From Candidatus Competibacteraceae bacterium (GTDB lineage: Bacteria > Pseudomonadota > Gammaproteobacteria > Competibacterales > Competibacteraceae), in contig RXIV01000005.1 in the NCBI GenBank assembly GCA_003989085.1, positions 62,001 through 126,000 of the forward strand: DNA of 64,000 nt, given 5' to 3'. A model generated the notes under the pieces. That model was given only the letters and a program-made list of their open reading frames with translations. It was not told the origin of the DNA and ran no database searches. Position numbers and translations under genes: made by a program. Shown here piece by piece: positions 1-64,000 of the stretch (position 1 is the stretch's first letter; each line of letters begins with the position of its first letter).

Positions 1-2
1 AC

Positions 3-1409
3 CTGTATGTGGCACTGGTCACACTCAGCGCGGTGCGAGACATGGCGGACCGGCTTACCTACTATGTCTGCATCGCTACTGACATTACCCGCCAGAAGGA
101 AACCGAGCAACACATTGAACGTCTGGCCTACTATGACGCCCTGACTGGCTTGGCGAACCGGGCGCTGCTGATCCAGCGGGTCGAACAGGCACTGGCGAGG
201 CAGCGTTGCGAATCCCTGGCGCTGCTGTTTGTGGATATAGACCGATTCAAGGAAATCAATGATTCGCTTGGTCACACCGGTGGTGATGCGTTGCTGCTGG
301 CGGCCACCGTCCGGCTGCGGGGGCTACTGCGAGAAACCGACACCGCTTGCCGGCTGGGTGGCGACGAGTTCGTGCTGCTACTACCGGGGAGAGACCAGGC
401 TGAGGCGCGGCAGGTAGCTGACCTGCTGCTGGCCGCCTTCCGCCGGCCCTTCATAGTCGCTGGTCACAACTTGCGAGCAACGGTATCCATTGGTATCGCC
501 CTGTATCCGCAGGATGGCGCCCGCTTTACCGATCTGCTTAAGAACGCCGATGCTGCCCTGCACCGGGCCAAGCAGGAAGGTCGCAACACCTACCTGTTCT
601 ATGTCCAGGAAATGAATGTCGCCGCTCTGGAGCGGTTGGTGCTGGAATCGGAACTGCGCCAAGCGATTGATCGCGGGCAACTGGCCGCCTATTTCCAGCC
701 CAAGGTGCATCTGAGCGACGGGTCGCTGGCCGGCGCTGAGGCGTTAGTGCGCTGGCTTCACCCGGTGCATGGTTTGATTCCACCGGGACGCTTCATCCCG
801 GTCGCAGAAGCCAGCGATCTGATCGTGGCGCTGGGGAACTGGATGCTGGAAGCGGTCTGCCAACAACAAGCAATCTGGCGGGAAGCCGGGTTGCCGCCGC
901 TGACGGTGGCGGTCAACCTGGCAGCCCGCCATTTTCGCGATCCAGGCTTGATCCAGCACATCCAGACCTTATTAGCTGTCCACGGCTTAAACCCTGATGC
1001 GCTGGAGCTGGAATTAACCGAATCAACCCTGCTGGAAGCCGGTGCGCAGACTGGCGAAACCCTGGCAGTGCTCAAACAACTGGGGGTGGGACTGGCGATT
1101 GATGATTTCGGCACCGGCTATTCCAGCCTGGGCTATCTCAAGCGCATACCGATCACCGCGCTCAAGATTGATCAAAGTTTCGTGCGCGATCTCGTGCATG
1201 ATGCGGATGATCGTACCCTGGCCGCCACCATCATCGCCCTCGGTCATGGTCTGGGATTGTCGGTGGTGGCGGAAGGTGTAGAGACCGCAGAACAGCGGCA
1301 GATTCTGCTCGATCAGGGCTGTAACTTGGCGCAAGGTTATTATTTTGGCCGACCCATGCCAGCGGATCAGTTCGCGACCTGGGTCAAAAACACGGGAGAA
1401 AAGACTTGA
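3..1409 (+). CDS. GGDEF-EAL c-di-GMP turnover protein, 5' truncated by window edge
   Basis: The reading frame is open from the first bases, so the N-terminus lies outside the window. A GTG at 9 is a formal start, but the preceding residues already look like the end of a PAS/PAC sensor domain. Counting from that GTG, the GGDEF domain covers about residues 40-200 with an intact GGDEF motif at 117-121, and the EAL domain covers 210-460 with EAL at 244-246, the QPK motif at 230-232, and DDFGTG at 365-370. The signature residues are present, so both cyclase and phosphodiesterase activity are possible; which dominates cannot be told from sequence. The stop overlaps the next start by 4 nt, suggesting co-translation with the small secreted protein downstream. 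Confidence 0.9.
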   Translation: MYVALVTLSAVRDMADRLTYYVCIATDITRQKETEQHIERLAYYDALTGLANRALLIQRVEQALARQRCESLALLFVDIDRFKEINDSLGHTGGDALLLAATVRLRGLLRETDTACRLGGDEFVLLLPGRDQAEARQVADLLLAAFRRPFIVAGHNLRATVSIGIALYPQDGARFTDLLKNADAALHRAKQEGRNTYLFYVQEMNVAALERLVLESELRQAIDRGQLAAYFQPKVHLSDGSLAGAEALVRWLHPVHGLIPPGRFIPVAEASDLIVALGNWMLEAVCQQQAIWREAGLPPLTVAVNLAARHFRDPGLIQHIQTLLAVHGLNPDALELELTESTLLEAGAQTGETLAVLKQLGVGLAIDDFGTGYSSLGYLKRIPITALKIDQSFVRDLVHDADDRTLAATIIALGHGLGLSVVAEGVETAEQRQILLDQGCNLAQGYYFGRPMPADQFATWVKNTGEKT

Positions 1410-1819
1410 ATTTCATCAAAGGGTTGGTTCTAGCAGTCGGTCTGGCGATTGGCGCCAGCGCCGGAGCAGCGATGGATAGCCAAGTTTCACAGGGTTCGGC
1501 GCTGTCCGCAGAAGGCGCCTCGGCGCTGGTTGCAGGCAGTGTCGAGGTCATCGCTGGTTCGCCGACACTGACTGTGCTGGCGGTAAACGCTGTCGCGGAG
1601 GGATCGGTAGTGGTGCTAAAAGGTGCATCGACCGCAGCGACAGTATCGGTTAAGGTAACACCGGAAATCGCTGGCGAATTGTCGAAAGCAGTGGGAGCGA
1701 CAGTGACGGTGATTACCGAATCTGCAGGTTATTCGTTAATTTACGCCGGCAACCTGATCGCCTTTATCCCGAATGAAAGTAGTAAAAAGCTGCTGCATCA
1801 CACCCCACATCCGCAATGA
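1406..1819 (+). CDS. Small exported protein of unknown function
   Basis: 137 residues starting at a TTG that overlaps the preceding stop codon. A GGGAGAA ribosome-binding site at 1394-1400 supports it. Residues 1-22 form a clear signal peptide, with cleavage likely after an Ala-rich stretch. The mature part is rich in Val, Ala, Ser and Gly and alternates like beta strands, with repeated short hydrophobic patches. I do not recognise a domain. Its coupling to the c-di-GMP enzyme upstream may mean an envelope output of that signalling, but this is only inference from position. Confidence 0.7.
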   Translation: MNFIKGLVLAVGLAIGASAGAAMDSQVSQGSALSAEGASALVAGSVEVIAGSPTLTVLAVNAVAEGSVVVLKGASTAATVSVKVTPEIAGELSKAVGATVTVITESAGYSLIYAGNLIAFIPNESSKKLLHHTPHPQ

Positions 1820-1882
1820 AGTTTGGTCTGGGGAATGTCGGCTAACGCTAACCTAAAAGCTTAGCTTTCAGGAGCAACGCCC

Positions 1883-2131
1883 ATGCAACGCCGTGATATG
1901 CAGGCTCTGCTGGTTTCCTTGGGCATCACCGGTCTGCTGATGGGAGGAATGGCGTATTTCATCAGCGCCTGGTGGGGGCGACTACCTAAAGTGGTGGCTC
2001 TGATCCTGTTTATTCTGCTGGCCATCATGGTGATCGGCTATCCGATCTACGCGCTGGCCCAATGGTCGGATCGCGCTCTGCTACGCTGGCGAGAGACGCA
2101 AACCCAAGAACGCAAGACGCCTCCCGACTAA
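1883..2131 (+). CDS. Small inner-membrane protein, two predicted helices
   Basis: 82 residues with an AGGAG ribosome-binding site shortly before the ATG. Two hydrophobic segments (about residues 7-28 and 35-58) separated by a short Trp/Arg-containing loop predict a hairpin membrane protein; the C-terminal tail is charged and hydrophilic. No recognised domain. It follows the secreted protein by about 60 nt on the same strand. The next 199 bases (2132-2330) show no convincing gene. Confidence 0.6.
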   Translation: MQRRDMQALLVSLGITGLLMGGMAYFISAWWGRLPKVVALILFILLAIMVIGYPIYALAQWSDRALLRWRETQTQERKTPPD

Positions 2132-2330
2132 CCGTATTGCAACACCGGCTGGACGCCCGAACTACACTTGGCTTTACGATGAAAGCGAAACCTTGAAGGA
2201 TGGGGAGGATGTTGAATTCCTGGTTAAACTTCTCTCTTAGCAGAGACTGCACAAAAACCCCATAACCCAACGGGAACCTGGGATTTCCCGGATTTTACTC
2301 CACCCACTCAGCATGTGACTATCTAAATCA

Positions 2331-2618
2331 ATGAGTTACTTTTACAATTCCTTAACCGCCGCCCTGCTCGGAATTCTGATGACCATTGCCACTGCCGAAC
2401 CCCTGGCGCTTCGCCAAGACGATACCGTTGAGAAAATCCTGATCGCCCAGAAAGGAAAAAAGGTCACAATCCGCCTCGGATCAGGCGAAGACCTCAGCGG
2501 AACCGTCAAGGAAGTCAATGGTTCACTGGTGCAGTTAAGCGAACTGACCGGCAAGGAGTTTTACGATGCCGTTATCCCGACCAAGGACATCACGGCGGTC
2601 ATCATCCGCACCCGTTAG
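2331..2618 (+). CDS. Small exported protein, possibly Sm-like beta fold
   Basis: 95 residues. Residues 1-22 form a signal peptide. The mature part has a lysine-rich patch followed by a pattern of short strands with Gly-Ser/Gly-Glu turns that resembles Sm-like or small beta-barrel proteins of the bacterial envelope. That resemblance is my reading of the pattern, not a family match. No obvious strong ribosome-binding site. The following gene starts about 50 nt downstream on the same strand. Confidence 0.55.
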   Translation: MSYFYNSLTAALLGILMTIATAEPLALRQDDTVEKILIAQKGKKVTIRLGSGEDLSGTVKEVNGSLVQLSELTGKEFYDAVIPTKDITAVIIRTR

Positions 2619-2666
2619 CGGTTTTCACCTATTGACCGCCACCGTGAGGCCTTGCGAGTCCCGCAG

Positions 2667-3602
2667 ATGAATTTCATGACCGACATCCTGCTGCCCGCTG
2701 GCCGGTCAGCGATGGATTTGGCGCTGTTCGTGTTGCTGCCGCTGATGGTGGCGATGCTGGCGCTGATGCGGCTGCTGGAGGCCAAAGGTCTGCTTGACTG
2801 GATCGTCGCTCGGTTGGCGCCGGCCGTGCGTCCGTTCGGACTGACCGGCTTGAGCCTGTTTGCGGCGCTGCAAATCAACCTAGTCAGCTTCGCTGCCCCG
2901 ATTGCGACATTGGCGATGATGGAGCAACGAGGCGTTTCGGATCGGCATCTGGCGGCCACGCTGGCGATGGTGTTCGCTATGGCCCAAGCTAATGCCAGCC
3001 TGCCGCTAGCGGCGCTGGGCCTGCATCTGGGACCGACCTTGCTATTTTCAGTCCTCGGCGGACTGGTTGCGGCTGCCGTCACTTATCACGGTTTCGGGCG
3101 CAGGCTGTCCGAGGAAGAAGTCCTTGCCGATGACACCCTGCACCATGCCACGGCGGAAGGCGCAAAAGGGGTGTTGGATGTGATCAACCGCGCCGGCGCC
3201 GAGGCGTTCAAAATCACTATCGGCGCGATCCCGCTGTTGGTGTTATCGCTAGTGTTCGTGACTGCTCTGCGCCAGATTGGGGCGGTGGACGCCTTGACGC
3301 ACGGACTAACCCCGTTGCTGGGGGCGATAGGCATTGATCCAGCGCTGATCCTGCCAACCGTCGTCAAGTATCTAGCCGGCGGCACCGCCATGCTGGGCAC
3401 GGTAGACGAAATGCTGCGACATGGTCAGTTCACCACCACCCTGCTCAATCAGGGCGCCGGGTTTCTAATCAACCCGCTGGACGTTCCCGGCGTAGCGATT
3501 CTGGTGTCTGCCGGTCGCCGCGTTGCCGGAGTATGGAAGCCTGCCGCCCTAGGTGCAGTAGTAGGCATTACGGTTCGCACCCTCTGTTCCCTGTCCCAGT
3601 AA
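2667..3602 (+). CDS. Nucleoside-recognition (Gate) domain membrane protein
   Basis: 311 residues with about eight hydrophobic segments and two copies of a Gate-like membrane unit, as in nucleoside-recognition-domain proteins related to spore maturation proteins A/B and YjiH. Features include an Asn/Ser-containing helix near residue 75 and the conserved C-terminal segment with Gly-Thr-Ala-Met around residue 240. Substrate is not predictable; the family is thought to handle nucleosides or small ions. I chose the ATG at 2667; an upstream TTG at 2652 is in frame but less convincing. Confidence 0.75.
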   Translation: MNFMTDILLPAGRSAMDLALFVLLPLMVAMLALMRLLEAKGLLDWIVARLAPAVRPFGLTGLSLFAALQINLVSFAAPIATLAMMEQRGVSDRHLAATLAMVFAMAQANASLPLAALGLHLGPTLLFSVLGGLVAAAVTYHGFGRRLSEEEVLADDTLHHATAEGAKGVLDVINRAGAEAFKITIGAIPLLVLSLVFVTALRQIGAVDALTHGLTPLLGAIGIDPALILPTVVKYLAGGTAMLGTVDEMLRHGQFTTTLLNQGAGFLINPLDVPGVAILVSAGRRVAGVWKPAALGAVVGITVRTLCSLSQ

Positions 3603-3756
3603 TGTAGATTCATCGTCGATCCGGGTTAATCCTTTCAAGGCTGTTCCCGTCCGCTGCTGAATGTCTTTGTTGGCCGACCGTACTATACACGGCCGGCCAA
3701 CGCTCAGCCCATCAAATTGCCTGGCCTCCCATTCTTGTTAGAAAAGCGCCAGCAAC

Positions 3757-4019
3757 CTATTTCCAACCCGCCTTAGCATCACACTCTTTTGCTTCTTTCG
3801 CGTGAGTTTTTTCCCACTGAGTGATCGACTGAGTTTCGTTGTCGTCCATTTTTTCATTCATGCATTCGCAATATTTCCTGACCACCTCAGTCGTTTTACC
3901 TTCATTTTTATTATCCATCATGCATTGGGAAATCCACTGGATGTCATCCGAACCGGCAAGGGCCGAACCACTTACAGTAACAGCGGCAATAAAAAAAAGG
4001 TGTTGAGCTTTACATTCAC
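3757..4019 (-). pseudogene. Small secreted Cys-containing protein, frameshifted at a homopolymer
   Basis: On the minus strand an AGGAG (4027-4031) lies 7 nt before a GTG at 4019. Reading from that GTG gives the start of a signal peptide and then terminates early. The mature protein is in another frame: it ends at TAG 3757-3759 and carries an Ala-rich cleavage region, then Cys, a Tyr-Cys-x-Cys-Met motif and a late Cys. The two frames would join if the run of eight T (plus-strand A run 3991-3998) had nine or six. So this is a recently broken gene, a slippage-controlled gene, or a sequencing error in a homopolymer. Intact it would encode about 87 residues. The rest of 3603-4244 shows nothing else I can support. 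Confidence 0.6.
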
Positions 4020-4244
4020 AGCAGATCTCCTGATGTAAGTGCTGGTAAAAACCTCCGCAAAGCTACCAGCAAGGTTGGCGACAGAAATTGCGCCTGAACC
4101 TGCGCCGCTATTTACCGAGGCTGGGCCAAGTATAGATTTGGCCAGTTTCAAGTGTGGCAAGGGAGCTAAAAAATTTGCCGGGAAAATTTGGAGCGGCGCA
4201 CATCGATCCTCCTGGCGTTGGCATGGATCAAGATCCCTGCGGTG

Positions 4245-4273
4245 TTGAGAATGATTCTTATTTGAAATATAAT
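4245..4273 (+). promoter_or_regulatory. Sigma70-type promoter with overlapping Fur box
   Basis: TTGAGA at 4245-4250 and a perfect TATAAT at 4268-4273 are separated by 17 bp. The segment TGAGAATGATTCTTA at 4246-4260 matches the 7-1-7 Fur consensus (TGATAATnATTATCA) at most positions and covers the -35 and the front of the spacer. It sits 84 bp before the ferritin-like/feoAB operon, where iron-dependent repression would be expected. Confidence 0.7.
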
Positions 4274-4343
4274 CGCGTTCATCACGCGACCAGACCCAGC
4301 CAGTCGCGCCTTCCGTTTCCTAAACTAGTGGGGCAGCATCAAC

Positions 4344-4811
4344 ATGAATCAGACCTTCAATCAGAACGCCGCCATCGGCGTATTGAACCGTATTCTTGAA
4401 CTGGAACTGGCTGGTGTGGTGCGCTACACCCACTACGCGCTCATGGTGTATGGCTACAACCGCATCCCCATCGTCGGCTGGCTTAACGCGCAGGCCGATG
4501 AAAGTCTGCTACACGCTCGCTTGGCCGGAGAATTGATCACCAGCTTGGGCGGACACCCCTCACTTGGTATTGGCCCGTTGCTGGAAACGCACCAGCACGA
4601 CATCGGCGACATTCTCCGCGAATCGCTGGCCCATGAGGAGGAAGCGCTCAAAGCCTATTACGATCTACTGGACTGTGTGCAAAACAAGGATGTCCGGCTG
4701 GAAGAGTACGCTCGCACCCAGATCGCCGAGGAAGTCACCCATCGGGACGAGGTGGAAAAGATGCTGCGATCACCGGCTCAAACCCGAGCGGCTACGGAGG
4801 CGCCTCAATGA
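4344..4811 (+). CDS. Ferritin-like (bacterioferritin-type) di-iron protein
   Basis: 155 residues, the usual bacterioferritin length, predicted four-helix bundle. Candidate di-iron ligands are visible in order: Glu21, Glu53 with His57 (ExxH), Glu98/99 and Glu130 with His133 (ExxH). The usual haem-binding Met of bacterioferritin is not evident, so a haem-free storage or ferroxidase role is possible. It is the first gene after a Fur-type promoter and overlaps feoA by 4 nt (ATGA), so iron storage or oxidation is translationally linked to ferrous iron uptake. The start is the ATG at 4344. Confidence 0.8.
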   Translation: MNQTFNQNAAIGVLNRILELELAGVVRYTHYALMVYGYNRIPIVGWLNAQADESLLHARLAGELITSLGGHPSLGIGPLLETHQHDIGDILRESLAHEEEALKAYYDLLDCVQNKDVRLEEYARTQIAEEVTHRDEVEKMLRSPAQTRAATEAPQ

Positions 4812-5161
4812 ATGCCTATACCGAACAGGCATGCCAGGCTCTCGAAGTGGGCCGCCTAGTGAAGGCGGGCCTAACCCAGCCTTTGGGCCAGATGCCACGG
4901 GGTAGTATCGGGCGCATTCTGGCGGTGAGCGGGATGGGCGACCGGAATATCGAACGCGGCCTGCTGGAAATGGGCTTCATCGAAGGCGCGTGTATCGAGG
5001 TGCTGCACTATGGCTTACTCGGTCGTGACCCGCTGGCGGTGCGGATCAATCAGAGCATGACCGTGGCCTTGCGGCAGGTCGAGGCAAACGCGGTGCTGGT
5101 CGGGCCGCTGCTTGATCAAACCGGGACTGGGCCAGGCGCCAGCCAGGAGCGTGGGACATGA
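4808..5161 (+). CDS. feoA: Ferrous iron transport protein A
   Basis: 117 residues. The C-terminal 75 residues are a FeoA SH3-like domain (Gly-Met-Gly-Asp near residue 40, conserved hydrophobic strands, Leu-Arg-Gln near the end). A roughly 35-residue N-terminal extension is longer than the common form of about 75 residues. Start and stop each overlap the neighbours by ATGA, typical of a tightly coupled feoAB unit. FeoA is a cytoplasmic partner of FeoB. Confidence 0.88.
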   Translation: MNAYTEQACQALEVGRLVKAGLTQPLGQMPRGSIGRILAVSGMGDRNIERGLLEMGFIEGACIEVLHYGLLGRDPLAVRINQSMTVALRQVEANAVLVGPLLDQTGTGPGASQERGT

Positions 5162-7062
5162 CCGCCGGAATCCTGACCGCAGACCACGCTCGGATGGTTC
5201 AGATTGCGCTGGTGGGTCCACCTAACAGCGGCAAGACTACCCTGTTCAATACTCTGACTGGCGGCCGGCAAAAGACCGCCAACTACCCCGGCGTGACCGT
5301 CGAACGCAAAAGCGGGCGGTTACGGACCCCGGTTGGCCACACGGTCGAACTACTCGACCTGCCCGGAAGCTATAGCTTGCGCGCCCGCAGTCCTGACGAA
5401 GCTATCACCCGCGACGTGGTGCTGGGTCGGCAGGCGCAGGAAGGGCTGCCGGACGCCGTGGTTTGCGTGACCGACGCCACCAATCTGGGCCAGCATTTGC
5501 GACTGCTGCTGGAACTACGTCAATTGGGAAGGCCGCTGATTCTAGCGCTCAACATGATGGACCTCGCCCAGAAACGCGGCTGCCAGATCAGCATCGAAAC
5601 CCTGTCAAAACAATTGGGGATTCCGGTCGTGACCACGGTGGCGATGCGCAAGCATGGGGTGCAAGACCTGCTCGGCGAGATCGACGTGTTGCTGAACCAG
5701 ACTCCTGCTACGGTGGGAACCACCGCCGCTGATGCTTGGGAAGAACCCTCGCCCGACGCTATTCGCGCTTATCACCAAGAGGTGGAGCGACTGCTGAAAG
5801 AAGTGATTATTCAGGAAGCCGCGCCGGAGCGGCTGACCCGGCAATTGGATCGAGTGGTGCTGCATCCGGTGGTCGGGCCGTTGATTCTACTCAGCATTCT
5901 GTTCCTGATGTTCCAGGCAGTGTTCAACTGGGCGGCGACCCCGATGGACTGGATTAATGGCGGCATGGCGGCGCTGCAAGAAGTGGTCTCCGCCCACATG
6001 GAAGACAGCTTGCTCAAAAGTCTGGTGGTGGATGGGATTATTGCCGGTATCAGCGGCGTGGTAATTTTTCTGCCGCAAATCCTGATTTTGTTCTTGTTCA
6101 TCCTGCTGCTGGAAGATTTCGGCTACATGACCCGCGCCGCATTCCTGATGGATCGGTTGATGAGCCGGGTCGGCTTGAACGGCCGCGCCTTCATCCCTCT
6201 GCTGTCCAGTTTCGCTTGTGCGGTTCCCGGCATCATGGCCACCCGTGCTATTGCGCATCCACTGGATCGGCTGACCACCATCCTGATTGCGCCGTTGATG
6301 ACCTGTTCGGCGCGGTTGCCGGTGTACATCCTGCTGATCGCGGCATTCATACCCAATACCACGGTTTGGGGCGGGATCGGCTTGCAGGGGCTGGTCATGT
6401 TCGGATTGTATGCGACTGGCATTGTCGGCGCTCTAGTCGCGGCGGGCGTGTTGCGGCTGACCGTATTGCGCGGCAGCCGACAACCGTTGCTGATGGAGCT
6501 GCCCAGCTACAAGTGGCCGAATCCGGCTAACGTGCTGTTGGGGTTGCTGGATCGCGCCAAAATTTTCATGCGGCGAATCGGCACGATCATTTTGAGCGTG
6601 TTGGTGGTGCTGTGGTTTCTATCGACCTTTCCCGGCGCGCCGGCAGGAGCCACAGAACCGGCGATTTATTACAGCTTTGCCGGAATCATCGGGCGCGGAC
6701 TGGAACCGTTGCTGGCGCCGATTGGTTTCAACTGGCAGATCGCCATCGCTCTGGTGCCGGGGCTGGCGGCGCGAGAGGTGGCAGTAGCGGCGCTCGGCAC
6801 CGTGTACGCCTTGAGCGGCGATAAAGAGGCCATTGCGGAAACGTTGGCTACGACGCTGGCTCACGACTGGACGCTGGCGACGGCGCTGGCGTTGCTGGCT
6901 TGGTATGTGTTCGCCCCGCAATGTCTGGCGACGCTGGCTGCCGCCCGCCGCGAAACCAACTCCTGGCGCTGGCCGGTTTTTATGTTTGCTTATCTGATAG
7001 TGCTGGCCTATGTCGCGGCATTGATCACCTACCGGGTGGCGCTGGCGATGGGAGGCGGCTGA
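5158..7062 (+). CDS. feoB: Ferrous iron transporter FeoB
   Basis: 634 residues. The N-terminal G domain shows G1 (GPPNSGKT, residues 20-27), G2 Thr in a Pro-Gly-Val-Thr-Val segment, G3 DLPG and G4 NMMD. A helical GDI-like linker follows, then about eight to ten membrane helices with two Gate-type halves and the conserved Cys in a Ser-Phe-Ala-Cys-Ala-Val-Pro-Gly segment. It moves Fe2+ across the inner membrane. It is shorter than the enterobacterial form (about 770) but within the range of the family. Coupled to feoA by ATGA; an internal ATG at codon 13 is an alternative start. Confidence 0.95.
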   Translation: MTAGILTADHARMVQIALVGPPNSGKTTLFNTLTGGRQKTANYPGVTVERKSGRLRTPVGHTVELLDLPGSYSLRARSPDEAITRDVVLGRQAQEGLPDAVVCVTDATNLGQHLRLLLELRQLGRPLILALNMMDLAQKRGCQISIETLSKQLGIPVVTTVAMRKHGVQDLLGEIDVLLNQTPATVGTTAADAWEEPSPDAIRAYHQEVERLLKEVIIQEAAPERLTRQLDRVVLHPVVGPLILLSILFLMFQAVFNWAATPMDWINGGMAALQEVVSAHMEDSLLKSLVVDGIIAGISGVVIFLPQILILFLFILLLEDFGYMTRAAFLMDRLMSRVGLNGRAFIPLLSSFACAVPGIMATRAIAHPLDRLTTILIAPLMTCSARLPVYILLIAAFIPNTTVWGGIGLQGLVMFGLYATGIVGALVAAGVLRLTVLRGSRQPLLMELPSYKWPNPANVLLGLLDRAKIFMRRIGTIILSVLVVLWFLSTFPGAPAGATEPAIYYSFAGIIGRGLEPLLAPIGFNWQIAIALVPGLAAREVAVAALGTVYALSGDKEAIAETLATTLAHDWTLATALALLAWYVFAPQCLATLAAARRETNSWRWPVFMFAYLIVLAYVAALITYRVALAMGGG

Positions 7063-7063
7063 G

Positions 7064-7288
7064 ATGTGGCAAGACGGGTTAGCGTTGCTGATTGTGGCCA
7101 TCGCCGTGCTGGCCTTGCTGCGGACTTACACACCGGTCGGGAGGTTGCGGTTTAACGTTCACCGGAGTGGCGACAGTTCGGACGCCAGTGTCGCCCCCAC
7201 TGGAGGGTGTGGCGGCTGCGGTTCAGGAGCGTCCTGCGCCAAAGCGCAGATCAAAGACCACTCAGGAGCGCTCCCACGGCGCAAGTAG
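7064..7288 (+). CDS. FeoB-associated Cys-rich small membrane protein
   Basis: 74 residues starting one base after the feoB stop. One N-terminal membrane helix (about residues 5-22) is followed by a hydrophilic stretch and a Cys/Gly cluster GGCGGCGSGASC. This layout matches the FeoB-associated Cys-rich membrane proteins that replace FeoC in many bacteria. The role is unproven; Cys ligands could bind iron. Operon position is the main support. Confidence 0.75.
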   Translation: MWQDGLALLIVAIAVLALLRTYTPVGRLRFNVHRSGDSSDASVAPTGGCGGCGSGASCAKAQIKDHSGALPRRK

Positions 7289-7354
7289 TTTCTGTCCAAG
7301 CGCTACTACCGATCTCGTTTGCTCTTGGTTCGTTGCGCAACAGGCCAAGGCGGG

Positions 7355-8362
7355 TTAAGGCCATTGCCACAATGACGCGGCCAGAGAAATGCCGCCGCCG
7401 CTGGCGCAAAACAACACCAGGGAATCCGGTTTAGGACCTTGGCCTTGGGCGATAGCGTCGTCCAGCGCCATCGGCAGACAGGCGGAGCCTGTGTAGCCAT
7501 ACCGGTCCATGATCCAGTGGGTTTTGGCGAGTGGCTGCCCGAGCGCGGTCATAGTGGCTTCGATGGCGCGCAGATTAACCTGGGTAAAGTAGTAGCAATC
7601 CACATCATCCGGGTGCAGGCGGGTTCCAAGCCGCGCACTGGCCCGAGCCAGCAGCTGCTCAATCAACGGCGGCCACTGTTCGACATTGAAGGTCGCCGGA
7701 AACGGACGCAGGAACTGCACGACGGGTGGTCCAGACTGCGTCAGGTTTTCAGCAGTGGCCGGACGGAACGTCCCGCCGGTGTAAATGCCTAGCGCATCGT
7801 GGTATTCACCCGCTGCCGTCGTTACGGTAGCCAGCCAGCCCGGCGCTGGGCTGGCGCCCACCACCACCGCCCCGGCGCCATCAGCAAACAGGGTTGCGGT
7901 TTTCTTATCGTTTCCATCGAGAAACCGGCTCATCCCATAGGCGCCGATGACCAAAACCGCCTGTTCTTCCGGTTCGGTGAGGATGATCTTTGCGGCCAGG
8001 TCCAGGGCGATCACCCACCCGGCGCAGGCGCTGTTTACGTCAAATACTCCAGCCCGCCGGGCGCCCAACTTGGCTTGCACCACTGCCGCCGTTGCCGGGC
8101 TGAGATAGTCCGGCGTGTCGGTAGCGACGATGATCCGGTCGAGCGCCGCCGGTTCCAAACCCGCCCGCGCCAATGCTATCCGCCCGGCGGCGACCGCCAG
8201 ATCGGAGGTCACTTGATCCGCCGCCATGAACCGCCGCTCGCGGATACCGATATGGTTCACCAGCCAGTCGTCTACAGACGCGCCGAAGCGGGGGGCGAAC
8301 TCGGCATTGGTCACGATCTGTTCGGGAACATAGCTGCCAGTGCTGACAATTCGGGCATACAT
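7355..8362 (-). CDS. Ketoacyl-ACP synthase III-like protein lacking catalytic His and Asn
   Basis: 335 residues of thiolase fold, similar along its whole length to FabH. The acyl-accepting Cys is kept (Cys113 in SACAGW). By comparison with E. coli FabH (HQANLR; GNTSA), the His position is Thr260 (TQVNLR) and the Asn position is Tyr290 (GYTGSA). Both are needed for decarboxylative condensation, so a normal KAS III reaction is unlikely. Acyl transfer, thioesterase or another Cys-only chemistry is more plausible, as in some KAS III-like acyltransferases of secondary metabolism. The ATG at 8362 has a GGAG before it; an upstream in-frame extension to 8437 looks non-coding. It is transcribed divergently from gloA. 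Confidence 0.8.
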
Positions 8363-8536
8363 GAAATTTTCTCCAGGAAAAACCGAGGTACAATCGGCCA
8401 TCCGGTGATGGGAGCGTCCCCCGTGCGGCGCCATCACATCCAGCCGACAGCGGGCCTTATCAAGGTTAGGCCCGATAGCCCGTCAGGTTGGGCGCTACCG
8501 GTTTCAGTTTATTTCTTGCGGTTAAGAGAGGTTATG

Positions 8537-8920
8537 ATGCGTATTCTGCATACGATGCTGAGAGTGGGCGATCTGGATCGCTCGATCCAGTTTTACACCG
8601 AGATCTTAGGGATGACGCTGTTGCGCCGTCAGGATTATCCGGGCGGTAAGTTTACCCTGGCATTTCTGGGCTACGGCGATGAATCTGATCATACAGTCCT
8701 TGAGTTGACTTACAATTGGGGCGTGGATCGCTACGAAACAGGGACGGGCTATGGTCACATCGCTATTGAAGTGGATGATGTATTTCTAGCTACGGCGGAA
8801 GCCAGGGATCGCGGCGGCAAGATTCTGCGCGAAGCTGGCCCCATGAATGCGGGGACGACGATCATCGCCTTTATCGAGGATCCGGATGGTTATCCGATTG
8901 AGCTGATCGGAAGAAAGTAG
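8537..8920 (+). CDS. gloA: Lactoylglutathione lyase (glyoxalase I)
   Basis: 127 residues, very close in pattern to E. coli GloA. The four metal ligands fall at the same numbers: His5, Glu56, His74, Glu122. The enzyme converts the methylglyoxal-glutathione hemithioacetal to S-lactoylglutathione in the cytoplasm and usually uses Ni2+ or Co2+ in this subfamily. The second ATG (8537) fits the GAGAGG ribosome-binding site and matches the E. coli N-terminus; the ATG at 8534 is too close. The long open frame upstream is not coding. Confidence 0.95.
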
Positions 8921-8995
8921 CGAATTGTCTTGAAGAATCCGCTGACATGACTGGGGCGATTCAGTAAAAACGGGTATGCGTAAGGAGTGGATGCC

Positions 8996-9421
8996 GTGGC
9001 GATTTCGGAGCCTGTAATCACAGATGAACCCCAATACGGCGTTGGCGATGCATCTTATCAGGCGGCTGGCGGCGAAGCCGGTATCAGAGCCTTAGTTAAT
9101 GATTTTTATGATGCAATGGAGCAACTGCCCGAAGCTGAAAAAATCAGAAACATGCACCCTGCGGACTTGACAGTGTCCAGAGACAAACTGACTCTGTTTT
9201 TGTGCGGCTGGCTAGGTGGCCCGCGGCTTTATGCGCAACAGTACGGACCTATCCGGATTCCCCAGGTTCATAGTCATTTGGCGATTGGGCAAAGCGAGCG
9301 CGATGCCTGGTTACGGTGCATGCAGGAGGCGTTGAAAGCCCAGCCCTACGCCACAAAGTTCAAAAAATATCTGCTGGATCAACTCTATGTGCCGGCGGAG
9401 CGGAGCAGAAATAAAGAGTAA
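8996..9421 (+). CDS. Group II truncated haemoglobin
   Basis: 141 residues. The Gly-Gly near the start, the Phe-Tyr pair in the B helix, the WLGGP segment and the conserved His in a Pro-x-x-His-x-x-His segment (proximal haem ligand) mark a 2/2 globin of the TrbO-type group II. Such proteins bind O2 or handle peroxide and NO. Start choice: AAGGAG at 8982-8987 lies 8 nt before the GTG at 8996; the GTG at 8987 overlaps that site and is rejected. It follows gloA on the same strand. Confidence 0.88.
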   Translation: MAISEPVITDEPQYGVGDASYQAAGGEAGIRALVNDFYDAMEQLPEAEKIRNMHPADLTVSRDKLTLFLCGWLGGPRLYAQQYGPIRIPQVHSHLAIGQSERDAWLRCMQEALKAQPYATKFKKYLLDQLYVPAERSRNKE

Positions 9422-9507
9422 ACAGCGGGTTTTTGCTCAGGTCAGCGCCTTAGTTGCCCTGCTCTGCCCTCCCTTTCCCTGTCACCACTAACCAAAAGGA
9501 TCTTCTC

Positions 9508-9651
9508 TTGGCTAAGCCCAATTATCAGTACGAAAAACGCCAGAAAGACTTGGCAAAGAATAAAAAGCAGGAAGAAAAACGCCAGAAAAAGGCCAACAAG
9601 AACAGCACGCCGCCCCCAGATGCGCCCAACCCACTGGTGGAGTCGGAATAA
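9508..9651 (+). CDS. Small Lys/Gln-rich basic protein
   Basis: 47 residues, highly charged, with Lys-Arg-Gln-Lys repeats predicted to form a single helix, then a Pro-rich tail. The TTG at 9508 is chosen because AAAAGGA (9494-9500) lies 7 nt upstream and the product then begins MAKPNYQYEKRQKD, which I recognise as a widespread short uncharacterised proteobacterial family. Function unknown; the charge suggests nucleic-acid or ribosome contact, which is inference only. Confidence 0.7.
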   Translation: MAKPNYQYEKRQKDLAKNKKQEEKRQKKANKNSTPPPDAPNPLVESE

Positions 9652-9690
9652 AGCGCCCAGTCTATGGGGCGAGGTCAATTAAGCAAATAA

Positions 9691-9713
9691 CGCGACTCCG
9701 CTGGCGGAGCGCG
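9691..9713. terminator. Possible bidirectional terminator hairpin
   Basis: CTCCGC and GCGGAG pair around a 2-nt centre, extended by CGCG on both sides with a small bulge. It lies between the convergent ends of the small basic protein gene and kup. There is no strong T run, so confidence is low. Confidence 0.35.
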
Positions 9714-9733
9714 AACAGCGCCTCCGGATCAGG

Positions 9734-11608
9734 TCAGATCTCAACCAGCGTTCCCAATTCGACGACGCGGTTAGTGGGGATACGAAAGAAATCGGTAGCG
9801 CTCTGGGCGTTGCGTAGCATCCAGATGAAAAAGAGTTCACGCCACAACATCATCGGCGGCGCCAGCTTGGGCACCACCACTTCCCGACTGAGGAAGAACG
9901 AAGTTTTATCAAGGTCAAACGCAAGGCCCTTCGTCCCACAGGTCTCCAGCGCCTGCGGAATGTCCGGTTGCTCCATGAAGCCATAACGCACCAACACCCG
10001 GTAGAAGCTGTGACCAAGATCGACAATCTCGATCCGGTCTGCATCCACGACATAGGGTATTTCCGCCGTGAGGACGGTAACCAGTACATTGCGGGCGTGC
10101 AGCACTTCGTTGTGCTTGATGTTGTGCAGCAGCGCCGACGGTGCGCCTTCGGGCCGGCTGGTCAGGTAGACGGCGGTGCTGCTGACCTGCTTCAGCGACG
10201 CATTTTCGATGGAGCGAATGAATTGGTCGAGGGGCATGGTCAGGTTGCCCATTTCTTTGAACAAGAGATGTCGGCCCCGCCGCCAAGTGGTCAACGTGGT
10301 AAAGGATGCCAGACCCATTACCAGGGCAAACCAGCCGCCCTGACCGATCTTGAGCGCGTTGGCAGAGAAAAACACCGCGTCAATCAGCAAAAGTACTCCA
10401 AGCAAGGGCAATGCGAACCAAGGATTCCAACGCCAGGCCAGCAGCACAACGAAAGAGACCAGGATCGTGCTAATCAGCATTGTACCGGCTACCGCAATTC
10501 CGTATGCCGCCGCCAGGTTGCTGGAAGACTGGAAACCGAACACCAGCGCAATGACCGCGAGATAAAGCGTCCAATTGGTGAATGGAACGTAAATCTGTCC
10601 AGCTTCCATGTGGGAAGTGTGGACAATCTGCATCCGTGGCAGGTAGCCGAGCTGGACGGCCTGCCGCGCCACCGAGAATGCCCCAGAAATCACTGCCTGC
10701 GAGGCGATCACCGTCGCCGCCGTGGCCAGCACCACCATCGGAATCAGCGCCCAGCCGGGCGCCAACAGGTAGAAGGGACTCTGGATTGCGGTCGGACTCT
10801 TGAGCAACAGAGCGCCCTGTCCGTAATAATTCAGCACCAAGGCCGGTAGCACAAAAGCAAACCAAGCGACCCGGATCGGGAATTTACCGAAGTGTCCCAT
10901 ATCTGCGTACAGCGCCTCTCCGCCAGTGACTGAGAGAAAGATGGCGCCGAGCGCAAGAAAACTTTGCCACGGATTGTTGGCAAGAAACTCGGCGGCGTAT
11001 ACCGGGTTCAAGGCCAACAGCACCTGTGGCGCCTGCACAATGCTGATCACGCCGAGTACGGCCAGAACCACAAACCACAGACACATCACCGGTCCAAACA
11101 GCATGCCCATGGTAGCCGTGCCATGTCGCTGCATCCAGAACAGGCCGGTCAACACCACGATAGTGATCGGCAACACATAGTCCTTGAGCTGCGGCGCGAC
11201 CACATCCAACCCCTCGACTGCACTCAGCACCGAGATGGCCGGCGTGATCATGCTATCGCCGTAGAACAGCGCGGCGGCAAAGATGCCGAGCATGGTCACA
11301 AACCAAGTGGCGCGCGAGTTCCTGGTTAACTCCGTCACGCGGGCGAGCAGGGCCAAGCTACCCCCTTCGCCGCGATTGTCGGCGCGCATGATGATGGCTA
11401 CATATTTCAGGGTGACCAGCACCATGACGGTCCAGAAAATCAGCGACAACACACCAAGAATACTGGCTGGCTCCACTGCTATGGGGTGATGCCCGGCGAA
11501 GGTTTCCTTAAGCGCGTAGAGCGGGCTGGTGCCGATGTCGCCGAAAACGACGCCAACCGCGCCGACAATTAACGCCGCCGAGCGGTTCTTGTTCTCATTC
11601 GCGGACAT
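9734..11608 (-). CDS. kup: Low-affinity K+/H+ symporter Kup
   Basis: 624 residues with about 12 membrane helices and a soluble C-terminal domain of roughly 170 residues, the size of E. coli Kup. The N-terminal [17 protein letters not shown] signature is diagnostic. It imports K+ across the inner membrane with protons. Transcribed leftwards; the ATG at 11608 has an AGGA upstream. It is one of four different K+ transport systems in this window. Confidence 0.95.
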
Positions 11609-11653
11609 TGCAGGATGTTCCTGTTATCGTTATGTTGGAGATTAATCAAAAAG

Positions 11654-12430
11654 TTACCGCTCGACAAAAGCCCGCTCAATCACATAATGGCCGGGTTCAC
11701 CGATGTGCGGCGAGACAGTGAATCCCCGGGCGTCCAGGAGTGCGCTGGTATCCTTCAGCAGCCAGGCGCTGCCGCAGATCATCGCCCGATCCTGGGCAGG
11801 GTCAAGCGGCGGCAGCCCAAGATCCGCGAATAATTTGCCATTCTCGATCAGATGCGTCAGCCGCCCTTGATGATGGAAGGATTGGCGCGTCACCGTGGGA
11901 TAGTAAATCAACTTTTTGCGGACATTCTCACCCAGGAATTCATGGTCGGGCAGTTCACGGGTGATGAAATCAGCGTAGGCCAGCTCACTCACATAACGGA
12001 CGCCATGCACCAGCACAATCTGCTCGAAGCGGTCGTAGGTGTCCGGGTCCTTGATAATACTTAGAAACGGCGCCAGCCCAGTTCCCGAACTAAGCAGATA
12101 GAGTCGCGGGCCGGGCAATAGATCGTCAATCACCAAGGTTCCTACCGGCTTGCGGCTAACCAGAAGCGAGTCGCCTTCCTTCAAGTGCTGCAACCGCGAA
12201 GTCAGCAGACCGTTTTGCACCTTGATACTGAAGAATTCGAGGTGCTCATCGTAGTTAGCGCTGGCAATGCTATAAGCCCGCATCAGCGGGTGGCCTTCTA
12301 CCTCAAGGCCGATCATGACGAAATGGCCGTTGCGAAAGCGAAGTCCTGGATAACGGGTGGTCTTGAAGCTAAACAGCGTCTCGTTCCAGTGGTGAACGCT
12401 CAGGACATATTCTGTATTGAAGGCTTTCAT
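11654..12430 (-). CDS. fpr: Ferredoxin/flavodoxin-NADP+ reductase
   Basis: 258 residues. The FAD-binding RAYS motif (about residue 50), the NADP-binding SSGTGLAPFLS segment and the C-terminal AFVER tail place it in the bacterial Fpr class that resembles the Azotobacter enzyme rather than the E. coli one (which ends in Trp). It passes electrons between NADPH and ferredoxin or flavodoxin in the cytoplasm. It lies downstream of a terminator-like hairpin, so it probably has its own promoter near 12435-12450. Confidence 0.93.
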   Translation of the reverse strand: MKAFNTEYVLSVHHWNETLFSFKTTRYPGLRFRNGHFVMIGLEVEGHPLMRAYSIASANYDEHLEFFSIKVQNGLLTSRLQHLKEGDSLLVSRKPVGTLVIDDLLPGPRLYLLSSGTGLAPFLSIIKDPDTYDRFEQIVLVHGVRYVSELAYADFITRELPDHEFLGENVRKKLIYYPTVTRQSFHHQGRLTHLIENGKLFADLGLPPLDPAQDRAMICGSAWLLKDTSALLDARGFTVSPHIGEPGHYVIERAFVER

Positions 12431-12451
12431 AAGTCAGACCGTGCAAAATCG

Positions 12452-12490
12452 CCAGCCCGCCCAATCGGCCATTACGGCTGGGCGGGCTGG
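12452..12490 (-). terminator. Terminator hairpin after the decarboxylase beta-like gene
   Basis: A perfect 12-bp stem (CCAGCCCGCCCA, 12452-12463, pairing with 12479-12490) encloses a 15-nt loop. On the minus strand it is followed by a short T run (GATTTTGC). It lies 63 bp past the stop of the minus-strand beta-subunit gene. Confidence 0.65.
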
Positions 12491-12552
12491 AAGCGATGAC
12501 TGATTTAATGGGGAGAGTAAAGATTATCGCTACTCACTGAGAGTAGCGCCAT

Positions 12553-13722
12553 CTATTGGACCCCGAGCAGCGCCAGCATGATCCCACCAGAAATCGCAGT
12601 GCCAAACACCCCGGCCAGATTCGGCCCCATAGCGTGAAAGATCAGGTGATTATGTGGATTGGCCTGATTCGCCACAATGTGAGAGACCCGGGCCGCGATG
12701 GGTACCGACGCGATGCCGGCTGATCCAATCAACGGGTTGATCTTGTTCCTGAGGAACAGGTTCATGATCTTTGCGGTGACTACGCCGGAAGCAGTGCCAA
12801 ACAGGAAGGCGAGCAACCCGAGGCCGACAATCAAGATTGTATCCCAGGTCAGGAACTTGTCAGCCGCCATCGTTGAGCCAATCGCGACGGTCAGGATCAT
12901 GATGATCATATTCATGAGTGGGCCGCCTGCTGTTTTAGCCAGCCGTTCCGTTACACCCACTTCCTTCAGCAGATTACCGAGCATGAGCATAGTGATCAGC
13001 GGGGCGACCGGCGGGAAAAACAGATTGACGATGATGGCGATCACCGCCGGAAAGATGATCTTCTCCAGTTTGCTGACCTTGCGAATTTGCGCCATCTCGA
13101 TCCGGCGTTCCGCTGGTGTGGTGAGCATTTTCATCACCGGCGGTTGAATCATCGGCATCAGCGCCATGTAGGAGTAAGCGGCGACCGAGATCGGGCCAAG
13201 CAAATGCGGAGCCAGCTTCACGGTGACAAAAATCGCCATGGGACCATCGGCTCCGCCGATGATGCCAATCGCGCCCGCTTCACTGATGCTAAACCCGACC
13301 AGTTTGGCGAGAATCAGCGCGACGAAAATCCCCAGATGCGCTCCCGCCCCCAGAATGACCAGTTTTGGGTTGGCGATCATGGGACCGAAATCGGTCATGG
13401 CTCCCACCCCGAGAAAAATCAGCGGCGGGATAATCAACTTGGCAACGCCCTCGTAGGCATAGTGGAACAACCCACCTTCCTTAACCACATACAGTAGCGC
13501 AGAGACCGGCGGTCCACCCGGCACATCGGGCGGCCCCGGCACGTTGGCGACGATGCAGGAAAACCCGATCCCGATCAGCAGCAATGGCTCGTAATGCTTG
13601 GCGATGGCCAGGTAAATCATGGTCCCGCCGATGATAATCATCACCAGGTTGCCCCCGGTAAAGTTGGCTGCTCCGGTCTGTTGCAGCAGCGCGTTAAAAA
13701 AGAACAGCACTTGATCGAACAA
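12553..13722 (-). CDS. Sodium ion-translocating decarboxylase beta-subunit-like protein
   Basis: 389 residues with about ten membrane segments, matching OadB/GcdB/MmdB. The Asp-containing loop GGADGPMAIFVT and the C-terminal Asn-Pro-His-Asn segment are the conserved Na+-path regions of this family. Known members couple decarboxylation of biotin-bound CO2 to Na+ export, together with alpha and gamma subunits. No carboxyltransferase or biotin carrier gene is seen nearby, so its partner is encoded elsewhere or the protein has a different role. A 53-residue membrane protein precedes it. Confidence 0.88.
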   Translation of the reverse strand: MFDQVLFFFNALLQQTGAANFTGGNLVMIIIGGTMIYLAIAKHYEPLLLIGIGFSCIVANVPGPPDVPGGPPVSALLYVVKEGGLFHYAYEGVAKLIIPPLIFLGVGAMTDFGPMIANPKLVILGAGAHLGIFVALILAKLVGFSISEAGAIGIIGGADGPMAIFVTVKLAPHLLGPISVAAYSYMALMPMIQPPVMKMLTTPAERRIEMAQIRKVSKLEKIIFPAVIAIIVNLFFPPVAPLITMLMLGNLLKEVGVTERLAKTAGGPLMNMIIMILTVAIGSTMAADKFLTWDTILIVGLGLLAFLFGTASGVVTAKIMNLFLRNKINPLIGSAGIASVPIAARVSHIVANQANPHNHLIFHAMGPNLAGVFGTAISGGIMLALLGVQ

Positions 13723-13789
13723 CGCCCACCCCTCCCATTTTGATTGTCGGTTTATTCGGTAATTTCTTTTGCGAGATTAAGCGGATGCC

Positions 13790-13951
13790 CTAATGGCCGC
13801 CTTCCCGCAGTTTTTTCTCATCAATTGTTCCCAACTGGTTCAGGTATGGGAACAACGCAAGGACAAAGCCAATACCGGAGATCACCAAAAAACTCAGAAA
13901 AAAATCGATGACGCTTAATAGAATCGCTCCATAAACTGTATCGGGAATCAT
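13790..13951 (-). CDS. 53-residue single-pass membrane protein, partner of the beta-like subunit
   Basis: Encoded 67 bp upstream of the beta-subunit-like gene on the same strand. One membrane helix (about residues 8-35, containing Asp16) is followed by a charged tail ending REGGH. AAAGG lies about 10 nt before the ATG. Topology (N-out helix, short charged C-tail) loosely recalls decarboxylase gamma subunits, but it lacks the Pro/Ala linker and the His/Zn tail typical of OadG. I infer a small accessory subunit. Confidence 0.6.
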   Translation of the reverse strand: MIPDTVYGAILLSVIDFFLSFLVISGIGFVLALFPYLNQLGTIDEKKLREGGH

Positions 13952-14020
13952 TAGTTATTTACCTTTCATTGGTATGGATGCAACGAGATTTTTGACTATC
14001 CATGCGACCGATCCGGCCAT

Positions 14021-14416
14021 TCAGGAATAAAGATCGATTAATCGGCCCCGGATTCGCAACGCCAAATCACGCAACTCACCCGGTTCACGAAATGCCGCTA
14101 AAGCGGTGTCCGCCTCTTGCCAGTTTTCATCGTAGATGTAGCGCCGGGCGGCCATAGCAAAACGCTCATAGGCGGTTCCTGCGGCGAGATTCAATAGCTG
14201 GTCAATATCGGTTCGCGTCTCTTCGAGCACGGCCTGATCAGGCGCGGACTCCTCCAAGGCTCTGACGCGATGCGCGAGCGTTCGAATATCGTCCCGAACA
14301 ATCGCCAGCAGGGTCAGGGCTTCGGCCAGCACATCCTTGAGCGCCGCCGTATCTTGAGCGGCCTCAGCGCGACGGATGAGATTATTAATCGATTGGTCTT
14401 GCGGGGGGCGGTGCAT
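14021..14416 (-). CDS. Hypothetical helical protein
   Basis: 131 residues, almost entirely helical by composition, rich in Ala, Leu, Arg and Glu, with a likely coiled-coil segment near residues 35-75. An AGGAG lies 8 nt before the ATG at 14416. No family recognised. It stands alone between the decarboxylase-like pair and an AT-rich gap. Confidence 0.65.
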   Translation of the reverse strand: MHRPPQDQSINNLIRRAEAAQDTAALKDVLAEALTLLAIVRDDIRTLAHRVRALEESAPDQAVLEETRTDIDQLLNLAAGTAYERFAMAARRYIYDENWQEADTALAAFREPGELRDLALRIRGRLIDLYS

Positions 14417-14813
14417 GGCCGGCTCCTCAGATGATCGCGGTAGGCGTTATGAAAACTTAAGCTTTCTACTCGGAAGGCCGTAAAAAAGTCGTAAAAATAG
14501 CTTGGTTTCGTATAAAAATTTCGTAAAAATTTTAGAAAGACTGGCTGATTCTTTATCTGGAAGATGACCGATTTTTTTCCTGGAATGATCGCTTATTTTT
14601 TCGTGTCTGACTTTAAACATGGACACCAAACAAAGTAGAAAACACTACATTCATATTTAATTACAACATATTGTTTTATATAAAATAAATAATTGGCACA
14701 AAACATGAATTCTCAGAATTTGACTCAAAAATATGGATATTAGTCGCGTTTCATGGAAACGGGATATCAACCACAATTTACGGGAATAGGCGAATGCCCA
14801 CGGGAAAGCCTAC
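14417..14813. other. AT-rich intergenic region upstream of the Hdr-Flx operon
   Basis: About 400 bp without a convincing gene and markedly more AT-rich than its surroundings, especially 14590-14740. It separates a minus-strand hypothetical gene from hdrC and must carry the operon promoter. Several weak -10-like AT runs exist near 14680, but none with a good -35 at proper spacing, so I do not name one. Confidence 0.5.
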
Positions 14814-15395
14814 ATGAATAGATCTCTTGAAAATGCCAAGAAAACGACCAGTCTGGCGAGCCAGATACAAGCGGCTACCGGCATTGCACTCCATCACTGC
14901 TACCAGTGCGGCAAGTGCGCGGCGGGTTGTCCGGTAGCGGACACCATGGACCTCCCGTCCTGTCAGGTTTTGCGGTTATTACAGTACGAATCCCCTGAGT
15001 TTGATCGGCAAGTTCTCCAAAGCGAGGCCATCTGGCTTTGCCTATCCTGCGAAACTTGCCATACCCGTTGCCCTCAGGATATCGGCACGCCCAAGGTCAT
15101 GAACTTCCTGCGTGGGGAAGCCATGCGCCTGAGGCTAGCTCATCCCCGGAGCAAGGATACGCAGGCATTCCATCACGCTTTTCTGGGCTCTGTCGGGCGA
15201 CACGGCCGCCTGTACGAAATCGGCATGTTGATGGGCTACAAGCTGCGCACCGGACACCTGCTCAAGGACATGGCGCTCGGTTCCAAACTGCACGAAAAAG
15301 GCAAGCTGAATTTGCTTCCGCACGCCATCGAGGACAAGGCGGCGCTGAAACGCCTGTTCAAGCAGACGCTCAATAACCCCGATAGCAAGGAGTAG
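14814..15395 (+). CDS. hdrC: Heterodisulfide reductase-type subunit C (two [4Fe-4S])
   Basis: 193 residues with two CxxCxxCxxxC(P) motifs: Cys29/32/35/39 and Cys76/79/82/86. HdrC passes electrons between HdrA and the catalytic HdrB. GGGAAAG precedes the ATG at 14814. It opens a seven-gene run with 4-45 nt gaps. In Hdr-Flx systems (first described in Desulfovibrio) this module reduces a disulfide substrate, probably DsrC-like, with electrons from bifurcated NADH. Confidence 0.88.
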   Translation: MNRSLENAKKTTSLASQIQAATGIALHHCYQCGKCAAGCPVADTMDLPSCQVLRLLQYESPEFDRQVLQSEAIWLCLSCETCHTRCPQDIGTPKVMNFLRGEAMRLRLAHPRSKDTQAFHHAFLGSVGRHGRLYEIGMLMGYKLRTGHLLKDMALGSKLHEKGKLNLLPHAIEDKAALKRLFKQTLNNPDSKE

Positions 15396-15399
15396 CGCC

Positions 15400-16290
15400 A
15401 TGCGTATTGGCTACTATCCGGGTTGTTCGCTGAAAAGCTCTGCCCGCGAATATGAAGAATCGGTGCGGGCGTTGTGCGCGGCGCTCGATCTGGAACTGGT
15501 GGAAATTCCCGACTGGAACTGCTGCGGCGCGTCCTCGGCTCATGTGATGAGCGCGGATCTGGCCCTGGGGCTGCGTACCCGCAACCTGGCGCAGGCGGAA
15601 GCCGCCGGTCTGGACGAAGTGCTGACGCCCTGCGCGGCCTGCTTCAGTCATCTGGCCGAAGCCCGCATGGAACTCGCGGACAATCCCAACAAGCGGCAGG
15701 AAGTCGCTGACTTCATCGGCTTGCCTTATAGCGGCCGGGTCCGGGTGCTGAACGTCCTGGCGGTGCTGGATCGCTATCGGGACCGGATCGCCGCGAAGGT
15801 CAAAAACCCCTTTCGATATAAAGTCGCCTGCTATTACGGCTGTCTGCTGGTGCGCCCGCCGGAAGTGGTCCAGTTCGACCGTCCGGAGAATCCGCAAAGC
15901 ATGGATCGGCTGCTCGAAGCGGTGGGCGCCAAACCGATTCCCTGGGCCTGCAAAACCGAATGCTGCGGCGCGTCCTTTTCCGTCACCCGCACCGACGTGG
16001 TAGCTAATCTGAGCGGCCGCATCGTCGCCGACGCCGTGAAGCGCAATGCCGCCGCTATCGTGGTGGCTTGCCCGATGTGCCAATCCAACCTCGACCTGCG
16101 TCGCCCGGAAATCAACCAGCAGTTGGAACAGGAACACGGTATCCCGGTGCTGTACATTACCCAGGCGCTGGGACTGGCCTTGGGGATCGACCCGCAACAA
16201 CTCGGTTTGCAGCGGCATCTGGTGCCGGTCGAACTGCCGGAACCAGAACCCGAAGTCGTCACCGCTGACGACGATGATGATGATGATTGA
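15400..16290 (+). CDS. hdrB: Heterodisulfide reductase-type subunit B (CCG domains)
   Basis: 296 residues with two cysteine-rich CCG domains: Cys9...CCG (41-43)...CxxC, and a second set CYYGC...CCGAS...CPMC. In methanogen HdrB these bind two noncubane [4Fe-4S] clusters that cleave the disulfide, so this is the likely catalytic subunit. An unusual acidic C-terminal tail ends in seven consecutive Asp. The gene begins 4 nt after hdrC. Confidence 0.9.
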   Translation: MRIGYYPGCSLKSSAREYEESVRALCAALDLELVEIPDWNCCGASSAHVMSADLALGLRTRNLAQAEAAGLDEVLTPCAACFSHLAEARMELADNPNKRQEVADFIGLPYSGRVRVLNVLAVLDRYRDRIAAKVKNPFRYKVACYYGCLLVRPPEVVQFDRPENPQSMDRLLEAVGAKPIPWACKTECCGASFSVTRTDVVANLSGRIVADAVKRNAAAIVVACPMCQSNLDLRRPEINQQLEQEHGIPVLYITQALGLALGIDPQQLGLQRHLVPVELPEPEPEVVTADDDDDDD

Positions 16291-16301
16291 GGGGAATCGC
16301 C

Positions 16302-18293
16302 ATGTCACGAGTGGGAGTTTTTGTTTGCCATTGCGGCGAAAATATCGGTTCGACGGTGGACTGCCCCGAAGTCGCAGAGCGCTGCAAGCAAATGCCAGGC
16401 GTGGTTCACGCCGAGGATTACAAATACCTGTGTTCCAATCCCGGCCAGAACAAGATCAAGCAGGCGATTAAGGACCACCAGTTGGAAGGGGTGGTGGTAG
16501 CCGCCTGTTCGCCGCGCATGCACGAACCGACCTTTCGCCGGGCGGTGACCGATGCCGGGATGAACGCCTATCTGTGCGAAGTGGCGAATCTGCGTGAACA
16601 CTGCTCCTGGGTGCATGAAGAGGCGGACAGCACCACCGAAAAGGCGGTCGATCTGGTGCGGCTGCAACTGGAGAAGGTGAAGCGCAACAAGCCGTTGCAG
16701 CCGATTGAGGTGCCCATCACCAAGACGGCGCTGGTCATCGGCGGCGGCGTGGCCGGCATTCAGGCGGCGCTCGACATCGCCGATTCGGGCCATAAAGTCA
16801 TTCTGGTGGAGCGGTCGCCTGCGCTCGGCGGCCACATGGCGCAGTTGTCGGAGACCTTCCCGACTCTGGATTGCTCGCAATGCATCCTGACGCCCCGGAT
16901 GGTGGACGTGTCCCGCCATCCCAACATCACCCTGATGACCTATTCCGAAGTGGAGCATCTGGACGGCTTCATCGGCAACTTCAAGGCCACCATCCGCAAG
17001 CGCGCCCGCAAGATTGACGAAGAACTGTGCACCGGTTGCGGCGAATGCCTGCAAAAATGCCCTTCCAAGGACATCAGCGACGGCTTCAATGAGGGGCTAA
17101 CCACGCGCCGGGCGATTTATGTGCCTTTCACCCAGGCGGTGCCCAACATTCCGGTGATCGATGTCGAGAACTGCCGACACTATCAAAAGAAGAAATGCGA
17201 CCGCTGCGTGAAAGCGTGTCCCACCAAGGCGATCAGCTTCAATCAGCAGGACGAATTGATCCATGTGGACGTGGGCGCCATCGTAGTGGCGACCGGCTAC
17301 AAGGTGATGAGCACCGAGAAGTTCCCGGAGTACGGTTATGGCACCTACCCGGATGTCATCACCGGCTTGCAGTTCGAGCGTTACGCCTCTGCTTCCGGCC
17401 CCACCCAGGGCGTCATCAAGCGCCCCAGCGACGGCAAGGAACCGGAAACCGTGGTGTTCATCGCCTGCTCCGGCAGTCGCGACGCCGCCAAGGGCGTCAA
17501 GTATTGCAGCAAGATTTGCTGCATGTACACGGCCAAGCACGCGATGCTGCTCAAGCACAAGAACCACAACAGCAAGGCGTATGTGTTCTACATGGACATC
17601 CGCGCCGCCGGCAAAAATTACGACGAATTCGTGCGGCGGGCGATTGAGGAAGACGGCGTCAAGTACATCCGGGGCCGGGTTTCCCGCGTTTACGAAGAAG
17701 ACGGCAAGCTGGTCGTCAAGGGCGCGGACACGCTGCTGGGTGGCCGTCCGGTTGAAATCAAGGCCGATCTGGTGGTGCTGGCCACGGCCTCGCTGCCCAA
17801 CGACGGTCAGAGCGAACTGGCTCGCAAGCTTCATGTCGGCTGCGACGAATACGGCTTCCTGGCCGAGGCGCACCCCAAGCTGAAGCCGGTGGAAACCAAT
17901 ACCGCCGGCATTTATCTGGCCGGCGCCTGTCAGTCGCCGCGCGACATCCCGGAGACGGTGGCCCAGGCCAGCGCCGCCGCCGCCAAGGTCGCCGCGCTGT
18001 TGAGCCGTAGCCACCTGACCCGCGAGCCGATAGTCGCCGAAGTCAACCGCCGGCCCGCGCCGCTGCACAGCGATTGCACCGGTTGCTTCCTGTGCGAAAG
18101 CGCCTGTCCGTACCGGGCGATTGGTCAGGAGGAAATCCTGGATCGCGATGGGATAGTGATCAAAACCATCGCCAAAATTAATCCCGGCTTGTGCCAGGGT
18201 TGCGGCACCTGCGTGGCGACCTGCCGCACCAAGGCCATCGATCTGCACGGTTTTTCCAACGAGCAGATTTTCGCCGAAATCATGAGCCTGTAG
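16302..18293 (+). CDS. hdrA: Heterodisulfide reductase-type subunit A (flavin, multiple [4Fe-4S])
   Basis: 663 residues. In order: N-terminal Cys domain (CHCGENIG; CSPRMHEP), FAD-binding Rossmann motif GGGVAGIQAA, a ferredoxin pair (CTGCGECLQKC; CDRCVKAC), the flavin reductase body, and a C-terminal ferredoxin pair (CTGCFLCESAC; CQGCGTCVATC). HdrA carries the bifurcating FAD in characterised complexes. The ATG at 16302 follows GAGGGG by a normal spacing. This is the hub of the operon. Confidence 0.93.
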   Translation: MSRVGVFVCHCGENIGSTVDCPEVAERCKQMPGVVHAEDYKYLCSNPGQNKIKQAIKDHQLEGVVVAACSPRMHEPTFRRAVTDAGMNAYLCEVANLREHCSWVHEEADSTTEKAVDLVRLQLEKVKRNKPLQPIEVPITKTALVIGGGVAGIQAALDIADSGHKVILVERSPALGGHMAQLSETFPTLDCSQCILTPRMVDVSRHPNITLMTYSEVEHLDGFIGNFKATIRKRARKIDEELCTGCGECLQKCPSKDISDGFNEGLTTRRAIYVPFTQAVPNIPVIDVENCRHYQKKKCDRCVKACPTKAISFNQQDELIHVDVGAIVVATGYKVMSTEKFPEYGYGTYPDVITGLQFERYASASGPTQGVIKRPSDGKEPETVVFIACSGSRDAAKGVKYCSKICCMYTAKHAMLLKHKNHNSKAYVFYMDIRAAGKNYDEFVRRAIEEDGVKYIRGRVSRVYEEDGKLVVKGADTLLGGRPVEIKADLVVLATASLPNDGQSELARKLHVGCDEYGFLAEAHPKLKPVETNTAGIYLAGACQSPRDIPETVAQASAAAAKVAALLSRSHLTREPIVAEVNRRPAPLHSDCTGCFLCESACPYRAIGQEEILDRDGIVIKTIAKINPGLCQGCGTCVATCRTKAIDLHGFSNEQIFAEIMSL

Positions 18294-18308
18294 CGGAGTG
18301 AGTGTCCG

Positions 18309-18758
18309 ATGGCTACCAAAGTAGCGACTCAATTTGAACCCAAGATCACCGCGTTTGTGTGCAACTGGTGTACGTATGCCGGCGCGGATCTGACCGGCAC
18401 CAGCCGCACCAAGTACCAGTCCAATGTCCGGGTCATTCGCCTGCCCTGCACCGGGCGGGTGGACTTCATGCTGATCCAGAAGGCGTTTGCACGCGGCTCC
18501 GACGGCATCATCGTTTCCGGCTGTCATCCCAACGATTGCCACTACACCAGCGGCAATTACCACGCCCGGCGGCGCTGGATGGTATTCACCGAGCTGATGA
18601 ATTTCATCGGTGCGGACATGCGGCGCATCACCTTCTCGTGGGTATCAGCGGCGGAAGGCGCGAAATGGGCCGCACTGGTGGACGAAGTGACCAACACGGT
18701 TCGCGAACTGGGGCCGTACACCGAATACCAGCGTCTAATCGATGCCGGCGTCGCCTGA
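18309..18758 (+). CDS. flxD: MvhD/FlxD-type [2Fe-2S] electron-transfer subunit
   Basis: 149 residues. The CNWCTYAGAD start (Cys18, Cys21) and later LPCTGR and GCHPNDCHY cysteines are the hallmark of the MvhD family, which links the NADH- or H2-oxidising module to HdrA through a [2Fe-2S] cluster. It directly follows hdrA (15 nt). The NADH-side genes that follow, rather than hydrogenase genes, make it FlxD-like. Confidence 0.88.
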   Translation: MATKVATQFEPKITAFVCNWCTYAGADLTGTSRTKYQSNVRVIRLPCTGRVDFMLIQKAFARGSDGIIVSGCHPNDCHYTSGNYHARRRWMVFTELMNFIGADMRRITFSWVSAAEGAKWAALVDEVTNTVRELGPYTEYQRLIDAGVA

Positions 18759-18781
18759 AAGCCTGCAAAAGGAGCCGCAAC

Positions 18782-19585
18782 GTGGAAGTCTTACGAAACA
18801 AAGCGCAAGACCTGCTTGCTCAAGGCCAGGCGCAGATCGTCATTGGTTATGAAGCCGGCACCGGCGGCATTCGCCGCCCCAGCTTCGCCCGCACCGCCGC
18901 GGATACCGCCCGGCTGGTGTGGGACGCCGACTGCATCAGCAATCTGGCCGGCTATCTGACCCGCCCGGAAATCAAGCGGATGGGTAAAACCGCCATCGTC
19001 GCCAATGCCTCGACGCTGCGCGCCCTGCTGCAATTGACCGCCGAGCGCCAGTTGGCGGAAGACGCGGTGCTGGCTCTGGCCGTGGCGGAGGACGGCACGG
19101 TCACCGAGCTGGCCACGGCCCAGGCGGTAACGGATCACGTCGCTGCCTTGCCCGATGCCCTGTCCGCCGCCGACCGGGAGCAGATGAACCTGTTGGCGAG
19201 CATGTCCCGCGAGGAACGCTGGGTGTACTGGGAAAAGGAATTGCAGCGCTGCATCAAGTGCTACGCCTGCCGCAGTTCCTGCCCGATGTGCTATTGCGGC
19301 ACCTGCACCATGGACTGCAATAAGCCGCAGTGGGTGCCGGTTCCCAGCCACGCGCTGGGCAATCTGGAATATCACACCGTGCGTGCCATGCATCTGGCGG
19401 GCCGCTGCGTGGAATGCGGCGAATGCGGGCGGGCCTGTCCGGTCGGGATTCCGATCCATCTGCTGACCTGTTTCGCGGAAGAAAGCGTCCACCAGCAATT
19501 CGGCCAGAAGGCCGGAGCCAGCGCCAAGCTGGACTACGCGCTGGGCACCTTCCGGCCCGATGACAAAGAATCCTTTATCCGCTAG
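18782..19585 (+). CDS. flxC: FlxC-like double [4Fe-4S] subunit
   Basis: 267 residues. About 150 residues without recognised motifs precede two ferredoxin-type motifs: CIKCYACRSSC, extended by CYCGTC, and CVECGECGRAC. The GTG at 18782 has AGGAG upstream and is preferred over a long in-frame extension that reads antisense-like sequence of flxD. Position between flxD and flxB matches the Flx gene order. Confidence 0.8.
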   Translation: MEVLRNKAQDLLAQGQAQIVIGYEAGTGGIRRPSFARTAADTARLVWDADCISNLAGYLTRPEIKRMGKTAIVANASTLRALLQLTAERQLAEDAVLALAVAEDGTVTELATAQAVTDHVAALPDALSAADREQMNLLASMSREERWVYWEKELQRCIKCYACRSSCPMCYCGTCTMDCNKPQWVPVPSHALGNLEYHTVRAMHLAGRCVECGECGRACPVGIPIHLLTCFAEESVHQQFGQKAGASAKLDYALGTFRPDDKESFIR

Positions 19586-19593
19586 GGGTCGCC

Positions 19594-20604
19594 ATGACAA
19601 CCATACTCAAGATTTCTGCAGAATCGCTGGAGGCGCTGTTTGCCGCGTTGGGCGACAGCGGTCGGCGCATCCTGGGGCCGACCGAAACCGATGGCCGGGT
19701 CGATCTGGGAGAAGTGCAAACCCCCGCGCAAGTCGCGGACGCTCATCTGCAACTGACGTTGAGCGCCAAGGAGGCGGTTTTCCCCCGGGTGGAACGCCTG
19801 CTGAGCTATAAAACCATGCCCGGCAAGGTGGAACTGAATGATGCCGAACCCGATATTCAGCCAACCGTGCTGTTCGGGCTGCGGCCGTGCGAGGCGTCGG
19901 GCTTTGGTTCGCTGGATTCGGTGTTCAACTGGGATTCTCGCGACAAGTTTTTCAACGCCCGCGTGGAACAGATGACGGTGGTCGGGCTGAGTTGCACCCA
20001 GGCTGACGACGCCTGCTTCTGCACCTCGGTCGGCGGCGGTCCCGGCTCCACCAAGGGGAGTGACCTGTTGCTCACGCCGCTGGCGGATGGCCACTATCTG
20101 GTGGAAATTCTTACCGCCAAGGGCGAGGAGATCCAGGCGTTGGCTCCGCATCTGTTCCAGCCGGCCGTCAACGAGGACAAGGAAGCTCTGCTGGCCAAGC
20201 TGGAACCGCACTTTGATCGCGAAGCCCTGACCGCCAAACTGCCGGGACTGTTCACCAGCGAACTGTGGGCGGAGCAAAGTCTGCGCTGCGTCGGCTGCGG
20301 CGCATGCGCCTTCGTCTGTCCGACCTGCGCCTGCTTCGACATCCAGGAAGAGGCCGATACCAAGGAAGGGCAACGCTTGCGCTGCTGGGATTCCTGCGGT
20401 CTGCGCCAATTCACCCTGCACGCTTCGGGACACAACCCGCGCAGCGCCCAGGCGGAGCGCTGGCGGCAGCGGATTTACCACAAGTTCAGCTATTTCCCGC
20501 AGCGCTTCGGCGAGGCCATGTGCGTCGGTTGCGGCAAATGTACGCGGGCCTGTCCGGTGGACATGAACCTGAAAGAACATTTAACCCAGGCGTGCGGGAC
20601 CTAG
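19594..20604 (+). CDS. flxB: FlxB-like [4Fe-4S] subunit (sulfhydrogenase beta/AsrA-like)
   Basis: 336 residues. The central region has the LRPCEASG segment and later two clusters (CVGCGACAFVC plus CACFD; CVGCGKCTRAC) as in NiFe sulfhydrogenase beta and anaerobic sulfite reductase A. It moves electrons from the FlxA flavin to the other FeS subunits. AGGGG precedes the ATG at 19594; flxA follows 2 nt after its stop. Confidence 0.85.
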   Translation: MTTILKISAESLEALFAALGDSGRRILGPTETDGRVDLGEVQTPAQVADAHLQLTLSAKEAVFPRVERLLSYKTMPGKVELNDAEPDIQPTVLFGLRPCEASGFGSLDSVFNWDSRDKFFNARVEQMTVVGLSCTQADDACFCTSVGGGPGSTKGSDLLLTPLADGHYLVEILTAKGEEIQALAPHLFQPAVNEDKEALLAKLEPHFDREALTAKLPGLFTSELWAEQSLRCVGCGACAFVCPTCACFDIQEEADTKEGQRLRCWDSCGLRQFTLHASGHNPRSAQAERWRQRIYHKFSYFPQRFGEAMCVGCGKCTRACPVDMNLKEHLTQACGT

Positions 20605-20606
20605 CG

Positions 20607-21446
20607 ATGGCCGAGCGAAACATTTATCTGCCGTACCTGATGCGGATCGCCAAGATCACCGATGAAGCGCCGGCGGTTAAAACCTTCCGGCTGGAATTTA
20701 TAAATCCCGAAGAGGCGGCCAATTTCGAGTTTCACACCGGCCAGTTCGGCATGTACACTGCCTTCGGCGAGGGCGAAAGCACCTTTTGCATCGCCTCCAG
20801 CCCGACCCGCAAGGGCTACATCGAATGCACCTTCCGGGCGGTCGGGCGGGTGACCAGCGCCCTGGCGACCAAGGAAGAAGGCGATGTCATCGGCTTTCGC
20901 GGCCCGTGCGGCAATCTGTTTCCGCTGGAGCAATGGCGTGGCCGGAACCTGTTGTTCATCGCGGGCGGCATCGCGCTGCCGCCGTTGCGTAGCGTGATCT
21001 GGAATTGCCTGGATCAGCGGGACTGGTTTGAAAAGATCACCGTGGTTTACGGCGCTCGCAGCGTGGCGGATCTGGTCTACAAACACGAGTTGCAGGACTG
21101 GGAAGCACGGCCCGATATCGATCTGGTGGTCACCGTAGACCCCGGCGGCGAAACCGCTGACTGGAAAGGCAAGGTAGGTTTTGTGCCCCATGTCGTCGAG
21201 CAACTCGCGCCGCCGAGCGAGAACACGGTGGCTATTGTCTGTGGCCCGCCCGTCATGATTCGCTTCACCTTGCCTTTGCTGGAAAAGCTGGGTTTTACCC
21301 CGGACTCGGTGTACACCACGCTGGAAAACCGGATGAAGTGCGGACATGGCAAATGCGGGCGCTGTAATACCGGCACCAGCTTTATCTGCAAGGACGGCCC
21401 GGTTTATACCCTCGCGCAACTGCGGGAACTGCCGGCGGAGTATTAG
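20607..21446 (+). CDS. flxA: FlxA-like FAD/NAD(P)-binding subunit
   Basis: 279 residues of ferredoxin-reductase type: FAD-binding barrel with IASSPTRKG, NAD(P)-binding GGIALPPLRS, and a C-terminal four-Cys motif (MKCGHGKCGRC) for a [2Fe-2S] cluster, as in AsrB, HydG and FlxA. It is the NADH entry point. The ATG at 20607 is 2 nt after flxB. Last gene of the operon; a large inverted repeat follows. Confidence 0.88.
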   Translation: MAERNIYLPYLMRIAKITDEAPAVKTFRLEFINPEEAANFEFHTGQFGMYTAFGEGESTFCIASSPTRKGYIECTFRAVGRVTSALATKEEGDVIGFRGPCGNLFPLEQWRGRNLLFIAGGIALPPLRSVIWNCLDQRDWFEKITVVYGARSVADLVYKHELQDWEARPDIDLVVTVDPGGETADWKGKVGFVPHVVEQLAPPSENTVAIVCGPPVMIRFTLPLLEKLGFTPDSVYTTLENRMKCGHGKCGRCNTGTSFICKDGPVYTLAQLRELPAEY

Positions 21447-21463
21447 AAACTATCAGAAGCCCT

Positions 21464-21525
21464 CATCTGCGTCATCTGCGGATGACCTGATTGATAACGC
21501 TATAGATCCACAGATGACGCAGATG
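21464..21525. repeat. 20-bp inverted repeat between convergent operons
   Basis: The arms at 21464-21483 and 21506-21525 pair at 19 of 20 positions around a 22-nt loop. It lies between the ends of flxA (plus) and kdpE (minus), so it could terminate both. The core contains repeated ATCTGCG/CAGATGA words that look like a dispersed intergenic repeat family rather than a simple terminator; there is no T run. Confidence 0.6.
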
Positions 21526-21567
21526 AACACAGATAACTCCTCACCCCTCGCTGATTTTCAGCAGACT

Positions 21568-22269
21568 TCAACTCGGGCAGAACCGGTAGCCAATACCGGT
21601 TTCGGTGAGGAAGTGGCGGGGCCGCGCTGGATCGGCTTCCAGCTTCTGGCGTAGATGGCCCATATAAATGCGCAGATAGTGGCCGCGTTCCACATAGGCC
21701 GGCCCCCATACATCCCGCAGCAGTTGGCGGTGGGTCAGCACCTTGCCGGCTTGGGTAATCAGCGTCGTCAACAACCGGAATTCAATCGGCGTGACATGGA
21801 TCGGCTGATGGCTACGAAGCACCTGCCGATGCTCTAAATCCACGCTCACTTCGCCAAATGCGATGAGCGCAGCCCCGGATGGCTCACGCACTTGCCGCCG
21901 GCGTACTGCCCGCACCCGCGCCAGTAATTCCGCGACTCCGAACGGTTTAATCAGGTAATCGTCGGCTCCGGCGTCCAGCGCCTCCACTTTGTCGTACTCC
22001 TCAACCCGGGCTGACAGCACCAGCACTGGCATCTTGCTCCAGGTTCGTAGATCACGGATGAAGATAACGCCGTCGCCGTCCGGCAGACCGAGATCGAGAA
22101 TCACTAGATCCGGTTTGCGGGTGCCGGCCTCCAGCAATCCACGCCGCACGGTATCGGCTTCATAAACCCGATAACCCTCTCCCTCCAGTGCGGTGCGAAC
22201 GAAACGGCGGATCGGCGGTTCGTCCTCAACGATCAGCGCAGTCAATGGCGCTTCCGGCATAACGTTCAT
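21568..22269 (-). CDS. kdpE: Response regulator KdpE
   Basis: 233 residues: receiver domain with acidic pocket (Glu-Asp-Glu near residue 16) and phosphoacceptor Asp near residue 57 (LVILDLGLPDGDG), conserved Lys in LIKPFG, then an OmpR-type winged helix. It activates kdp transcription under K+ limitation. It starts just after kdpD; an internal ATG at 22260 is an alternative start. Confidence 0.95.
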   Translation of the reverse strand: MNVMPEAPLTALIVEDEPPIRRFVRTALEGEGYRVYEADTVRRGLLEAGTRKPDLVILDLGLPDGDGVIFIRDLRTWSKMPVLVLSARVEEYDKVEALDAGADDYLIKPFGVAELLARVRAVRRRQVREPSGAALIAFGEVSVDLEHRQVLRSHQPIHVTPIEFRLLTTLITQAGKVLTHRQLLRDVWGPAYVERGHYLRIYMGHLRQKLEADPARPRHFLTETGIGYRFCPS

Positions 22270-22272
22270 GGG

Positions 22273-24975
22273 TTAAGAGTCTCCCTCTTCCGCCTCCAGC
22301 GATGGCGGTGTTTCCAGCGGCAGAGTAAATGAAAACACAGCACCGCCGGCCCGGTTGGCGGCTTGAATTTGTCCGCCGTGGGCTTCGATGATCGCCCGGC
22401 AGATCGACAGACCCAAACCGACCCCCGGCGCAGTCGATTCATCGTGGCCTCGGGTAAATTTTTCAAACAAATGCTGTTCGTAACCGGTTGGCAAGCCTGG
22501 TCCTTCGTCCCAAACCTCAACCGTCAACCAGTCAGTGTTCACCATCGCATTGACCCCAATAGCAGCGCCGGCTGGGGCGTATTTGGCAGCGTTTTCCAGC
22601 AGATTGACCAGCACCCGTTCGATTAGCACTGCATCACAGTTCACCAGCGGTAGATCCGGATCGATCGCCAACCGCAGTGGATGAGCACGTAAGGGTTGCT
22701 CCAGCAAGCGCGTCGCTGAGCCAACCAGCTCCTCCATCGATTGCCAATCCTTGCGCAGCCGCATTCCTCCCGCCTGCAATTTGGCCATATCCAGCAGATT
22801 ATTGACCAGTAGCGCCATACGCACCGCCTGCTGATGAATTGCCGTCAGGGGCTCCTGATAGGGCGATTGTTCGGCAGTCAGTTCCAGCGTCAGAGTTTCC
22901 GCCAAGCCAATCAGCGCGGTCAGTGGGGTGCGCAGATCGTGGGACAATGCGGATAGCAGCGAATTGCGCATTCGCTCGGATTCCATTTTCACCAGCGTAT
23001 CACGGGCCACCGCGACAAAATGCACCCGCTCCAGTGCAATCGCAATCAGTGCGGCGAACGTATCCAGCAATCGACGTTGCTCCGGAATCAGCAGTCGGCG
23101 GCGCTGTTCTGACGCGATCACCAACACGCCGCGTGTTCGCAACGGCGCTTTGAGCGGCAGGTATAACAACGCAGCGGCGGGCAGCGTGTCGGTGCCGAAG
23201 CCGGCCGGAGCATTACGGTCAAAACACCATTGGGCAATCGCCAAATCAACTTTTGGCCAACCAGGACGGATCGGGGGTTGCTGCAACCGGTCATGCTCAT
23301 CGGGCAACAGCAATCGAGTCTTGGCCCGGAAGCTGGCTTCGACGCAACGCCCGCTAATCTCGATCACTTGATCCTCGGTGAGTGCGCCAGACAGTTCACG
23401 AGCCATTTCATAAAGATGACGGGCGCGTTCCTCGCGGGCGCTCGCTACCCCGGCCTGATAGCGAAACCGGGCAGTCAATTGCCCGACGACCAGACTCACG
23501 ATCAGCATCACCGAGAAAGTCAGCAGGTAATGCCAATCATCGACGGCGAAGGAAAAACGCGGAGGCACGAAGAAAAAATTGAACGCCGCCACGCTGACTA
23601 TTGCAGCCAGCACTGCCGGACCGCGCCCATACCACACGGCGGTTCCCACCACGCCTAGCAAGAGCAGCATGATGATGTTGGTCAGATCAAGAAGGGGATA
23701 GAGCGGCATGGTCGCCAACGTACAGCCCAGGCAGATCAATAATGCTGCGCCGTAGCGTTGTGGCGGACGCGACAAATAAACCCGATCTTCGTCTCCGGCT
23801 TCGATCATTGATCTAAGCGAACGATGGGGCGCGTCCTCTCGCGCTATCGCCAACAAATCAAGATCGGGGGCCAATCGGGCGAGCCGATCAGCCAGCGACA
23901 GCCACGGCCATCGCCACCGCCAGCGGCGTAGTCGGCGATGGCCGACCACCAACCGGCCTAGGCCAAGCCGCCGGGCGTATTCAATCATCGCTAGCGCGAT
24001 GTTATCAGCGGCCATGGTCGCGGTACGGGCGCCCAGGTCCTGAGCCAGTTTGAGAGTAGTCAGGATCGCCCGGCGCTGGCGCTCTGGCAGTCGTTGCAGT
24101 ATCGGGGTTTCCACATACAGGGCATGCCACTCGCAATCCAGCTTGCTGGCCAGCCGGCTGACGGATCGCACCAGCGCATCGGCGTCCGGCTCGGGGCCGA
24201 CGCCGACCAGCAGCGCGTCACGGACCGGTGGCGGGATTCCCCCATCCTGACGCCGGTAGCTCTGCATTTCATCGTCCACCCGGTCGGCAGTGCGGCGCAG
24301 CGCCAGTTCGCGCAGTGCGATCAAATTGCCTTTGCGGAAAAAGTTCTGAATGGCGCGTTCAGCCTGATCGGGCAGATAAACCTTGCCTTCCCTGAGTCGC
24401 TGCAACAGTTCATCGGGCGGCAGATCGACCAGCACCACTTCATCAGCCTGATCGAATACCCGGTCAGCCACCGTCTCCCAGACCCGAATGCCAGTGATGC
24501 CGCCGACGATGTCGTTGAGGCTCTCCAGATGTTGGACGTTGATCGTGGTGAAAACGTCGATACCGGCATCGAGCAATTCCTCGACATCCTGCCAGCGCTT
24601 GGGATGCCGGCAACCGGGCGCATTGCTGTGGGCCAGTTCGTCGACCAGGATCAGCGCGGGCCGCCTTGCCAGTGCACCATCAAGATCGAACTCCCTCAGC
24701 ACCCGATCCCGGTGCGAAACTTCCCGGAGCGGCAGAATTTCGAGGCCTTCCAACAATCCGGCGGTGTCCTGGCGACCGTGGGTTTCAACGATGCCCACCA
24801 CCACATCCAAACCCTGTTCACGCCACTGGCGGGCAGCCAACAGCATGGCGTAGGTTTTGCCCACACCCGCCGATGCGCCGAAAAAGATCTTCAGCTTGCC
24901 CCGCCGCGCCCGCGCCTCTGCCTCCCTGATACGGTTCAACAGCTGGTCCGGGTCAGGACGAATCTCAGCGACCAT
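22273..24975 (-). CDS. kdpD: Osmosensitive K+ channel histidine kinase KdpD
   Basis: 900 residues, normal size. N-terminal KdpD domain with P-loop (GASAGVGKT, about residues 33-41), USP-like domain, four closely spaced membrane helices (about 400-490), GAF-like region, then HisKA with His near residue 678 (SHDLRTPLT) and HATPase with DEGPGLP. The ATG at 24975 follows an AAGGA; a TTG one codon earlier is disregarded. It senses low K+ and phosphorylates KdpE. Confidence 0.95.
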   Translation of the reverse strand: MVAEIRPDPDQLLNRIREAEARARRGKLKIFFGASAGVGKTYAMLLAARQWREQGLDVVVGIVETHGRQDTAGLLEGLEILPLREVSHRDRVLREFDLDGALARRPALILVDELAHSNAPGCRHPKRWQDVEELLDAGIDVFTTINVQHLESLNDIVGGITGIRVWETVADRVFDQADEVVLVDLPPDELLQRLREGKVYLPDQAERAIQNFFRKGNLIALRELALRRTADRVDDEMQSYRRQDGGIPPPVRDALLVGVGPEPDADALVRSVSRLASKLDCEWHALYVETPILQRLPERQRRAILTTLKLAQDLGARTATMAADNIALAMIEYARRLGLGRLVVGHRRLRRWRWRWPWLSLADRLARLAPDLDLLAIAREDAPHRSLRSMIEAGDEDRVYLSRPPQRYGAALLICLGCTLATMPLYPLLDLTNIIMLLLLGVVGTAVWYGRGPAVLAAIVSVAAFNFFFVPPRFSFAVDDWHYLLTFSVMLIVSLVVGQLTARFRYQAGVASAREERARHLYEMARELSGALTEDQVIEISGRCVEASFRAKTRLLLPDEHDRLQQPPIRPGWPKVDLAIAQWCFDRNAPAGFGTDTLPAAALLYLPLKAPLRTRGVLVIASEQRRRLLIPEQRRLLDTFAALIAIALERVHFVAVARDTLVKMESERMRNSLLSALSHDLRTPLTALIGLAETLTLELTAEQSPYQEPLTAIHQQAVRMALLVNNLLDMAKLQAGGMRLRKDWQSMEELVGSATRLLEQPLRAHPLRLAIDPDLPLVNCDAVLIERVLVNLLENAAKYAPAGAAIGVNAMVNTDWLTVEVWDEGPGLPTGYEQHLFEKFTRGHDESTAPGVGLGLSICRAIIEAHGGQIQAANRAGGAVFSFTLPLETPPSLEAEEGDS

Positions 24976-25086
24976 CAATATTTTCCTTGCATAAATGGTC
25001 AGTTATCGCTTTAACCAGCCGGGAACAGGCATCCTGCCCACATGCGGTTCGCCAGCTGGCAATTTGGGCAGGATGCTCCATTGACT

Positions 25087-26733
25087 TCACGGCTTTCGGC
25101 GCGGCTTCCACCAGATTCTTAACAGCACCTTAGACCGGTCCCACCAGGTCAGCCGCTCGTTCGCCAAGGCCTCAAGAAAATCTGAAAGCACCTTGGCATT
25201 AGCGACGGCATAGTTGACCAGCAGAATGCTGGGAATCAGCACCAACGTAAAAATCAGCAGCTTGACCGAAACTGGATTACTGGTTTCATCAAAGATATTC
25301 ATACCTAGGAACCCGGTCGAAACAGTGGCGATCAGTCCCAACGTAGTCACCACGGTCAGCCGCACTACCGTATTCGCCTGCCGCCGTAAACTGTCGCTAT
25401 CCAGATATTGATTCATTTCCTTCACCTCCGCACTGACATCCTGGTAAATCCGATCTGTGTCGAGATGGTGGGTCAACATCCGAAACAAGTCCCGGACTTG
25501 CGCCTGATTAGAGACTTCATGAAACCAATAGCGGTGAGTGAAACGCAGGAAGGTTTCCATGACTCGACGAATTTCCCGTTTGAAGTCTTTGACCGAATCT
25601 ACGTCGCGGATATCAAGCTGACTGATCGCCGCCGCTAACCATTCCGAGAACAGCATCAAAGTGGCTTTGTGGAAATGAGCGATCAGATTGACTAGGAAAT
25701 ACTGGTGGCGAAATTGACCAAGCAAGCCGGCGTCCGGGTCTGTAAAGAAGCGTTCACTGGCTTTGCCTACCATGACAAAGGCATGACCGCAACACAAGTA
25801 GCGGCTGCTGAATGTCGGACTAAGCGGATCCCAGAATTTGTCGTAGCAATATTTCTGCTCAAATTCAGCCAGTTCTCGCTCAGAGTAGGGTAGGGTATCA
25901 GAAGAACCCGGCTTAGTATTGAGCGCCAGTCGGGCAAAATCACCACGGGTCAGGACATGCGGATCATCGAAGCTGAGATAAGCCAACAGCGGCATTCGGT
26001 GATATTCAACCTGCCGGTACAACATGACACCTTCATGATCGGAATGGTACAGCGCCAACGGACGCAACAGATATTCCCAATGGGCGGCGATATTTGGAGA
26101 ATGGTGCTGAGCGACAAACGGAAGATACTGATGCCGATCCTGGTAGTCGGATACAGCTAATGTCTCACCTGCCGCCGATAGCCATTCTACTTGGCGTGGA
26201 CATTGCCCACCTTGGCCATTAGCCTCCCAGAATGCTGGATAAGCCCGGCCCAGTTTGAATAATGATTCCTGAGCCAGCAGTAGCGGTAGATCATTGGTAA
26301 AGAATTCCACCGCTAGGATAATGATGTCGATGTCGTAAAAAAAGTAGAGATCAATATGAGCGACTTTAAATACCACTGGCGGTGTTTGATCGTCAAAAAT
26401 CACGCGCATTTGATCAATGCCCCGACGACGGAAAACCCGAATCGGTGATTGGCCGTAGCTGGATAAACCTTCGCCATACAGGAAGCGCTGGACATACGGC
26501 AGAAAGGTGACAAATTCCTTGTAGTGCCGTTCCTGAAAATCGGCAGGATCGCCAAACTCATCGACCACTTCCTGCCAAGGACATTGCTCGCCTAATGCCT
26601 TCAGCGGCTCCCAGTATTTGGAGATATGCGCGCCTTCTGCCTGATTAGAGATCGCCCGCAGCGGCCAGAGCAAAATTTGGCGAAAATGCCGGACTATGGG
26701 TACTGAACTAACGAATTGGATCGGATCATTCAC
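25087..26733 (-). CDS. CorA-like membrane protein embedded in the kdp operon
   Basis: About 548 residues. The C-terminus has two membrane helices; the first ends with GFLGMNIF, which contains the GMN filter motif of CorA-type channels, followed by a short acidic loop and the second helix. A long helical region precedes them, as in CorA, but the N-terminal 350 residues are not like known CorA domains. Start: GTG at 26733 has AAGGAT about 10 nt upstream; a GTG at 26784, 2 nt after the kdpC stop, is possible. It lies between kdpC and kdpD on the same strand, an unusual position that suggests a link to K+ or cation homeostasis. Confidence 0.75.
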   Translation of the reverse strand: MNDPIQFVSSVPIVRHFRQILLWPLRAISNQAEGAHISKYWEPLKALGEQCPWQEVVDEFGDPADFQERHYKEFVTFLPYVQRFLYGEGLSSYGQSPIRVFRRRGIDQMRVIFDDQTPPVVFKVAHIDLYFFYDIDIIILAVEFFTNDLPLLLAQESLFKLGRAYPAFWEANGQGGQCPRQVEWLSAAGETLAVSDYQDRHQYLPFVAQHHSPNIAAHWEYLLRPLALYHSDHEGVMLYRQVEYHRMPLLAYLSFDDPHVLTRGDFARLALNTKPGSSDTLPYSERELAEFEQKYCYDKFWDPLSPTFSSRYLCCGHAFVMVGKASERFFTDPDAGLLGQFRHQYFLVNLIAHFHKATLMLFSEWLAAAISQLDIRDVDSVKDFKREIRRVMETFLRFTHRYWFHEVSNQAQVRDLFRMLTHHLDTDRIYQDVSAEVKEMNQYLDSDSLRRQANTVVRLTVVTTLGLIATVSTGFLGMNIFDETSNPVSVKLLIFTLVLIPSILLVNYAVANAKVLSDFLEALANERLTWWDRSKVLLRIWWKPRRKP

Positions 26734-26786
26734 TGGGTTGCTATCCTTATTTTTCTGTACTTGCAGAGGATACACCCCATTCACGG

Positions 26787-27368
26787 TTACGGCTTGGACT
26801 GTAAATTATCCAGCGCCAAATTGAGTTCAAGCACATTAACCCGGGGTTCGCCGAATACGCCCCACTGGCGACCCTCGGTCTGTTGCACGACCAAGGTTTG
26901 CACCACATCGAGAGGCAATCCGCGTACTCGCGCCACTCGCGCCGCCTGATAGTTAGCAGCAGCCGGGCTAATCTGTGGATCCAGACCGCTGGCAGAAGCC
27001 GTAACCAGATCGACTGGAACCTGAGCGGTATTGCCTGAATCAGCTTCACGCAAGGTTTTGACACGCACCGCCACCGCTTCCTGCAAGGCCGGATTCAGCG
27101 GACCGAGATTGGAGCCGCCAGACGCAGCGGCATTGTAGGGCTGCGGCGAGGTAGCCGACGGTCGGCCCCAAAAGTATTTTGGATCAGTGAAATTCTGACC
27201 AATCAACCGGGAGCCAACCGGTTTGCCGTCGCGGAGAATAAGGCTGCCAGCGGCCTGAGCTGGGAATAGCGCTTGACTAATTCCAGTCACCAGCAACGGA
27301 TAAATCAGACCGGTGATGACCGATAGCAGTACAAATAATGTTAACGCCGGGCGAAATAAGGTCTTCAT
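26787..27368 (-). CDS. kdpC: K+-transporting ATPase subunit C
   Basis: 193 residues. One N-terminal membrane helix (about 8-30) followed by a periplasmic domain with the conserved [15 protein letters not shown] region, the Gly-Ser-Asn segment and the Asp-x-Leu-Val-Thr-Ala-Ser-Ala-Ser-Gly-Leu-Asp-Pro signature. It stabilises the KdpFABC complex. The ATG at 27368 has GGAG about 10 nt upstream; a longer in-frame start would overlap kdpB needlessly. Confidence 0.95.
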
Positions 27369-27388
27369 GGTTATTCTTCTCCAAGTCA

Positions 27389-29455
27389 TTATGCCCAACC
27401 TGCGAACGTAATCAGCATATCAATCAGCTTGATGCCAACAAATGGAACGGTCACGCCGCCTAAGCCGTAGATCAGCAGATTGCGCCGCAATAGCGCCACC
27501 GCGCCAAGTGGTCGATATTTGACGCCTTTCAGCGCCAGTGGGATCAGGAAAATAATGATCAGGGCATTGAAAATTACCGCTGACAGGATCGCTGAGGCCG
27601 GACTGGACAGACCCATGATATTAAGCACAGCCAGTTGCGGGTAGGTGGTCACGAAAGCCGCTGGGACGATTGCAAAATACTTGGCGATGTCGTTCGCAAC
27701 ACTGAAAGTGGTCAGCGAACCACGGGTTATCAGCATCTGCTTGCCAGTCTCGACGATCTCGATCAGCTTGGTCGGATTGGAGTCCAAGTCCACCATATTG
27801 CCGGCTTCCTTGGCCGCCTGGGTACCGGTATTCATTGCGACCGCCACATCGGCCTGAGCCAGCGCTGGCGCATCGTTGGTGCCGTCGCCGGTCATCGCCA
27901 CCAGCCGGCCTTCGGCCTGATGCTGACGAATCAGCGCCAACTTGGCCTCCGGTGTCGCCTCAGCCAGAAAGTCGTCAACACCGGCTTCAGCGGCGATGGC
28001 GGCAGCGGTCAGCCGGTTGTCACCTGTGATCATCACTGTTTTGATGCCCATCCGCCGCAGTTCGGCAAAACGTTCCTTGATGCCGCCCTTCACAATATCC
28101 TTGAGTTCGATCACGCCAAGCACCTTAGCGCCGTCAGCAACGACCAGCGGCGTGCTGCCCCGGCGGGCCACATCCTCCACCGCACGAGTCACCGGTTCCG
28201 GGAAATGGCCGCCTACCGATTTCACCTGCTGGCGAATGGCGTCCGCCGATCCTTTACGAATCTGTCGCCCGTCCAAGTTGACTCCGCTCATCCGGGTTTG
28301 CGCCGAAAAATGGATAAAAACTGCGCCAATACTATGAATATCACGTTCTCGAAAATTAAAGAGTTGCTTAGCAAGCACCACGATACTGCGACCTTCTGGC
28401 GTTTCATCGGCTAGTGACGCCAGTTGCGCAGCATCGGCCAGTTCGACTTCCTTGACGCCAAGCGCGGGCAGAAACGCCGACGCCTGGCGATTGCCAAGAG
28501 TAATGGTTCCGGTCTTGTCGAGCAGCAGCACATCCACATCGCCTGCCGCTTCGACCGCTCGCCCGGAGGTAGCGATCACATTCGCCTGCATCATTCGGCT
28601 CATGCCCGCCACGCCAATGGCCGACAGCAAGCCCGCAATCGTCGTCGGAATCAGGCACACCAGCAGCGCAATCAGCACCGTGATCGAAACCGGTGAACCG
28701 GCTTTGGCCGCGTCCACGCTGAACAGCGAAAATGGCAGCAGGGTCACAGTCACGCCAAGGAAAACTATTGTCAGCGCCACCAGCAGAATTGTCAGCGCGA
28801 TTTCGTTCGGCGTTTTCTGGCGCTTGGCTCCTTCCACCATCGCGATCATCCGGTCGAGAAAGGCTTCGCCGGGATTCACTGTAACCCGCACCACAATCCA
28901 GTCGGATAGTACGGTAGTGCCACCGGTCACGGCGCTAAAGTCACCGCCGGATTCGCGAATCACTGGAGCAGATTCGCCGGTAATGGCGCTTTCGTTGACC
29001 GAAGCAACACCTTCAATCACTTCGCCATCCGCCGGAATCATATCGCCGGCTTCGACGAGTACTACATCACCGCGCCGCAATGCTGCACCGGGAATTAATT
29101 CCACTGTCTCTCCATAACGTGGCTCCCGTAATTTCTTGGCGGAAACGGTTTTTTTTGCTCCACGCAAGGAAGCCGCTTGCGCCTTGCTGCGACCTTCAGC
29201 CAACGCCTCAGCAAAGTTGGCAAATAACACTGTGAACCATAGCCACAGCGCAATGGCAAGGATGAAGCCAACGGAAGCCTCACCCTGACCACCGAGAGCC
29301 TGCACCCACAGCATCGTCGTCAGAATGCTGCCCACATAAACTACGAACATTACCGGGTTACGCCACTGAACCCGTGGGTCCAGTTTTTTGAAGGCGTCAA
29401 CGATAGCAGACCGTGTCAGCGTCGGATCGAACAGAGTTAGCATTTTACGCGACAT
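27389..29455 (-). CDS. kdpB: K+-transporting P-type ATPase subunit B
   Basis: 688 residues with the P-type ATPase set: TGES actuator loop, phosphorylation motif DKTGT (Asp near residue 311), KGS nucleotide-binding motif and the [10 protein letters not shown] hinge. It energises K+ uptake by KdpA. AAAGGAG precedes the ATG at 29455. It ends 20 nt before kdpC. Confidence 0.97.
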
Positions 29456-29471
29456 GATTTTCTCCTTTCCT

Positions 29472-31277
29472 TTAGCGGCCGATCCATAGCATGAAATGCT
29501 CGACCATCGGCCCTAAGGCGAGAGCGGGAACATAATTGAGCAGGCCGACCAGCAACACCGTGCCAATTAACAAGGTGATAAACAGCAACCCGTGAGTAGG
29601 CATGGTTCCCACTGTCACCGCAATACGCTTCTTTGCCGCCAGCGAACCTGCAATCGCCAATACCGGCACGATGACGCCAAAGCGACCAAACCACATCACC
29701 ATGGCTAACATTACATTGTAGAAAGGTGTGTTGACGGACAACCCAGCAAAAGCGCTACCGTTATTATTACCCGCAGAACTAAAGGCGTAGAGGATTTCAG
29801 AAAAACCGTGTGCGCCTGGATTGGCGATACCCGCCTGACCATTGACGGTCATCACAGCGATAGCAGTTCCCGCAAGCACCAGCAAGGGCGTTACCAAAAT
29901 GGCAATGGAAACCATTTTCATTTCAAACGATTCGATTTTTTTTCCCAGATATTCTGGGGTGCGACCAATCATAAGACCGGCAATAAAGACCGCCATCATT
30001 GCGAATATCAACATTCCGTAAAGCCCGGAACCGACGCCGCCAAATACTACTTCGCCCAATTGCATCAGTACCAGTGGAATCATTCCACCCAGTGGCGTAA
30101 ATGAGTCGTGCATTGCGATAACTGCGCCGCAGGAAGCCGCAGTGGTAATCGCAGCAAACAACCCAGAGTCGGCAACACCGAACCGCACCTCTTTACCTTC
30201 CATATTGCCGCCTGCTTGAGTAGTACTGGCAATTTGGTCAACACCGGCAGTAGTGAATAACGGATTGCCTTGTTGCTCGAACGTAATCGCCGCAACCGAC
30301 ATCACAACAAATAGAATGGTCATAGCAGCAAGCACAGCCCAGCCCTGTCGAGCGTCGCCCACCATGTATCCAAAGGTGTAGCACAGTGCGCCTGGTATCA
30401 GAAAAATCGACAACATCTGGAAAAAGTTGCTTAATGGCGTCGGGTTCTCGTAGGGATGCGCCGAATTAGCGTTAAAGAAACCGCCCCCGTTGGTGCCGAT
30501 CATCTTGATCGCTTCCTGAGAAGCGACCGGCCCCATCGGCAGCGTCTGCGTTTGAGTGGTGACTGGCTCGGTTAGCAGATTGCCTTTGTCATCCTTGAGC
30601 GGTTGGCCAGCGATATCCAGCTTAGGATTATCGTAATGGGTTAGCTCCAGTGTCATCACATCTTGGTAGGCGTTAAAATTCTGAATTACGCCCTGACTGA
30701 GCAGAAACACTGCAAATACCAATGATAGAGGCAACAATAGATAAAGGGTAATTCGTGTTAGATCGACCCAGGCATTACCAATACTCTGCGCGGTATGACG
30801 GGCAAAGCCGCGAACCAGCGCGATGATAACAACAATACCCGTTGCTGCCGACAAGAAATTTTGCACTGTCAAAGCGAGCATCTGGGTCAAATAGCTCATT
30901 GTGGTTTCTCCCCCATACCCTTGCCAATTCGTGTTGGTGACAAAGCTGATGGCGGTATTGAATGCCGAATCTGGACTGACATTAGGCATCTGTTGCGGAT
31001 TAAGCGGCAGCCATAACTGGAGTCGTTGCAGGGCATAAACAGTGAGCACGCCCACTGCGTTGAATAGCAATAGAGCTAGGGCATAATGTAGCCAACCCAT
31101 CTCCTCATTTTTATGGATACCACAAAGACGATAAATCATTGACTCGATGGGGCTACCCAAGCGCAGCACTAACGACCGGCCGCTTATTACGTTAGCGATA
31201 TAAATACCGAGCGGCTTGATGGTAAATAATAGGATAGTCAAATAAAGACCAAGAATCAGCCAGGCATGCGGTGTCAT
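29472..31277 (-). CDS. kdpA: K+-transporting ATPase channel subunit A
   Basis: 601 residues with ten membrane helices and four selectivity-filter-like Gly loops, including [11 protein letters not shown] and [10 protein letters not shown]. It is the K+ channel-like subunit. Its ATG overlaps the TAA of kdpF (TAATG), so the two are translationally coupled. Confidence 0.97.
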
Positions 31278-31366
31278 TACCAGTCCTCCGCCTTGAGCAG
31301 TGCAGCAATAAGGTAAATCAGCAATCCGGCTGAAGCAAGGCTACCAAGTATGTAAAGCCAAGTCAT
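31277..31366 (-). CDS. kdpF: KdpF, small regulatory subunit
   Basis: 29 residues, a single membrane helix ending AALLKAEDW. Size, position immediately before kdpA and the GGAGG ribosome-binding site identify KdpF, the lipid-like stabiliser of the Kdp complex. Its start overlaps the stop of the 30-residue peptide upstream (ATGA). Confidence 0.88.
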
Positions 31367-31455
31367 TTTTTACCTCCTAATTTTGCACAGCCAGATGCAA
31401 GACCTGCCGCCAGGATGAACAATAGAGCTATTCCGACAAAGTATATGAAATCCAT
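31363..31455 (-). CDS. 30-residue membrane peptide upstream of kdpF
   Basis: A hydrophobic helix (about residues 3-22) ends LASGC and a short lysine-rich tail. GAGGCG lies upstream of the ATG at 31455 and the stop overlaps kdpF by ATGA, so it is almost certainly translated with the operon. The Ser-Gly-Cys could be a weak lipobox, but the -3 Ala makes that uncertain. It may be a second KdpF-like stabiliser. Confidence 0.6.
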   Translation of the reverse strand: MDFIYFVGIALLFILAAGLASGCAKLGGKK

Positions 31456-31500
31456 CGGGCGCCTCTGCAAGTAAGGGTGATGCTGAAGCATGGACGGATA

Positions 31501-31529
31501 ATTATAAAAACGGGGTAAAAAGATATCAG
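31501..31529 (-). promoter_or_regulatory. Putative kdp promoter
   Basis: Read on the minus strand: CTGATA (31524-31529), 17 bp, then TATAAT (31501-31506), 45 bp before the first small ORF of the kdp operon. Just upstream are T-rich words with TTTTTTACAC and TTTTTACCCC, similar in character to the T-rich KdpE site of E. coli, so they are a candidate KdpE site. The remainder of 31530-31720 has no supported gene. Confidence 0.55.
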
Positions 31530-31720
31530 TTTTGTGTAAAAAATTGATAAATTGTCAGCCGGTATTACCATTTTAATCGTTGATGCCCAACGCCCTTATC
31601 TTTTAGCCACCCTCAATCAATTCACAAAAGGTTTGGTTCTTCACGGCTTGTTATGGAAATCGGGGCTTTATGTCATATATCATCGTAATCACACATCGCC
31701 ACACTTGAGCGCGTTTTCCG

Positions 31721-33592
31721 ATGGAAAACAATGATTCGATCATCTTTCGTAGTGGCCTGAGCATGGGCGGCATCGTCTTGCTGGCCTTGTTGAGCATGAT
31801 CAGCTCAGTGTTCATCGCCGAATCGAGCAAGGGCGACGCCGCCGCGATCAATCTGGCCGGTTCGCTGCGTATGCAGTCCTACCGGATCGCGACCCGTCTG
31901 CAACCGTCCAATAGCGTCACTGACCGGCTCCAAGCTGTAGACCGGGAAATTGGCAAATTTGAACACCGGCTCGGCCAGTTGTGGCAAACCGGCGTTATTT
32001 CATCGTCGTCAGGCGATCCACGTCATCAAACCTTGCAGAGAATCGCTTCCTCATGGCGCGACAGCCTGAAACCGGCGCTGCAAACGCTGGCGGCCGGCGC
32101 TTCCCCGGCGACTGCCTATCTGGATCAGGTCGATGATTTCGTCGCCCAGTTGGACGCCTTCGTCAAACTACTGGAACAGGACACCGAAGCCAAAATGCTG
32201 CTGCTGCGGCTGGTGCCCGGCATCGCCCTGTTTATGACGCTGGTGCTGATCTTTGCCGCCATGCACCAGTTGCATAGCAACGTAGTGACGCCGTTGCGCG
32301 ATCTGGTGGAGTTAGCCCGCAGGGCGCGGCGCGGCGATCTGACCGTGCGGGCCAGCCATGTTGGCAACGATGAGCTGGGGGTGCTGGGTCATGCGTTCAA
32401 CCTGATGGCCGCCGATTTGTCGGCGATGTACGCCGAACTGGAGGCGCGGGTTGAACAGCAGACCCAGGCGTTGCGCATCAGCAACCGCTCGTTGGAACTG
32501 CTCTATCACACCGCCCGGCGACTGGGCGAAACAGCGCTCGATGAAGCCGCTTACCGGGCGCTGCTGGCTGAAGTTGAAAAGCTGACTGGAATAGAGTCAG
32601 TAACCTTGTGTCTGATGCATCCGACCACCGGGCAAACTCTCCAGATGTTCTCGGCCCGACCGCACTCGGCGGCAATCCCGTCTTTTTGCTATCGCCCGGA
32701 CTGCGCGGCGTGCCAGGGCGACGGCACAACCCATCCGTTGACCGCCAACGCCGAGGTATTTTCGGTTCCGGTCAAAGATCAGGATCAGCAGTTTGGCGTG
32801 CTAATCGTCCGCAACCCCGGTCTGGATTCAGTGACCGCCTGGCAATTGCCGTTGCTGGAAGCGGTAGCCCGCCACATTGCCGCGACCTTGCGGGCCAATG
32901 AACAAACTGAGCATCGGCGACGATTGGAACTGCTGGAAGAGCGCAATGCTATTGCTCGCGAATTGCACGACTCGCTGGCGCAAGCGCTGTCGTATCTGAA
33001 AATTCAGGTCAGCCGCTTGCAAAACCGGCTGAGTGGCGCGGCGATTACCCCGGAAACCTGGGCTATCGTTGCTGAACTGCGCGAGGGTCTGAACAACGCT
33101 TACCGGCAGTTGCGGGAACTGATCACCGCCTTTCGCCTGAAAATGGAACATTCCAGGTTGGAAGACAGTTTGGTCGAGACGGCGCGGGAATTCAGCCACC
33201 GTGGTCAGTTGCCGGTCACGGTGGATCACGTGGGCTGGCATTGCATTCTCAATCCTAATGAGCAAATTCACATCATGCAGATCATCCGTGAAGCCCTGAA
33301 CAATGCAGTAAAGCACGCACAGGCCCGACATATTTCGATCCGACTGCGCGAGCAGGACCAGGGTGAAGCGGTCATCGATATCCGCGATGACGGCGTGGGC
33401 TTACCCGCCAGCCCGGAACGGGAAAACCATTTCGGCCTCCACATCATGCGCGAGCGGGCCGAGGATCTCGGTGGGGTTCTGCGTCTGGCGTCGCCGCCGC
33501 ATGGCGGGACACAGGTTCAACTCCGGTTCGTTCCCGCTGCTGGCCGAAACGCAGCAACAACCATAGACAGTGAGGCCCACCATGCCCGATGA
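31721..33592 (+). CDS. NarX/NarQ-type sensor histidine kinase
   Basis: 623 residues. Helix 1 (about 13-33), a periplasmic sensor with an AGSLRMQSYR segment matching the nitrate-binding P-box helix of NarX, helix 2 (about 164-183), HAMP, then a GAF-like region with clustered Cys323, Cys328 and Cys331, and a HisKA_3 dimerisation domain with His416 (ARELHDSLAQ) and HATPase (DDGVGLP). It probably senses nitrate or nitrite and phosphorylates the partner encoded next. No nitrate reductase genes are in the window. Confidence 0.88.
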   Translation: MENNDSIIFRSGLSMGGIVLLALLSMISSVFIAESSKGDAAAINLAGSLRMQSYRIATRLQPSNSVTDRLQAVDREIGKFEHRLGQLWQTGVISSSSGDPRHQTLQRIASSWRDSLKPALQTLAAGASPATAYLDQVDDFVAQLDAFVKLLEQDTEAKMLLLRLVPGIALFMTLVLIFAAMHQLHSNVVTPLRDLVELARRARRGDLTVRASHVGNDELGVLGHAFNLMAADLSAMYAELEARVEQQTQALRISNRSLELLYHTARRLGETALDEAAYRALLAEVEKLTGIESVTLCLMHPTTGQTLQMFSARPHSAAIPSFCYRPDCAACQGDGTTHPLTANAEVFSVPVKDQDQQFGVLIVRNPGLDSVTAWQLPLLEAVARHIAATLRANEQTEHRRRLELLEERNAIARELHDSLAQALSYLKIQVSRLQNRLSGAAITPETWAIVAELREGLNNAYRQLRELITAFRLKMEHSRLEDSLVETAREFSHRGQLPVTVDHVGWHCILNPNEQIHIMQIIREALNNAVKHAQARHISIRLREQDQGEAVIDIRDDGVGLPASPERENHFGLHIMRERAEDLGGVLRLASPPHGGTQVQLRFVPAAGRNAATTIDSEAHHAR

Positions 33593-34235
33593 ACCGCAAA
33601 CTATTCTGGTCATTGACGACCATCCCCTGATGCGGAAGGGCATTCTGCAACTGATCGACCTTGAGGCGTCGTTGCAGCTGGTCGGCGAGACGGGCAATGG
33701 GCAGGATGGGCTGGACTTGGCCCGGCAGTTTCAGCCCGACTTGATTTTGCTCGATCTCAACATGCGTGGTCTGAGCGGGCTGGACACGCTCAAGGCGCTC
33801 AAGGCTGGGGTCGCGGGAGAAAGTTGGGTGATTATCCTCACCGTATCTGATAGCGAGGAGGATGTGATCGCGGCGCTACGGGCGGGCGCAGATGGCTATC
33901 TACTCAAAGATATGGAGCCGGAGGATGTGTTGCACAGCCTGAGAGCCGCTGTTCAGGGTCGAATGGCGCTGAGCGATCGGGTAGCGGGCATTCTCGCTGA
34001 GGCGTTGCGCCATGAATGCCGAGTCGGGCCGGTCACCGCTGCCGGACTGACTGAGCGGGAACGGGAAATTCTGGCGCGGATCGCCGCTGGCCACAGTAAC
34101 AAGCTGATTGCGCGTGAATTGAAGATCGCCGAAGGCACAGTGAAAGTCCATGTTAAGCATCTGCTACGGAAGCTTAATCTGGATTCACGGGTTGAGGCGG
34201 CAGTCTGGGCAGTTAAACAGGGCTTTCGTCCGTAG
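33582..34235 (+). CDS. NarL-type response regulator
   Basis: 217 residues: receiver domain with Asp58 (ILLDLNM), Lys in LLKDM, then a LuxR-type helix-turn-helix (LTEREREILARIAAGHSN). The ATG at 33582 overlaps the kinase stop and is preceded by GAGG; a GTG at 33570 is also in frame. The overlap shows one operon. Confidence 0.92.
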   Translation: MPDEPQTILVIDDHPLMRKGILQLIDLEASLQLVGETGNGQDGLDLARQFQPDLILLDLNMRGLSGLDTLKALKAGVAGESWVIILTVSDSEEDVIAALRAGADGYLLKDMEPEDVLHSLRAAVQGRMALSDRVAGILAEALRHECRVGPVTAAGLTEREREILARIAAGHSNKLIARELKIAEGTVKVHVKHLLRKLNLDSRVEAAVWAVKQGFRP

Positions 34236-34279
34236 CTAATGATGGGGAAACCCTTGCAGTTTGACATGAGGAGTGTGCT

Positions 34280-34501
34280 TTAGCGCATCCCTCTTGAAGG
34301 AAGAGGCTTGTATTGCACCTCATGCTTCACCCCAAGACGTTCTAGTACATTACGAAACTTGTTAAGATTAACGCCCGAGGCTGATGGGTTTAAGTGATAT
34401 TTTTCACCACCTTTCGTTTCGATATAATACCAGTCCGAGCCGTCAATATCTCTGGAAGATTCACAGATATTTTTTTGGGTTGTCCAAAAATAGGGGCGAT
34501 T
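34280..34501 (-). pseudogene. Truncated gene, 3' end only, cut near an IS remnant
   Basis: An open minus-strand frame of about 73 codons ends with TAA at 34280-34282 and reads as natural protein (Trp-Tyr-Tyr near the middle, a KHEVQYKPLPSRGMR end). It has no start codon before the in-frame stop at 34502-34504. The coding character breaks exactly where the IS1-family remnant begins, so the 5' part was probably lost on insertion. Family not recognised. Confidence 0.5.
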
Positions 34502-35170
34502 TTATGATAAAATATGTTGATTGAAAAGTCCGAAGAGACTTAATGATGAACTGTCCAACTTGCTCTTCATCGATAAACCCTTGCTTGAAAAAATCCCTCT
34601 AGCAGGCATCGCCCGTGTCACTGGCGTATCGGAACGCTGCCTGCAGGATTATGTAAATGATAAGTATTCTAAAACACCCCAAGAAGTGAATGTAAAGAAA
34701 CGGCAATTACTTAACAATCCAACTAGATGAACTGTGGTCTTTTGCTGGAAATAAACAATGGATTTGGCTCGCTATTGACTTAAGCACGGGTCAAATAGTG
34801 GGTGTTTTCATTAGTGATTGGAGTCGACAAGATATCCAATGGCTTTAGAATTATTTACCACGAGTTTATCGTCAATCTGCGGTTTTTTATACCGATTTCT
34901 GGGAAGCCTAAGCAGTTATCCCTGCTGATCAACAGCATCCTGTTGGAAAAAACAGGCCTGATGAATCGGATTGAAAACTTTAATTGTCTTTTAAGACAAT
35001 GGATTTCTCACTTGGTAAGAAAAACACTTTTTTTTCAAAAAAGATCGAAAATCATATCGGAGCTATCTGGTAATTTATTCATTACTATAATGCCGCTATT
35101 TGTCATTGTTGACGCACTACACATCAACTTAAGATCACCAAAATTTCAGGATTACCTATCATCCGCATTG
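34502..35170 (+). mobile_element. Decayed IS1-family insertion sequence
   Basis: AT-rich block unlike its neighbours. An ATG at 34546 starts MNCPTCSS, the zinc-ribbon N-terminus of IS1 InsA; after an internal deletion, LLEKIPLAGIARVTGVSERC follows (helix-turn-helix). From about 34720 InsB-like catalytic segments follow (DELWSF; WIWLAID; FYTDFWEA), interrupted by stops and frameshifts up to the end region near 35090. It cannot encode a working transposase. Ends and target duplication are not resolved. Confidence 0.7.
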
Positions 35171-35248
35171 CCATGCTACGATTGACTATCATCAAGTGCT
35201 TGTAAATTAAAGATGGTTTTTCAAGACAGCTTCTAAGGAGTCTCTGCC

Positions 35249-35968
35249 ATGTCTGATACGCAACTTGCGCCTGTTCTCAATCGCCGCCGCTTCCTCGCCC
35301 TGCTGGCCGGTTCAGCCGCATTGGCCTGCAATAGCCGCCTGCTGATCCGCCCGGTCTACGCCGCCGGCCCGTTCACTCTGCCGCCATTGCCCTATCCGGA
35401 GCAGGCGCTGAGTCCGACGATTTCGGCCAACACCGTCGCTTTTCATTACGGCAAGCATCATCAGGGCTACGTCAACAAACTCAATGAACTGGTCGCCGGA
35501 ACGCCGCTTGCGGAACAATCGCTGAACGGGGTGATCACCGCTACTGTCGGCAAAGCCGATCAGGCGGCGATCTTCAATAACGCCGCCCAGGTCTGGAACC
35601 ACACTTTTTACTGGAACAGTCTGCGCCCCAAAGGCGGCGGCAAACCCACCGGCGCGTTGGCCGATCTAATCGATCACTCTTTCGGCGGCTACGACCCGTT
35701 CAAAGCGGAATTCACCAAGGTTGCCACCAGCCAATTCGGCAGCGGCTGGGCCTGGCTGGTCAAGGACGGCGACAAGTTGACCATCGCCAAAACCAGCAAT
35801 GCCGACACGCCCATTGCCCACGGTCAGAAACCGCTGCTGACGGTTGATGTGTGGGAACATGCTTACTATCTGGATTACCAGAACCGACGGGCCGACTATG
35901 TGGCCGCTGTGCTGGATAACCTGATCAACTGGGAGTTTGCCGCGCAGAATCTGGCCGCCGCAACCTGA
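35249..35968 (+). CDS. Tat-exported iron superoxide dismutase
   Basis: 239 residues. A twin-arginine signal ([11 protein letters not shown], residues 11-21) with a cleavage site near Ala39 is followed by a complete Fe/Mn SOD. Metal ligands: His66 (HYGKHH), His in VWNHTFYW, and Asp/His in DVWEHAYY. The [10 protein letters not shown] segment is typical of Fe-SOD rather than Mn-SOD. Export of the folded metalloenzyme to the periplasm by Tat is the reasonable reading. The next gene follows 22 nt later. Confidence 0.92.
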
Positions 35969-35990
35969 CCCCCTTGACGAGGAGCAGCGA

Positions 35991-37511
35991 ATGTACATTG
36001 GCGATTATCTTGGCCGGCGAACGATCTACAGCCCGGAAGCGCTGGCGATAGTCGACGCCGGCAAAACTCCGGAACTGCGGCTGAGCTATGCCCAGATGAA
36101 TGACCGGGCCAACCGGCTGGCCCAGGCGCTGCGGTCATTCGGGGTCAGTCACGGCGACCGGGTGGCGATGCTGGCGCTGGACGGTGTGGAGCATCTCGAC
36201 CTGCTGTTTGCCTGCGGCAAGCTGGGCGCGATTCACACCGCACTGAACTGGCGGTTGCATTGGCGCGAATTGCAACAGATTCTCGCTGAAGTGACGCCGA
36301 CCGTGCTGATTTACGATGACGCTTTCAAGGACAGCGTGGCCGAACTGGCGCAGGCGCATTCCTCGGTGCGGCATTGGATTCACCTTGACGGCCCCGGTAT
36401 TCCCGGCAGTCGGGAGTTCAGCGCCCTGCTGGCCCATTCATCCGCCGCGCCCTGCGTGTGCGAAACACTGGTGGAAGAAGACATCGCTGCCATTGTGTTC
36501 ACCGGCGGCACCACCGGCTTGTCCAAGGGGGCACGAATCAGTCATCGTCAAATCGCCTGGAACTGTCTGAATAGCGTCATCCATGATGTCAACCGCGATG
36601 ACGTGTACCTGAATGTATTCCCGATGTTTCATGTGGGTGGATTATTCGTCTACACCTTGCCGCAGATCATCATGGGCGGAACCACGGTACTGATGAAGCG
36701 GTTCGACCCGGAACGGGTGCTGCATCTGCTCCAGCGGGAACGAGCGACGATTTTTGCTGCCGTGCCCGCGATGTACCAGATGCTGACCCAGACTCCGGCC
36801 TGGGCACAGGCCGATTTAAGCTCACTGCGGTTCTGCACCAGTGGCGGCGCTCCATTGCCGATCCCGCTGATTGAGCAATACACCCGCGACAAAGGCGTCC
36901 GATTCAAGCAAGGTTTTGGCATGACTGAATTTGGTCCGGGACTATTCGCACTAGCCCCGGAAGACGCCATTCGCAAAGCCGGGAGCATTGGCCGCCCCAA
37001 CTTTTTCGTTGATGCGCGAATCGTCGATCGCGACAACCGTTCGCTGGGACCCAACCAAGTTGGCGAACTGGTGCTGAAAGGTCCCAGCATCGCCACCGGC
37101 TACTTCAACAACGCTGCTGCCTGGGCAGAGGTTATTGATCGCGATGGCTGGTTTCATACGGGCGATCTGGCCCGTTATGACGAAGACTGGTGCTTTTATA
37201 TCGTTGACCGGCTCAAGGATATGTTCATTTCCGGCGGCGAAAATGTGTATCCGGCGGAAATCGAAGCGGTGCTGTACCGACACCCGGCGGTATTCCAGTG
37301 TGCGGTGGTCGGTGTCCCCGATCCGAAATGGGGCGAGGTGGGGAAAGCCTTCGTGGTGTTGAAACCGGGTCAAAGCCCAGAGGCTGAAGAGCTGCTGGCT
37401 TACCTTGGCGATCAGCTGGCCCGCTATAAAATTCCCCGTTACCTTGCGTTTTTACCGGCGTTGCCAATTTCAGCGGCGGGTAAGGTGCTCCGGCGGGAAC
37501 TGCGAGGTTAG
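35991..37511 (+). CDS. AMP-forming acyl-CoA synthetase
   Basis: 506 residues of the ANL family. Motifs: phosphate loop TGGTTGLSKG, GFGMTEFGPG, the hinge HTGDLARYDED and RLKDMFISGGENVYPAE, and the C-terminal catalytic Lys in SAAGKVLRREL. It activates a carboxylic acid to its CoA thioester; chain length or aromatic preference cannot be read. The ATG at 35991 has GAGGAG upstream; co-transcription with the SOD is likely. Confidence 0.9.
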   Translation: MYIGDYLGRRTIYSPEALAIVDAGKTPELRLSYAQMNDRANRLAQALRSFGVSHGDRVAMLALDGVEHLDLLFACGKLGAIHTALNWRLHWRELQQILAEVTPTVLIYDDAFKDSVAELAQAHSSVRHWIHLDGPGIPGSREFSALLAHSSAAPCVCETLVEEDIAAIVFTGGTTGLSKGARISHRQIAWNCLNSVIHDVNRDDVYLNVFPMFHVGGLFVYTLPQIIMGGTTVLMKRFDPERVLHLLQRERATIFAAVPAMYQMLTQTPAWAQADLSSLRFCTSGGAPLPIPLIEQYTRDKGVRFKQGFGMTEFGPGLFALAPEDAIRKAGSIGRPNFFVDARIVDRDNRSLGPNQVGELVLKGPSIATGYFNNAAAWAEVIDRDGWFHTGDLARYDEDWCFYIVDRLKDMFISGGENVYPAEIEAVLYRHPAVFQCAVVGVPDPKWGEVGKAFVVLKPGQSPEAEELLAYLGDQLARYKIPRYLAFLPALPISAAGKVLRRELRG

Positions 37512-37595
37512 GCCCGGCGGTCAGCATCGTCCGATCATGCCAAACAATGCTGCAAATCAGGTGCTAGATACTGGAACGGCCAGTCCGCCATTCAA

Positions 37596-37636
37596 GGCTG
37601 AACCGTTTCCGCCTGGCATCAGGGAACGGTTCAGCC
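37596..37636. terminator. Bidirectional terminator hairpin
   Basis: A perfect 12-bp stem (GGCTGAACCGTT at 37596-37607 with its complement at 37625-37636) and a 17-nt loop lie between the convergent acyl-CoA synthetase and WrbA genes. No long T run follows on either side. Confidence 0.55.
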
Positions 37637-37646
37637 CTTACCGCCT

Positions 37647-38270
37647 TTAGCCTTGGCCCTTAAGCCGTGAGGCAATGGTCGCGACGTGTTTTCCTTGAAA
37701 CCGCGCAATCGCCAGCTCGTTTTCGCTGGGCTGACGCGAACCGTCGCCGGCGGCGATGGTAGACGCCCCATAGGGACTGCCACCGCTGATCTCGGTCAGG
37801 ATCATCTGTCGGGCATCGGAATACGGTACCCCAACGATGACCATCCCATGATGTAGCAGGGTGGTGTGGAAGCTGGTCAGGGTGGTTTCCTGCCCGCCAT
37901 GCTGAGACGCGGTGCTGGTGAACACGCTGCCGATCTTGCCGATCAACGCGCCTCGCGCCCACAACCCACCGGTTTGATCGAGGAAATTCCGCATCTGCGC
38001 GCACATATTGCCGAAGCGGGTCGGGGCGCCAAAGATGATGGCATCGGCGTCTACTAACTGTTCAGGGGCAATCACCGGAATATGAGCAAATGCGGCGCGG
38101 GCGAATTTCGCGCCGCTCTTCTCCAGTACTTCATCCGGCATCAACTCAGCTACCTGATACAGAGTGACCTCGGTGTCGGCAACTTCCCGCGCCCCTGCCG
38201 CCACTGCTTCCGCCATTTGGTAGAGGTGACCGTACATACTGTAAAACACGATTTGAATCTTAGTTGCCAT
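37647..38270 (-). CDS. wrbA: NAD(P)H:quinone oxidoreductase, WrbA type
   Basis: 207 residues of flavodoxin fold. The N-terminal FMN loop [12 protein letters not shown], the second loop ([24 protein letters not shown]) and the TASQHGGQE segment are typical of WrbA. It reduces quinones by two electrons. The ATG at 38270 has GAGGAA upstream; a start at 38312 is in frame but lacks support. Confidence 0.92.
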
Positions 38271-38339
38271 GCGAAATTCCTCATAGTTTCTCGGTTTCAA
38301 TGAAGCCGACATTCGGTCGGTTTGATGGGCGAGAAGAGG

Positions 38340-38535
38340 TCAAGCCTTCATATCGAACAGCAGGATTTCGGCAGCTATCGCATCGTAGAGCCGCAGCGGG
38401 CCCGGCTCCTCTATCGCTAGTCCGTCGCCTTCATTTAACGGTTGATCGTTGATCTGCACTGTGCTCCCCGTGCAACCTGAACTCAGACCAGCCGTCCGCC
38501 CCGTATATCTCGGCATTCTGATGCAGGGTCACGGA
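38340..38535 (-). pseudogene. Pirin-family gene remnant
   Basis: The minus strand ends in a pirin C-terminal segment (QINDQPLNEGDGLAIEEP, then LLFDMKA and a TGA at 38340-38342). Upstream, after a break of frame, another pirin-like strand (VTLHQNAEIYGADG) is visible near 38500-38530. The N-terminal cupin is missing. A decayed fragment beside an IS481 remnant. Confidence 0.55.
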
Positions 38536-38597
38536 GCCGGCTTGACCCTCACAGGAAGCAACCAGACACAGCTGCTAACGCTTCTTCTTTGCGCTGA

Positions 38598-38756
38598 ATT
38601 AATTTTGTGCCTTTCCTGATGGCTTACAACCTCGCCAGGCGCATCAAAACCCTCAAGGGCCTGACCCCTTACGAATTCATCCGCAAAATCCGCATATCTG
38701 AACCAGACCGTTTTAACATCAACTCATTCCAGCACACCGTGGGACTAAACAGCTAG
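38598..38756 (+). pseudogene. IS481-family transposase C-terminal remnant
   Basis: A short frame (ATG at 38619, stop 38754-38756) reads AYNLARRIKTLKGLTPYEFI and ends with an NINSFQHTVGLNS tail, matching the C-terminus of IS481-type integrases. The catalytic DDE domain is absent. Its last bases overlap the stop codon of the convergent marC gene. Confidence 0.65.
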
Positions 38757-39355
38757 GGCGCGAATGCATGAAATCCGGTCAGCGCAAACTGAACCCCCAT
38801 AGAGAGGACGACGAGCCCCATGAGCCGTGATATCGTGTCCCGCATGAATCCGCCGCTTTCTTGTTTGCCGGCGAGGCGGGCGGCCAGAAGCATCACCAGC
38901 CATGTCGTGGCGGTCGCCACGCCGATAGCGACAAGGGCTGTCGTCGGGAGTTGCAATCGCGTATGAGCAGCGGAGATCGTGATGACACCCGTAATGGTCC
39001 CCGGGCTGGCGGCGAACAGAATCAAAGGGGTAAGGGATGGCGTTGGATCCGAGGGTGCGGAGGGTGATCCGGACATGGAGGCCTGACCGCTGAGCATGGA
39101 AAACCCCATCCAAGCCAGTACGCCGCCTCCAGCCACCATGAAAGCGTCTAGCGACACGCCAAACAGGTCTAACACTCTGGTCCCCGCGAGGGCGGCGGCA
39201 ACCAGGATGACAAAAATGCTTAGAGCCGCTTTCGTAGCGTCTAGCAACAGATTGCCATATGAACGTCCTACCTCAGCTTGCGCAAACAGCATCCCGCAAA
39301 TCGCAGGGTTCACAAGGGACAGTACTGTCACGATGGCCTGGAGTTGTTCTTTCAA
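38753..39355 (-). CDS. MarC-family integral membrane protein
   Basis: 200 residues with six predicted helices. The early Asn-Pro, the FGVSLDAFMVAGGGVLAWMG segment and the second Pro-Gly region near residue 118 are MarC/UPF0056 features. Function of the family is unsettled. Starts at TTG 39355, 5 nt after the preceding stop, with GAAGGGG as ribosome-binding site, so it is coupled to the upstream small gene. Confidence 0.75.
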   Translation of the reverse strand: MKEQLQAIVTVLSLVNPAICGMLFAQAEVGRSYGNLLLDATKAALSIFVILVAAALAGTRVLDLFGVSLDAFMVAGGGVLAWMGFSMLSGQASMSGSPSAPSDPTPSLTPLILFAASPGTITGVITISAAHTRLQLPTTALVAIGVATATTWLVMLLAARLAGKQESGGFMRDTISRLMGLVVLSMGVQFALTGFHAFAP

Positions 39356-39360
39356 CTGCG

Positions 39361-39666
39361 TTACCCCTTCCGTTCAGTGGTCAACCTCGATGGGTCGAGT
39401 TCGTTCTTGAACGCCATTTGACCCCAGCTCATTGTGCTAAAGCGCTTCCACATTGCACTTGCAGCCGCCGCTTTCAGGACCAGATGAATCATCCGCCCAG
39501 CGATGCCACGATAGGCGGCGAACTCGACTGCGCAAGACGCCGCGATCATTCCGGCGAGAATCCATAGACGATTCCAGGTAGCCGGACTCTTGTCCACCTC
39601 GATAAACAGCGTAAGCAAGGCAATCACCTTGCTCAGCGCCGCTATTGAGCTTTTCACCCCAAGCAT
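39361..39666 (-). CDS. Small membrane protein, possibly a transporter fragment
   Basis: 101 residues with two hydrophobic segments (about 8-22 and 35-52) and a basic C-terminal part. The tail loosely recalls the end of LysE-type exporters, so this may be a truncated transporter. The lack of a full transporter N-terminus and the nearby decayed genes support that, but I cannot assign it. It precedes marC by 5 nt. Confidence 0.45.
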   Translation of the reverse strand: MLGVKSSIAALSKVIALLTLFIEVDKSPATWNRLWILAGMIAASCAVEFAAYRGIAGRMIHLVLKAAAASAMWKRFSTMSWGQMAFKNELDPSRLTTERKG

Positions 39667-39695
39667 GCAAAAAAGCCGATCAGACTTATCTGGGT

Positions 39696-42149
39696 TTATC
39701 TTGTTATCCCTACTTGCTGGAGCAGCGCCCGCACCTCAGGATTCTCCGGTTCCAGCGCCACCAGCCGGCGTGCGTAATCTCGCGCCGCATCGACATTCCC
39801 CGCATCACGCTGGAATACCGCCAACGCCATGAGCGTTTCGCGGTCGTTGGGATGTTTGGCCAACACCGCCTCCAGTTCCTGAATCGCGTTTAACCCTTGG
39901 CCGGTACTGTTCAGCGCCACTGCGTACACATAGCCGTAACGCGGGTTGTCCTCGCCCAAGTGGGCGGCTTCCGCCAACGCGCTCAGGGCCTCCGGTAGAC
40001 GTTTCTGGCGAATCAGCAACAAGCCCAGCGCATGGTGCGCGGTGGCGTTCCGTGGGTCGAGATCCAAAGCTTGGCGCAAGATTTTCTCGCCATCCCCATC
40101 GCGACCCTGAATCCGGTACAGGTCGGCGAGATTGACCGCCGCCTGCGTGAAGGCGGGTTGCAGCTTCAGGGCATCACGGTAGGCGGCTTCCGCTTGGTCG
40201 AATTGGCCCTGATCGATGTGGATCAACCCGATGTTGAGATACGATTCCGGACGGTCGGCGTTGGTCATTTCGGCGGCGATGTATTCCGCCACGCCCCGTT
40301 GAAGCGTCTGGCGCTGGTTTTCGGTAAGCGTTTCCTTGGGCACGTTGGCCAAGCTCTGCGCCGCGTCGATCCGCACCAGTCGCACGGGGTCGTCCAACAG
40401 CGGCATCAGGTATTGAACCTTCAACTCCGGTGGCAATGCCGCCATCGCCCGCGCCGCCGCGCTCCGCAACAACGGATCGGGATCAGCCAATAGCGGGCGA
40501 AGTGCCTCGAACCCAGTGGGATCAAGACGTTCGCTCAGTAACATCGCGCCACTGGCGCGCGCAATATTAGGTTGTTCCAGATTTTTGACCAACGCCAGCA
40601 GCAACTCCCGTGCGCCAGCGGCTTCGGTATGCCCGGCATGTAGCGCCTCGGCGAACTGTTGGTGACCCGGCATCGGTTGGCCGTACCACTTCTGAACCTG
40701 CTCCACCGCCCACTGCGCCGATTGATCTTTATGACAGCGATTGCAGGCGTTGGGGACGCCCATTTTTACGGTCAAATCCGGGCGGGGAATGCGGAAACTG
40801 TGATCATGGCGCGGGTCCACCACCATATAGGTGGTGGTCGGTGCGTGACAGGACACGCAATCCACGCCCTTGGCGCCGATCGGGTGGAAATGGTGTTGCG
40901 GCGACTCGTATTTTGCCGCCAGGTGGCACTGCAAACAGACCTTGCTGCCCGTCGCACGCAATTGGCCACTGTGAGGTTCGTGGCAGTCGCTGCAACTCAC
41001 CCCTTTTGCCTGCATTTTGCTTTGCAGGAAAGAACCGTGATTGAACACTTCGTCCTTCATCTGGCCGTCGGGGTAGTAGAGGTCCGGCGTCAGCAGCGAC
41101 AAACGGTGAGTGTCCAGCAACGATTGGCCAAAAACGTAATCCTCCCAAAATTGCCCGCGCCGCGAGTGGCAACGGGCACACACCTCCAGTTCGCGGTTAG
41201 GCGAACGCAGTGTGCTCACTGGGGCGCTGGCTGTGGCCGCCTGCTTGGCTGTCCATAGAGTGCTGGGTTTAGGGTTCAAGAAGGGGGTCGCGAGATCCAG
41301 TCCATTCATGGCGAACGCGCGGAACTGAAATTGCAGGCCGCGTCGCTCATCAAGGGCGATAGCCAGGCCTTTGGTGGAATTCAGCTTTTGCCAATCTCCT
41401 TCCTGCTTGGCCCAGGCGAGGTGATCGGCACCAGGACCGTGACAGGCTTCGCAGGCGACATTGATTTCGGACCAGGTGGTGTTAAAGCGGTTGAGCTTCG
41501 GATCGTAATTCTTATGCAGGTTCGTGGAATGGCATTCGGCGCACATGTAATTCCAGTTCTGCTGCAAGCCGGTCCAGTGGAGTGGGTCTTTGTGCGTCAG
41601 GTTTTGGTCGGGATAGAGATGAAACCAGCGTTGTCCGCCTTGCTCCTTCGACCGGCTGTCCCAGGCGATGCCCAGCGCCTGATAGCGGCCGTCAGGGAAA
41701 CCGATCAAGTACTGTTGTAAGGGGTACACGCCAAAGGTGTAAGCGATTTCATAGTCTTGGAGGGTTCCATCCGGTCCGTCGGTGCGAACCATAAATTTCC
41801 CGTCGCGGCGAAAGAAGGTGGAGCTAATGCCAGCATAGCTGAAGGATACGTCGTGGAAATCACCGAGCACACTCGATTCGGTGGCGGGCTGCATGGCCTT
41901 CGCATGTTGGGAATCCTGCCAGTGCCGATATTCGTCCGTATGGCATCCCGCGCAGCTTTGTGCGCCGACGTAACCACCACTGGTGGACGCAATCGGTGGA
42001 TGGTGATCCGGCAATGCCACGGGCAAGGGTTCCATCGGTTCGCTGGCTGGCCAAGCCCAACGCATAGGCACGGTCAAACCGCCGAGCAAGATGATCGACA
42101 TCAGCAGCAGGGCTATCCAACTGGAAAGCCGTCGAGCAAGGTAAGTCAT
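39696..42149 (-). CDS. Octahaem c-type cytochrome with HEAT-like and TPR repeats
   Basis: About 817 residues. An N-terminal signal anchor (about 8-30) is followed by eight CxxCH haem motifs between about residues 66 and 470 (CAGCH, CAECH, CEACH, CARCH, CSDCH, CLQCH, CVSCH, CNRCH). HEAT-like helices (about 525-610) and three or more TPR units (about 640-810) follow. This fits periplasmic multihaem electron carriers or NrfA/cytochrome c554-like proteins with a docking tail. Catalytic activity is not evident from motifs. A GTG at 42185 gives a longer product; the ATG at 42149 places the signal peptide correctly. Confidence 0.85.
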   Translation of the reverse strand: MTYLARRLSSWIALLLMSIILLGGLTVPMRWAWPASEPMEPLPVALPDHHPPIASTSGGYVGAQSCAGCHTDEYRHWQDSQHAKAMQPATESSVLGDFHDVSFSYAGISSTFFRRDGKFMVRTDGPDGTLQDYEIAYTFGVYPLQQYLIGFPDGRYQALGIAWDSRSKEQGGQRWFHLYPDQNLTHKDPLHWTGLQQNWNYMCAECHSTNLHKNYDPKLNRFNTTWSEINVACEACHGPGADHLAWAKQEGDWQKLNSTKGLAIALDERRGLQFQFRAFAMNGLDLATPFLNPKPSTLWTAKQAATASAPVSTLRSPNRELEVCARCHSRRGQFWEDYVFGQSLLDTHRLSLLTPDLYYPDGQMKDEVFNHGSFLQSKMQAKGVSCSDCHEPHSGQLRATGSKVCLQCHLAAKYESPQHHFHPIGAKGVDCVSCHAPTTTYMVVDPRHDHSFRIPRPDLTVKMGVPNACNRCHKDQSAQWAVEQVQKWYGQPMPGHQQFAEALHAGHTEAAGARELLLALVKNLEQPNIARASGAMLLSERLDPTGFEALRPLLADPDPLLRSAAARAMAALPPELKVQYLMPLLDDPVRLVRIDAAQSLANVPKETLTENQRQTLQRGVAEYIAAEMTNADRPESYLNIGLIHIDQGQFDQAEAAYRDALKLQPAFTQAAVNLADLYRIQGRDGDGEKILRQALDLDPRNATAHHALGLLLIRQKRLPEALSALAEAAHLGEDNPRYGYVYAVALNSTGQGLNAIQELEAVLAKHPNDRETLMALAVFQRDAGNVDAARDYARRLVALEPENPEVRALLQQVGITR

Positions 42150-42185
42150 TGTTTTCTGAAAGGTATGGGTAAAGTTTCGGACCAC

Positions 42186-42639
42186 ACTCTGAGGTAGACC
42201 CTACATGTCGGGCCCCGGATGATTGATAGGTTTTTTCTGGATAGAGTTTGGGTTTGATCCGGAGCGCGAGGATTGAGATCGCGCAAGAACCGTCGCGATT
42301 CCAGCAAACAATGGCTCCTAACGTCAACATAATCTCGCCCAACCCGCCACCTAGGCATTGAAAGGCCGGATTACCGCCCGATACTGAACAGTGTTCAACT
42401 CCGGTTCAGGCAAGGGCGGATAAGGTGCCGCCCTATAACTTGCCGATGATGGAACCATTTTCATGGAAACTTTGATGATTCTCATTGCCAGTGTGGCGAT
42501 GGTAGTAGGTCCAACGCTGCTGGCTCCTAGCCGGGCGGCTGATGATGACGATAATGAATAACATTGCTAAACAACCGCTTAGATTGGGTATTGCCAGCAT
42601 TTATGTGAAAAATCCGTATCTTTCAGGGCGGTAGGAACA
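42186..42639. other. Intergenic region upstream of the octahaem cytochrome
   Basis: Contains the probable cytochrome promoter (minus strand) and one doubtful tiny ORF at 42463-42561. Otherwise no RNA gene, repeat or conserved coding signal is apparent. Confidence 0.4.
42463..42561 (+). CDS. Possible 32-residue exported peptide
   Basis: An ATG opens a hydrophobic segment with an Ala-rich end and a short acidic tail (AADDDDNE), which looks like a signal peptide with almost nothing behind it. No strong ribosome-binding site. It may be spurious. Confidence 0.25.
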   Translation: METLMILIASVAMVVGPTLLAPSRAADDDDNE

Positions 42640-43044
42640 TCAATGGGTAGCCTCGGCATCGAGATAAACCCACCCGTCGCCTTTCCGTATAAACCGACTG
42701 ACTTCGTGCAAGCGCTGCGCCTTGCCGCCGATCTTGTAGCGGGCGATAAACTCCACTGTTCCTTGCTCATCAGCCTGCCTACCCTTCTCAACCCGAAGCA
42801 CCTTTAAGCCAAGCCATTGGCCGCTTTCCGTGCTGAAATCCAAACCTCCAGGTCGGGTAGAGGGGTGCCACGTTTGCAATAGATAGTCCGACCGTCGCTG
42901 TACATAGGCCACATAGCGCGAACGCATCAGCGCTTCAGCAGTAGCTGGAAGTTGGCCGGCATCGAGATAGCGTCCGCAACAGTGAGCATAGGGCGCGTCA
43001 ACGCCGCACGGGCAGCGATTTAACGGCTGGACTGGGCGGAACAT
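42640..43044 (-). CDS. YchJ-family protein with SEC-C motif
   Basis: 134 residues. N-terminal CPCG...CCG cysteines (SEC-C-type metal site, residues 11-23) followed by the LMRSRYVAYVQRRSDYLLQTWHP region that defines the YchJ/UPF0225 family (NTF2-like fold). Molecular role unknown. It follows the upstream small gene by 7 nt. Confidence 0.85.
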   Translation of the reverse strand: MFRPVQPLNRCPCGVDAPYAHCCGRYLDAGQLPATAEALMRSRYVAYVQRRSDYLLQTWHPSTRPGGLDFSTESGQWLGLKVLRVEKGRQADEQGTVEFIARYKIGGKAQRLHEVSRFIRKGDGWVYLDAEATH

Positions 43045-43051
43045 GATGCCG

Positions 43052-43396
43052 TCAACCCATCAGTTGCCGAATCGAGCCGCTAATACTGAGCAACTGCTTT
43101 CCATCCAAGCGACCAATGATATTGCGGATCATCGGCGCCATGATGCGAGTCGCGCTGGCCACACCCAGATTGGCGGTCTGTTGCACCATGAAGCCGACCT
43201 TGGCTGATTGGAGGGGTTTGAGGAAGTAATTTTCCAGTCCAGCCTGGGTCAATTCGACTACCAAATCACCCAGAGCACTGCGGTGCTTTGTTGGATCTTC
43301 GACTTGCTCCAGCGTCTCCAGTAAGTGGGTTGTCTTGGTGTAGAGGGCTTCGGCATAGCAGAAACGCAGGGTAGGTGGAGAAGTCGATGCAGTCAT
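43052..43396 (-). CDS. Hypothetical helical protein
   Basis: 114 residues, predicted mostly helical with a central amphipathic stretch; no signal peptide and no domain recognised. It precedes the YchJ-family gene by 7 nt on the same strand, so the two are probably co-transcribed. Confidence 0.6.
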   Translation of the reverse strand: MTASTSPPTLRFCYAEALYTKTTHLLETLEQVEDPTKHRSALGDLVVELTQAGLENYFLKPLQSAKVGFMVQQTANLGVASATRIMAPMIRNIIGRLDGKQLLSISGSIRQLMG

Positions 43397-43487
43397 GGAC
43401 TAACCCGTCCTTTTTAAAGTTAGTTTCGCGGATTCAACGATGAGCGTTTCGATCCGTTTATGATTCGGTTGCGGCCGACTTAAGCGT

Positions 43488-46400
43488 CTATTTGGACGCC
43501 TTACGCCCGGACAGCCAGCTAAAGAACATCGGGATGAAGATCGTGGCGATGAAGGTCGCTGCCAGCATCCCCCCGAAAACTCCTGTACCCATTGACCGGC
43601 GTGCGGCGCCGCCGGCGCCAGTGGAGATGACTAGTGGAAACACCCCCAGAATGAACGCGAGCGAAGTCATCACAATCGGACGCAGCCGCAATCGGGCGCC
43701 TTCCAGGGCCGCTTCCAGAACGCCCATTCCCTCCGCCCGTTTCTGCGCTGCAAATTCAATAATTAGAATAGCATTTTTAGACGCCAGCCCGATCAACACC
43801 ACCAGACCGATTTGGAAGTAGATGTCATTTGGCATTCCCCGGATCATCACCGCCGCCAATGCCCCGAACAGGGCAAAAGGCACCGCAAGAATCACCGCCA
43901 GAGGTAAGGACCACTTTTCATACTGGGCCGCTAGGATTAGAAACACCATGACAATGCCGAAACCAAAGGCGATGGCGGAAGTCGAGCCGGTGCGCTTTTC
44001 CTGAAAGGCTTGGCCGCTCCAGGCCAGCTCATAACCGGCTGGCAGCGTTTCCTTGGCTACGCTCTCCACGATCCGGATCGCATCGCCTGTACTGATATTG
44101 GGCTGGGAGTTACCCAGCACCTTAGCCGCTAGGAAGCCGTTGAAGCGATCCAGCTGTTCTGGACCAACGGTAGGCTGGATAGTGATTAACGCTGAAATCG
44201 GAATCATCGCTCCCTTGGTGGAGCGTACATACACTCGGCCTAGATCCTCTGGAGTCGCCCGGAAAGACGAGTCTGCCTGGAGCTGGACTCGATAGGTGCG
44301 GCCATTGGTGAAGTTAAAATCGTTTACATACAGCGCGCCCATGGTGGCTTGGATTGTCTGGTACACATCGGATACGGGGATGCCTAGGGAAATCGCCTTG
44401 GCTTCGTCGACTTCAACATACAACTGGGGCGCAGTAGGGCGGAAAAACGTATTGATCCCGGTCAGTTCCGGGCGTTTCTTCAGCGCATCGGTGAATTGCT
44501 GGATCACGCCAGCTAGTTTCAAAGGATTGCTATCGTTCCTGGCTTGGATGTAGGCCTCGAAGCCGCCTGCTGCGCCTAATCCCCGGATCGCGGGTGGATT
44601 AAACACTAGCCCAAGTCCATCCGGTAACCGCATCCCTAGACCCATGAACTTCTTGGCTAGCGTGTCAGCGACTGCGGTGCGCTCGTCCCAGTCCTTAAGG
44701 GGAATAAACACGGTGCCTGCGCTGGTTTTCTGGCCGCCGCCAATCAGGTCTCTCCCCGCGATGACAAACACCCGGTCAACCGCCGGCTCCTGGACAAGCA
44801 TCTGCTGAAATTGCTGGCCTGTGGCTTGAGTGCGTTGCAGGCTGGCTCCATCGGGCAACATCAGGGCGCTGATCAAATACCCCTGATCTTCAGACGGCAC
44901 AAAACCGCCCGGTACGGCGCGAAACAGAACGATGCAACCACTGATAATCAGGGTAAAAACGACTGTCCCGATGATACGGTGGTGCAAGGTAAGGTTTACC
45001 GTTCGGGTGTAGGAGCGGGTGAACCAGTCGAACAGGCGATTGAAAGGCCGAAACAGCCGCGATTCTTCATGCTGGGGCTGGAGCAGCAATGCACACAGGG
45101 CCGGAGTGAGCGTCAATGCGACGATCCCGGACAGCACTACGGAAATTGCCACGGTTACGGCGAACTGCTGGTAGAGCTTGCCAGCGATGCCGCCAAGGAA
45201 GCTGACCGGGATGAACACCGCACACAGCACCAGCACAATCGCCACCACTGCGCTGGAGACTTCTCGCATGGCTTCGATAGCTGCCGCCATGGGCGGCAAC
45301 TTCTGTTCGGACATTAGTCGTTCAACGTTTTCCAGTACTACGATGGCGTCGTCCACCACAATGCCAATCGCCAGCACCATAGCGAACAGAGTGAGAGTGT
45401 TGATGGAAAACCCGAAAATCCACAAGCCGGCAAAAGCGCCGATCAGTGAGACTGGCACTGCGATCATGGGAATCAGAGTCGCACGCCAGCTTTGCAGGAA
45501 AAGGTAAACCACGGCTATGACCAGGAGCAGCGCCTCGACTAAGGTGGTGATGACTTCCCGAATCGAGGCGTCAACAAATTTCGTGGTGTCGAAGGGCACA
45601 ACATAATCAATGCCGGAGGGGAATTTCTGTTTTAGCTCATCCAGCCGGGTGCGGATCGACTGGGCGACATCCAGGGCATTGGCGCCGGACTGAAGGAAAA
45701 TACCAATGCCAATCACTGGCTTGCCCAGCAATCGCGTGGACGAATCATAATTCTGCGCCCCTAGCTCAATGCGGGCAATGTCCCGGAGGCGCAGTACACC
45801 GTTGGGACCTTCAGCCCGGATGATAATGTCGCCGAACTGTTCGGGAGAGATGAGCCGGCCCTTGGCAGTGACGGTGTAAACCAGTTGCTGGCCTTCGGGG
45901 GCTGGTTCCTGACCGATCTTGCCGGCGGCGTTCTGCCGGTTTTGGGCTGAGATGGCTTGAACGATATCTGTCGTGCTGAGACCCAACTGGGCCATATGAT
46001 CGGGCTTGAGCCACACGCGCATTGAGTAGTCTAGCGCGCCGAAAATCTGGGCGTCCCCGACGCCCGGTAGGCGCTTGAGTTCGTCGAGGACGTTTGCTAA
46101 TGCGTAGTTGGACAGATACAGGGCGCTCCGGCTGTTATCTGGCGAGGTCAGTGTGGCTACCATCAGAATGTCGTTGGAGCGTTTCTGGACGCTGACGCCG
46201 TATTGACGCACTACATCGGGTAGTCGGGGTTCGGCGATTTTCACCCGGTTGTTCACATTCACGGTGGCCATGTCAACATCGGTGCCTACTTCGAAGGTGG
46301 CGGTAATGACAATCTGGCCGTCGGATGCCGACATGGAGCTGAAATAAAGCAATCTCTCGACGCCGGAGAGCTGTTCTTCAATGGGCGCAGCGACAGTTCG

Positions 46401-46580
46401 GGTCAAGGTTTCGGCGGAAGCGCCCGGATAATTCGCGGTGATGATCACCGTGGGCGGCGTGATGTCCGGGTATTGGGCGATGGGCAGCACCCGCGCCGCC
46501 ATCAGCCCGGCGATCACGATGATGATGGAGATGACAGAAGCGAAAATCGGTCGATGGATAAAGAATCGGGACATGGACAT
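43488..46580 (-). CDS. RND multidrug efflux permease (HAE-1/AcrB type)
   Basis: 1030 residues, standard for AcrB/MexB. Twelve membrane helices and two large periplasmic loops; helix 4 carries the proton-relay Asp pair (GIVVDDAIVVLEN) and helix 10 the Lys (SKNAILIIEFA). It exports hydrophobic drugs by proton antiport. GGAG lies 7 nt before the ATG. It follows the adaptor gene by 12 nt. No TolC-type outer membrane gene is adjacent. Confidence 0.95.
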   Translation of the reverse strand: MSMSRFFIHRPIFASVISIIIVIAGLMAARVLPIAQYPDITPPTVIITANYPGASAETLTRTVAAPIEEQLSGVERLLYFSSMSASDGQIVITATFEVGTDVDMATVNVNNRVKIAEPRLPDVVRQYGVSVQKRSNDILMVATLTSPDNSRSALYLSNYALANVLDELKRLPGVGDAQIFGALDYSMRVWLKPDHMAQLGLSTTDIVQAISAQNRQNAAGKIGQEPAPEGQQLVYTVTAKGRLISPEQFGDIIIRAEGPNGVLRLRDIARIELGAQNYDSSTRLLGKPVIGIGIFLQSGANALDVAQSIRTRLDELKQKFPSGIDYVVPFDTTKFVDASIREVITTLVEALLLVIAVVYLFLQSWRATLIPMIAVPVSLIGAFAGLWIFGFSINTLTLFAMVLAIGIVVDDAIVVLENVERLMSEQKLPPMAAAIEAMREVSSAVVAIVLVLCAVFIPVSFLGGIAGKLYQQFAVTVAISVVLSGIVALTLTPALCALLLQPQHEESRLFRPFNRLFDWFTRSYTRTVNLTLHHRIIGTVVFTLIISGCIVLFRAVPGGFVPSEDQGYLISALMLPDGASLQRTQATGQQFQQMLVQEPAVDRVFVIAGRDLIGGGQKTSAGTVFIPLKDWDERTAVADTLAKKFMGLGMRLPDGLGLVFNPPAIRGLGAAGGFEAYIQARNDSNPLKLAGVIQQFTDALKKRPELTGINTFFRPTAPQLYVEVDEAKAISLGIPVSDVYQTIQATMGALYVNDFNFTNGRTYRVQLQADSSFRATPEDLGRVYVRSTKGAMIPISALITIQPTVGPEQLDRFNGFLAAKVLGNSQPNISTGDAIRIVESVAKETLPAGYELAWSGQAFQEKRTGSTSAIAFGFGIVMVFLILAAQYEKWSLPLAVILAVPFALFGALAAVMIRGMPNDIYFQIGLVVLIGLASKNAILIIEFAAQKRAEGMGVLEAALEGARLRLRPIVMTSLAFILGVFPLVISTGAGGAARRSMGTGVFGGMLAATFIATIFIPMFFSWLSGRKASK

Positions 46581-46592
46581 GGTGCGCTCCCT

Positions 46593-47810
46593 TTAATCCT
46601 TATGCCCGGCTGGGGGAGCTGCGGAGGGGGTGTTGTTGTTATTTGCCGCCGTGCTGGTTGAGGGTTGCAGCGGATGCGGGGCGACAAGCGAACCAGGTCG
46701 CAGCTTTATCAGATTGTCCACAATCACTTGGTCGCCGGCCTTGAGTCCATCGAGAATCACCCAGTCTTTGCCTTGCCATGTCCCCACATGCACCGGGTGA
46801 GGCGCAACCTTATTTTCGGCATCCGCGACAAATACCAGGTAGCCCTGTTCGGTTTGCGCTACCGCCGCTTGGGGAACCAGAAATACCCCCTCTCGTTCAC
46901 CTGCCAGGATGCGGGCGCGGACAAACTGGCCTGGTAGCAGTACGCCATTCGGGTTTTCGAACTCCGCACGAAACTGCTGGGTGCCCAAGGTTGGGTCGAT
47001 GCTGCTCGCGAGGAAATTGAGCTGGCCCTTTAGTGGATAAGTCGAGCCATCCGGCAACTTCAGCTCGATCCCCGTTACGGTCTGTTGGGTCAACTGTCCT
47101 CCCGGCAGGCGGGCCATATCGCTTTCGGAGAGACTGAAGCGTACCCACATCGGGTTGGACTGATGGATCGATGTCAGCAGGCTGTCATCGCCAGTGGAAA
47201 TCAGATTTCCTTCTGATTTCACTGCACGGTGAGAGATTCCGGCTACCGGCGCAACGACGGTCGTATAGGACTGATTCAACTCCGCTTGGCGTACGGCCGC
47301 TTCGGCGGATTGTTGGGCGGCCCGGGCCATCGCGCTCGCGAAAACTGCATCGTCATAGGCTTTGCGGCTGACGTACTGTTTATCCAGCAGTCCTCGGAGG
47401 CGCGCTTCTTCCCGCACTGCCTGATCGACCTTGGCTTTGACCTCGGCTAGGTTGGCTTTGGCCTGAGCCAGAGCGATGTCGTAGGGCTTTCGATCAATTT
47501 GGAATAGTGGTTGCCCTGCTTTGACTGGTGCGCCTTCCCGATAGAGTTGTTTGATCAAGATGCCGCCGACTTGGGCCCGGACCTCGGTTTCCTTAGCACC
47601 TTCGGTCTGCGCCATGACTTCGATTGTGATCGGAACGTGGGTTGGCTGCGCGGTGATGGTTGTTACCGGCAAGGGCGGCGGCGCGGGGGTATTGTGTGCG
47701 TCTCCCTCGGATTTCGAGCAACCGGAGACCAGCATGACTAGGAGAACAAGGCTATGGAGCGGGGGGCGCAGCCCGAGGGAACGGCCCGACGGGATTTGAA
47801 TACGGAACAC
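46593..47810 (-). CDS. RND periplasmic adaptor lipoprotein (AcrA type)
   Basis: About 405 residues. A lipoprotein signal ends LVSGC; the mature part has the biotinyl-lipoyl halves around a helical hairpin (AQAKANLAEVKAKV to AAVRQAELNQSY) and beta-barrel, as in AcrA/MexA. It bridges the pump to the outer membrane channel. Start: GTG at 47810 has GGAG about 6 nt upstream; an ATG at 47825 is the alternative. A TTG further up would overlap the operator. Confidence 0.92.
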   Translation of the reverse strand: MFRIQIPSGRSLGLRPPLHSLVLLVMLVSGCSKSEGDAHNTPAPPPLPVTTITAQPTHVPITIEVMAQTEGAKETEVRAQVGGILIKQLYREGAPVKAGQPLFQIDRKPYDIALAQAKANLAEVKAKVDQAVREEARLRGLLDKQYVSRKAYDDAVFASAMARAAQQSAEAAVRQAELNQSYTTVVAPVAGISHRAVKSEGNLISTGDDSLLTSIHQSNPMWVRFSLSESDMARLPGGQLTQQTVTGIELKLPDGSTYPLKGQLNFLASSIDPTLGTQQFRAEFENPNGVLLPGQFVRARILAGEREGVFLVPQAAVAQTEQGYLVFVADAENKVAPHPVHVGTWQGKDWVILDGLKAGDQVIVDNLIKLRPGSLVAPHPLQPSTSTAANNNNTPSAAPPAGHKD

Positions 47811-47843
47811 GGTGATCTCCAGCATCGGCGATAGTTGCAGGAT

Positions 47844-47863
47844 TATATACAATCATGTATGTA
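47844..47863. promoter_or_regulatory. Imperfect palindrome, probable TetR-type operator
   Basis: TATATACA - ATCA - TGTATGTA: two 8-bp arms matching at 7 of 8 positions around a 4-bp centre. It lies in the divergent gap between the adaptor and the TetR-family gene. The ACATACA words resemble the operators of AcrR and TtgR relatives. Likely represses both directions. Confidence 0.5.
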
Positions 47864-47907
47864 TGTAAAATGCTTTATTAACAGCTTCAACCGAAAAGAG
47901 CTAGGGT

Positions 47908-48525
47908 ATGGCCCGAAAGACAAAGGAAGAGGCGGAGCGCACCCGCCAACAGCTAGTCCAAGCAGCTCGTCAGGTGTTCCATGAATGCGGAGTGAGTCGC
48001 ACCTCGCTGGAGAAAATTGCAAAGGTGGCGGGTGTGACGCGCGGTGCCGTTTACTGGCATTTCGCTAACAAGGCGGATTTATTTTTTGCCATGCGGGAAC
48101 AGGTGTCGCTCCCACTGTTGACCCGGCTTTTTAGTTTGTTGCTGGCGGAAGGACTGACTGATCCGCTGGAGGGTATTGAACAGGCGTTGAATGAGTTCTT
48201 TTATGCCTTGGAGGGACGCCCTGAGGTGCGGCAGATTTTTGAAATTATGGTTTCGCGTTGCGAATACGTTGACGAGTTCGCCACGGTACAGGCTGACATC
48301 AGTAAGTCCGCACTAGATTTTCTTGGCAAAATGGAGGTCGCTTACCACCGTGCTCAGGAGCGGGGCACTTTGCGTCATGGGCTGGAACCCCGGATTATCG
48401 CACTGGATACATGGGCTTTTTCTTGTGGGCTTTTTCATAACCTGCTGGTCGGCTGCCCCAATGAGGCATGGCGGCGGCAGATTCCTGAGATCATCGCCGC
48501 CCATATTGCGCTTCGCCGTCGTTAG
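47908..48525 (+). CDS. TetR/AcrR-family transcriptional repressor
   Basis: 205 residues. N-terminal helix-turn-helix (TSLEKIAKVAGVTRGAVYWH, about residues 33-52) and a C-terminal ligand-binding domain of AcrR/TtgR type. Divergent from the RND genes, so it most probably represses them and is released by drugs. Its stop overlaps the stop of convergent murI by 4 nt. Confidence 0.92.
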   Translation: MARKTKEEAERTRQQLVQAARQVFHECGVSRTSLEKIAKVAGVTRGAVYWHFANKADLFFAMREQVSLPLLTRLFSLLLAEGLTDPLEGIEQALNEFFYALEGRPEVRQIFEIMVSRCEYVDEFATVQADISKSALDFLGKMEVAYHRAQERGTLRHGLEPRIIALDTWAFSCGLFHNLLVGCPNEAWRRQIPEIIAAHIALRRR

Positions 48526-49325
48526 AAGGCCAAGGGTAAGGGTTCCAGTGTGATTGTGCGACCGAGTAGTCGGCTGATAACCGGGGCGGTGTGTTCTACA
48601 CAGCCGCTAGTGAAATAGCGTTCACCACTCAGGGCATCGCTGTCAGCTAGTTGGTGAAGTCCTTCAAGGATTCGAGATAGTTGTCTTGATACTGCTGCGC
48701 TCGGATCGATAATCATAACTTTTGGACCAATGATCTGTTTTATCAGCGGTTTGAGAAATGGATAGTGGGTGCAGCCTAGCACAAGAGTGTCAATGTTTTG
48801 AGTGAGTAGTGGTTGGAGGTAGCGATTTAGTAGGGCCTGTGGGCGTGGACCGTTCAGCTCTCCCCTCTCAACGCAATCGGCCAGACCCGGACAGGGCTGT
48901 GCTAGCACTTGTGCTTGTTGGCCATGCCGGTTGAGCAAGTCAGCAAACTTGGCGCTGTCCACGGTCTGTCCAGTCGCCAGGATGCCAATGACCCCGGAGC
49001 GAGTCATTGCGACTGCTGGTTTGACGGCCGGTTCAATGCCGATGATCGGGATACTAAATTGGCGGCGTAAGTCAGCGATGGCCGCTGCTGTGGCCGTATT
49101 GCAGGCCACTACGATCGCCTTTGCACCTTGTTCCAGCAGAAATTGGGTGATGATCGCGGCGCGTTGCGCGATGAAATCTGTCGGTTTGTCGCCGTAGGGC
49201 GCGTGGCCGGAGTCGGCGACGTATAGCAGCGTCTCGTGTGGTAGATCGGCGCGGATTTGCTGGAGCACCGATAAACCGCCAACGCCAGAATCAAAGACCC
49301 CGATTGGGCGATTGTCGCTGTTCAT
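48522..49325 (-). CDS. murI: Glutamate racemase
   Basis: 267 residues. The N-terminal FDSGVGGLSVL segment and the two catalytic Cys (in VACNTATAA and GCTHYPFL) are intact. It makes D-glutamate for peptidoglycan. It marks this stretch as core genome; its 5' side faces the origin-like region. Confidence 0.95.
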   Translation of the reverse strand: MNSDNRPIGVFDSGVGGLSVLQQIRADLPHETLLYVADSGHAPYGDKPTDFIAQRAAIITQFLLEQGAKAIVVACNTATAAAIADLRRQFSIPIIGIEPAVKPAVAMTRSGVIGILATGQTVDSAKFADLLNRHGQQAQVLAQPCPGLADCVERGELNGPRPQALLNRYLQPLLTQNIDTLVLGCTHYPFLKPLIKQIIGPKVMIIDPSAAVSRQLSRILEGLHQLADSDALSGERYFTSGCVEHTAPVISRLLGRTITLEPLPLAF

Positions 49326-49500
49326 GGGCAGGATGCTGATGGCCTATGTATTTGCATTTTAAGTAATTACCCTAGAGTTTTCCTTGGTTGTTTCCCACTG
49401 TGATCCCTACACAGCTTCTGGTGCTTTTTTGCCCAATTTGTTTGGGATACGCCAAACCCGCGTTTTTACTGATTCTGCTGCTTTATCGCTGGTGACTTGG

Positions 49501-49537
49501 CGGCAAGTTATCCACAGCTTTTGTGGATAACTTGCCG
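49501..49537. promoter_or_regulatory. Palindrome formed by two perfect DnaA boxes
   Basis: Arms at 49501-49516 and 49522-49537 are perfect 16-bp inverted repeats around a 5-nt centre. Each contains the consensus DnaA box TTATCCACA (plus strand 49508-49516, minus strand 49522-49530). No other perfect box was seen nearby. Two converging high-affinity boxes suggest DnaA recruitment to the origin region. Confidence 0.75.
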
Positions 49538-50180
49538 GGATCGAGCGTCTTTGGTCCCCGGTGAGCTGCTTAAGTGGGAAAGCGGCCCTGAAATTTTGCC
49601 CGATTTCTGCTCTCAATTTCTTCTGGATGAATTGGGAGGATGCGTGTCGTGGTGCCAATCCCTCTAAAACCGTTTCTAGCACCGATTAGAGCCGATTTTT
49701 CTGATTTTTGATATTCTGGTAGCTGTTCGTAAGAAAAACGCCTTAAATAGCCTCTCAATGCGTTTTACGGCAAGCAGAGTAGGTGTTTGTTGTTCGGTCG
49801 GTCTTCCAGCCTTCGGGGTGGGTGGGTGTGGGGTTAATCTTTCAAGTTTGCCGATTGGGTAATTGGGTGAGCTCTGTCATCGGCTGGTTTGCGCTTTCTC
49901 CTGGAAACCGTCTTTTGCTTTGGGTTTCATTTTCAGAAAACCATTTTTTGGGGACTTGTCGGTTTGTTCCTGTGCTTGCTTGTCGCAGAGTGAGTCTGGA
50001 TTGTCCTTGGTGAATGCTCTTTCAGAGCCATGTTGGTAAGGGCTGTGATGTGGCTCCCTGGAATTGCTTTGAGGGGGGTGCTTGGAGCGCAGGATGCTTG
50101 GTTTGGCTGGGCGGTGTTTCGTGGCGGCGCGCGCTGTCGATCAATCTGCAACACAGTCGTTTTCAAGACGTTTTAAACGA

Positions 50181-50237
50181 CGATCTTGCGTTTAGAAAAA
50201 ACGATCTTTGGTTTAAAGGGAAACGATCTTTTGTTTA
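50181..50237 (+). repeat. Three AT-rich direct repeats, candidate DNA unwinding element
   Basis: The word CGATCTTnnGTTTA occurs three times without mismatch at 50181-50194, 50202-50215 and 50224-50237, spaced 21 and 22 bp. Each has a GATC (Dam) site. AT-rich 13-mer-like repeats beside iterons are the standard melting site of iteron plasmid origins. Confidence 0.65.
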
Positions 50238-50327
50238 AGCAAAGACAATGTGTGGTCGAAATCGCCAGTTTAGATAAAAACAATATCTTTCAGTATCTTG
50301 AAACAAGATTTGCAGGTTTGAAAAATG

Positions 50328-50636
50328 TAATGTCCCCGTTTATGGGATTTTTTGGAAATGTAATGTCCCCGTTTATGGGATTTTTTGGAAATGTAATGTC
50401 CCCGTTTATGGGATGAAATTTTCGTAATGTCCCCGTTTATGGGATTTTTTGGATCGTAATGTCCCCGTTTATGGGATGAAATTTTCGTAATGTCCCCGTT
50501 TATGGGATTTTTGGTCCCTGTCCAACCAATATCGACGCGAAAGATTGTATAATCAGCTAGTTGAGATCGACTCTCCGTCTTAGGGCCACCTCAGCCCAGT
50601 CTGGAGCTATTTCGGAAATGTCCCCGTTTATGGGAT
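50328..50636 (+). repeat. Iteron array, seven full copies
   Basis: The core TGTCCCCGTTTATGGGAT preceded by TAA occurs with starts at 50328, 50361, 50394, 50425, 50457 and 50488, spaced 31-33 bp, about three helical turns. A seventh copy lies at 50616-50636 (AAA instead of TAA before the core). All are in the same orientation and end 60 bp before rep. Spacers are of two alternating types (TTTTTTGGA- or GAAATTTTC-containing). Confidence 0.9.
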
Positions 50637-50640
50637 GAAT

Positions 50641-50690
50641 GAAATGTCCCCATAAGCACGGTTGACCAAGGGGACATTTCTGTTAGGCTA
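50641..50690 (+). promoter_or_regulatory. rep promoter overlapped by inverted half-iterons
   Basis: GAAATGTCCCC (50641-50651) and its exact complement GGGGACATTTC (50670-50680) form an 11-bp inverted repeat of the iteron half. TTGACC (50662-50667) and a weak TAGGCT (50684-50689) make a possible promoter across it. In iteron plasmids, Rep dimers bind such inverted half-sites to repress their own gene. The ATG at 50697 would leave almost no leader. Confidence 0.55.
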
Positions 50691-50696
50691 ACAAAC

Positions 50697-52106
50697 ATGG
50701 CCCGCCAAAAAGACAAACGCGAGGATGGGGATGCCGCCCGCAAGGTTGGAACGGCTGATCTGACAGATCAGAACCTGAAAAAGCATATTGCCGCCATCCA
50801 TATCAGTAACCGGCTGACGCTCACCCAGCGCAAGGCGTCTAACGTGCTGCTTTACAATGCCTACGATAGCCTGCTGACGGCGCGGGTTCACAGCATTCGG
50901 GTCAAAGACCTAGCTGAAGCCATCGGCTTTAACACCCATAACCTTGACCCGCTCAAGGAAGCGCTCAAGACATTGGCGCGCACCGTGCTGGAATGGAATA
51001 TCCTCGATGAAAGCGGCGCCCAAGAAGAATGGGGCGCTACTACTCTGTTGGCTCAGGCGGTCATCAAAGGCGGGTTTTGCATCTATGCTTACAGCCCGGA
51101 TCTCTGTGAAAAGCTCTACCGGCCCGAGATTTACGCTTTGCTTAATCTCAGCATCCAGCGCAAGTTCAGTAGCGGTTATGCCCTGGCTCTCTACGAAAAC
51201 TGTCTGCGCTATCGGCGGGTCGGCACCACTGGCTGGATCGCCGTAGAGAATCTGAAGCGTCTGCTGGGGATTGGTGATACGGATGTCTACTATCAGGATT
51301 TTCGCAAGTTTAATGACAAGATCATTAAACCAGCAGTGAGACAGGTTAACGAGACTTCGGATCTGAGTCTGGAAGTTGATTACCAGCGCGACTCCCGGCG
51401 GGTGGCAGCGGTGCGGTTCCGGGTCAGCGATAACCCGCAGATGCTGCTGTTTGCCCAGCGGCAGGCGGCTTTGACCGCCGCCCTGACTGGAGAGGCGGCG
51501 ACCGTTAAGCCGGAGTGTTCCGGGGCGCGATTGGCCCGCTTGCGTGAAAAACTGGCCCTGTTCGGCTTGAGCGCTCGCCAAATTCGCGTCGCGTTGAATG
51601 GCCGTGATCCAGCTTACATCGAAGATAATATCGCGGTTGTCGAGCGCGACCTGATTGCCGGCAAGGTTCATAATTTGCCGGCTTATCTGCTGGGCGCCTT
51701 GCGTGAAGACTACCGGACGCCAGTCCAGAGTGAACCGGCTCCGGTTTCAGTAGCGGGTGGCGTCCACCCCGTTCGAGTGCCAGCAACACGGCTGGATGAT
51801 CTGCGCACCCGGTTCCTGACCCTGCGGCTGCAAGTGGCGCTGGAGCGGTTAAGCCCGGTGGAACGGGAGCTGCTGGAGCGCGATTATGTGGCTCGGTTGG
51901 GGCAGGGCGATGGTTTCGAGGCGCGACTCCTGCTCGGACTGTACCGCAAGAGCGGTTTAAACAGCCGGATGGTCGAGAGCCACTTTCGGGCCTTTGCTCG
52001 GGATCGGTTGGTTGGAGATTTAGATGAAACCGAGTTTGCCGCCTATGTTTCTCAACAGGCTGATGAAAGTGGTCCACCGGCGGCGGGTGGCGCTCAATCA
52101 GGATAA
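50697..52106 (+). CDS. RepB-family replication initiator protein
   Basis: 469 residues. The first 260 contain the two winged-helix units of the Rep_3 initiator family: residues about 30-150 (SNRLTLTQRKASNVLLYNAY start) and 150-260 (LSIQRKFSSGYALALYENCL; WIAVENLKRLLGI). The remaining 200 residues are an extra Arg/Leu-rich C-terminal part longer than in small-plasmid Rep proteins. It should bind the iterons upstream and start replication with host DnaA. A weak AGG lies before the ATG. A c-di-GMP gene follows 6 nt after its stop. Confidence 0.88.
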   Translation: MARQKDKREDGDAARKVGTADLTDQNLKKHIAAIHISNRLTLTQRKASNVLLYNAYDSLLTARVHSIRVKDLAEAIGFNTHNLDPLKEALKTLARTVLEWNILDESGAQEEWGATTLLAQAVIKGGFCIYAYSPDLCEKLYRPEIYALLNLSIQRKFSSGYALALYENCLRYRRVGTTGWIAVENLKRLLGIGDTDVYYQDFRKFNDKIIKPAVRQVNETSDLSLEVDYQRDSRRVAAVRFRVSDNPQMLLFAQRQAALTAALTGEAATVKPECSGARLARLREKLALFGLSARQIRVALNGRDPAYIEDNIAVVERDLIAGKVHNLPAYLLGALREDYRTPVQSEPAPVSVAGGVHPVRVPATRLDDLRTRFLTLRLQVALERLSPVERELLERDYVARLGQGDGFEARLLLGLYRKSGLNSRMVESHFRAFARDRLVGDLDETEFAAYVSQQADESGPPAAGGAQSG

Positions 52107-52112
52107 AAGCCG

Positions 52113-53876
52113 ATGAATCAACATGACAAATGCTGTTCTGCCCAGGATTACAGCGGGGTGGTGTGGCGTAGTGTTCTCCGGTGGCTGTGGCGGGCGGCCG
52201 GTGTGGGCTTGGTCTTGCTGATAGGTGTGACGCTCATCAGTATCGGCGAGGTGGAAAGCCAGGCCGCTGGCGGGGAGCCGTCTGGTGCAGCCAGCGTCCG
52301 TCCCGGCTGGTTTGAGTCGGGCCGACTTGGGATACTGGCCGGGGTGGCGCTGCTATTGTTAGGGGCGGCGGGCGGAGGCACGGCCATTGTCTTTGAACAG
52401 CGGCGCAGGATGCGGGCGGCGCAGGATGCGTTTCAGGTTCGTATCGGGGCGTTGCAAGATCAGCAGCTGGTGCTGGAAACGGAACTGGGCCAGCAGCGTG
52501 AACTGGCAGAAACCCTGCGCGATAGCGAGCAGCGGTTACGCGTACTTCTCCAGCAGCTTCCGGCGGGCATCTTCCTGACTGATATCCAGGGCGAGATTCG
52601 CTACGTCAATGATCGCTGGCAATTGCTGGCTGGATTGACCGCTGAACAGGCCGCCGGAACCGGATGGATCCAAGCCCTGCATCCTGACGACCGCAACTTG
52701 ATGCTGGAAACTTGGCGGCAAGCCATTCAGAACTGCACCGAGTTTGTCGCCGATCACCGGTTCCGAACCCCATCGGGCCGGGTGAAATGGCTCAATACCC
52801 GCGCTACGCCGCTCATGGATCGTGCTGGACGGATCACGGGTTATCTAGGGGTCCACGCCGACATTGCCGATCTCAAGCAAACGGAAGAAACGCTGCGAGC
52901 CAGCGAAGCCCGGTTCCGCAGTTACTTTGAGTTACCGCTGATCGGCATTGCCCTGACCGGCGCGGACAAACGCTGGTGGGAGGTCAACGACCGGCTGTGC
53001 GAGATGCTGGGTTACCGGCGGGCGCAACTGCTGAGCATGACCTGGGCAGAACTGACTCACCCTGATGACCTGGGCATCGATGTGATGCAGTTTGAACGGG
53101 TCATCGGCCGCCGTATCGAAGGTTATTCGGTCGACAAGCGCTTCATTCGCCAGGATGGCGCGTTGCTTTACACTGGAGTGTCAACCCGCTGTGTGCGGCG
53201 CACCAACGGTGCGGTCGATTATTTTGTGATGGTGATCCAGGACATCACTGAGCGCAAGGAGGCCGAAGATCGTGTCCAGCATCTGGCGCATTACGATCCT
53301 CTGACCGGGTTGCCGAACCGGGTGTTGCTGGGTGATCGCCTGCAACAGGCAGTAGCGCGGGCCGGCCGCGAGCACGCCCAGACCGGGGTGATGATGGTGG
53401 ATATCGACCGGTTCAAGCTGATTAATGATGCTTTAGGTCACGCGGTCGGTGACCGCCTGCTTCAGGAGGTTGCAACGCGCCTGCGCGGATGTGCTCGCCA
53501 GTGCGATACTATTTCTCGCCAAGGTGGCGATGAGTTTGCGGTGTTGCTCCCCGATCTGGACAGCGGTGATGAGGCGACCCGTATTGCTCAGCGAATGCTG
53601 GAGTTGATGGCGCAGCCGATCCGGCTGGACGATCAGGAGCTGAGTGTCACCTGTAGCATTGGGATCAGCCTGTATCCCCGTGATGGCCGCACCGGGGATC
53701 TGTTGCTGAAAAATGCCGACATCGCCCTGTACCGGGCTAAGGATATGGGGCGTAATAACTACCAGTTCTACCTGTCCGGGGCGACCATGCTGTCCCGCGA
53801 GAGGCTCAATCTGGAAACCAGCCTGCGCCATGCCGTCGAACGGCAGCAGCTGGAAGTGTACTACCAGCCAAAATAG
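52113..53876 (+). CDS. PAS-PAS-GGDEF protein, cut by an in-frame amber codon
   Basis: 587 residues before a TAG at 53874-53876. Two N-terminal hydrophobic segments (about 20-45, 70-92), a coiled stretch, PAS 1 (about 140-260), PAS 2 (about 268-385) and a GGDEF domain with intact GGDEF motif and inhibitory-site region. The amber replaces the residue after YYQPK, the first motif of the EAL domain, and the rest of EAL continues in the same frame downstream. As it stands the product is a diguanylate cyclase without EAL. The gene begins 6 nt after rep. Confidence 0.85.
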   Translation: MNQHDKCCSAQDYSGVVWRSVLRWLWRAAGVGLVLLIGVTLISIGEVESQAAGGEPSGAASVRPGWFESGRLGILAGVALLLLGAAGGGTAIVFEQRRRMRAAQDAFQVRIGALQDQQLVLETELGQQRELAETLRDSEQRLRVLLQQLPAGIFLTDIQGEIRYVNDRWQLLAGLTAEQAAGTGWIQALHPDDRNLMLETWRQAIQNCTEFVADHRFRTPSGRVKWLNTRATPLMDRAGRITGYLGVHADIADLKQTEETLRASEARFRSYFELPLIGIALTGADKRWWEVNDRLCEMLGYRRAQLLSMTWAELTHPDDLGIDVMQFERVIGRRIEGYSVDKRFIRQDGALLYTGVSTRCVRRTNGAVDYFVMVIQDITERKEAEDRVQHLAHYDPLTGLPNRVLLGDRLQQAVARAGREHAQTGVMMVDIDRFKLINDALGHAVGDRLLQEVATRLRGCARQCDTISRQGGDEFAVLLPDLDSGDEATRIAQRMLELMAQPIRLDDQELSVTCSIGISLYPRDGRTGDLLLKNADIALYRAKDMGRNNYQFYLSGATMLSRERLNLETSLRHAVERQQLEVYYQPK

Positions 53877-54578
53877 GATTTTCGGGCTGGCGCGGTCACT
53901 GGAGCCGAGGCGCTGGTGCGCTGGAATCATCCTAAGCTAGGTTTGTTGTCGCCGGCTCGGTTCATTCCTATCGCTGAGGATAGCGGGCTGGTGCTGCCGA
54001 TGGGTGAATGGGTGCTGCGGGCCGCCATCCGTGAGATCGGCGAGTTACACCGGAGCGGCTTTCCGGGGCTGCGGATCGCGGTCAACTTGTCGGGTCGCCA
54101 ATTCCAGCAGGTGGAGCTGGCTGATCTGGTGGCTCAGGCGCTGACCGAAAACGGTTTCGATCCGGTTTGTCTGGAGCTGGAGCTGACCGAAAGCACCTTG
54201 ATGCATCATACCGACAATAATCTGGCAGTGCTGAATGCGCTTAAGGCAACCGGTGCCCGGATCGCCATTGATGATTTTGGCACTGGTTATTCGTCGCTCA
54301 GCTATTTGCAGCAGTTTCCAGTCGATGTACTCAAGATCGACCGAACATTCGTCATGGACTTGCCGGACGCTGCCGGCAGCGTCGCTATTGTAGACGCCAT
54401 TGTCACCCTGGCGCACGGGCTGGGGCTGGAAGTTGTGGCGGAAGGGGTGGAAACGCCCGAGCAACTGGCGTTTCTTCATACCCACGGCTGTGATGAAGGC
54501 CAAGGTTATTATTTCGGACGGCCTACGTCGCTGGCTGAGTTTCGGGCACTGCTGGAACAGGCCAGGACGGTGGAGTGA
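53877..54578 (+). pseudogene. EAL domain, 3' part of the interrupted GGDEF-EAL gene
   Basis: In the same frame as the preceding gene and beginning right after its TAG. It reads a full EAL domain: GAEALVRW, ELTEST, IDDFGTGYSS, LKIDRTF, AEGVET and QGYYFGRP. No decay except the one codon. A GTG at 53916 could start a separate 220-residue product, but it would lack the first EAL strand. Read through, the whole gene (52113-54578) would encode 821 residues. Confidence 0.75.
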
Positions 54579-54657
54579 ACCCGACCATGCGCGTAGTCAG
54601 CGGCAGACTACGGCGGGCCGGCTGTGCTTCGGTACCGATCATGAGGAGGGCTTCCCA

Positions 54658-55095
54658 ATGAGTGAAAAAAACAAGCCTGCCGGTGGTTTTGATGCTGCAC
54701 TCCAAGCCGTGCGCCGTTATCTGATGGAGCAGGGCAACCGTTTCGACCGTGGTCCCGCCTATGAAGGTCATGGCAAGGTGCTGGATAGTGTCAAACAAAC
54801 GGTGCGGATGTACGAGGGTATGGGCTACGTCAAGCTGATGGAGTTCGGCGATCCGCCGGCTTACGCTATGCTGGAGCGCGGGCACCGTGAAGTGCATATC
54901 TTCGAGCCGCAGGACCCGAAAATCCGCGCTTGGTTGGAAGGCGATGAGGCGGTACTCAACGATCCGGCGATGCGGGCCTATCAGTCGCAACAGTCTGGAT
55001 TGAACGAAAAGGATTTACCTGTCGCCGCTAAATCACGCCGGTTTCATATCAACGAGGTGGACAACGTGTTCATCGCGACTGCGGAAGATGAGTGA
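54658..55095 (+). CDS. Hypothetical protein
   Basis: 145 residues, no signal peptide, mixed alpha/beta with a charged C-terminal half; no family recognised. GAGGAGGG (about 54643-54650) supports the ATG at 54658. Its TGA overlaps the start of the next gene (GTGA), so it is co-translated with the hydrolase. Confidence 0.7.
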   Translation: MSEKNKPAGGFDAALQAVRRYLMEQGNRFDRGPAYEGHGKVLDSVKQTVRMYEGMGYVKLMEFGDPPAYAMLERGHREVHIFEPQDPKIRAWLEGDEAVLNDPAMRAYQSQQSGLNEKDLPVAAKSRRFHINEVDNVFIATAEDE

Positions 55096-55724
55096 TCATG
55101 TGGTTCGCCTGCGGCTCGTTGTCGCTGGAAGGCCAGCTGGAAGTTGCCACTGGCCCGTCCGCAGTCATTATCAGTCACCCACACCCACTGTATGGTGGGG
55201 AGATGAATAATCCGGTGGTGACTACCCTGGCGGCGGTTTACCAGCGTCTGGGCTATACCACGCTGCGCTTTAATTTCCGGGGGGTTGGGCGCAGCGCCGG
55301 CAATTACGACGACGGGCGCGGCGAGGGCGATGATCTGCGGGCGGCGGCGGCGCATCTGGCGGGGTTGGGCAAGACGGTTACTGATCTGGCCGGCTATTCT
55401 TTCGGCGCTTGGGTCAATCTGCGTCTCAATCCACCGCTTTCGACCGTCCGGCGGCAACTGCTGGTAGCGCCACCGGTCGCGTTCATTGAATTCGGCATGA
55501 TTGCTGAACCTCCCCCAGAATTGCTGGTGATCACCGGCGCTGGCGACCGGATCGCGCCGCCGGCGCTGTTGCGGGAACAGGCTCCGCACTGGCATCCCCA
55601 CGCCCGGTTGTTCATCCTGCCCGGTGTCGATCATTTCTATAACGGGGCGCTGGATCGGTTGGCGACGCTGGCGGTCACAGCACTGGCCCCTCAGGTTGGC
55701 GGCGCTTCGTCCGGCGTGGCCTGA
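55092..55724 (+). CDS. Alpha/beta hydrolase
   Basis: 210 residues. The early HPHPLYGG segment (oxyanion region), NFRGVGRSAG, the nucleophile elbow GYSFG, a late Asp (GAGDRI) and His (GVDHFY) complete the triad of the small COG2945-type hydrolases. Substrate unknown. A GTG at 55092 overlaps the preceding stop; an ATG at 55098 is the alternative. Its last 34 nt overlap the convergent RCK channel gene. Confidence 0.85.
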   Translation: MIMWFACGSLSLEGQLEVATGPSAVIISHPHPLYGGEMNNPVVTTLAAVYQRLGYTTLRFNFRGVGRSAGNYDDGRGEGDDLRAAAAHLAGLGKTVTDLAGYSFGAWVNLRLNPPLSTVRRQLLVAPPVAFIEFGMIAEPPPELLVITGAGDRIAPPALLREQAPHWHPHARLFILPGVDHFYNGALDRLATLAVTALAPQVGGASSGVA

Positions 55725-57346
55725 AACTCGCGCAGATACTGGTTCAGGCTGCTGAGTGTGCCGCAGACAAATACCACGTCATCCGGGCGCACCAGGAAGG
55801 CGTCATCAAACCGGACGAAGACCGTCTGACCCCGCTCCACCGCGACCACCGCCGCGCCGGTGCGTTCGCGCACCTGTGCCCGCCACGGATGAAGGCCCGC
55901 CAGCAGCCCAGCACGTGCGCGGATGAATTTTAGGCGCTGCTCCACCGCGACCGCCGGTTCACCAAGCAGATGGTAGGCAAGAATTTGCCCGGCCACCTGC
56001 CCCACGGATAAAGCAAAATCCGCTCCAACCTGATATAGCCGCGTTACGTTTGGGGCGCGGTTAACCCGGACGATCAATGGAACTTCGGGCGCGTAATCGC
56101 GGACCACCGCCGTCGCAAACACGCCCTCGCTGTCATTGCTCAAGGCCAACACCACTGCGCTGGCTGCCCGCACCTTCGCCTGGCTCAAGGTCGCGTGTTC
56201 CAGTACGTTGCCAACGATGTCAACACCGGGTGCGAGCTTCTCATCAATGACAATAGTCAATTCATGAGCATCGTGCAGCATCTCCACGACCTTGCCGCCG
56301 ACTGTGCCGAAACCGGCCACCACAATCGGGCCGGTGCGGCGGATCGGCGCGGCCAGTCGTTCGACTTCGGTCAAATGGGCATGCGCGCCGACGACCGCCA
56401 GAATTGCGCCGGCCTCGATCCGCATGGTCGCAGAGGTGACCGCAGAAAACTGTCCATTATGCCATTGACCAATCACGGTCACGCCGTGCCGTTTCCGCAA
56501 TTGCAATTCGTCCAGGGTTCGTCCAGCGAGTGGACTGTCGGCCCGCACCCGAAATTCGGTCAGGCCGACATGGGTTCCAAGCAGTTGCAATCCTTCCGCT
56601 GGAGGATTGATACGGGTGCTGGCGCGGGCCGCCAGCGCCGCACCCAGAACGTGGGTCGGGGTGTATACCGCTGTTGCGCCTACTCTGAGCATCGGTGGCC
56701 GGTACAGCGGGTTGTCGGCCAGTGCATAAATCGGCCCGGCGAAGCCCCGTTCGCGAGCCAGCAGAATACAGGTGGCGTTGGCGTGATCGTCGGCGTTAGT
56801 GACGACGGCCCGCGCCTGTTCCACTCCCAGTAGCCCTTCCGGTGCTTCATCAATCTGGCCGAGAACGACCGGATAACCCCGCTCGCGCAGGTTGCGGGCT
56901 AATGCGGCGTCTTCTTCAAAGATGACAAAGGGGGAACCCGCCTGTTGAAATTCCGCCAGCAGTGAGTCAATCGCCGGACCGTAGCGGTAGAACAGCACCC
57001 GACCGGTCATGTCCGGCAGGCTGCGCGGTAACCGTACTTCGAAGCGCTCTTCAATGTAGGGCAACACGTAGATAGGGAAGACCAGCACGACGAAGAACAT
57101 GCCGACGAACTGGGTGAGAATCACGAACAGGATCATCACCGGGTGGTTCCACGGTGCATAAGCGCCGTAGCCGGTCGTGGTCAGCGTTTCCGAGGCCCAT
57201 TCCAGGCCGGACCAAAGGTTGACCGGTTTACCTTCCAGATAAGTTGAACCAAGCATGTAGATGCTGCCAAACAGCAGCACGGCGGTGGGCAGACTCGCTA
57301 ACAGCGCCAGCAGCCGCCAGGTCGAGCGTTGAAGACGTTGGAGCAT
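55691..57346 (-). CDS. Two-helix K+ channel with tandem RCK (TrkA) domains
   Basis: 551 residues. Two membrane helices flank a pore loop with the filter TTTGYGAY; a soluble part has two TrkA-N Rossmann units (about 110-230 and 335-450) each with a TrkA-C-type unit. This is the layout of ligand-gated bacterial K+ channels. NAD- or nucleotide-type ligands are typical of the family. It follows the KimA-like gene by 24 nt on the same strand. Confidence 0.88.
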   Translation of the reverse strand: MLQRLQRSTWRLLALLASLPTAVLLFGSIYMLGSTYLEGKPVNLWSGLEWASETLTTTGYGAYAPWNHPVMILFVILTQFVGMFFVVLVFPIYVLPYIEERFEVRLPRSLPDMTGRVLFYRYGPAIDSLLAEFQQAGSPFVIFEEDAALARNLRERGYPVVLGQIDEAPEGLLGVEQARAVVTNADDHANATCILLARERGFAGPIYALADNPLYRPPMLRVGATAVYTPTHVLGAALAARASTRINPPAEGLQLLGTHVGLTEFRVRADSPLAGRTLDELQLRKRHGVTVIGQWHNGQFSAVTSATMRIEAGAILAVVGAHAHLTEVERLAAPIRRTGPIVVAGFGTVGGKVVEMLHDAHELTIVIDEKLAPGVDIVGNVLEHATLSQAKVRAASAVVLALSNDSEGVFATAVVRDYAPEVPLIVRVNRAPNVTRLYQVGADFALSVGQVAGQILAYHLLGEPAVAVEQRLKFIRARAGLLAGLHPWRAQVRERTGAAVVAVERGQTVFVRFDDAFLVRPDDVVFVCGTLSSLNQYLREFQATPDEAPPT

Positions 57347-57370
57347 GATCGATTGCCGGAGAACGCGGGC

Positions 57371-59335
57371 TTAAATTTTGATTGGGGTGACGATCATCTG
57401 AATTTCGCGCAGGTGCAGACGGCGCTGCATGGCGATGGCGGTGTGGTTGTGCAACCACGAGATCAGCCAGCTTTCGTTATCGAAAATCAGCTTGCTGCTT
57501 AGACAAACGCTGTTGGGGTAATCCTCAGTCACTTGCGCCGCCAGCTTTTCCAGCTCGGTTTCCACATCGGTGCCATAAGCTGCATAGGAGGTGGCCGCCC
57601 AGTTCTCGCTGTGGCAATAGTTGACGTAATAGCGCAGCGAGTTTTCGATCTGATATTGCAGCGACCGCAATGCGCCTTTGCCGCCGTAACTTTCGGCGTC
57701 CACCTCGCCGACGCTGATGAAGATAAAATTCCGGAAATGGCCGGGAAACAGTTCATTCAGCCACTTGAGGGCGTACATACCCAGGCCGCGATTCTTGCCG
57801 ACCAGAAAGATCGCCGTCGGCTGCTCCGGGTCCAGCAGTGGTTCGGGCAAGTCTTCATCCCAGTGGGCGCGCGGCGCATAGAGCGCGTCCACAGTGCGCA
57901 GTTGCTGGCGGACCCGCTCATAATGGCGCCGGATCAGAGCGCAAAGCGCAATGAGCAGGCCGGTAATCAGCAGGGTGAGCCAGCCGCCTTCAGTGAATTT
58001 TTCCACCACCGTCACGATCAGGATGCCGCCGGTCACCGCGAAGCCGATAAAGGAGAGCAGCAGGCGCAATTTCCAGCCATCCACGTCATAGCGGCTGGTC
58101 CACCAGTGTCGGCACAACCCCAGCAGCGACAGCGAAAAGGTGATGAATACATTGATGCTGTACAGCACCACCAATACCGACACGTCGCCATGAGTCCAGG
58201 TCAGAATGCCCAGCGCTCCGGCGCCCATCAGGAAAATGCCGTTTTGGGTGACCAGCCGCCCGGATAGGTTGCGAAACTGGCGGGGAATCCAGGAATCCAC
58301 CGCCATGTTGGCCAGTACGGTCGGCCCGCCCAGGAAACCGGTATTGGCGGCGACAAACAGCAATCCAGCCTCCAGCAGCAGCACCACCGCCAGCAACCCG
58401 TGACTGATCGCTGGGTTGAGTTGCCAGCTGTTGATGATGGCGCCGAAGGTGACTGCGTTCAGGGTTTGATGAGAAACGGGCTGGACGTGCCAGAGCAGAT
58501 ACAACAGGATGACCCCGCCGGCGGTGAAGCTGAGCGAGCCGGCCATATACAACATGGTGTAGCCCCCGGTTTTGACTCGGGGTTCGCTGAGCATGTTGAC
58601 GTTGTTGGAGACCGCTTCCAGGCCGGTGTAGGTGCCGCCGCCCAATGAGTAGGCCCGCAGAAACAGGGCGGCGGCGAATGCCCAGCCCATTTGGTCGGTC
58701 AGTTGTCGGGTTTCGTTGAGGGTGTCCGGGATCAGGTGCGGCAGGCCGTCGGAATGGGCAACGACGCCATAAATAATCAGGAACACGTGGGTCAGGAAGA
58801 AGCCGAGAAAGATCGGCAGCAGCACCCGGATTGATTCTTTCATCCCGCGCAGGTTGAGGATGATCAAAATAATGATCAACGTCACCTGGGCCAGTAACTT
58901 GTAGGGTTGGGCGCCGGGCGGCAGCAGGCTGAACAGGGCGTCGCCACAGGCGGCGATGGAAATGGCGATGGTCAGGACGTAATCAACCAGCAGCGCCGAT
59001 CCCGATATCAGCCCAGCGCGGGGGCCGAGCAACTGGGTGGCGACCTTGTAGCCGCCGCCGCCGGACGGGAATAATTCGATTACCTGATTGTAGGCGAGGG
59101 CGATAATGAACACGGTCAGGAAGGTGGCGGCAGCCAGATAGAGACCAAAGTGGGTGTGCTGGCCCAGCGCTACAAAGGCTTCCTCCGGGCCGTAACAGGC
59201 AGACGACAGACCGTCGGCGCCTAAGCCGATCCAGGCAAGAAAAGCGACCAGGGCGATGTTATGACGGGTATCGGGATGGAGCGGGTTGTGCGGTTTGCCA
59301 ATCACCGCCTCCCTGAGTTTGTCAACAAATGGCAT
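57371..59335 (-). CDS. APC-superfamily permease, KimA-like K+ importer
   Basis: 654 residues with about 12 membrane helices and a C-terminal cytoplasmic domain of about 170 residues. The GADGLSSACYGPEEAF segment near residue 38 corresponds to the YGPEE signature of KimA (YdaO) K+/H+ symporters rather than amino acid permeases. Adjacent RCK channel gene supports a K+ role. An amino acid substrate cannot be excluded. Confidence 0.8.
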   Translation of the reverse strand: MPFVDKLREAVIGKPHNPLHPDTRHNIALVAFLAWIGLGADGLSSACYGPEEAFVALGQHTHFGLYLAAATFLTVFIIALAYNQVIELFPSGGGGYKVATQLLGPRAGLISGSALLVDYVLTIAISIAACGDALFSLLPPGAQPYKLLAQVTLIIILIILNLRGMKESIRVLLPIFLGFFLTHVFLIIYGVVAHSDGLPHLIPDTLNETRQLTDQMGWAFAAALFLRAYSLGGGTYTGLEAVSNNVNMLSEPRVKTGGYTMLYMAGSLSFTAGGVILLYLLWHVQPVSHQTLNAVTFGAIINSWQLNPAISHGLLAVVLLLEAGLLFVAANTGFLGGPTVLANMAVDSWIPRQFRNLSGRLVTQNGIFLMGAGALGILTWTHGDVSVLVVLYSINVFITFSLSLLGLCRHWWTSRYDVDGWKLRLLLSFIGFAVTGGILIVTVVEKFTEGGWLTLLITGLLIALCALIRRHYERVRQQLRTVDALYAPRAHWDEDLPEPLLDPEQPTAIFLVGKNRGLGMYALKWLNELFPGHFRNFIFISVGEVDAESYGGKGALRSLQYQIENSLRYYVNYCHSENWAATSYAAYGTDVETELEKLAAQVTEDYPNSVCLSSKLIFDNESWLISWLHNHTAIAMQRRLHLREIQMIVTPIKI

Positions 59336-59478
59336 GGCGGATTCTCATCGTCGGTTTTTGTGTTGCGTCCGCGCACTATACCCTACCCGGCCTTCTGGCG
59401 CGTTCAGCAAAAATCATGCCATTTATAGCCGAGTCTGCTGATTTTACACCGTCGCTGGCGGGGGATTTCACATGCCGG

Positions 59479-61122
59479 TTATGTCTTGATTGATGTAGTA
59501 AACGGGATGCCCAGGGTCGCCAGCGCCTGTTCCGCCGCCGCTACTCCGCGATAATTGGCTTCTTCAAATATGGAATAGCCGCTTAGATCGGAATGGGCGA
59601 ATAAAACCCGATCCTGGCTTTGCAATAAGCGCCGGCGGGCCTCGCCCCAAAGGAAGCCGACCCGAGGTCTGACCATGGCGTGACCCCAGCGAAACAGGTC
59701 CAGTCGGGTCGCCAGTTGGCGGATATTGGGGTGGGGCCGCGACAATTCGCCCAGAATCTGCTCGGCCCATGTTGTCCATGAAGTTTGCAGCAACCGGTGG
59801 CGCTCTGTCTCCGGCGATCCATTGCTCAGGGCGTGGTACCAGGTGAAGACAGTCTGTGCCTGATAGGCGCTCCGGTGCTGATGAGTGGCGACTACATAGC
59901 CGAGTGCGTCGCTGTCATACAGCACATTATCCCAACTCAGCGGAGCACCGCGCCGTTCACTGGGAAAGCCGCGCAGACTGAGGTTAGCGACCAGCCACGG
60001 CGCATATTCAAATTCGCCGATCGCCGCGGTGAGATCGGCGGGCATTTCCCGGAACACCAGCGGCGCTTGAAATAACGGCGTGGCCCAGATCACCACCTGC
60101 GCCAGGCGTTGCACTGAGCGCTCCTCTTGGGAGTGGTAGGTGTCTACCCGCACCGCCCGGTCCAGTTCCGACAGCCGCCAGGCCAGACTGTTGACGACGA
60201 TGTGGCGGGTCAGTCGCTCCCGCAGGCGCTGGACCAGCCAGCCATTGCCTTCCGGCCAGGTCAGCACATTATCGTTATCGGCATCGCGGGCCAGCGCATC
60301 ACGACTGGCGAAATAGTGAATGCCCATCCAGGCCGAGGTATCGTCATACCGACAGCCATAGTCGTCGCGGCAGGCATAGTTGACATGCCAGTGCAGCGGT
60401 TCTGAATCCAGCCCCTGACGTAGTAGGAAGTCGCGCATCGACAAGCGATCCAGCGCCAGTAACTCCGGATCGCGGGCGCTGAAATCAATTGGAATGGCAA
60501 AGGCTTTTCGTCCATCCTGGCCCCGCCGCCGCTGAAAACCGTCCATCAGTTCCTGAAAGCGACGGTACTGGTCAAAATCCCGTTGCCGGACGCCGACTTG
60601 CGGCCATAACCCATCATGCCAGACGCCGTAGGCGTATAAGCGCTCTTGCGGGGCAAAGTTGATGTAACGCGGGTCATAAACCGGTTGATCGACGTTTGGA
60701 TTGCCTTGCAACACGCCAAAATCGGCCAGCAGCTCCCGCACGGCGCGGGATTCCTGGGTTGGAAACGGCAGATAATGCGCGCCCCACGGATAAGCGGTAA
60801 TCGCGTTTGCGCCACTGCGGGCATTGCCGCCCACCTCCGCCTCTAGCTCCAGAATGACAAAGTCGGTGAATCCGGCTTTTTGCAGTTTCCAGCCGGCGGA
60901 TAGTCCAGCGATGCCGCCGCCGACAATCACAATCGGATTTTTGATTGTTTCAGTCGGTTCCGGGAATTCCATCCGGCGCAGGCAGTGACCAAGCGCATTC
61001 GATGCGCCCAGAATTTCGCCCGGCGGCAAGGGCGGTGTTGTTGCGGCGTCATGCTGCCAGATATACGCGCTGCCCGCAGCGGTGGCGGCTCCAAGCGAGT
61101 ACAGAAAGCGGCGGCGATTCAT
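59479..61122 (-). CDS. Tat-exported FAD-dependent oxidoreductase
   Basis: 547 residues. A twin-arginine signal (NRRRFLYSLGAA) precedes a flavin amine oxidase-type Rossmann fold (VGGGIAGLSAG, then Glu and GGNARSG). No substrate motif is recognised. Export to the periplasm is the likely reading. It follows the PurA-like gene by 86 nt and may or may not belong to the same operon. Confidence 0.85.
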   Translation of the reverse strand: MNRRRFLYSLGAATAAGSAYIWQHDAATTPPLPPGEILGASNALGHCLRRMEFPEPTETIKNPIVIVGGGIAGLSAGWKLQKAGFTDFVILELEAEVGGNARSGANAITAYPWGAHYLPFPTQESRAVRELLADFGVLQGNPNVDQPVYDPRYINFAPQERLYAYGVWHDGLWPQVGVRQRDFDQYRRFQELMDGFQRRRGQDGRKAFAIPIDFSARDPELLALDRLSMRDFLLRQGLDSEPLHWHVNYACRDDYGCRYDDTSAWMGIHYFASRDALARDADNDNVLTWPEGNGWLVQRLRERLTRHIVVNSLAWRLSELDRAVRVDTYHSQEERSVQRLAQVVIWATPLFQAPLVFREMPADLTAAIGEFEYAPWLVANLSLRGFPSERRGAPLSWDNVLYDSDALGYVVATHQHRSAYQAQTVFTWYHALSNGSPETERHRLLQTSWTTWAEQILGELSRPHPNIRQLATRLDLFRWGHAMVRPRVGFLWGEARRRLLQSQDRVLFAHSDLSGYSIFEEANYRGVAAAEQALATLGIPFTTSIKT

Positions 61123-61208
61123 GGTGGGAGATTCATGCTCTTAATAGGTCCTGCTGCAAAAATCTTTTAGCTTCTCAGCCAGTTTGGTGCTGACCGCGCT
61201 GGGTGTAA

Positions 61209-62399
61209 TCATGCTTTAAAGCCAAACCGGACATCCTGGATGCCTACCGCCTCGGCTACCGTCGCCACCCCGGACGCGATCGTCGCCTGGCAGTGTTGCC
61301 CACCCCGGTAATAGCGCATTTTTTCACCGCCGAGCTGATCCAGGCAGGTGATAGCCAGCCGAGGATAAACCGTCAGCGCCGACAGCGGATTAGCATCGCT
61401 CAGGTCGGCGCTGATCGCCCGTTGCAGTAGATCCAGATCCAGCCAGGCAAAGCGCAAGGATCCTTGATAGGCGTTCGGAAGATTGGTGGCATCGGTGACG
61501 CCGGGATAGGGTTTATCCGGCAGTTCGTGCGGCAGCGGCCCCGCGCCATGACGAGTGAGATAGGCCCGTGTCACATAGGTGACTTCGAGCTGCTTCAGAC
61601 CCCACTCGCTGGCCAGGGTAAGGACGTTGCGCAGGCCGGTATAAGAGCGGGTGACGTGCGGGAACTCCCCACGTTCCTGATCCAGCAGTAGCCCCTGAGC
61701 GCCCTCAAACAGAATCTGTCGGCCCTGGATGGCCGTTCTTGCGTCCATTATGATCACATAGTCCAGAAAGCGGCGTACATCAGCGACAAAATGCTCCAGA
61801 ATCGCATCGGACTGCAACAGTATTTGGTGTTGAGCGGCAGCACTGGCAAATCCCAACCGGGCCAACCGGGCCGGTGCGTAGTGGCGGCGAATTGCATTCA
61901 GCCGCGTGGTCAGCGCCGCCGCGTCGGCTAATTCTCTGACGGTCAGGGCGTAATTTGGCCTAAGGTGGCGTTCGAGGGTCTCCCCGAAGCCAACGCCGCA
62001 ACTGCCATGCCGGTTTGCGCCCCGTTCCTGTTCGACGATCTGATTGATCATCATGTCGTAAGGCGTGGTGACCGGGCTGTCCGGATCGACATAGACCGTG
62101 GGTCGGACGCCCTGAGCGATCAACGTGTCCCACTCCTTCAGGAACAGCAGCGGGTGGGACACGAAAAATCGCGACAGGAAAGTGGCGGCGCCGGCAAAGG
62201 TTCCGCTGCCGACATGGCTAAAGACGTGACGCCGACCCTCTGGTGTCACCACGGTGTGGCCGGCCTGCGCCCCGCCGTTGAACCGCACCACGATCCCGTC
62301 GCGCCCAACCGCAGCGGCATAAGCGGCGGTCATCCGGCCCTTGCCTTCATCGCCGAACTGAGCGCCGATGATAACTTGGGCGGTCGGATTCAGAGACAT
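61209..62399 (-). CDS. Divergent adenylosuccinate synthetase-like protein
   Basis: 396 residues. The P-loop-like FGDEGKGR with catalytic Asp17, NGGAQAGHTVV with catalytic His, GAQGLLLD and the HGAGPLPHEL segment align with PurA. Differences: the guanine-binding KLDVLD appears as CLDQL, the IMP loop reads RHGSCGVGFGET instead of TTGRGIGP, and the C-terminal domain is about 50 residues short. So base specificity has probably changed. The Asp is kept, unlike phage PurZ (Ser). It is a paralogue by context, not the housekeeping enzyme. AAGGAG precedes the ATG pair at 62399-62402. Confidence 0.82.
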   Translation of the reverse strand: MSLNPTAQVIIGAQFGDEGKGRMTAAYAAAVGRDGIVVRFNGGAQAGHTVVTPEGRRHVFSHVGSGTFAGAATFLSRFFVSHPLLFLKEWDTLIAQGVRPTVYVDPDSPVTTPYDMMINQIVEQERGANRHGSCGVGFGETLERHLRPNYALTVRELADAAALTTRLNAIRRHYAPARLARLGFASAAAQHQILLQSDAILEHFVADVRRFLDYVIIMDARTAIQGRQILFEGAQGLLLDQERGEFPHVTRSYTGLRNVLTLASEWGLKQLEVTYVTRAYLTRHGAGPLPHELPDKPYPGVTDATNLPNAYQGSLRFAWLDLDLLQRAISADLSDANPLSALTVYPRLAITCLDQLGGEKMRYYRGGQHCQATIASGVATVAEAVGIQDVRFGFKA

Positions 62400-62418
62400 C
62401 ATCGCACTCCTTGTCGCC

Positions 62419-63333
62419 TCAGAACCGCACAACGCCGGTATTCCGTGGGGGCGCCGGTTGCAGCGCCCCCACGGCGCGACGCACCACCGCAGCAGTTTTT
62501 CCCGACCAGCTCTTGACGACCCGATCCCGGTCGCGGCCCTCGTTGACTTCCATCGCGGACACGATCACTTCAGCTAGCTTGCTGTGATCCGACAAGCCGA
62601 TCACCCGTTGCCCCAGCAGATCAGTCCAGCGATTCCGCACCCCACGCGGATCATGGCGGGCGTGAGAACCTTCCTCCACGATGATGTGAAAGACATGGTA
62701 TTGGCGACTGACCAGTGTGAGTAATTCGCGGGAATCGAAATCCCGCGTCACCTGGTCGCCGATGAACCGGGTGATGGCGGCAGCCGGCAAATCGACGGGC
62801 GGTTCCTCATCGCCCACCGTGAAGAGATAACCCTTCTTGCCGCGCTTTTCAAAGCAGTCGGTCGCGGTATGCATCGCCGCGAAATACCACGGCAGGGTGT
62901 AGGACTCGCAGGCGTTGCCGCCGCCGCCCTTTTCCAGCCACAACTTTTCCAATTGCCGGGCGATGCGAATATCGGCTTCAAACTGGGTCACCTGAAGCGG
63001 CGCTCGGTCGTACAACACATCACCGATGCCCGCAATCAGGATATGTGGGTCGGACACCGGCTTGCGAGCCAGGATTTCCTCCACCATTGTGCCGAGACCC
63101 TGGCGGGCCAGCGTATCGGCGATCATCCCCATTGAACCGGTTACATCCAGCCCGACGATGATGGCGGTCGATGCCGGATTCAGCACCGAGTCACGGGATT
63201 CGCGCAGGGCGACCCCCAGCGGATTCAGTTCCGGATCGATGGCGCGGGCGGTAAACACCGCGTCAGTCGTTTTGTGTGTTGTCGAAGCGGCGTAAGCGCT
63301 CCAGTCAGTCGCGTCCCAACGAGCGGTACCCAT
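62419..63333 (-). CDS. von Willebrand factor A domain protein
   Basis: 304 residues. The MIDAS motif GLDVTGSMG near residue 60-70 and later Thr/Asp positions (HILIAGIGD; LFTVGDEEPP) define a cytoplasmic vWA domain; no membrane helix. Such proteins act as scaffolds or metal-dependent adaptors. AGGAG lies before the ATG at 63333. It follows the kinase-like gene by 10 nt and precedes the PurA-like gene by 19 nt. Confidence 0.85.
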   Translation of the reverse strand: MGTARWDATDWSAYAASTTHKTTDAVFTARAIDPELNPLGVALRESRDSVLNPASTAIIVGLDVTGSMGMIADTLARQGLGTMVEEILARKPVSDPHILIAGIGDVLYDRAPLQVTQFEADIRIARQLEKLWLEKGGGGNACESYTLPWYFAAMHTATDCFEKRGKKGYLFTVGDEEPPVDLPAAAITRFIGDQVTRDFDSRELLTLVSRQYHVFHIIVEEGSHARHDPRGVRNRWTDLLGQRVIGLSDHSKLAEVIVSAMEVNEGRDRDRVVKSWSGKTAAVVRRAVGALQPAPPRNTGVVRF

Positions 63334-63343
63334 GAAATTCTCC

Positions 63344-64000
63344 TTACTTGCTTGGTGAGTAGAGATCATCTGCAGAGAGATCCAGCTTCATGAACCGGCG
63401 TTCGCCGAAGCTGGCGGTGAGCACCTGGCGTTGCCAGGTGTGGTAGTCATCAATAGCGGATGGGGGAGCCGGGAGCCTCAGCCAATCCAGCATCGGCGGC
63501 GGGGTGGCCTTTTCCCGCACCAGCCGCGCCCCGCTGATGTCGCCCAGCAACTCCCGACCCAGCGCACGGATTAGCTCCAGGTCAGTACGGATGTCGCCAC
63601 ATTTGCGGGTGATGACTTCGCCGGGCGCGTATTGGAGGGTGGCGGCCGGTGCGGCGCGCATCCGTTCTCCTTGCCGCACCGCATACCACCAACCGCCGAG
63701 CAGTGCGTAGCAGTGCTGTGGGGGCGAAATAAACCCGGTATCGACCCCGATGGCGTTGTGCGCGAGCCGGGCGTAATCGAGGTAGCACGCCAGGTTAAGC
63801 AGCGAGCTGAGGATCCAGGCCACTTGGCGGGCGTCCAGCCGACCGTTGAAATGATCAAGAACATCGCGTAGCAACAGCAAATCCGGGGTTTTCCGCACCA
63901 CCAGAACCCGGCTGTCTTCGGTTTCGATGTGGCGAATAATATCGGGCAGCGCAGGCTGGATTTCTGCCGCCATCTGCGGGTTAGCGCAAGGCAGGCGTTC
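63344..64000 (-). CDS. Kinase-like protein, N-terminus outside window
   Basis: At least 218 residues, open to the window edge; an ATG at 63973 is a formal start but the frame continues beyond it. The sequence resembles the C-lobe of a protein kinase fold: a helix with ACYLDYARLAHNAI in the catalytic-loop position, then ISPPQHCYALLGGWWYA in place of the usual DFG strand. The canonical HRD and DFG residues are not seen, so it may be an inactive or divergent kinase. An upstream J-domain is possible in this family but is outside the window. Confidence 0.6.
   Translation of the reverse strand, partial: ERLPCANPQMAAEIQPALPDIIRHIETEDSRVLVVRKTPDLLLLRDVLDHFNGRLDARQVAWILSSLLNLACYLDYARLAHNAIGVDTGFISPPQHCYALLGGWWYAVRQGERMRAAPAATLQYAPGEVITRKCGDIRTDLELIRALGRELLGDISGARLVREKATPPPMLDWLRLPAPPSAIDDYHTWQRQVLTASFGERRFMKLDLSADDLYSPSK

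Follow-up and report, generated by a model that had tools for sequence, protein, structure and literature searches.

The segment between murI and a c-di-GMP gene of the Competibacteraceae genome G000 is very probably the site (ori2) where replication starts on a second replicon of plasmid descent, a chromid. Most Competibacteraceae would have inherited this replicon from their common ancestor. G000 (3.5 Mb, 30 contigs) is the source genome of the window, which is the whole stretch of 64,000 nucleotides that was analysed (positions 62001-126000 of C5, a contig of 251 kb). Unless a contig is named, positions are given within the window. The closest named relatives of G000 are Ca. Contendobacter and other Competibacteraceae. 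The comparison set includes 39 genomes of this family, which are related to one another and some of which are incomplete.

On the basis of its sequence, the segment is assigned to the iteron-type (Rep_3) origins: it carries a putative initiator with two winged-helix domains (WH1 and WH2), tandem iterons, AT-rich repeats and a putative operator inverted repeat. Six iterons (50329-50508, + strand; core AATGTCCCCGTTTATGGGAT; spacing 31-33 bp) are putative initiator binding sites. A seventh, isolated iteron (50617-50636, + strand) is found 128 bp beyond the sixth, and seven exact copies of AATGTCCCCGTTTATGGGAT are thus present across 50329-50636. The iteron array is far beyond chance. In the 39 family genomes, an 18-nt iteron core was found to be confined to arrays, apart from a few isolated matches that deviate at one or two positions. 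When reversed as a control, the pattern gave zero matches. No copy was found outside the array in G000 when up to two mismatches were allowed; no iteron-like chromosomal trigger site was therefore found, and a chromosomal crtS-like iteron site was rejected at this threshold. Three AT-rich repeats of about 21 bp (CGATCTT..GTTTA; 50181-50238, + strand), in a stretch that is 60-70% AT, are the likely DNA unwinding element. An IHF-type site, AATCAGCTAGTTG (consensus WATCARNNNNTTR; 50551-50563, + strand), lies between the six-iteron array and the last iteron. The inverted repeat ATGTCCCC-N18-GGGGACAT (50644-50677), which consists of an iteron half-site, overlaps the rep promoter and is the likely autorepression operator; the promoter-like elements before rep are a -35 TTGACC (50662-50667) and a -10 TAGGCT (50684-50689). 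Between murI and the origin, two perfect DnaA boxes (TTATCCACA / TGTGGATAA; 49508-49516 and 49522-49530) form an inverted pair inside 16-bp perfect inverted arms (49501-49537). No match was obtained in an Rfam scan of the 64-kb window.

An earlier sequence-only reading had described an iteron origin with DnaA boxes, AT-rich repeats, seven iterons, an inverted repeat and a long-tailed initiator, and every one of these is confirmed in the sequence. Two corrections apply: the DnaA-box pair is located about 800 bp upstream of the iterons and is nearly private (found only in the window and its closest relative, locus L057, not in other genera), and the IHF-type site had been overlooked. A single DnaA box is found near rep in L060, L066 and L070; most other loci have no strict box.

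The Rep_3 initiator (469 aa; 50697-52106, + strand) includes winged-helix domains 1 and 2 and a C-terminal extension of about 220 aa. Residues 27-242 match PF01051 (E 5e-16) and PF21205 (E 3e-11), both above cut-off, and the C-terminal 220 or so residues match no Pfam family. The AlphaFold model (mean pLDDT 57.9) suggests that the extension is helical; fold searches from this structure were rejected because the model is too poor. Solved RepE-type structures give no significant sequence match (E 0.18). Among 72,556 plasmid records, the best matches of the initiator have 35-43% identity over 70-93% of the protein, and none reaches 60% identity. A search of 50,697 phage records gave no match, and a phage origin was rejected.

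By analogy with iteron plasmids and with Vibrio ori2 (general knowledge; PMC6090056), Rep_3 monomers would bind the iterons, and the AT-rich repeats upstream would be melted by Rep, aided by IHF bending and probably by DnaA. The host helicase would be loaded after these repeats open. Rep dimers would repress the rep promoter at the operator inverted repeat. Daughter replicons would be segregated by dedicated ParA2-ParB2 proteins acting on TATKCCACGTGGMATA (parS2); the main chromosome would depend on DnaA-oriC and on another ParB with canonical parS.

Rep orthologues (67-90% identity) are found in about 21 of the 39 family genomes, 21 being the count at 71% identity or more; outside Competibacteraceae, relatives of the initiator are far weaker. 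The gene order rep, PAS-GGDEF-EAL gene, hydrolase gene, 654-aa gene is found in most loci of sufficient length, and the 5′ side is variable. The PAS-GGDEF-EAL c-di-GMP gene (52113-54578, + strand) is the constant neighbour of the initiator across Competibacteraceae; it is a single open frame of about 700-920 aa in most relatives and is split in G000 by an in-frame stop (53874-53876). The conserved 654-aa gene (57371-59335, - strand), which has no NCBIfam match, belongs to the syntenic block downstream of the initiator. The iteron core is near-invariant in most family genomes that retain the window-type initiator, in intergenic DNA that is unalignable by eye. Iteron spacing in the family is near 22 bp or 30-33 bp, i.e. 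two or three helical turns. The isolated iteron is retained in orthologous loci, several of which end within the array (contig ends or gaps). GTTTAAA-type AT-rich repeats are found at the equivalent position in all 11 orthologous loci that reach that far, and an IHF-type site, always on the same strand, in nine other loci. The near-invariant iterons, the retained AT-rich repeats and the IHF-type site indicate strong selection on a working origin. Some copies have unusual features. G031 has two initiator copies with iterons (on G031:C71 and G031:C127), each 74-75% identical to that of the window, perhaps a strain mixture. The initiator is in two pieces in G033 (G033:C104), and in G024 (G024:C54) its matched frame is interrupted by a single TGA; these interruptions correspond either to sequencing error or to decay.

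Genes linked to the origin belong to a closed pool. Nine stretches from eight genomes, carrying a window-type initiator, a swapped initiator (see below) or an empty site, were mapped by best match against a sampled 1.6 Mb or so of the 3.5 Mb of G000. Of 144 orthologues, 127 map to C5 and C14, versus 19% expected from the share of the sampled sequence that these contigs represent; C5 alone is the set defined beforehand, C14 having been joined to the pool after the hits were seen. Gene order is thoroughly shuffled, and 50 of the 54 order breaks lead elsewhere within the C5+C14 pool. Shuffling confined to the pool is as predicted by a separate replicon. Some pool genes of other genera map instead to 22-46 kb of G000 contig C6, which by eye carries dnaB, glmU and gltX; this exception could result either from gene exchange between replicons or from a misjoin. 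No tRNA gene is found on C5 or on any Rep-linked stretch scanned, and C14 has one, at 50.5 kb. The content of C5 is, by eye, mostly accessory (potassium, nitrate, molybdenum cofactor, hydrogenase accessory, efflux). The pool also includes, at 14814-21446 of the window, genes that the sequence-only reading had named as HdrABC-type and associated redox genes. At the end of C5 (about 239-250.6 kb; L015-L016), a CRISPR-Cas-like locus was seen by eye in the ORF list, on the basis of its proteins and of short ORFs that derive from repeats.

The sequence-only reading had placed the origin in what looked like core genome and had offered three explanations: a chromid with a plasmid-derived origin, a chromosome that itself uses the iteron origin, or an integrated plasmid without partition genes. 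It had proposed as checks a search for dnaA elsewhere, a search for parAB, GC skew and synteny in relatives. The core-genome impression was a misreading: accessory or metabolic functions predominate among the linked genes, although these include the sole murI, and C5 is devoid of tRNA genes. The search for dnaA was successful: an intact dnaA-dnaN-recF-gyrB / rnpA-yidC-mnmE region of ordinary layout is found on contig C2, with four canonical-parS-like sites (C2:248, 253, 312 and 315 kb), all within 41 kb of dnaA. Neither C5 nor the initiator-linked stretches have any such site. Given this normal dnaA region, the iteron origin is not the sole candidate origin of the genome and is probably not that of the main chromosome, and the window locus is not assigned to the DnaA-oriC chromosome origins. 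GC skew is weak. Its minimum on C5 lies 9.6 kb from the iterons, but the G024 contig has no sign change at the origin; skew was therefore set aside as an origin test. It is highly improbable that the main chromosome initiates at the iteron origin and that dnaA-oriC is vestigial: the C5 skew minimum near the origin would fit, but the dnaA operon is intact with canonical-parS-like sites nearby, and C5 lacks both these sites and tRNA genes.

The search for parAB revealed a plasmid-type pair, ParA2 and ParB2, encoded on C5 just outside the window, 73 kb from the origin. With these genes and five parS-like palindromes on C5, and with the array and initiator found family-wide, the option of an integrated plasmid devoid of partition genes is not supported. 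The synteny check gave a positive answer as well, as the rep-GGDEF-EAL block and the array recur across the family, and the chromid is the option that the evidence favours. ParA2 (402 aa) has a weak MerR-type HTH match near its N-terminus. Twenty-four genomes, from eight genera, encode it at 87-100% identity, and G006 does so at 77%; in five genomes (G000, G001, G010, G024 and G031) it is encoded on the same contig as Rep. A repABC replicon was rejected, the initiator being a Rep_3 protein and parAB2 lying 73 kb away on C5.

When palindromes shared within the pool were sought, TATGCCACGTGGCATA / TATTCCACGTGGAATA emerged. C5 carries all five copies of parS2 (TATKCCACGTGGMATA, at most one mismatch) present in the 3.5 Mb of G000, and two of these copies immediately adjoin parB2. 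C5 represents 7% of G000, and the probability of this confinement is about 2e-6, or 4e-4 if the copies are taken as three clusters. These values are partly circular, the motif itself having come from palindromes that the pool has in common; the independent part of the test comprises the other genomes and the 1.9 Mb of G000 outside the sample. The reversed control gave no match in G000 and one match per strand in a single family genome. Among the 39 genomes, 24 have both parS2 and ParA2, 9 have neither and 6 are discordant (P 8e-5, a guide only, as the genomes are related and some are incomplete). Rep, ParA2 and parS2 are all missing from G009 and G016. They are also missing from G003 (same genus, rated 100% complete), which has pool genes (C34/L097, C77/L098) and in which a ParB search (E <= 1e-8) found none; replicon fusion or missing contigs are possible explanations. 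The closed gene pool and the confinement of parS2 argue for a physically separate replicon.

The window-type initiator and its iterons are missing from the five genomes of clade g8 (G017, G022, G026, G037 and G038). In G022, G026 and G017, moaA directly adjoins the GGDEF-EAL gene, with nothing between them. All five encode another, unrelated Rep_3 initiator, 84-91% identical to the G026 copy and 24-27% identical to that of the window. In G022 and G026, this swapped initiator is on a contig that has two parS2 sites and pool genes. Upstream of it, the repeats read by eye in G022 and G038 differ in sequence from the window iterons (AAAGTGGGGGAA). ParA2 is unchanged in the five genomes (89-91%). 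Relatives of the swapped initiator, at roughly 47-67% identity, are found in other family members. A second Rep_3 protein of G000, on contig C19 (L027, 11.8 kb; plasmid-like codon usage), is 25% identical to the window initiator and 47% identical to the g8 ones. It is likely that an ancient chromid with a private centromere sequence is involved, whose entire replication module (initiator and iterons) gave way in one clade to that of a second Rep_3 lineage. This lineage has plasmid-like relatives among Competibacteraceae. The par system and the gene pool would have been retained.

These data also bear on an ancestral fusion, in which the plasmid or chromid joined the main chromosome and the origin, parAB2 and parS2 persist as a second origin and centromere domain of a single chromosome. 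The mixing of C6 genes with the pool and the state of G003, which retains pool genes without origin or par system, would agree with it. It is nevertheless unlikely: 50 of 54 order breaks stay within the pool despite thorough shuffling, parS2 is limited to C5 in G000, and the lost Rep and iterons were replaced by another Rep with other iterons, a replacement that would be superfluous for an origin carried along passively.

The chromid reading is further examined with the Harrison et al. (2010) criteria, in the form in which PMC6090056 presents them: plasmid-type maintenance, chromosome-like composition, core genes and a separate replicon. Replication and maintenance functions are of plasmid type (Rep_3 with iterons, ParAB2 with parS2). 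Nucleotide composition and codon usage are near those of the chromosome: GC is 57.7% for C5 (GC3 0.689) and 58.7% for C2, and codon usage correlates with that of C2 at r = 0.990 for C5 versus 0.914 for the plasmid-like contig C19. The murI gene (48522-49325, - strand), which adjoins the origin, is the sole glutamate racemase gene found in G000. On general knowledge, this gene is assumed to be indispensable in G000. It is likewise on a parS2-bearing contig in G001, G004 and G021; in G009, one of the genomes from which Rep, ParA2 and parS2 are all missing, its contig carries tRNA genes. The single murI on C5 is taken as the core gene that is chromosomal in other species. A large dispensable megaplasmid could account for the mostly accessory content, for the lack of tRNA genes on C5 and for the absence of the replicon from several family members. 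This is improbable for an element that carries the sole murI, has chromosome-like codon usage and is retained across eight genera, and for which no match of at least 60% identity was found in 72,556 plasmid records. A circular Contendobacter chromosome of 3.81 Mb has been published (PMC7966762), and g8 drafts that are at least 98% complete are 4.3-4.7 Mb, which leaves room for a second replicon, different strains being compared.

The putative chromid resembles several known replicons. F RepE- and pPS10-type plasmids have a WH1-WH2 initiator, direct iterons and an inverted operator with a common half-site. The Competibacteraceae origin shares these three features; it differs in the non-significant structure match (E 0.18) and in the C-terminal extension of about 220 aa. 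The best plasmid matches, at 35-43% identity, are RepB/Rep_3 initiators from plasmids of Rhodobacteraceae (for example Ruegeria, Thioclava and Sulfitobacter), which are all below 60% identity and belong to another host class, unlike the family-wide replicon with a core gene found here. Chr2 of Vibrio cholerae (ori2-RctB) is an iteron chromid (PMC6090056). It has in common with the present replicon an iteron array, a DUE, an IHF site, its own parS2 and core genes on a plasmid-derived replicon; it also has a DnaA box, to which the box pair about 800 bp from the iterons in the window may correspond. Unlike RctB, the initiator is here a two-winged-helix Rep_3 protein; the iteron core is 20 bp (12-mers in Vibrio), G000 has no iteron copy outside the array (up to two mismatches), and 73 kb of C5 separate the par genes from the origin. 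The Pseudoalteromonas chromid (RepA-ori2) is also gammaproteobacterial and vertically inherited, with its own parA2B2. Unlike the initiator described here, which belongs to PF01051, its RepA is without significant relatives beyond the genus (PMC7858055), and its par genes adjoin the origin instead of lying 73 kb away.

Most descriptions of gammaproteobacterial chromids concern Vibrionaceae, Pseudoalteromonas and Rahnella (PMC10272867). No report of a Competibacteraceae chromid was found in the open-licence literature searched, in whose available excerpts no link between Competibacter and chromids appears; a gammaproteobacterial secondary-replicon survey and two broader studies do not mention the family. 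As far as these sources extend, a second-chromosome origin of Competibacteraceae has not been reported.

The origin swap amounts to a natural experiment in which the defining features of a second chromosome can be studied. If the proposed exchange is true, chromid origins would be replaceable modules and the par system would be the lasting identity of the replicon. A family-wide chromid in these bacteria, which are of importance for phosphorus removal from wastewater, would alter the approach to closing, binning and interpreting their genomes.
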